IMG/VR virus record: IMGVR_UViG_3300046499_000172
Location: 1 to 21,073 of that record
Reading direction: 5' to 3' (one strand)
Origin: a virus
DNA length: 21,073 bases
Under the pieces are notes generated by a model. That model did no database searches, had not been told where the DNA came from, and saw only the letters and a program-made list of their open reading frames with translations. Positions 1 through 21,073 of the stretch are shown in pieces. Position 1 is the stretch's first letter. Each line of letters opens with the position of its first letter. The position numbers and the translations under genes were made by a program.

Positions 1-83
1 CCGCCTACTACGACTACCGCGACAACGGCGGCCTCGAAGCCGACCTGGTCAAGCTGCGGAAGCTCGTCGAGGAGGCAGCGTGA
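1..83 (+). CDS. 3' end of an unidentified gene
   Basis: The reading frame that begins at position 3 is open to the TGA at 81-83 and gives the last 26 residues of a protein that starts outside the window (AYYDYRDNGG... ending LVEEAA). The end is charged and probably helical. Its stop overlaps the GTG start of the next gene by four bases (GTGA), so the two are probably translationally coupled. Since the next two genes look like sugar-modifying enzymes, this may be another enzyme of that group, but the fragment is too short to assign a function. It is real because of the tight overlap and because the ribosome binding site of the next gene lies inside its last codons. Confidence 0.6.
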   Translation, partial: AYYDYRDNGGLEADLVKLRKLVEEAA

Positions 84-676
84 GCGCCGAAGACGTCATC
101 CAGGCCTGGGATCAGGCCGACCCCGAAGCGATCCACCCGACTCGCGGCGTCTCCGAGGACGCCTACTGGCGTTCCGGCAAGGTGCAGGCGGAGGTGCTCG
201 CCACCGTGATCCCCGACGGGGCGAAGGTCATGGACTTCGGCTGCGGTGACGGCCGCGTCGCCATCCCCATGGCCGCGCTCGGATACGAGGTCACCGGCGT
301 CGACTCGTCGCGGCGCATGCTCGACAGGCTCACCGAACGCGCCCCCGAACTCACCACCGTGCAGGCCGCAGCCGACGGCATCGCTGCCCATCTCGGCCGT
401 CGCCGCGTGGACGCCGTCTACAGCCTTGCCGTCCTCATCCACCACGGATACACAGACTGCCTGGACATCATCGGCAAGCTGCGGGCCGCGACCAAGCTCG
501 GCGGGATCCTCGTCCTCGACTGGCCCGTCAGCGACCAGCCCGCCGAAGCCGACTCGTGGATCGGCGTCACCACCTGGTCGAAGGAACAGCAGGCCGACGC
601 CTGTGAGCGGCTCGGCCTGGAGCCCGTCGACAGCCAACTGCCGTGGGGCGTCTACCGGGCCGTGAAGGCGGGCTGA
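80..676 (+). CDS. class I SAM-dependent methyltransferase
   Basis: This 198-residue protein has the Rossmann-type core of a class I methyltransferase. Motif I is DFGCGDGR at residues 52-59, followed by an acidic residue at the end of the second strand in GVDSS (Asp75) that would hold the ribose of S-adenosylmethionine. A further strand, DAVYSLAVLIHH, lies where motif IV is expected, and GGILVLDWP forms a later strand. The length is normal for a single-domain small-molecule or sugar methyltransferase. The GTG start at 80 has a strong GAGGAGG at 69-75. Its TGA shares a base with the ATG of the downstream epimerase, so the two enzymes are made together. I infer that the substrate may be a sugar or nucleotide sugar; DNA or protein substrates are not excluded. 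Confidence 0.85.
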   Translation: MSAEDVIQAWDQADPEAIHPTRGVSEDAYWRSGKVQAEVLATVIPDGAKVMDFGCGDGRVAIPMAALGYEVTGVDSSRRMLDRLTERAPELTTVQAAADGIAAHLGRRRVDAVYSLAVLIHHGYTDCLDIIGKLRAATKLGGILVLDWPVSDQPAEADSWIGVTTWSKEQQADACERLGLEPVDSQLPWGVYRAVKAG

Positions 677-1557
677 TGCGCGTCCTCCTCTCCGGCGCCT
701 CCGGCTTCGTCGGCCGCCACCTGCACCGGGCGCTCCTCGACCGAGGCGACCTCGTCCTCGGCATCGACCTCAACGCCACCCTCCTCGCCCGTAACGGTGA
801 CGCCCTCGACTTCTTCCGCCGCGACAACCGGCGCTGGGACCTCGCCATTCACTGCGCTGCGGTCGTCGGCGGCCGGGCCAGCATCGACGGCAGCCCGCTC
901 GGCGTGGCCACAAACTTGGCGCTCGATGCCTGGTACTTCCGGTGGTTGATCCGCACCGGCACACCGCGCGCCGTGTTCTTCTCCAGCTCAGCCGCATACC
1001 CGGTCGCGTTGCAGCAGCCAGGCGAGATCCACCGGCTCGTCGAGACGGACATCGACCTCGACAACCCCGGCAAGCCGGATGCGACCTACGGCCTCGCGAA
1101 ATTGACCGGCGAGCAGCTGGCGCCCGCCGTCGAAGCCCACGGCACCCGCCTCCACGTGCTCCGGCCATTCAGTGGCTACGGGGCTGACCAGGCGGACTGC
1201 TACCCGTTCCCCGCGTTCATCCGCCGGGCCAAGGAGCGGCAGGACCCGTTCGAGATCTGGGGAGACGGCAGCTCAACACGCGACTGGATCCACATCGACG
1301 ACCTGATCGGCGCCACGCTCGCCGCCGTCGAGCAGGACGCCGTCGGGCCGATCAACCTCGGCTGGGGCAGGGCCACCTCGTTCGATGAACTCGCCGGGCT
1401 CGTCACGGCCGAAGCCGAATACCGGCCCGAGCTGAAGCACCTCGCCTCCGCACCGCAAGGCGTCCACCACCGGGTGTGCGATCCGAAGCGGATGCTCGAC
1501 GTCTACCAGCCGCGCGTGACGCTTGAAGAGGGCATACGGCGAGCGCTCAACACCTGA
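676..1557 (+). CDS. NAD-dependent epimerase/dehydratase (extended SDR), nucleotide-sugar type
   Basis: The 293-residue product is a member of the extended short-chain dehydrogenase family. The NAD(P)-binding motif GASGFVG is at residues 7-13, a serine-rich strand FSSSAAYP at 102-109 supplies the catalytic Ser/Thr, and the YxxxK pair is Tyr138 and Lys142. The later DWIHIDDL and INLGWG segments are typical of UDP-glucose 4-epimerase or GDP-fucose synthase relatives. The ATG at 676 overlaps the TGA of the methyltransferase (TGATG). A longer frame opens upstream at 643, but it lies inside the methyltransferase and lacks the family N-terminus, so I reject it. The family interconverts nucleotide sugars. 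Together with the glycosyltransferase at 11808 it suggests that the phage makes or tailors a sugar donor. The exact substrate cannot be read from sequence. Confidence 0.88.
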   Translation: MRVLLSGASGFVGRHLHRALLDRGDLVLGIDLNATLLARNGDALDFFRRDNRRWDLAIHCAAVVGGRASIDGSPLGVATNLALDAWYFRWLIRTGTPRAVFFSSSAAYPVALQQPGEIHRLVETDIDLDNPGKPDATYGLAKLTGEQLAPAVEAHGTRLHVLRPFSGYGADQADCYPFPAFIRRAKERQDPFEIWGDGSSTRDWIHIDDLIGATLAAVEQDAVGPINLGWGRATSFDELAGLVTAEAEYRPELKHLASAPQGVHHRVCDPKRMLDVYQPRVTLEEGIRRALNT

Positions 1558-1582
1558 CCACCCCACACCTGGAGCCCGCGTC

Positions 1583-2149
1583 ATGGATCTCCACGCCTGG
1601 ATCACCCAGCAAGTCGACCGAGCTGAAACCACTGCCCGCGACGCAGGTGGCAGCGCGTGGCACTGGGAGCACAGCATCGGCGACATGTGCAACGACCCCA
1701 CCTGCCCTTACGGTGAACTCGCCACCGAGGACACCGTTCTCATGCAGGTCCACGGCTATGACGTCACCGAGCCCTGGCAGGGCGCCGCCCACATCGCGCT
1801 CAACGACCCGGCTGCCGTACTGCGCCGCTGCGAGGCGGACCGCCGCATCCTCGCCCGGCACACGCTCGACCCCGACGTCACCTACGAGCCCGCCTGCAAG
1901 GGCTGCGGCACCTACGGCGACTTCGAGCTGTCGCGCGTCGACAACCTCAACGAGTGCCTCGAACTGCTGGACCTCGCGCACGCCCACGGCATCACCGACG
2001 AGATCCTCGCCGGACTCGACCAGCCGCAGACGCCCGAGGCCCAGACCGGCCACCAGATCGGCACCGCGACCATCGGGATCGCCGTCACCCCCGTCATCAC
2101 CACCAGCGACGTGCCCGCCGCGCTACGCGGGCCCCGCTGGAAGCCGTAA
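1583..2149 (+). CDS. DUF6221-like protein, function unknown
   Basis: The 188-residue product begins MDLHAWITQQVDRAE and contains HIALNDPAAVLRRCEADRRIL followed by a cysteine pair in ACKGCGTYG and ELLDLAHAHGITDEIL. From memory these are hallmarks of DUF6221, a family common in Streptomyces chromosomes and phages with no assigned function. The ATG at 1583 is preceded by GGAG at 1571; an upstream extension to 1523 would overlap the epimerase and is not family-like. The last 30 or so residues (TPVITTSDVPAALRGPRWKP) appear to form a separate tail. The protein looks cytoplasmic, with no signal peptide or membrane segment. Its presence fits the actinobacterial assignment. Confidence 0.75.
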   Translation: MDLHAWITQQVDRAETTARDAGGSAWHWEHSIGDMCNDPTCPYGELATEDTVLMQVHGYDVTEPWQGAAHIALNDPAAVLRRCEADRRILARHTLDPDVTYEPACKGCGTYGDFELSRVDNLNECLELLDLAHAHGITDEILAGLDQPQTPEAQTGHQIGTATIGIAVTPVITTSDVPAALRGPRWKP

Positions 2150-2173
2150 CCCCACCCCACAGGAGCCCGCGCC

Positions 2174-2566
2174 ATGGCCCAGACCTCCACCGACAGCCCA
2201 CTCGTAGATCACGCCCGCCGCGAACTCGCCCTGATCGGCGAGGACGAATGGCTCACCGATGGCCTGTGCAAGGTCATCGCAGCCTTCGCCGAGATGGGCC
2301 ACAGCGGCTTCTCCGCCGCGCACTCCGTCGCCGTCCTGGAAAAGCTGCTGCGGTACGAGCCGCTCAGCCCTCTCACGGACGATCCGGCCGAATGGATCGA
2401 CCGGGCCCAGGAGATGGGCGGCGAACCGTTCTGGCAGAGCGCCCGCGACCCCCGAGCAATGTCCCGCGACGGCGGCAAGACGTACACCCTCGTCGGCGAG
2501 GAACCGCAGACCAGTGGCAGCGGTCAGCCCGTACACGCCAGCCAGCGCACGACGGCGACCAGCTGA
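2174..2566 (+). CDS. conserved actinophage hypothetical protein
   Basis: This 130-residue protein has the sequence plan of a small family seen repeatedly in actinobacteriophages: an N-terminal helical stretch (DHARRELALIGEDEW), then KVIAAFAEMGHSGFSAAHSV, LLRYEPLSPLTDDPAEWID and a C-terminal WQSARDPRAMSRDGGKTYTL. I recognise this pattern from memory, but no function is known to me. It is soluble, without membrane segments. The ATG at 2174 has AGGAG at 2161-2165, inside a start region nearly identical to that of the DUF6221-like gene. The TGA overlaps the ATG of the next gene (TGATG), so the pair is co-translated. Confidence 0.75.
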   Translation: MAQTSTDSPLVDHARRELALIGEDEWLTDGLCKVIAAFAEMGHSGFSAAHSVAVLEKLLRYEPLSPLTDDPAEWIDRAQEMGGEPFWQSARDPRAMSRDGGKTYTLVGEEPQTSGSGQPVHASQRTTATS

Positions 2567-2922
2567 TGGCCCGCCTGCAGATCCTCGAACTCCCCGAAGG
2601 TAGCGGCGATGACCGGCCGCCGTTCCTGCTGATCGTCGACCAGATGCCCACCAGCGAGCCGGAGTTCGACACGCTACGCCGCGACCTCGCGGACAACGAC
2701 ATCGCCGCCCGCACCGGCGCCCGCGCCGTCCTCGCCTTCGAAGAGACCATCGACATCCCCGCCAACGAAGTCCCGGTCGACCCCGACGGCTACCCGCTCA
2801 AGGTCCGCATCGAAGGCGACTTCGAACAGTTCCGCGAACAGGTGCAGGACGAGATCCGGAAGGCGCAGGCCGACCTCGTCAAGGCCCTCAACAGCGACAC
2901 CGAACGCAGCCCCGAGGAGTAG
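2566..2922 (+). CDS. hypothetical phage protein with acidic C-terminus
   Basis: The 118-residue product starts MARLQILELPEGSGDDRPPF and continues with FLLIVDQMPTSEPEF. It has an alternating alpha/beta look (VLAFEETIDIP) and ends in a predicted helix rich in Glu, Lys and Gln (FEQFREQVQDEIRKAQADLVKAL). I do not recognise a domain with known activity. The start chosen is the ATG at 2566, which overlaps the previous stop. The same frame is open far upstream to 1954, but that stretch is an Arg/Pro-rich out-of-frame shadow of the two preceding genes. The gene sits directly before the HNH nuclease, with two bases between stop and start. Confidence 0.7.
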   Translation: MARLQILELPEGSGDDRPPFLLIVDQMPTSEPEFDTLRRDLADNDIAARTGARAVLAFEETIDIPANEVPVDPDGYPLKVRIEGDFEQFREQVQDEIRKAQADLVKALNSDTERSPEE

Positions 2923-2924
2923 CG

Positions 2925-3230
2925 ATGGCTGGAGGCTGGCAGGACTCGGACCGCAAGAGCCGGCTCCCGTCTGGGTGGGCGAAGATCCGCGCCGAGGTGC
3001 TCACGAGGGATCCGACGTGCCAGCTTTGCCACGTGCGCCCGAGCACGCACTGCGACCACATCGAGCCCAAGAAGGATGACCACCGTAAGGAGTCCCTTCG
3101 AGGCGTCTGTGAACCCTGCCACATGCAGCTCTCCTCGAAGCAGGGCAACGATGCGCAGCGTGAGAAGCCTCGCCCAACTCGTGCACGCCCTGCGGAGGTT
3201 CACCCAGGATTGCTGCCAGATGACCGGTAG
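2925..3230 (+). CDS. HNH endonuclease, small packaging-type
   Basis: The 101-residue protein is a compact HNH (beta-beta-alpha metal finger) nuclease. One zinc pair is Cys32/Cys35 (CQLC), the catalytic histidine lies in CDHIEP (Asp44, His45), and the second zinc pair with the final histidine is CEPCH (Cys62, Cys65, His66). The lead-in WAKIRAEVLTRDPTCQLC is typical of HNH proteins encoded beside phage terminases. In the HK97 group such proteins are known to be needed for terminase cutting during DNA packaging. Here the terminase genes lie about 2.5 kb downstream, so that role is likely but not certain. The last 25 residues are basic and Pro-rich. A free-standing homing nuclease is the alternative. 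Confidence 0.85.
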   Translation: MAGGWQDSDRKSRLPSGWAKIRAEVLTRDPTCQLCHVRPSTHCDHIEPKKDDHRKESLRGVCEPCHMQLSSKQGNDAQREKPRPTRARPAEVHPGLLPDDR

Positions 3231-3234
3231 AATT

Positions 3235-3303
3235 GGGGCAACAAGAAACCCCGGCGAGTGCTGGTAACACTCCCGGGGCCGTGGACGACCTGGTGAAAGC
3301 AGG
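3235..3303 (+). promoter_or_regulatory. structured RNA leader before the endonuclease VII-like gene
   Basis: The 78-base gap between the two nuclease genes is dense with secondary structure. The main hairpin spans 3249-3278: CCCCGG (3249-3254) plus GAGTG (3256-3260) pair with CACTC (3268-3272) plus CCGGGG (3273-3278), leaving one bulged C and a CTGGTAA loop. The upstream GGGG at 3235-3238 could instead pair with CCCC at 3249-3252, which would disrupt the main hairpin. A small stem CCTG/CAGG (3289-3292 with 3300-3303) ends five bases before the ATG at 3309 and could hide the ribosome binding site. I infer translational or attenuation control. I know of similar leaders before actinophage homing nucleases but cannot name a family. 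Confidence 0.6.
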
Positions 3304-3308
3304 CCGAC

Positions 3309-4019
3309 ATGTCGAGCATACCCATGTGCACGTGCGCCGTCTGCGGCGTCCCCTTCGAGGTTCCTTCAGGGCGCGGTCAATGGCGGAAGTACTGCAGCCA
3401 AGCGTGCAACGGGAAGGCCTATCGGGAACGTCGCAAGCAGGAGCGGAAGCTCTTCCCGCTATGCGAACTGGACGAGTGCTCAACTCCCGTCCGAAGCCGG
3501 AACTCACGATGGTGCGAGGCTCACTACATCCGCTGGTATCGGCACGGCGACCCCCGAGCACGCGCCAGTACAGCACGTGAGCCCAACGGGATCTGCTTCC
3601 ACTGCGGGAAGGCGGCGCCAGTACGGCGCATCTTCTGTAGCCCGCTATGCAGCACAAGGGATCGCATCGGCGCCACGTACACAGAGAAGCACTGCCCCGT
3701 GTGCGATGGCTTGGTCCCGATCACCGACAGGGTCGACCGCGTCTACTGCGCACAAAAGTGCGCGGACGTAGGGATCCGGGCGAGGCGATACGGGCTGACC
3801 ATCTACCAGTTCCGAGAGTTGGTGGAGAGTCACGGGGAAGCGTGCGCGATCTGCGGAACAAGTGCCGGGACGCTGCACATCGATCACTGCCACGCCACGG
3901 GCAAGGTGCGAGGGCTGCTCTGTCCGAACTGCAACTTCGGGCTGGGAAACTTCGACGACGACATAAGCCGGATGCTTCGGGCGATCGACTACCTGCGGGA
4001 ACGTGGCATCCCTTCGTAA
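3309..4019 (+). CDS. endonuclease VII-type HNH protein with zinc-finger array, putative homing endonuclease
   Basis: The C-terminal third of this 236-residue protein is a recombination endonuclease VII-type domain: YGLTIYQFRELVE, CAICG (Cys179, Cys182), HIDHCHATGKVRGLLCPNCN (Asp192, His193, His195, Cys205, Cys208, Asn209) and the trailing DYLRERG. In front of it are four short Cys-rich modules. Three have the CxxC...CxxxC plan (about residues 9-33, 96-114 and 129-151), and one has a C-x4-C...C-x2-H plan (52-72). These probably bind DNA. Such free-standing nucleases in phages usually act as homing elements or nick DNA. The ATG at 3309 follows a structured leader. The gene separates the packaging-type HNH gene from the small genes before the terminases, as expected for an inserted selfish gene. 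Confidence 0.85.
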   Translation: MSSIPMCTCAVCGVPFEVPSGRGQWRKYCSQACNGKAYRERRKQERKLFPLCELDECSTPVRSRNSRWCEAHYIRWYRHGDPRARASTAREPNGICFHCGKAAPVRRIFCSPLCSTRDRIGATYTEKHCPVCDGLVPITDRVDRVYCAQKCADVGIRARRYGLTIYQFRELVESHGEACAICGTSAGTLHIDHCHATGKVRGLLCPNCNFGLGNFDDDISRMLRAIDYLRERGIPS

Positions 4020-4029
4020 GGCGGTGACT

Positions 4030-4260
4030 GTGCCCGCCTACCTCATCGTCCACGCCGAACGGCGAGGCGACGACACCGTCATCGAAGACGACCAGCTCAC
4101 CGTGGAGTTCACCGACGGCTGGGTCCTCTTCAAAGACCGCGGCCTCTTCGAGGAAGACCGCGTCGTACTCGGCGTCCCGGCCGCACAAGTCGCCCGCATC
4201 GAACGGGTAGACGCACAGCAGGAATCCCACGACCAGGAGCCCGCGCCGCAGAAGGAGTGA
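4030..4260 (+). CDS. small acidic hypothetical protein
   Basis: The product is 76 residues if translation begins at the GTG at 4030, which has AAGG about eight bases upstream. GTG at 4024 and GTG at 4003 (inside the previous gene) are in-frame alternatives that add two or nine residues. The sequence MPAYLIVHAERRGDDTVIED with WVLFKDRGLFEEDRVVLGVP and AAQVARIERV suggests a small beta-rich fold ending in a charged tail. I do not recognise the family. The stop lies seven bases before the next start, so it belongs to the same transcript as the following phage gene. Confidence 0.6.
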   Translation: MPAYLIVHAERRGDDTVIEDDQLTVEFTDGWVLFKDRGLFEEDRVVLGVPAAQVARIERVDAQQESHDQEPAPQKE

Positions 4261-4266
4261 GCCGCT

Positions 4267-4512
4267 GTGGCCAGCAAGGGACGAGGAACCGCAAGCCGAC
4301 GAGGCAACGCCGAGACGCTACGCAGATACTGGAGCAGCGGCGCCGGCGCGGCCAAGATCAGGTGGGGAACGCCAGGCGACTGGACCCGATGCAACCGCCA
4401 GCTCAGCAAGTACATGGGAGCCAGAGCCAAGGGCTACTGCCAGCTGCTGCACCGCCGCAACACAGGGGTCTACACCGGCAGCCGGCTCAACCCTGGTAGG
4501 CGGACGGGGTGA
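4267..4512 (+). CDS. conserved basic phage protein upstream of the packaging module
   Basis: The 81-residue product is basic and follows a pattern I have seen in many actinobacteriophages: an Arg/Gly/Asn-rich start (RGNAETLRRYW), then AAKIRWGTPGDWTRCNRQLSKYMGARAKGYC. It is usually annotated as hypothetical and found near the head or packaging genes. The small size, high charge and W-GTPGD core suggest nucleic-acid binding or a structural role, but that is inference. The GTG start at 4267 follows the previous stop closely (GAAGGAGTGAGCC). The overlapping frame beginning at 4257 is a shadow with low-complexity Arg/Gln content. It is the last gene before the long non-coding region. Confidence 0.75.
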   Translation: MASKGRGTASRRGNAETLRRYWSSGAGAAKIRWGTPGDWTRCNRQLSKYMGARAKGYCQLLHRRNTGVYTGSRLNPGRRTG

Positions 4513-4530
4513 CTACCCAGGAGGGCAGGG

Positions 4531-4560
4531 CCTACCCCATGGGCGTGGCTCACGGGTAGG
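4531..4560 (+). terminator. terminator-like hairpin after the early small-gene cluster
   Basis: CCTACCC (4531-4537) can pair with GGGTAGG (4554-4560) across a 16-base loop. It lies just after the stop of the 81-residue gene and no U tract follows, so it could be an actinobacterial I-shaped terminator or a 3'-end stabilising stem. A second, imperfect pairing is possible between CCTGGTAG (4492-4499) and CTACCCAGG (4513-4521). Confidence 0.4.
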
Positions 4561-4653
4561 CGTCGGCCGGCACGGCAGGCAGTAGGGCGAGGTAGGCCGA
4601 TGTGGTCATGGTCATGCTGTCGACTCGTCGATCTGAGTGATCATCGAAGGTTG

Positions 4654-4666
4654 ATCGAAGATCGAT
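4654..4666. repeat. short inverted repeat ATCGA-AGA-TCGAT
   Basis: A perfect five-base inverted repeat with a three-base centre lies at the left end of the GATC cluster. It overlaps two of the GATC words. By itself it could be chance; its interest comes from being one of several such symmetrical elements in the same 180 bp. Confidence 0.5.
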
Positions 4667-4673
4667 TGATGAA

Positions 4674-4693
4674 GATCCAAAAGTGTTTGGATC
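4674..4693. repeat. inverted repeat GATCCAAA-AGTG-TTTGGATC
   Basis: This is a perfect eight-base inverted repeat with a four-base centre. It could be a protein-binding palindrome on DNA or a short hairpin in RNA. It is followed within 10-30 bases by a weaker stem, CCAAGA (4703-4708) with TCTTGG (4718-4723). Confidence 0.75.
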
Positions 4694-4744
4694 AAGGTCG
4701 AACCAAGATCCATAAGGTCTTGGATTCCATGATCCAGAACCTGA

Positions 4745-4774
4745 GTTGATCATGGGGATTGGACCATGATCAAC
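4745..4774. repeat. 11-bp inverted repeat GTTGATCATGG / CCATGATCAAC
   Basis: Perfect 11-base arms (4745-4755 and 4764-4774) flank the eight-base centre GGATTGGA. This is the strongest symmetrical element of the GATC cluster. Each arm holds TGATCA or ATGATCA, itself palindromic. The arms are about 1.8 helical turns apart centre to centre, as expected for dimer or tetramer binding. No U tract follows, so a terminator role is unlikely. Confidence 0.8.
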
Positions 4775-4853
4775 CTGGGGGGAGACCCTTGATCCACTTT
4801 TCCTGGGGATCGGGGCCGTATAGCACCTGACCCCGTGTACGGGTTCCCAAGGC

Positions 4854-4934
4854 TCTGACCTGCGGGGATGCCGAGCTGGCCTGGCGGGCCTTCCCGCCTT
4901 CCTTCGTCTCGGATCGGTAACCATGCAGGTCAGA
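4854..4934. promoter_or_regulatory. long-range 10-bp inverted repeat, possible operator pair
   Basis: TCTGACCTGC (4854-4863) and GCAGGTCAGA (4925-4934) form a perfect ten-base inverted repeat separated by 61 bases. The right half ends 26 bases before the putative -10 box of the primase-polymerase gene, next to where the -35 box would be. This suggests two half-sites for a DNA-looping or dimeric regulator, or a long stem in RNA. Regulation is inferred from position only. Confidence 0.5.
4883..4898 (+). terminator. hairpin GGCGGG-CCTT-CCCGCC
   Basis: A perfect six-base GC stem with a CCTT loop is followed by a pyrimidine-rich stretch (TTCCTTCGTCTC). It lies between the halves of the 10-bp inverted repeat and upstream of the primase-polymerase promoter. 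It may end any transcript coming from the left, isolating the next operon. The tail is weakly U-rich, so confidence is moderate. Confidence 0.45.
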
Positions 4935-4960
4935 CTGCTGTAGCCGTTAACTCGGGCCGC

Positions 4961-4966
4961 TATCCT
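4961..4966 (+). promoter_or_regulatory. putative -10 box of a leaderless promoter (TATCCT)
   Basis: TATCCT lies six bases before the ATG at 4973 and fits the TANNNT -10 pattern of actinobacterial housekeeping promoters. Transcription would begin at or very near the A of the start codon, giving a leaderless messenger. There is no ribosome binding site upstream of this ATG, which supports that reading. No good -35 hexamer is visible at the expected 17-base spacing. Confidence 0.5.
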
Positions 4967-4972
4967 GGATGC

Positions 4973-5602
4973 ATGCCAGGGACGCTTCAGAGGTGCGAGC
5001 ACTGTGGGGGAGGGCTGCCGGTCGTGCACCGGTCGGACCGCCGCTACTGCTCGGACTCGCATCGCGTCCTCGCAGCTCGGGCCCGCAAGCGAGAGCGCGA
5101 CGCTGCTCTCGCCGCTGAGCAGCAGGCCCGCATTCCGGCCGAGTTGACCGCGCGTCCTCGCTGGGTGCGACACAAGGACAAGGTGCCGATGCGCACCGAC
5201 GGCCGCTTCGCCTCGGTGAACGACCCGTCGTCGTGGTCGGACTTCGCCGCCGCAACCTCGTCAAAGACGGGCGACGGTATCGGCTTCGTGCTCACGTCCG
5301 GCGACGGAGTTGTCGTCATCGACTTGGACCACGCGGTTGAGGCCGGCCGGGTCTTGCCGTGGGCGCAGGCGATTGTCGACCAGTTGCCGTCGACGTACAT
5401 GGAGCGTGGCCGGTCCGGTACCGGCCTGCACCTGTGGTTCCGCGGTGCGGTTCCCGCTGGTCGGCGCATCCGTAAGGGGGAGTTGGCGTTCGAGGTGTAC
5501 TCGGATCGCCGCTACATCATCGTCGGCGACCGGGTCCCCGGTACGCCGCTTGAGCTTGCCGAGCTGCCTGACGCAGCCGGCTTGGTTGCCTCGCTGACGT
5601 GA
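4973..5602 (+). CDS. zinc-finger plus minimal primase-polymerase (AEP) domain protein
   Basis: The 209-residue product begins with a small zinc-finger-like segment (CEHCG at 8-12, YCSDSH at 25-30) and a basic helix. It continues with an archaeo-eukaryotic primase fold of the phage Prim-Pol type: GIGFVLT (102-108), VIDLDHA with acidic Asp117 and Asp119, the SGTGLHLW histidine motif (148-155, His153), and FEVYSDRRYIIVGDR (173-187). The family makes primers or copies DNA. Full-length phage members usually carry a primase C-terminal or helicase domain that is absent here, so this is a minimal form. The ATG at 4973 is chosen over an open extension to 4868, because the family-like sequence begins there and a promoter sits just upstream. 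Its role next to the terminases is unclear. Confidence 0.78.
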   Translation: MPGTLQRCEHCGGGLPVVHRSDRRYCSDSHRVLAARARKRERDAALAAEQQARIPAELTARPRWVRHKDKVPMRTDGRFASVNDPSSWSDFAAATSSKTGDGIGFVLTSGDGVVVIDLDHAVEAGRVLPWAQAIVDQLPSTYMERGRSGTGLHLWFRGAVPAGRRIRKGELAFEVYSDRRYIIVGDRVPGTPLELAELPDAAGLVASLT

Positions 5603-5617
5603 CGCCCTGGCGGCGTC
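5601..5617 (+). terminator. hairpin GACGCC-CTGGC-GGCGTC
   Basis: A perfect six-base stem with a CTGGC loop begins inside the stop codon of the primase-polymerase gene. There is no U tract. Its loop and inner stem (GCC-CTGG-GGC) match two other intergenic hairpins in this window, at 5649 and 10125. Confidence 0.5.
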
Positions 5618-5648
5618 CGTCGTGGGGCGCTGTCGTTTCCAGCCCTCT

Positions 5649-5667
5649 GCGCGCCCTGGTGGCGTGC
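5649..5667 (+). terminator. hairpin GCGCGCC-CTGGT-GGCGTGC upstream of the terminase operon
   Basis: A seven-base stem (one G-T wobble) with a CTGGT loop lies 20 bases before the small terminase ATG. The following CCCTGGAGG carries its ribosome binding site. No U tract follows. It could be a weak terminator, a processing site or a translational element setting terminase dose. Confidence 0.5.
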
Positions 5668-5686
5668 TCTGACCCTGGAGGTCGTC

Positions 5687-6124
5687 ATGGGCGCACACGG
5701 ACCTATCCCGAAGCGTTCCGAGGAGCGCCGTCGCCGGAACAAGGATGACGGCCCTGAATTGATCCAGGCTCCGGCCGGGGGTCCTGAGGGTCTGCCCGAC
5801 CTGCCCGAGCCGGATCCGCTGTGGCATCCGATCGCTGTCGACTGGTACCTGAGCCTGCGAGAGTCCGGGCAGGCGGCCTTTTATGAGCCGTCGGACTGGG
5901 CGGTTGCCCGGTACGCCGCAGATCTTATGTCGAAGGTGTTGATGTCGGAGCGCGGCCCGAATGGTCAGCTGGTGGCCGCACTGAACTCGGTGATGGCGTC
6001 GCTGCTGACGACCGAGGGCGACCGTCGCCGGGCTCGCATGGAACTGGAGCGAAAGCCGGCCGGTAGGCAGGCGCCAGCTTCCGTGACGGCCATCGCCGAC
6101 TATCGCTCGTCGATCGGTGGCTGA
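5687..6124 (+). CDS. terS: terminase small subunit
   Basis: This 145-residue protein starts MGAHGPIPKRSEERRRRNKDDG, the basic opening common to small terminases of actinobacterial HK97-type phages. A mostly helical core follows (WYLSLRESGQAAFYEPSDWAVARYAADLMSKVL, then LNSVMASLLTTEGDRRRARMELER). Small terminases form rings that recognise the packaging site and stimulate the large subunit. The ATG at 5687 has GGAGG at 5677-5681. Its last eight bases overlap the GTG of the large terminase, as is usual for this pair. The candidate DNA target would be the repeat block at 4621-4820, about 0.9 kb upstream, but this is inference. Confidence 0.85.
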   Translation: MGAHGPIPKRSEERRRRNKDDGPELIQAPAGGPEGLPDLPEPDPLWHPIAVDWYLSLRESGQAAFYEPSDWAVARYAADLMSKVLMSERGPNGQLVAALNSVMASLLTTEGDRRRARMELERKPAGRQAPASVTAIADYRSSIGG

Positions 6125-7859
6125 CGAGGGAGTCCCCGTCGTCGTCGAACCCTTCACGCTCGGCCCCACATGGAAGCGCGGCCCGGACGGCAAGTTCCTG
6201 CTGCCCGAGTACACGCTGGGCTGGCATGCCCTGGCTTGGACGGCGACGTACCTGCAGCACTACGCCGGGAAGCCGTGGCGGTATACGCCCGAGCAGGCCC
6301 GGCTGACGCTGTGGTGGTACGCCATGGATCCGGTGACGAATCGGTTCCTGTGGCGTGACGGGGTGGTCCAACGGCTGAAGGGTTGGGGCAAGGACCCGGT
6401 CGTGGCATCGTGGGGCGCGTTTGAGTTTGTCGGGCCGTGCCGGTTCGAAAAGGTCGCAGACGAGGGCAATGAGTGGGATGTGCCGCCGGGGCAGCCGTTG
6501 GGCGTGCAGCATCCGGCGGCCTGGGTACAGATGGCGGCGGTGTCGCAGGATCAGACCCGCAACACGATGACGATCTTCCCGGGCTTGTTGTCGAAGCGGG
6601 CGATCCAGGAGTACCGGATCGACCTCGGCAAGGAGATCATCTACGCCGACAAGGGGCGGGCCCGCATTGAGGCCGTGACCTCTTCGCCGCGCGCTCTCGA
6701 AGGCGGGCGCCCGACGGCCACCTACCCCAACGAGACCCATCACTGGGTGGAGTCGAACTCGGGCCACGACATGGCGGCCGTGATCGAGCGCAACGCCACC
6801 AAGTCAGCAGACGGAGCGAGCCGCACTCTGGCCATCACGAACGCGTTCGAGCCTGGCGAGGACTCGGTGGCAGAGCGAACCCGGGATGCATACGAGGCCG
6901 CAGAGGCCGGCCGTGCCGCCGACACGGGCTTGTTCTACGACACCCTGGAGGCTCCGCCGGAGGCGAAGCTGACGGAAGCGTGGATCGAGCCGACTCTGCG
7001 CGCCGTGCGTGGGGATTCGACATGGCTGGACATCGGCCGACTGAAGGCGTCGATCTTGGACGTCCGCAATCCGCCGAGCCGGTCCCGGCGCTTCTGGTAC
7101 AACCAGATCGCTGCGGCCGAGGATGCGTGGATGGCCCGCTATGAGTGGGACGCCTGTAAGCGCGAGGATCTGGCACTCGCCGACGGCGACGAGGTCGTCA
7201 TGTTCTTCGACGGATCCAAGTCGGACGACGCGACGGGCCTTGCAGCCTGCCGCATGTCGGACGGGCTGGTCTCCGCGCTCGGCGTGTGGCAGAAGCCGGC
7301 GAACTGGCCTTCGCCGAACACGCCCGGGTTCGTGCCCTATCGGGTTCCTCGCGACGAGGTCCACGGCGTCGTTGAGAGCGCCTTCACCCGGTTCAAGGTG
7401 CTGGCGTTCTTCGCGGACCCAGGGTCGGGCCAGGACGATGACGACGGCGAGATGTACTGGGACGCCTACATCGACGTGTGGGGTCAGACGTGGGGCGCCA
7501 AGCTGGCGATGCGGTCCGTGTTGTCGGGCCCGAAGGCTCACGCTGTCCGCTGGGACATGCGCGATCCCCGCAATCAGGAGACGTTCACGGAGGCTGTGAA
7601 GCGGACTCACGCAGACGCGCTGGAGCGGACGCTCATCCACGACGGCCACAAGGTGCTGCGCACTCATGTGATCAATGCCCGGCGGCGGACGAATCGGTGG
7701 GGCATCACAATCGGCAAGGAGCACCGTGAATCTGCACGGAAGATCGACTTGGCGGTGTGCATGGTCGGGTCCCGAATGCTGCGCCGCATGATCCTCAACT
7801 CGCCGAAGCGGGCCAAGAAGAAGAGTCCAGGCAAGGGGAGGGTGGTGGTGCTGCGGTGA
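6117..7859 (+). CDS. terL: terminase large subunit
   Basis: The 580-residue protein is the ATP-driven motor and headful or cos nuclease of packaging. An unusual Walker A-like motif, VVQRLKGWGKDP, is at 83-94. A putative Walker B and coupling region, PNETHHW, is near 204-210 (Glu206). The RNase H-type nuclease part has acidic residues in FFDGSKSDDATGL (Asp365) and FADPGSGQDDDDGE, and a last one in KIDLAVC (Asp544). Length and order match the family used by Streptomyces and mycobacterial siphophages. It starts at the GTG at 6117, overlapping the small subunit by eight bases, and ends in a basic tail (KRAKKKSPGKGR). Its TGA overlaps the portal start by four bases (GTGA). Confidence 0.93.
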   Translation: MADEGVPVVVEPFTLGPTWKRGPDGKFLLPEYTLGWHALAWTATYLQHYAGKPWRYTPEQARLTLWWYAMDPVTNRFLWRDGVVQRLKGWGKDPVVASWGAFEFVGPCRFEKVADEGNEWDVPPGQPLGVQHPAAWVQMAAVSQDQTRNTMTIFPGLLSKRAIQEYRIDLGKEIIYADKGRARIEAVTSSPRALEGGRPTATYPNETHHWVESNSGHDMAAVIERNATKSADGASRTLAITNAFEPGEDSVAERTRDAYEAAEAGRAADTGLFYDTLEAPPEAKLTEAWIEPTLRAVRGDSTWLDIGRLKASILDVRNPPSRSRRFWYNQIAAAEDAWMARYEWDACKREDLALADGDEVVMFFDGSKSDDATGLAACRMSDGLVSALGVWQKPANWPSPNTPGFVPYRVPRDEVHGVVESAFTRFKVLAFFADPGSGQDDDDGEMYWDAYIDVWGQTWGAKLAMRSVLSGPKAHAVRWDMRDPRNQETFTEAVKRTHADALERTLIHDGHKVLRTHVINARRRTNRWGITIGKEHRESARKIDLAVCMVGSRMLRRMILNSPKRAKKKSPGKGRVVVLR

Positions 7860-9322
7860 CTATCTCCATTCCTGAACTGCCGCTGCTGAACTTGTCGGAC
7901 GACGAGCTCGCCCTGATCAGCATGTTGCGCGCCGATCTGCTGTCGGGCCGCTGGCACCTCCAGCTCCGTGACGCCTACTTCAACGGCGAGCAGCTGGTCC
8001 GCGACCTCGGTATCTCGATTCCGCCGCAGCTCAAGGGCTTGCATACGGTGATCGGCTGGCCGCGGGTCGGCGTCGAGAGCCTGGAGGAACGCCTCGATCT
8101 GGAGGCGTTCCGGTGGGCTGACGGATCCGACTCGTCTGATCTTGCGGAGATCGCCGAGGCCAACGACCTCTTCGACGAGTCGAGCCTGGCCCACCTGGAT
8201 TCCCTGATCTACGGCCGCGAGTACTTGGCGGTCGGCTCCGGGGACTGTGGCAGCAACGACTGCCCGCCGCTGATCACAGTGGAGTCGCCGCTCGACATGA
8301 CCATGCTGTGGGACGCCCGGATCCGCATGGGGACCGCGGCGCTGCGAGAGTGCCAGGCCAGCTCCTATCTGGAGTCGGGCCCCGAGGAGCGGATGCTGGT
8401 CCTCTACCTACCGGATCAGACCGTCACCTGTCTGCCGTCGGAGTCTGGCGGCTGGGAGGTCATCGACCGCGATATGCACGGCCTGGGTGTTGTGCCGGTG
8501 GTGCGGCTGGCGAACCGGCAGCGGACCGCGGATCGGGTCGGCAAGTCGGAGATCACCCCCGACGTCATGTCGATCACGGATGCCGCCTGCCGGCGCCTGA
8601 TGGGCATCGAGGTCGCCAGCGAGTTCTTCGGCGCCCCTCAGCGGTACATCCTGGGGGCATCGGAGTCCGCCTTCCAGGACGCGGAGGGCAACGCCAAGTC
8701 GGCCTGGGAGACGTACATCGGCCGGGTGCTGGCGCTGGAGCGGGACGAGGACGGCAACGTTCCGGACGTCGGCCAGTTCGCCGCACATGACCCGTCCGGC
8801 CAGACGAAAATCATCGACCTATATGCGCGGATCATGTCGTCCCAGTTCGGGCTACCGCCGCACATGCTCGGCTACACCACCGACAACCCGGCCTCCGCCG
8901 ACGCCATCCGTTCGACGGAGGCCAAGCTGGTGAAGCGGTCCGAACGCCGGATCCGACGGTTCGGGTCGGCCTGGCAGCAGGCCATGCGGCTAGCTCTCTG
9001 GGTGCGGGACGGGACGCCGCCGGACAAGGCGCGCCGTATCGAAACGGTGTGGCGGAACCCGGCGACACCGACCGTGGCAGCCCAGGCGGACGCCACGGTC
9101 AAGCTCGTCCAGGCCGGGATCCTGCCGGCCGACTCCGACGTGACGTTGGAGATGGCCGGCCTGACGGAGGGGCAACGGCAGCGTGTCGCGGCCGATCGTC
9201 GCCGTTCCTCCGGCCAAGCCGGGAGCAGTGCCCTGATGGATCGGCTCGCCCAGATCGGCGCCGGGCCGGCAGTCCCGGCCGTGACGCCACCGGGGGCCGA
9301 CCTTGGCATCAACAACCTCTGA
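7856..9322 (+). CDS. portal protein (SPP1 gp6/phage_prot_Gp6 type)
   Basis: The 488-residue product follows the large terminase directly and has the features of actinophage portals: an N-terminal LLSGRWHLQLRDAYFNGEQ stretch, the LGVVPVVRLANRQR segment, SEITPDVMSITDAACRRLM, and a central FGLPPHMLGYTTDNPASADAIRSTEAKLVKR helix. Portals form the dodecameric ring at the capsid vertex through which DNA enters and leaves. The GTG at 7856 (overlapping the terminase stop) is chosen, with purine-rich AGGGGAGGG upstream. The open extension to 7757 is inside the terminase and not portal-like. The C-terminus, rich in Ala and Pro, overlaps the next gene by 20 bases. Confidence 0.9.
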   Translation: MTISIPELPLLNLSDDELALISMLRADLLSGRWHLQLRDAYFNGEQLVRDLGISIPPQLKGLHTVIGWPRVGVESLEERLDLEAFRWADGSDSSDLAEIAEANDLFDESSLAHLDSLIYGREYLAVGSGDCGSNDCPPLITVESPLDMTMLWDARIRMGTAALRECQASSYLESGPEERMLVLYLPDQTVTCLPSESGGWEVIDRDMHGLGVVPVVRLANRQRTADRVGKSEITPDVMSITDAACRRLMGIEVASEFFGAPQRYILGASESAFQDAEGNAKSAWETYIGRVLALERDEDGNVPDVGQFAAHDPSGQTKIIDLYARIMSSQFGLPPHMLGYTTDNPASADAIRSTEAKLVKRSERRIRRFGSAWQQAMRLALWVRDGTPPDKARRIETVWRNPATPTVAAQADATVKLVQAGILPADSDVTLEMAGLTEGQRQRVAADRRRSSGQAGSSALMDRLAQIGAGPAVPAVTPPGADLGINNL

Positions 9323-10118
9323 CGGGTCGGCGTCGGTGGCCCGGTGGCGTGCTGCCCAACTGGGGCTGACGAGGCTACTTCTGCGGGACTTGCAGGGCGT
9401 GCGTCGCCTGATTGATCCAGCCCGGTTGCAGGCGTCGGTGCCGTCCTGGATTGAGGCCGTCACTGCGATCGTCGCCCGCTACTCGGAGGTGTCGGCGACG
9501 CTGGCCGCGGACTTCTACGACGGGGAGCGGCAGGCGGCTGGCGTACCGGGCGCGTTCACAGTGACGCCGTCCGGCCCTCCGCCCGGCGAGCAGGTGGACT
9601 CCTCGCTGCGCTGGGCCACGAAGGATCTGTGGCCGCGCGACGAGGCGGTCGCCACCGTGGCACAGCAAAAGCCGTTCGACGCGCGGCTCGAGGCTGCAAT
9701 GACCAAGGCCGACTCGGCGACGCAGAAGCTGGTCGCGGACCGCGGCCGGGAGACGCTACGGCAGGCCGTAAAAGCGGACTCACAGGCGGTCGCCTACGCG
9801 CGGGCCGCGGCGCTCGGCGGATGCTCCTTCTGCAAGTTGATGGCGTCCCGCGGTTCGGTGTACAAGACCGCAGGTTCGGCAGGCCGGGATGCGAACGACC
9901 GCTTCTCTGGTGATGCGTCGGTGGTGAAGTTCCACGACAACTGCCATTGCGCGATCGTGCCCGTCTTTCGCGGGCAGCGGTTCGAGCTGTCGCCGCACGC
10001 GGCGGAGTGGGATCGCATCTACCGCGAGTACGCCCAAGGCCATCCGGGAGATCAGCTCCGCCTTTTCAGGCGGGCGCTGGCGGAGCACGACAGTAATCCG
10101 CTTCCCGGATCTAACTGA
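9303..10118 (+). CDS. MuF-like minor capsid / head morphogenesis protein
   Basis: The 271-residue protein sits between portal and scaffold, where MuF-like capsid proteins are found. Its diagnostic part is GGCSFCKLMASRG (Cys174, Cys177) followed by KFHDNCHCAIVPVF (His211, Cys214, His215, Cys216), a metal-binding arrangement typical of the actinophage MuF domain. The N-terminal half is helical. MuF proteins are packed in small numbers inside the head and assist assembly. The TTG at 9303 overlaps the portal gene; GTG at 9336 in the same frame is an equally reasonable start, giving 260 residues. A terminator-like hairpin follows the stop. Confidence 0.82.
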   Translation: MASTTSDGSASVARWRAAQLGLTRLLLRDLQGVRRLIDPARLQASVPSWIEAVTAIVARYSEVSATLAADFYDGERQAAGVPGAFTVTPSGPPPGEQVDSSLRWATKDLWPRDEAVATVAQQKPFDARLEAAMTKADSATQKLVADRGRETLRQAVKADSQAVAYARAAALGGCSFCKLMASRGSVYKTAGSAGRDANDRFSGDASVVKFHDNCHCAIVPVFRGQRFELSPHAAEWDRIYREYAQGHPGDQLRLFRRALAEHDSNPLPGSN

Positions 10119-10124
10119 TCAACG

Positions 10125-10151
10125 AGGTCGCCCTGGTGGCGGCCTTTCTCA
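10125..10151 (+). terminator. intrinsic terminator-like hairpin between MuF and scaffold genes
   Basis: AGGTCGCC (10125-10132) pairs with GGCGGCCT (10138-10145), with one G-U pair, around the loop CTGGT. It is followed by TTCTCATTT. This is the best rho-independent terminator in the window. It separates the packaging and portal part of the operon from the scaffold and capsid genes. The loop and inner stem match the hairpins at 5601 and 5649. Confidence 0.6.
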
Positions 10152-10181
10152 TTTCCACAGCCCCTGGAGGGCCGATCCGTC

Positions 10182-10832
10182 ATGCCTGAAGAGAACGAGC
10201 AGAGCACCGAGCAGGTCGACAGCAGCACCGAGGAGACCGTCGAGGAGACGGCGACCGAGGAGAGCGGTGCCGAGTCCACGGACGACGCCCAGGAGGCGGA
10301 GACCGAGGCCGAGGAGAAGCCGTTCGACCGGAAGCAGGCCGAGGCGAAGATCCGGAAGGCGAACTCGGAGGCCGCGAACCTCCGCAAGCGCCTGAAGGAG
10401 CAGGAGCCTCAGCTCGCCGAGCTGCAGCGCATCAAGGACTCCGAGAAGTCGGAGTCCGAGCGCCTCAACGACCAGCTGACGGCTGCCCAGGAGCAGATCA
10501 CCGCGACGCGCAAGCGGCTGGTGACGGCGCGCGTGCAGGCGATCGCCGGGGCTTCCGTCGAAGACCGGGCGGCTTTCGCCGACCCGGAGGACGCGGTCGG
10601 TGCCCTGGAGCTCGGCTCGTACATCGACTCTGACGGCGACATCGACGAGGCGGCTATCGAGGCCGACCTCCAGGCGCTTTTGGAGCGCAAGCCGCACTGG
10701 GCGCGAGTCCAGCCCCCGGAGGGCCCGCGGCGCCCCGCACCGGACCGCACTCAGGCGTCCGGCGCAAACAAGCAACGGTCCCTCTCACCCGCGGACGAGT
10801 TCGCCGGGTGGATGAAGTCGCAGCTCAAGTAG
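10182..10832 (+). CDS. capsid scaffolding protein
   Basis: The 216-residue product lies immediately before the major capsid gene and has the usual scaffold composition: a very acidic disordered start (about residues 1-50, mostly Glu, Thr, Ser and Asp), a long charged coiled coil (RKQAEAKIRKANSEAANLRKRLKEQE to about residue 120), a small alpha/beta part, and a basic C-terminus ending WMKSQLK that would bind the capsid protein. Scaffolds shape the procapsid and are then expelled or digested. The ATG at 10182 has GGAGG at 10165-10169. No protease motif is seen in it. The gene is 19 bases from the capsid start. Confidence 0.88.
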   Translation: MPEENEQSTEQVDSSTEETVEETATEESGAESTDDAQEAETEAEEKPFDRKQAEAKIRKANSEAANLRKRLKEQEPQLAELQRIKDSEKSESERLNDQLTAAQEQITATRKRLVTARVQAIAGASVEDRAAFADPEDAVGALELGSYIDSDGDIDEAAIEADLQALLERKPHWARVQPPEGPRRPAPDRTQASGANKQRSLSPADEFAGWMKSQLK

Positions 10833-10851
10833 CTGCGGAAAGAAGGAAGTC

Positions 10852-11808
10852 ATGGCGGCTACGGCCCCCCTCAAGCTCTCCGATGTCAATGCGGCACTAC
10901 TGCCGCGGACCATCACGGCGCCCATCTTCGAGAAGAGCGTCGAGCAGTCCGCGGTGATGGCGCTCGCCCGCCCGGCGCCGCTGGCGATCGACGCGACCAC
11001 GTCGGTGCCGATCCCGATGGACGTCCCGACCGCGGACTGGGTCGGCCAGGCGGCGAAGAAGCCTCTGTCCACCAGCAGCGTCGGCATCAAGCAGATGACC
11101 GCCAAGAAGCTGGCCGTACTCATCCCGGTCGCCGAAGAGGTCGCGATGACCAACGCGGGCGGCCTGTACGAGCAGCTGCAGCGCGACCTGCCGACCGCGT
11201 TCGCGCGGGCCTTCGACCACGCCGCGATCCACGGCAAGACCATGAAGGGTGCGACCGGCCCCTTCGACGACTACCTCGCGCTGACCAGCCACTCGGTGGC
11301 GCTGGGCACCGCGACGCAGTCCACCGGCGGAATCTGGAAGGACTTCGTCACCGGCATGGGCGAGGTCATCGACGACGACTGGGACTACACCGGCACGATC
11401 GCCGACCACCGGCTGAAGCCGATGCTGCTGCTGGCGACGGACACCACGGGCCGCCCGATTCTGGTCGACACGACCACGCCGGGCACCAACATGGCGGCGG
11501 CGGGCACGCTGATCGGTGAGCCGCTGGCGTACTCGCGGTCGGTGTCGGGCAAGCAGCGCCGGCAGTCGACGTCGTCGGACTCGGGCCTTCGGGCGATCGG
11601 CGGTGACTGGTCGCAGGCGGCTTACGGCGTCGGCATGGACATCACCGTGCGGATCTCCAAGGAGGCCACCTACGTGGACGAGGACGGTGGCGTCCACTCG
11701 GCGTTCCAGGAGAACCTGGTGCTGATCCTGGCGGAGGCGTTCTACGGCTACGTGCAGGGTGACGCCGACGCGTTCGTGAAGTACACCGGCACCCCCTCGG
11801 GGTCCTGA
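10852..11808 (+). CDS. major capsid protein, HK97 fold
   Basis: The 318-residue protein has the pattern of HK97-like major capsid proteins. It has a short N-arm, IFEKSVEQSAVMALARPAPL (helix), the DWVGQAAKKPLSTSSVGIKQMTAKKLAVLIPVAEE spine, a long FARAFDHAAIHG region, and near the end DITVRISKEATYVDEDGG, then FQENLVLILAEAFYGYVQGDADAFV. There is no N-terminal delta domain, consistent with the separate scaffold gene upstream. It starts at the ATG at 10852 with GAAGGAAG just before. The TGA overlaps the ATG of the glycosyltransferase (TGATG), an arrangement that couples the modifying enzyme to its likely substrate. Confidence 0.93.
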   Translation: MAATAPLKLSDVNAALLPRTITAPIFEKSVEQSAVMALARPAPLAIDATTSVPIPMDVPTADWVGQAAKKPLSTSSVGIKQMTAKKLAVLIPVAEEVAMTNAGGLYEQLQRDLPTAFARAFDHAAIHGKTMKGATGPFDDYLALTSHSVALGTATQSTGGIWKDFVTGMGEVIDDDWDYTGTIADHRLKPMLLLATDTTGRPILVDTTTPGTNMAAAGTLIGEPLAYSRSVSGKQRRQSTSSDSGLRAIGGDWSQAAYGVGMDITVRISKEATYVDEDGGVHSAFQENLVLILAEAFYGYVQGDADAFVKYTGTPSGS

Positions 11809-12842
11809 TGGTGAGGGCTGTCCCGGCTTCCGCGCCGGGCGGGGCAGCCAGGCCGCTGTCCATCGTCGCCCGCGTGCACGCGATGCCGCCGGAGCACAAT
11901 GCGGGCGCCGAGCACATGCTGGTGTCGATGCTGCGGCCTCTGGTGGAGCGCGGGCACGATGTGTCCGTGTGGCTGTCCCGGTACGGCAAGGCCCACGAGA
12001 TCTACGACTACCGGGGCATCAAGGTGGTGCCGCTGGAGGCCCGCCTGGACTTCCAGACGGCCGTCAAGCGGGCTCACGTCCTGCTGGCCCATCTGGAGAC
12101 GGTGCCTTCGACGGCGTCGATGGCCCGCGGGTACGGCAAGCCGCTGGTCGTGGTCTGTCACAACACGCACCGACCGACCTTCCGGGATGCTGCGGCGGGC
12201 GGGACCGCTCTGGCGGTCTACAACAGCCAGTGGATGCAGGTCGAGGCGGAGCTGTTCTTCGCCGAGTACCCGAAGTCCGTCCGGCCCGAGTCGTCGCTGA
12301 TCGTCCGTCCGCCGGTGTTCGCCGACGAGTATGCGACGAAGCCCGGCAACGCCATCACGCTGGTCAACTGCAACCCGGAGAAGGGCGGCAAGGTCCTCGA
12401 GGCCCTGGCCCGCCGCATGCCGGACCAGCAGTTCCTTGCCGTGAAGGGCGCCTACGGTGAGCAGATCCTTCCCGACCTGCCCAACGTCGAGGTCGTCGAG
12501 CACGTCCGCGGCGAGGACATGCGGGAGAAGGTGTACGCCCGCACCCGCGTCCTGCTGATGCCGTCGTCCTACGAATCGTGGGGCCGGGCGGGCTGCGAGG
12601 CCCTGGCAAGCGGCATCCCTGTCGTTGCGCACCCCACCCCGGGGCTGTGCGAGAGCTTGGGCGAGGCCGGGATCTTCGTGGACCGCGCCGACCTGGACGG
12701 CTACGAGGCCGTGTTGCGGAAGCTGCAAACCGTGGCCGAGTACCGGCTGGCCAGCAAGCGGGCCAAGGCCCGTTCTGCCGAACTCGATCCTTCTGCCGAT
12801 CTGGCTGCCTGGTGCAGCGCCGTCGAGGACCTGGCCCGATAG
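11808..12842 (+). CDS. GT-B (GT4-like) glycosyltransferase in the capsid operon
   Basis: The 344-residue enzyme has two Rossmann-like halves. The N-terminal acceptor half includes NAGAEHMLVSMLRPLVERGHDV (31-52). The C-terminal donor half includes VNCNPEKGG (186-194) and the hallmark E-x7-E site ESWGRAGCE (Glu256, Glu264), followed by GIPVVAHPTPGLCESLGEAGIFV. GT4 enzymes are retaining transferases using nucleotide sugars. Its ATG overlaps the stop of the major capsid gene, and the connector genes follow it. Phage-encoded transferases next to capsid and tail genes are known to glycosylate virion proteins in mycobacteriophages, so the capsid is the likely acceptor. No membrane segment is present. 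GTG at 11811 is an alternative start. Confidence 0.88.
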   Translation: MVRAVPASAPGGAARPLSIVARVHAMPPEHNAGAEHMLVSMLRPLVERGHDVSVWLSRYGKAHEIYDYRGIKVVPLEARLDFQTAVKRAHVLLAHLETVPSTASMARGYGKPLVVVCHNTHRPTFRDAAAGGTALAVYNSQWMQVEAELFFAEYPKSVRPESSLIVRPPVFADEYATKPGNAITLVNCNPEKGGKVLEALARRMPDQQFLAVKGAYGEQILPDLPNVEVVEHVRGEDMREKVYARTRVLLMPSSYESWGRAGCEALASGIPVVAHPTPGLCESLGEAGIFVDRADLDGYEAVLRKLQTVAEYRLASKRAKARSAELDPSADLAAWCSAVEDLAR

Positions 12843-12850
12843 GAGGCGTC

Positions 12851-13267
12851 GTGGCTTTCACTCCGCCCACTGTCGAACAACTCGGCCTGTTCCTGGGCTT
12901 GGACGAGATCGACGGCAACCGGGCAGACCTGCTGATCGCGTCGGCGATATCGCTATGCCAGACCATCGTCAAGCCCCTCCCGGAGGGTGCGGAAGCTGTC
13001 GTCTTGTCGGTGGCGGGCCGCGCCTACGTGAACCCCCAGCAGGTGTCCTACGAGACGATCGGCCCCATGTCGGTGCAGCGCCCGTCCGGCTCGGGCGGCC
13101 TGTACCTGACGAAGGCCGACAAGTCCGCCCTCAAGTCCCTGGCCGGCCGCGGGGGAGCGTTCACGGTCGATCCGACACCGGACACCGCGGATCCGTCACC
13201 GACGTGGCCCCTGGAGCCTGTCTCGGGCTGGGTCGAGGACTACGAGGCGGGCTGGGGGTACATCTGA
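12851..13267 (+). CDS. head-to-tail adaptor protein
   Basis: The 138-residue product starts MAFTPPTVEQLGLFLGLDEID, a helical opening similar to the SPP1 gp15/HK97 gp6 adaptor family that docks on the portal. It has SAISLCQTIVKPLPEGAEAVVLSVAGRAYVNP and ends with an aromatic tail (WVEDYEAGWGYI). The GTG at 12851 follows a perfect AGGAGG (12841-12846). The frame is open upstream to 12578, but that part is a shadow of the glycosyltransferase. It is the first of four small joining genes in the standard order, which supports the call more than the sequence itself. Confidence 0.75.
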   Translation: MAFTPPTVEQLGLFLGLDEIDGNRADLLIASAISLCQTIVKPLPEGAEAVVLSVAGRAYVNPQQVSYETIGPMSVQRPSGSGGLYLTKADKSALKSLAGRGGAFTVDPTPDTADPSPTWPLEPVSGWVEDYEAGWGYI

Positions 13268-13629
13268 TGCCCGCTCCCTACCCGTTCGGGGAGACGGTGC
13301 GGATCCTCCGTACTGGAACCTCGCCGGGCCGGGACCCGCGCGGCCATCCGCTGCCGGGCCCGGACGAGTCCTTCGACGTGGAGGGCTGCGTGGTGACGCC
13401 GCGCGCCGAGACTCCGCAGGTAGGCGGCTCCGAACAGCAGGCGCGGGACACCGTGATCGTCGGCTGGACCGTGTACGCCCCGGCCGGAAAGCCGCTGCGG
13501 ACCACGGACAAGGTCGTGATCCGGGGCGTGACCTGCGACATCACGGGCGAGCCCGGTGACTGGGGGCGTTCCCCGTTCACCGGGACCCGCGGCGTCATCC
13601 AGTTCGCTGCGGACCGGGTGACCGGCTAA
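13267..13629 (+). CDS. head-to-tail stopper / head completion protein
   Basis: This 120-residue, beta-rich protein (ETVRILRTG, DTVIVGWTVYAPAGKPLRTTDKVVIRGVTCDITGEPGDW) has the size, turn-rich Gly/Pro content and gene position of the SPP1 gp16-type stopper that closes the connector after packaging. Its ATG overlaps the adaptor stop (TGATG). The frame is open far upstream to 12625, but only the part from 13267 looks like protein. Identification rests mainly on order between adaptor and the gp10-like gene. Confidence 0.7.
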   Translation: MPAPYPFGETVRILRTGTSPGRDPRGHPLPGPDESFDVEGCVVTPRAETPQVGGSEQQARDTVIVGWTVYAPAGKPLRTTDKVVIRGVTCDITGEPGDWGRSPFTGTRGVIQFAADRVTG

Positions 13630-13656
13630 GCGAAGTCATCAACGCCTGGAGGGGCT

Positions 13657-13989
13657 ATGGCGGGGGCACGCTTCAAACCGAATCGCAAAGGCATCGGCCA
13701 GATGCTGCGCATGCCTGGCATGCAGGCGGAGATGCTTCGCCGCGCCGAGGTCATCAAGGGTGTCGCGATTGCACTGTCCCCGGTCGACGATCGCAGTCCC
13801 CGTCCAGGCCACTACAAGGCCTCATGGGAGACGAGCAGCACGGCTCGCGGCGGCCGTCGCCGGGACCGGGCAGTGGCCTACGTGCGCAACACGTCCTACT
13901 ACGCCCGCTGGGTCGAGTACGGCACAGAGAAGGTCCACGCCCACCACGTCCTCCTGCGGGCCGCGCAGATGGGGGGCCGCAACCAGTGA
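13657..13989 (+). CDS. HK97 gp10-like tail completion protein
   Basis: The 110-residue product is basic, with a helical start (KGIGQMLRMPGMQAEMLRRAEVIKG) and the conserved end SYYARWVEYGTEKVHAHHVLLRAA, which matches the gp10-like family (Y-A-x-x-V-E-x-GT pattern). These proteins sit at the head-tail joint and help to complete the tail. It starts at the ATG at 13657, preceded by TGGAGGGG at 13646-13653. The stop overlaps the next GTG by four bases. Confidence 0.8.
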   Translation: MAGARFKPNRKGIGQMLRMPGMQAEMLRRAEVIKGVAIALSPVDDRSPRPGHYKASWETSSTARGGRRRDRAVAYVRNTSYYARWVEYGTEKVHAHHVLLRAAQMGGRNQ

Positions 13990-14378
13990 CCGCCCTCATC
14001 GACATCGAGCTGGAGCTCATCACTCGCGCGACCGCCCGCTTCCCCGACGCGGTGGTGCGCGACGAGCTCGACAACAACCTGCTCAACGAGCTACCGACGA
14101 TCCAGATCGAACAGATCCCGGCCGGCGGGGACGACGGGCTGAAGTTGTCCCGGATGCTCGTCGACATCAACGTGTATGCCGCGACCAGGGCGGACGCCAT
14201 CGCCCTGGCCAAGGACGTGCACGACTGGCTGACCAGTGAACTACGGGGTTCGGCCAGTGGCACGGCGGTGATCGGCCGGACCGGGGCGCTTGCCCTTCCT
14301 GCTGTGAGGCCCTACGAAAACGTCGGGTTGCGCCGGGTTGGCGCAACCTACGAAGTCTTCTGCCATCCGGTCTCCTGA
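13986..14378 (+). CDS. tail terminator protein
   Basis: The 130-residue product has the alpha/beta plan of small tail terminators: a long first helix (IDIELELITRATARF), strands LPTIQIEQIP and RMLVDINVYA, a helix DAIALAKDVHDWLTSEL, and a closing strand VGATYEVFCHPV. Terminators cap the tail tube after it reaches full length and join it to the head. The gene is fourth in the connector series and directly before the major tail gene, the standard place. The GTG start overlaps the previous TGA (GTGA). A large GC hairpin follows its stop. Confidence 0.75.
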   Translation: MTALIDIELELITRATARFPDAVVRDELDNNLLNELPTIQIEQIPAGGDDGLKLSRMLVDINVYAATRADAIALAKDVHDWLTSELRGSASGTAVIGRTGALALPAVRPYENVGLRRVGATYEVFCHPVS

Positions 14379-14388
14379 CCGTTCTTCG

Positions 14389-14428
14389 GGCCCGCGCCGG
14401 ACCCTCAACACCCGCCCGTGCGCGGGCC
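14389..14428 (+). terminator. 9-bp GC hairpin before the major tail gene
   Basis: GGCCCGCGC (14389-14397) pairs with GCGCGGGCC (14420-14428) around a 22-base loop, followed by TTCC. It lies between the tail terminator and major tail genes. Little U tract follows, so it may be a partial terminator or a 5' stabiliser for the abundant tail-tube message. Confidence 0.5.
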
Positions 14429-14432
14429 TTCC

Positions 14433-14446
14433 ATGTCTGGAGACAT
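14433..14446 (+). promoter_or_regulatory. ribosome binding site inside a palindrome (ATGTCTGGAGACAT)
   Basis: The GGAG that serves the major tail gene (start 14450) forms the centre of a perfect six-base inverted repeat. As RNA, a four-base stem with a CTGGAG loop would present the Shine-Dalgarno bases in the loop. An ATG at 14433 in the left arm is not in frame with the tail gene. This may tune translation, but it is short enough to be chance. Confidence 0.4.
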
Positions 14447-14449
14447 CTC

Positions 14450-15037
14450 ATGGTCAACATCACCCGCGCCTCGGAGTTGGCGCTGGTCGGAGCGAACGGC
14501 GGCGGTTTCGTGGCGCCGGTGGGTTCTACGGCTCCGGCTTCGCCGCTGGATCAGCCCGCGTCGCCGTGGGAGCCGCTGGGCGCGATCAGCGACGACGGCC
14601 TCACCTACGGCTTCGACGAGGACAGTCAGGAGTTCACCCCGTGGGGTCTGACCTCCCCGTTCCGTACCCAGATCACCAAGTCGGTCCGCACGTTCGGGCT
14701 GACGGTGTGGGAGACGTCGCGGACGACGGTGCAGTCTCTGCAGTACCGGCTGGACACGGCCGATCTGGTTCCGGACGGCACCGGCCTGACGAAATACGCG
14801 GAGACCGCGTCGCCGATCCCGGACCGCCGCGCGTTCTGGTTCGTCGTCATCGACGGCGACGCCTACAAGGGGTTCTACGTGCCCCAGGGCGAGATCAACG
14901 ACCGATCCGACGTCACGTTCAAGCAGGACGAGATGTCCGGCTACCAGTGGACGATCACCACCTACCCGGACGAGGCAGGCAACACCGTCTACCACGTCGA
15001 CAAGCTGCCGACGACGCCTGTCTACACGGGCTCCTGA
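14450..15037 (+). CDS. major tail (tube) protein
   Basis: The 195-residue protein follows the tail terminator and precedes the chaperones, the fixed position of the tail-tube protein. It is beta-rich: EPLGAISDDGLTYGFDEDSQEFTPWG, IRTQ/ITKSVRTFGLTVWETSRTTVQ, RRAFWFVVIDGDAYKGFYVPQGEINDRSDVTFKQDE and YQWTITTYPDE. This resembles known actinophage tube subunits, in which a central VRTFGLTVWE strand and a final beta hairpin are usual. It starts at the ATG at 14450. Hairpins stand both before and after the gene, as expected for a protein needed in hundreds of copies. No Ig-like domain is attached. Confidence 0.9.
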   Translation: MVNITRASELALVGANGGGFVAPVGSTAPASPLDQPASPWEPLGAISDDGLTYGFDEDSQEFTPWGLTSPFRTQITKSVRTFGLTVWETSRTTVQSLQYRLDTADLVPDGTGLTKYAETASPIPDRRAFWFVVIDGDAYKGFYVPQGEINDRSDVTFKQDEMSGYQWTITTYPDEAGNTVYHVDKLPTTPVYTGS

Positions 15038-15040
15038 GCT

Positions 15041-15088
15041 GGTGGGCGGGCTGACTACCGTCGGCGCGGGCCCGGCCCGCCCACCTTT
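15041..15088 (+). terminator. 11-bp stem terminator-like hairpin after the major tail gene
   Basis: GGTGGGCGGGC (15041-15051) pairs perfectly with GCCCGCCCACC (15075-15085) around a 23-base loop that can itself fold, followed by TTT. It begins six bases after the stop TGA. The stem is strong, and the tail has only three U. It could end most transcripts after the tail-tube gene while letting some read through to the chaperone and tape measure genes. Confidence 0.6.
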
Positions 15089-15126
15089 GAAAACCGCCCG
15101 CGCCACGAGAACAGGAGGCCCGCGCC

Positions 15127-15549
15127 GTGGCAACCACGCCCCGCAAGACCACCGCCAGCAGCAGGAAGCCCCGCACCGCAGCCCGAGCGGCATCCCGGCC
15201 GTCAACACGCCGCGAGATGGACGCTGTCGAGCCCGAAATGGCGGCAGTGGAAGCGCAGGAGCTCGAAGCGGAAGGGCACTACGTCACCGCAGAACTGTGC
15301 GGTGAGGAAGTGCAGATCATCCCGCCTTCAGTGTGGCGGTCGTCGTGGCAGCGCATGCTCAACCAGGGCGACTTCGACGGCTTCGCCAAGAAGATTTTCC
15401 ACCCCGACGACTACGAGTTCTACCTCGAAGCCGACCCGACGATCGTCGAGTTCGTCGAGTTCACGCAGGAAGCCGCATCCCTTGTCGGTGAGAGCCTGGG
15501 GAAATCGCGTGGACCCGCTCCGTCGTCGAGGAGCACGCGGAGGCGGTAG
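15127..15549 (+). CDS. tail assembly chaperone, short form (gpG-like)
   Basis: This 140-residue product is the unshifted form of the tail assembly chaperone pair. It begins with a basic, disordered segment (about residues 1-28, rich in Arg, Lys, Ser, Thr and Ala). It then has a helical acidic part and VWRSSWQRMLNQGDFDGFAKKIFHPDDYEFYLEADPTIVEFVEFTQEAASLVGES. The stretch after about residue 126 (Ser/Arg/Pro-rich to the stop) is only used when no frameshift occurs. The GTG at 15127 has a perfect AGGAGG at 15113-15118. In lambda the equivalent proteins hold the tape measure while the tube grows. It lies between major tail and tape measure genes. Confidence 0.85.
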   Translation: MATTPRKTTASSRKPRTAARAASRPSTRREMDAVEPEMAAVEAQELEAEGHYVTAELCGEEVQIIPPSVWRSSWQRMLNQGDFDGFAKKIFHPDDYEFYLEADPTIVEFVEFTQEAASLVGESLGKSRGPAPSSRSTRRR

Positions 15550-15959
15550 AAGCCGACCTGCTGCGCTACTACCAAGGCGTCGACTTGCTGGACGTGCACC
15601 GCGGGGAGATGTCGTGGCGCCGCCTGCGGGTGCTGATCCAGCACCTGCCGCCGGAGTCCGCGACGATGACCGCGCTCCGCAATGCGATGTCCGACGAGGA
15701 GTTGGCGGGGCAGGCCGAGAAGGGCGAGCCCGAAAAGGGGCATTGGTCTCAGACGGAACTGCTGCTCGCCGTGGTCGCCGATCGCCTCGCGGAGTTGGCT
15801 CACCTCTACGTGAGCGTCAACCGGGACCCCAAGGCGGCCAAGCCCAAGGCTCCGATTCCGATCCGGCGTCCGGGCGCGAAAGCTCCGCGGGCGAAGTCGG
15901 AACTCTCCGGCGAGCAGGCCGAAACACTGTTCAAGCTGATCAACGGAGGCGCTGCGTAG
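15127..15959 (+). CDS. tail assembly chaperone, frameshifted long form (gpGT-like)
   Basis: A -1 slip at 15498-15504 would join the first 126 codons of the short form to the downstream frame that is open from 15504 to the TAG at 15957-15959, giving about 277 residues. The joined sequence reads on sensibly: GESLGK then IAWTRSVVEEHAEAVEADLLRYY, WRRLRVLIQHLPPES, and a C-terminal basic tail. The downstream part has no credible start and ribosome binding site of its own: the ATG at 15585 is inside the conserved part and has no good Shine-Dalgarno sequence. Such a shift between the two chaperones is a general feature of long-tailed phages. The direction here (-1) matches the common case. Confidence 0.85.
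15498..15539 (+). promoter_or_regulatory. probable -1 ribosomal frameshift signal (GGGGAAA plus stem-loop)
   Basis: The slippery run is G-GGG-AAA at 15498-15504, in codons CTG GGG AAA. Slipping back one base leaves glycine paired with GGG and lysine with GAA. Immediately downstream CGCGT (15506-15510) can pair with ACGCG (15535-15539), and GCTCC (15517-15521) with GGAGC (15530-15534), making a two-part stem-loop. The outer stem is closer to the slip site than usual, so the inner stem may be the active one. Confidence 0.7.
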
Positions 15960-15978
15960 CGCTGAGGGGAGGCCCTCG

Positions 15979-18900
15979 GTGCCCGCTATCTCCGTCGGTT
16001 CCGTCCTGGTCGACGTCCTGCCTGATGCGACCGGGATCCGCGCCCGCATGCAGGCCGCGATCGTCCCGGCCGCCGACGAGGTGGGCTCTGAGGTCGGCCG
16101 GATCATCGGCCGCCACATCTCCACGCAGGTGGCGGCGGCGATCCGGGACGGTGTCACGACGGGCGGCCGGACCGCTCAGGCGCCTGCCGCTCGACAGGGC
16201 CAGTCGACTGGTTCGACGTTCGCCCGGTCGCTGAAGGCGACGCTGGAGACGGCGCTCCGGAACCTGCCCGAGATCCGTCTGCACGCCAACTCGACGGACG
16301 CCGAGCGGGAGATCGCGCAGATCCGCGCCCAGATCCAGAGCCTGCGGGACGCCCGCATCGGTATCGACGTGTCGTCGACGGATGCGGTCGCGGCGATCGA
16401 CCACCTGCGAGAGCGGCTGGCCCGGCTGTCGGCGTCGGATGCGAACGTGGCCGTCCGCGTCGACGCAGGGGCGGCGTCGGCGCAGCTGGCAGCGTTCCAG
16501 GCTGAGGTCAACCGGCTGGACGGGCAGACCGCCCGGGTCGATGTCGACACCAGCTCGGCCGCCGCCAACCTGAACTTGCTGACGACGGCTGCAATTGCGT
16601 TCGGTCCCGCCATCATTCCGGCGTTGCCTGTGATCGCGGCCGGTCTCGGCGCGATCGCGGCAGCTGCGGTCGCTGCCGGTGTTGGTCTCGGCTCGGTCGC
16701 CCTGGTGGCACTGCCTGCGCTGAAGCAGATCGGCGGTGTCCTGCAGGCGCAGAAGGCGGCCCAGGATGCGGCCACGAACTCCACCTACAAGGGCGCGCAG
16801 GCCTCGTCGCAGGGCGCTTCAAAGGCGCTGCAGTTGGCGGGCGCGCAGCAGTCGTTGGCGGCGGCGGAGCGCAACGGTGCTCAGCAGATCGCGGCGGCTC
16901 AGCAGCAGGTCAAGCAGGCCAAGCAGAGTGTCGCGGATGCGATCGTGCAGGCGGGGCAGCGCACCAAGCAGGCCGAGCAGCAGGTCGAGCAGGCCGAAAC
17001 GTCCCTCGCTCAGGCACAGAAGGACGCCAAGCAGGCACAGCTGGATCTGGTGGCGGCCCGCAAGGAGGCGACCCGCCAGCTCCAGGACATGAACAACCAG
17101 CTCGTCGACAGCCAGTTGGCGCAGCGGGATGCGGCCTTGCAGGTGCAGGAGGCGCAGCAGAACCTCAACGCGGTCAACGCCGCCGGGTCGAAGGCGACCG
17201 CGTTGCAGCGGGCTCAGGCGCAGCTTCAGTACGACGAGGCCGTCCAGCACTTGAAGGAGCAGCAGCTCGCCACTAAGCGGCAGGCTGCGGACACCGACGC
17301 GGCGAACAAAGCGGGCGTCAAGGGCTCGACGACGTACAAGTCCGCCCAGGACAAGGTGGCGCAGGCCCAGCAGAACGTGGCCGCCCAGACGAAGGCGCTG
17401 CGAGACGCCCAGGCCAGTCAGGCGCAGGTGGCGGTCCAGAACGCCCGGTCGATCGCCGACGCGCAGCAGAAAGTTGCAGACGCCGAGCGCAACGTGGCGA
17501 CCGCTCAGCAGAATGCCGCCGACAGCATCGCGTCGGCGCAGCGGCAGATCCAGTCGGCGTCCATGTCGGCGGCCGGCGGTGTGGATCAGGCGGCTATCGC
17601 GCAGGCCAAGTACCGGGCCGAGTTGGCGAAGCTGACCCCGGCAGCTCGTGACACCTTCAACGCGTTCCTGGGTCTTCGCAGTGCTTTCGGCGCCTGGTCG
17701 AAGGCGCTGCAGCCTGCCGTCATGCCCATTTTCACCCGGGCGATCATCGGATTGAAGAACGCGCTCCCCGGGCTCACCCCGTTCGTCCTCGCCGCTGCGG
17801 CTGCCATCAAGGGCTTGCAGGATCGGGCGGCGGCCGGGTTCAATTCGCCGTGGTGGAAGACGTTCAGGCAGGATTTGGCGACGTCGGTCGGGCCTGCGAT
17901 CACGGGTCTGGGTGTGTCGTTCGGGAACGTTTTCAAGGGGATCGTTGGCGTCATCGACGCGTTCCTGCCGCATATGGCCGGTATCTCCGACACGATGCAG
18001 CGGATCACCGGCAAGTTCGCGACGTGGGCGACGGGCCTGAAGGGTTCGCCGGAGTTCGAGCGGTTTCTGCAGTTCGCGTCGGACAAGGCGCCGCTCCTCG
18101 GTGACGCACTCGGCAAGATTGCGCTGGCATTCCTGAACGTGGGCCAAGCCCTGTCGCCGCTGTCGGGACCGCTGCTGCAGCTCCTGGGGGGCATCGCTAA
18201 CGCTGTCGCGATCATCGCCGACAAGGCGCCATGGATGATCCAGTTGATCTACGGGATCATTGTGGTGGTGAAGTTGTGGACGATCGCCCAGGCGGCCCTG
18301 AACTTCGTGATGACGGCAAACCCGCTGGTCCTGATCGGGCTGGCGATCCTGGCCCTGGTCGGCTTTGTCATCTACGCCTACACCAAGTTCGGCTGGTTCC
18401 GCGACGCGGTGCATGCCGTCTGGGACGCCATCAAGATCGGGGCGAGTGCGGTCGTCGACTGGTTCAAGGGCCCGTTCATGGACTTCTTCACCAAGAAGAT
18501 TCCCGCGTGGTTCCAGGCGACGCTGAACTGGGTGAAGACCAACTGGCCGTGGATCCTGGGAGCACTCACCGGACCTGTCGGTCTGGCCGTGGTCTACGTC
18601 ATCAAGCACTGGGACAAGATCCGGCAGGGTCTCTCCGACGGCTGGACGTGGATCAAGAAGAACGTGCTGTCGCCGATCGGCACGTGGTTTACGAAGACGA
18701 TCCCCGGGTGGGGCTCCACGCTCTCGTCCAAGATCGTGGGCGCCTTCGACACGGCGCGGGCCGGGATCAAGCTCGCCTGGGACAAGATCAAGGGGATCGC
18801 GCGAGCCCCCGTCCAGTACGTGGTGGACGTGGTGTACAACTCGGGCATTCGAGGCGTCTGGAACGCCGTTGCAGGCGCCTTCGGGGCGAAGAAGCTCGAC

Positions 18901-20118
18901 AAATTCAAGTTCGCATCCGGCGGCATCATGCCCGGCTACACGCCGGGCCGCGACGTGCACAAGTTCGTCTCCCCGACCGGCGGGGCGCTCGAACTGTCCG
19001 GCGGCGAGGCCATCATGCGGCCCGAGTTCACCCAGGCCGTCGGCTCCGGCTTCGTCGGTGCGATGAACAGCATCGCCAAGTCCCGTGGCGCGCAAGGCGT
19101 CAAGGCTGCGCTCGCCCCCGCGTTCGGGGGGAATCCGCGCACCCCGACGGACCGGTCGCTGAAGTATGCGAACGGCGGCCTGGTGCAGCGGTTCGGCGAC
19201 GGCGGCATCTTCGGCTGGATCAGCAGCGCCGCCTCCGCCGTGAAGGGTGTCGGCTCGGCTGCCTGGAACGGCATCAAGAAGGGGGCGAGCTGGCTCGCCG
19301 ACACGCTCGAGTCGTCGGCCCGCGCAGGCGTGAAGCACGTCGTCGATCCTTTGCTGGCCGGGTTCCCTGGCATGGACACCGGCATCGGCAAGATGATCCG
19401 CAAGATCCCCGACAAGATCATCGACACCCTGTTCGGCTACAGCAAGAAGGCCGACGACAAGGGCGCGGGCGGCATCGGCGGGCCGAGGATTCAGGCGGCC
19501 CTCAACTGGGCCAAGACGCAGGCCGGTAAGCCCTACCAGTGGGCAGGCAACGGCAACCCCTCGTGGGACTGCTCCGGGTTCATGTCCGCCATTGAGTCCG
19601 TCATCCGAGGTCAGAAGCCGCACCGCCGTTGGGCGACCGGGGCATTCTCCGGCAAGACCGCGCCACCCGGCTGGGTCCTGCACGGCAACAGTCCGTTCCG
19701 CATCGGCATCACGAACGCGGGCGTGGGTCACACGGCGGGAACGCTCGGCAAGACCAACGTCGAATCCCGCGGCGGCGCCGGAGTCGTCGTCGGCAAGGGG
19801 GCTCGCGGCTACAACGACTCGCTGTTCGGCTCCTGGTACGGCTTCCAGCCCGGGAAATACGACAGCGGCGGCTACCTGCAACCCGGCATGAACCTTGCGT
19901 TCAACGGCACGGGCAGGCCTGAGCCGGTTTTCACGTCGGCGCAGGCCAACGCCCTGACGAATCTCGCAGCGGCGCGGGCTGGTGGATCGGGACCGGCGTC
20001 CTTCCAGGGCGACCTGTACCTCGACTCCGGAGAGTTCCTCGGCAAGGTCCGCGGCGAGGCCACCCAGGTCATGCAACAGGGCCAACAGCAGCTCATCTCC
20101 GTACTCAACGCGAGCTAG
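15979..20118 (+). CDS. tape measure protein with C-terminal NlpC/P60-like peptidase
   Basis: The 1379-residue protein sets tail length. Its parts in order are: a helical start; a hydrophobic Ala-rich stretch at about 199-250; a Gln/Ala-rich coiled coil at about 275-534; another hydrophobic segment at about 767-801 (NPLVLIGLAILALVGFVIYAY) and one near 855-875; a GYTPGRDVHKF...LSGGEAIMRPEF module at about 984-1017; and a C-terminal domain with NPSWDCSGFM (Cys1198) and GVGHTAGTLG (His1251), the cysteine-histidine pattern of NlpC/P60 peptidoglycan peptidases. That domain would open the cell wall during DNA entry. The GTG at 15979 has GGGGAGG upstream. It follows the chaperones by 19 bases, as usual. 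Confidence 0.93.
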   Translation: MPAISVGSVLVDVLPDATGIRARMQAAIVPAADEVGSEVGRIIGRHISTQVAAAIRDGVTTGGRTAQAPAARQGQSTGSTFARSLKATLETALRNLPEIRLHANSTDAEREIAQIRAQIQSLRDARIGIDVSSTDAVAAIDHLRERLARLSASDANVAVRVDAGAASAQLAAFQAEVNRLDGQTARVDVDTSSAAANLNLLTTAAIAFGPAIIPALPVIAAGLGAIAAAAVAAGVGLGSVALVALPALKQIGGVLQAQKAAQDAATNSTYKGAQASSQGASKALQLAGAQQSLAAAERNGAQQIAAAQQQVKQAKQSVADAIVQAGQRTKQAEQQVEQAETSLAQAQKDAKQAQLDLVAARKEATRQLQDMNNQLVDSQLAQRDAALQVQEAQQNLNAVNAAGSKATALQRAQAQLQYDEAVQHLKEQQLATKRQAADTDAANKAGVKGSTTYKSAQDKVAQAQQNVAAQTKALRDAQASQAQVAVQNARSIADAQQKVADAERNVATAQQNAADSIASAQRQIQSASMSAAGGVDQAAIAQAKYRAELAKLTPAARDTFNAFLGLRSAFGAWSKALQPAVMPIFTRAIIGLKNALPGLTPFVLAAAAAIKGLQDRAAAGFNSPWWKTFRQDLATSVGPAITGLGVSFGNVFKGIVGVIDAFLPHMAGISDTMQRITGKFATWATGLKGSPEFERFLQFASDKAPLLGDALGKIALAFLNVGQALSPLSGPLLQLLGGIANAVAIIADKAPWMIQLIYGIIVVVKLWTIAQAALNFVMTANPLVLIGLAILALVGFVIYAYTKFGWFRDAVHAVWDAIKIGASAVVDWFKGPFMDFFTKKIPAWFQATLNWVKTNWPWILGALTGPVGLAVVYVIKHWDKIRQGLSDGWTWIKKNVLSPIGTWFTKTIPGWGSTLSSKIVGAFDTARAGIKLAWDKIKGIARAPVQYVVDVVYNSGIRGVWNAVAGAFGAKKLDKFKFASGGIMPGYTPGRDVHKFVSPTGGALELSGGEAIMRPEFTQAVGSGFVGAMNSIAKSRGAQGVKAALAPAFGGNPRTPTDRSLKYANGGLVQRFGDGGIFGWISSAASAVKGVGSAAWNGIKKGASWLADTLESSARAGVKHVVDPLLAGFPGMDTGIGKMIRKIPDKIIDTLFGYSKKADDKGAGGIGGPRIQAALNWAKTQAGKPYQWAGNGNPSWDCSGFMSAIESVIRGQKPHRRWATGAFSGKTAPPGWVLHGNSPFRIGITNAGVGHTAGTLGKTNVESRGGAGVVVGKGARGYNDSLFGSWYGFQPGKYDSGGYLQPGMNLAFNGTGRPEPVFTSAQANALTNLAAARAGGSGPASFQGDLYLDSGEFLGKVRGEATQVMQQGQQQLISVLNAS

Positions 20119-20127
20119 GAGGTTCTC

Positions 20128-21073
20128 TTGCCGATCCCCGGGAACCTCCTCTCCGCGACCACAGAGTCCATCGATCCGAATCAGTCGGGCTGGACGCCCA
20201 AGCTCAACTGCGCGATCTTCTGGGCCACAGGAGGGCGCAACGGGCCCGGCTGCCTGAACGTCAAGAGCCTGGCGGCGGGCGAGATGCAAGCTCGCACCGT
20301 CTCCTCGTATGCGGTCACCGCAGGTACCGTCTACGAGACGTTCGCGGACACGTCGGGCGCGGTCGCCGAACGCATCGGAATCCGCTGGCTCAACAGCAGC
20401 GGCACCGAGATCAGCATCACCTGGTCGCTGACCACCGCCGGGGCGTCCGCTAGCTGGCACCGCGTCAGCGTTGCCGGCACCGCCCCGGTGGGGGCGACAC
20501 AGGCGCAGGTGCTGCTGTCGTCGACCGAGCTCAGCGCCGCAGTCCCGCACTACTGGGAGAACATCTACCTCGGTCTGCCGATCCGCACGACCGGCAACCT
20601 CCTCGGCTTCAACACCGAGAGCACCGAGATCGACGCCTCCGGCTGGGCTGCGGTCGTCAACGCGACGGTCAGCCGCCAGGTGCCGGTGGTGCAGTGGGCG
20701 GTCGACGCCTACAACGTGGGCGGCCACACCCTCGCCATGACCGCGGTCAGCGCAGGTAACGCATCCGTGCTGGCCGTGGACAGGCCCACGGTAACGCCGG
20801 GCGTCGAATACCTCGCCTACGCCTACCTCAACCCGCCCACACTGGCCGCCGTCGCATGGATCGAACTCCGCTACTACGATGCCACCGGCAACCAGATCGC
20901 CGCCCAACGGTCCACGCTCGCCCCACCCGGGACGGGCATGTACCGGCAGCGCGCCTCCCTCGTCGCACCGGCCAACGCGGCGACCTGCTCGGTCGCGGCA
21001 GGCCTGGACGGGGCATCCGCCGGGCAGGTGCTGCGGCTGGAGACGGTCGTCGTCACGGTGGCGCCGAAATTCG
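20128..21073 (+). CDS. minor tail protein with tandem beta-sandwich domains, partial
   Basis: The frame starting at the TTG at 20128, behind a perfect AGGAGG (20117-20122, overlapping the tape measure stop), is open to the end of the window: 315 residues, C-terminus missing. It has no Met start and no stop here. Two similar halves begin GNLLSATTESIDPNQSGW (5-22) and GNLLGFNTESTEIDASGW (156-173). Each continues with strands that look like the carbohydrate-binding-module fold found in Streptomyces phage tail proteins (IRWLNSSGTEIS, IELRYYDATGNQIA). Placed right after the tape measure, it is probably a distal tail or host-binding protein. The assignment to a sugar-binding fold is from pattern only. 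Confidence 0.75.
   Translation, partial: MPIPGNLLSATTESIDPNQSGWTPKLNCAIFWATGGRNGPGCLNVKSLAAGEMQARTVSSYAVTAGTVYETFADTSGAVAERIGIRWLNSSGTEISITWSLTTAGASASWHRVSVAGTAPVGATQAQVLLSSTELSAAVPHYWENIYLGLPIRTTGNLLGFNTESTEIDASGWAAVVNATVSRQVPVVQWAVDAYNVGGHTLAMTAVSAGNASVLAVDRPTVTPGVEYLAYAYLNPPTLAAVAWIELRYYDATGNQIAAQRSTLAPPGTGMYRQRASLVAPANAATCSVAAGLDGASAGQVLRLETVVVTVAPKF

What the first reader, a model, noticed from the sequence alone, without database searches (positions are those of the whole stretch)
4630..4811. Twelve GATC words and nested inverted repeats in a lone non-coding, A+T-rich block
Twelve GATC tetranucleotides occur within 182 bp, where fewer than one is expected. They are often embedded in TTGATC, GATCAA or AAGATC, and at least three perfect inverted repeats (arms of 5, 8 and 11 bases) are included. 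The 120 bases 4621-4740 are about 44% G+C, against much higher in the genes. The block sits between the small-gene cluster and the primase-polymerase and terminase genes. This is not a standard annotated element. It could be the packaging recognition site (cos/pac) bound by the small terminase, a replication origin served by the adjacent Prim-Pol protein, or an operator array. Inference: the repeated symmetric words point to an oligomeric DNA-binding protein.
Basis: partly seen in the sequence, partly recalled or inferred. Interest (0 to 1): 0.78.

Follow-up and report, generated by a model that had tools for sequence, protein, structure and literature searches.

The report
GATC-word array beside a phage cos site
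The cluster of GATC words is a conserved roughly 190-base element that ends exactly at the cutting point (cos) where this family of Streptomyces phages trims its DNA for packaging, and it stays the same when the packaging enzyme beside it is swapped, so it is probably an extra packaging or genome-end signal rather than the enzyme's own binding site.

Summary
In detail: 12 GATC in 182 bp, the densest window in the contig, with inverted repeats beyond what the GATC words alone give. The block ends at a cos cleavage site. Ten related contigs begin at one and the same nucleotide (window 4822), 14 nt before a CGGGT box. The sequenced genomes of Samy, Attoomi, Juicebox and Krakatau start at that same offset. 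In 64 non-redundant relatives GATC is about 7-fold denser and TGATCA about 27-fold denser at -200..-13 from the cut than on either side.

In HK97 that site lies at +15..+29. Here an invariant box sits at exactly +15 and changes with the terminase type, while the array and left half of the cut site stay constant across at least three terminase types. The array is also independent of Prim-Pol.

Best reading: an accessory element on the genome end opposite the terminase genes, read by an unidentified protein. Its word recalls the TGATC(A/G) array of P1 pac, without a Dam gene. No binding was tested, and a few phages with an intact cos lack the array.

The parts
4630..4811 (.). GATC/TGATCA array: 12 GATC words, -192 to -11 from the cut; right end of the linear virion genome
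4745..4774 (.). perfect inverted repeat GTTGATCATGG-8-CCATGATCAAC inside the array
4674..4693 (.). perfect inverted repeat GATCCAAA-4-TTTGGATC inside the array
4777..4788 (.). conserved G-run/C-run hairpin (GGGGGGAGACCC), -45 to -34; GGGG and CC near invariant in 64 relatives
   Evidence: column conservation
4808..4811 (.). GATC at fixed position -14 (47 of 64 relatives), abutting the overhang; partly favoured by how the set was chosen
4811..4821 (+). cosN: inferred 11-nt 3' overhang CGGGGCCGTAT (length by analogy with Samy, not measured)
4822..4835 (+). left end of the packaged genome (+1 = 4822), AGCACCTGACCCCG
   Evidence: 10 related contigs start exactly here; Samy, Attoomi, Juicebox, Krakatau genome starts at the same offset
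4836..4850 (+). probable small-terminase site (+15 to +29) TGTACGGGTTCCCAA; CGGGT invariant in 64 relatives (part of how they were found)
   Evidence: HK97 site at +15..+29 (PMC11331095); co-variation with TerS type
4854..4934 (.). imperfect inverted repeat (21-nt arms, 81%) with TGACCTGC/GCAGGTCA, upstream of Prim-Pol; role unknown
4973..5602 (+). Prim-Pol, first gene of the left end
5687..6124 (+). small terminase TerS (PF25673)
6117..7859 (+). large terminase TerL (phrog_9)
2925..3230 (+). HNH endonuclease (phrog_333), right-end packaging-type nuclease, present near cos in nearly all relatives
4267..4512 (+). 81-aa protein (phrog_6439, unknown function; 'p81'), last gene before the array; presence correlates with array size

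Best explanation
The block is the left half of a cos packaging site. cosN (cut at 4821/4822, overhang about 4811-4821) is flanked on the right by the probable small-terminase box (+15) and on the left by the GATC array. The array is an accessory element of about 190 bp on the genome end opposite the terminase genes. It is read by a sequence-specific, probably dimeric or oligomeric protein other than the small terminase (a phage right-end protein or a host protein) that helps TerL and the HNH nuclease place or complete the cut, or marks that end. Shown: position, conservation, and independence from the terminase and Prim-Pol lineages. Inferred: that a protein binds it and that it acts in packaging.
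For: Ten contigs start at exactly +1 while other starts are scattered. The same 14-nt offset is found at genome starts of Samy (cos CGTTAAGGTGC predicted from terminal read coverage, PMC11302927), Attoomi, Juicebox and Krakatau. In 64 non-redundant cos regions GATC per 50 bp is 1.4-2.1 at -200..0 against 0.05-0.37 at -600..-200 and 0.09-0.31 at +1..+200; TGATCA is 9.06/kb against 0.33 and 0.35. In Samy the terminal 250 bp reaches the genome-wide maximum of GATC (6). The array and left cosN persist when TerS/TerL are exchanged, and the +15 box changes with them. The array is present with or without Prim-Pol.
Against: No binding, footprint or deletion data. Array size ranges from 0 to 14; L330 has cosN and the +15 box with no GATC within 200 bp. 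Plasmids pWTY27 and pSM17B carry cos-like sites without a left-side array. Related cos phages of Gordonia, Mycobacterium and Corynebacterium, and Streptomyces phage phiC31, lack it. No contig was found that ends exactly at the predicted right end.
Confidence: 0.6

Rival explanations
1. The array is the small-terminase binding site itself, the first reader's packaging option: TerS oligomers assemble on GATC words.
For: Adjacent to cosN and conserved with it; P1 pac offers a GATC-word precedent (PMC10028697); TerS identity to the window correlates weakly with array size (rho 0.31, p 0.007).
Against: HK97 TerS binds +15..+29; here a conserved box sits there and co-varies with TerS type while the array does not; cos phages with the same TerS family lack arrays.
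Confidence: 0.12
2. The array belongs to the genome end that leaves the capsid first: bound on entry by a delivered or host protein, it protects the end, aids circularisation or starts DNA uptake.
For: It lies at the end opposite the terminase genes, which by analogy with other cos phages is packaged last and ejected first; it is terminase-independent; the neighbouring p81 family occurs within MuF/capsid-protease genes in other phages and its presence tracks array size (p 0.0004).
Against: Packaging direction was not tested here; p81 homologues outside this lineage have no GATC array; no delivery data.
Confidence: 0.2
3. It is a replication origin (iteron-like) used in lytic growth.
For: A+T-richer repeats; GC skew changes sign at this place in 7 of 7 records; a Prim-Pol gene is adjacent in some.
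Against: Independent of Prim-Pol; the skew flip is equally expected at the junction of the two genome ends; the array keeps fixed register to cosN; no initiator gene identified.
Confidence: 0.08
4. It is an operator array for a phage or host regulator of late genes.
For: Palindromic words upstream of the first late gene; clusters of a related but different word CTGATCAG occur at a second locus in four relatives.
Against: Locked to cosN, not to the promoter or first gene, which differ; CTGATCAG makes up 1 of 392 array words.
Confidence: 0.06

Closest known systems
Bacteriophage P1 pac site (PacA/PacB)
   Same: Short packaging site dense in TGATC(A/G) words: seven in 161 bp in P1 (PMC10028697), 12 GATC in 182 bp here, with TGATCA the commonest hexamer in relatives.
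   Different: P1 is a headful pac phage and its words are Dam-methylation sites inside pacA. Here the site is cos-type, no Dam-family gene was found in 26 related records, and the words lie on one side of the cut in this group.
HK97 cos region and small terminase
   Same: cos cut with a 3' overhang, TerS site at +15..+29, HNH endonuclease as packaging partner (PMC11331095, PMC9410871).
   Different: No GATC array came up in the passages read; TerS here (PF25673) shows no significant sequence or fold match to HK97 TerS.
Phage lambda cosQ-cosN-cosB
   Same: An accessory element lies on the far side of cosN from the terminase-binding site, as cosQ does (general knowledge).
   Different: cosQ is one short sequence; this is an array of about 190 bp.
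Streptomyces phage Samy cos
   Same: cos predicted from reads, with the same 14-nt offset to TGTACGGGT and a GATC-dense terminal 250 bp.
   Different: Different overhang and terminase; fewer words, mostly inside a coding sequence.

Membership tests
cos packaging site (HK97-like) | Unique genome end at a fixed nucleotide | tested here: met
   10 contigs start at the same nucleotide; four isolated phages' genome starts at the same offset; not measured on this phage
cos packaging site (HK97-like) | TerS site at +15..+29 | tested here: inconclusive
   Conserved box at exactly +15, co-varying with TerS type; no binding assay
cos packaging site (HK97-like) | 3' overhang of 10-12 nt | tested here: inconclusive
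   Contig starts and Samy fit a trimmed 3' overhang of 11 nt; no contig ending at the right end found
cos packaging site (HK97-like) | HNH endonuclease gene linked to the cos/terminase region | tested here: met
   Window 2925-3230 and 40 of 42 relatives with enough upstream sequence
P1-type pac | TGATC(A/G) hexamers clustered at the packaging cut | tested here: met
P1-type pac | Dam methylation of the words, phage Dam gene | tested here: not met
   0 of 26 related records have PF02086; PF01555 over its cut-off in 3; methylation by the host not testable
P1-type pac | Headful packaging from one cut | tested here: not met
   Fixed left ends in many contigs
Prim-Pol replication origin | Array present only with its initiator | tested here: not met
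   Mean 6.4 GATC in 33 relatives without Prim-Pol, 7.4 in 29 with it

The most novel reading that the evidence does not exclude
A terminase-independent cis-element of repeated TGATCA-type words on the right genome end of Streptomyces cos phages, bound by a so far unknown phage or host protein. It would be a separate functional layer of cos sites that stays behind when terminase modules are swapped at cosN.
Probability: 0.45. Interest if true: 0.72.

Novelty: new variant of a known kind. Interest (0 to 1): 0.62.

Why it matters
It would add a component to the textbook cos site, one that does not belong to the terminase, and makes a testable case of convergence with P1 pac. The natural swaps at cosN separate which DNA each packaging protein is likely to read, without any mutant having been made. 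It also gives a way to predict genome ends of Streptomyces prophages from sequence alone, and to spot plasmids that have taken up cos sites.

Tried and rejected
p81 as the GATC binder: its presence correlates with array size in the lineage (p 0.0004), but homologues in 44-52% G+C contigs and in Gordonia and Mycobacterium phages have no array, so shared descent is a sufficient explanation. HNH as binder: identity does not correlate with array size (rho 0.15, p 0.25), and divergent HNH alleles (L088, L212) go with large arrays. Attachment site: the cos lies inside the related prophage records, not at their edge. Structured RNA: no Rfam match. Dam methylation: no PF02086. Helical phasing of words: no clear 10.5-bp period. 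TerS model (pLDDT 72) gave no significant fold match; HK97 TerS appears only at E 2.4. Led nowhere: one locus search in the wrong frame and an unspecific pattern for right ends. Paper searches for GATC with Streptomyces cos sites found no earlier description in the held library, which misses most subscription journals.

Full report
What is there. The window is a 21-kb virus record of a Streptomyces siphophage type: HNH nuclease (2925-3230), an endonuclease VII-like gene, small genes up to 4512, a non-coding stretch, Prim-Pol, TerS, TerL, portal, capsid. The Prim-Pol gene most likely starts at 4973, not 4868, because relatives align from about there, so the non-coding stretch is about 4513-4972. 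The twelve GATC words, the low G+C and the inverted repeats are as described. In 2000 dinucleotide shuffles of the non-coding stretch none reached the observed count. The inverted repeats exceed what fixed GATC positions give, both here and over 64 relatives (79 against 36 with s.d. 7).

It ends at a cos site. Relatives were fetched by TerS and Prim-Pol. Eight contigs of the group (L002, L011, L014, L027, L043, L046, L048, L049) begin with the same base of AGCACCTG, and two distant ones (L070, L071) begin at the same offset, 14 nt before TGTACGGGT; other starts are scattered. The isolated phages Samy, Attoomi, Juicebox and Krakatau start their deposited genomes at that same offset. For Samy the cos sequence CGTTAAGGTGC (11 nt) was predicted from read coverage at the termini (PMC11302927). 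By this register the left genome end in the window is 4822 and the overhang is about 4811-4821. The end of this particular phage was not measured, and I found no contig that stops exactly at the right end, so the overhang length is inferred.

The array is locked to the cut. In 64 non-redundant cos regions GATC runs at 1.4-2.1 per 50 bp from -200 to the cut, and at 0.05-0.37 to the left and 0.09-0.31 in the first 200 bp to the right. TGATCA is about 27 times denser than in the flanks, and GATC is the most over-represented tetranucleotide (9.3-fold). The set was chosen by resemblance to a cosN reference that includes GATC at -14 and by a CGGGT/CGGAT-type box, so that one word and the box are partly selected; the counts from -200 to -13 exclude the selected word. 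Relatedness among the 64 is reduced, not removed. Eleven Streptomyces genome loci and one of Wenjunlia carry the cosN core; most have several GATC words, three have none or one.

It is probably not the terminase site. HK97 TerS needs only +15 to +29 (PMC11331095). Here the best conserved block to the right of the cut, CGGGT, is at +19..+23. Natural exchanges separate the parts. L276, L329, L292 and L261 keep the array, the left half of cosN and, where the locus reaches far enough upstream, the HNH gene, but their terminases are only about 30-35% identical. L257, L290, L321 and L439 keep the left half and 3-11 GATC words and carry TGCGTGCG at exactly +15; their TerS did not match the two known types. 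So the +15 box follows the terminase and the array does not. Nor does it follow Prim-Pol.

How it may work. A symmetric word repeated over 190 bp suggests several dimers or an oligomer. The closest word-level precedent is P1 pac with its TGATC(A/G) repeats (PMC10028697), but the methylation that governs P1 pac is not supported here. The array lies at the genome end opposite the terminase genes; if packaging runs from the terminase end, as in other cos phages, that end is packaged last and ejected first. I therefore favour an accessory packaging element acting at the terminal cut, and keep an end-protection or entry role as the main rival. The binder is unknown. The last gene before the array, p81, tracks array size within the lineage, but its relatives elsewhere have no arrays, so this is only a lead.

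Limits. Every functional statement is inference. Array-free cos sites exist in prophages and on plasmids, so the element is not indispensable everywhere.

Noticed in passing
L489 (plasmid pWTY27, NC_013667.2) 12183-12330: A conjugative Streptomyces plasmid with a phage capsid gene carries two tandem cos-like sites of two different phage groups just after that gene. Its 2012 description noted the capsid gene; the passages I saw of it mention no packaging site. It looks like a plasmid that could be packaged by helper phages.
   Followed up: partly
L492 (pSM17B) about 5040-5075; L493 (S. decoyicus plasmid) about 500-635: Two more plasmids with primase/Prim-Pol genes carry cos-like sites of the second group; the S. 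decoyicus one also has a phiSASD1-like site in tandem.
   Followed up: partly
L490 (NZ_CP108705.1) and L491 (NZ_CP109578.1): 88-kb and 92-kb Streptomyces plasmids with this cos, several GATC words and an HNH gene beside it (terminase and portal genes in the first): likely phage-plasmids.
   Followed up: no
L141, L145, L163, L178, L180: A second phage group has a different cut site (ggaccgccggggagg) but the same ACCTGGGGGGNNACC hairpin and GATC words, in several on both sides of the cut.
   Followed up: partly
G003, G009, G011, G019, 5.8-17 kb left of cos: A second repeat locus of CTGATCAG/CTGCTCAG words, with spacing conserved in three of the four, directly after a large unidentified ORF of about 690-750 aa; the word is nearly absent from the cos array.
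   Followed up: partly
L087, L089, L079 and seven others, +58 from cos: GGTCTAGNCCA, resembling a DasR-type operator (from memory), in 10 of 64 relatives.
   Followed up: no
L259, L260, L273, L309, L310, L322, L324: p81-bearing contigs of 45-52% G+C with no GATC at all in about 5 kb, which suggests strong GATC avoidance.
   Followed up: no
window 4822 and six relatives: GC skew changes from negative to positive around the cos site in all seven records examined.
   Followed up: partly
L061 1-48: The contig start holds a transposase-adaptor-like sequence fused to phage DNA a few bases after the cos end: probably a library or assembly artefact.
   Followed up: no
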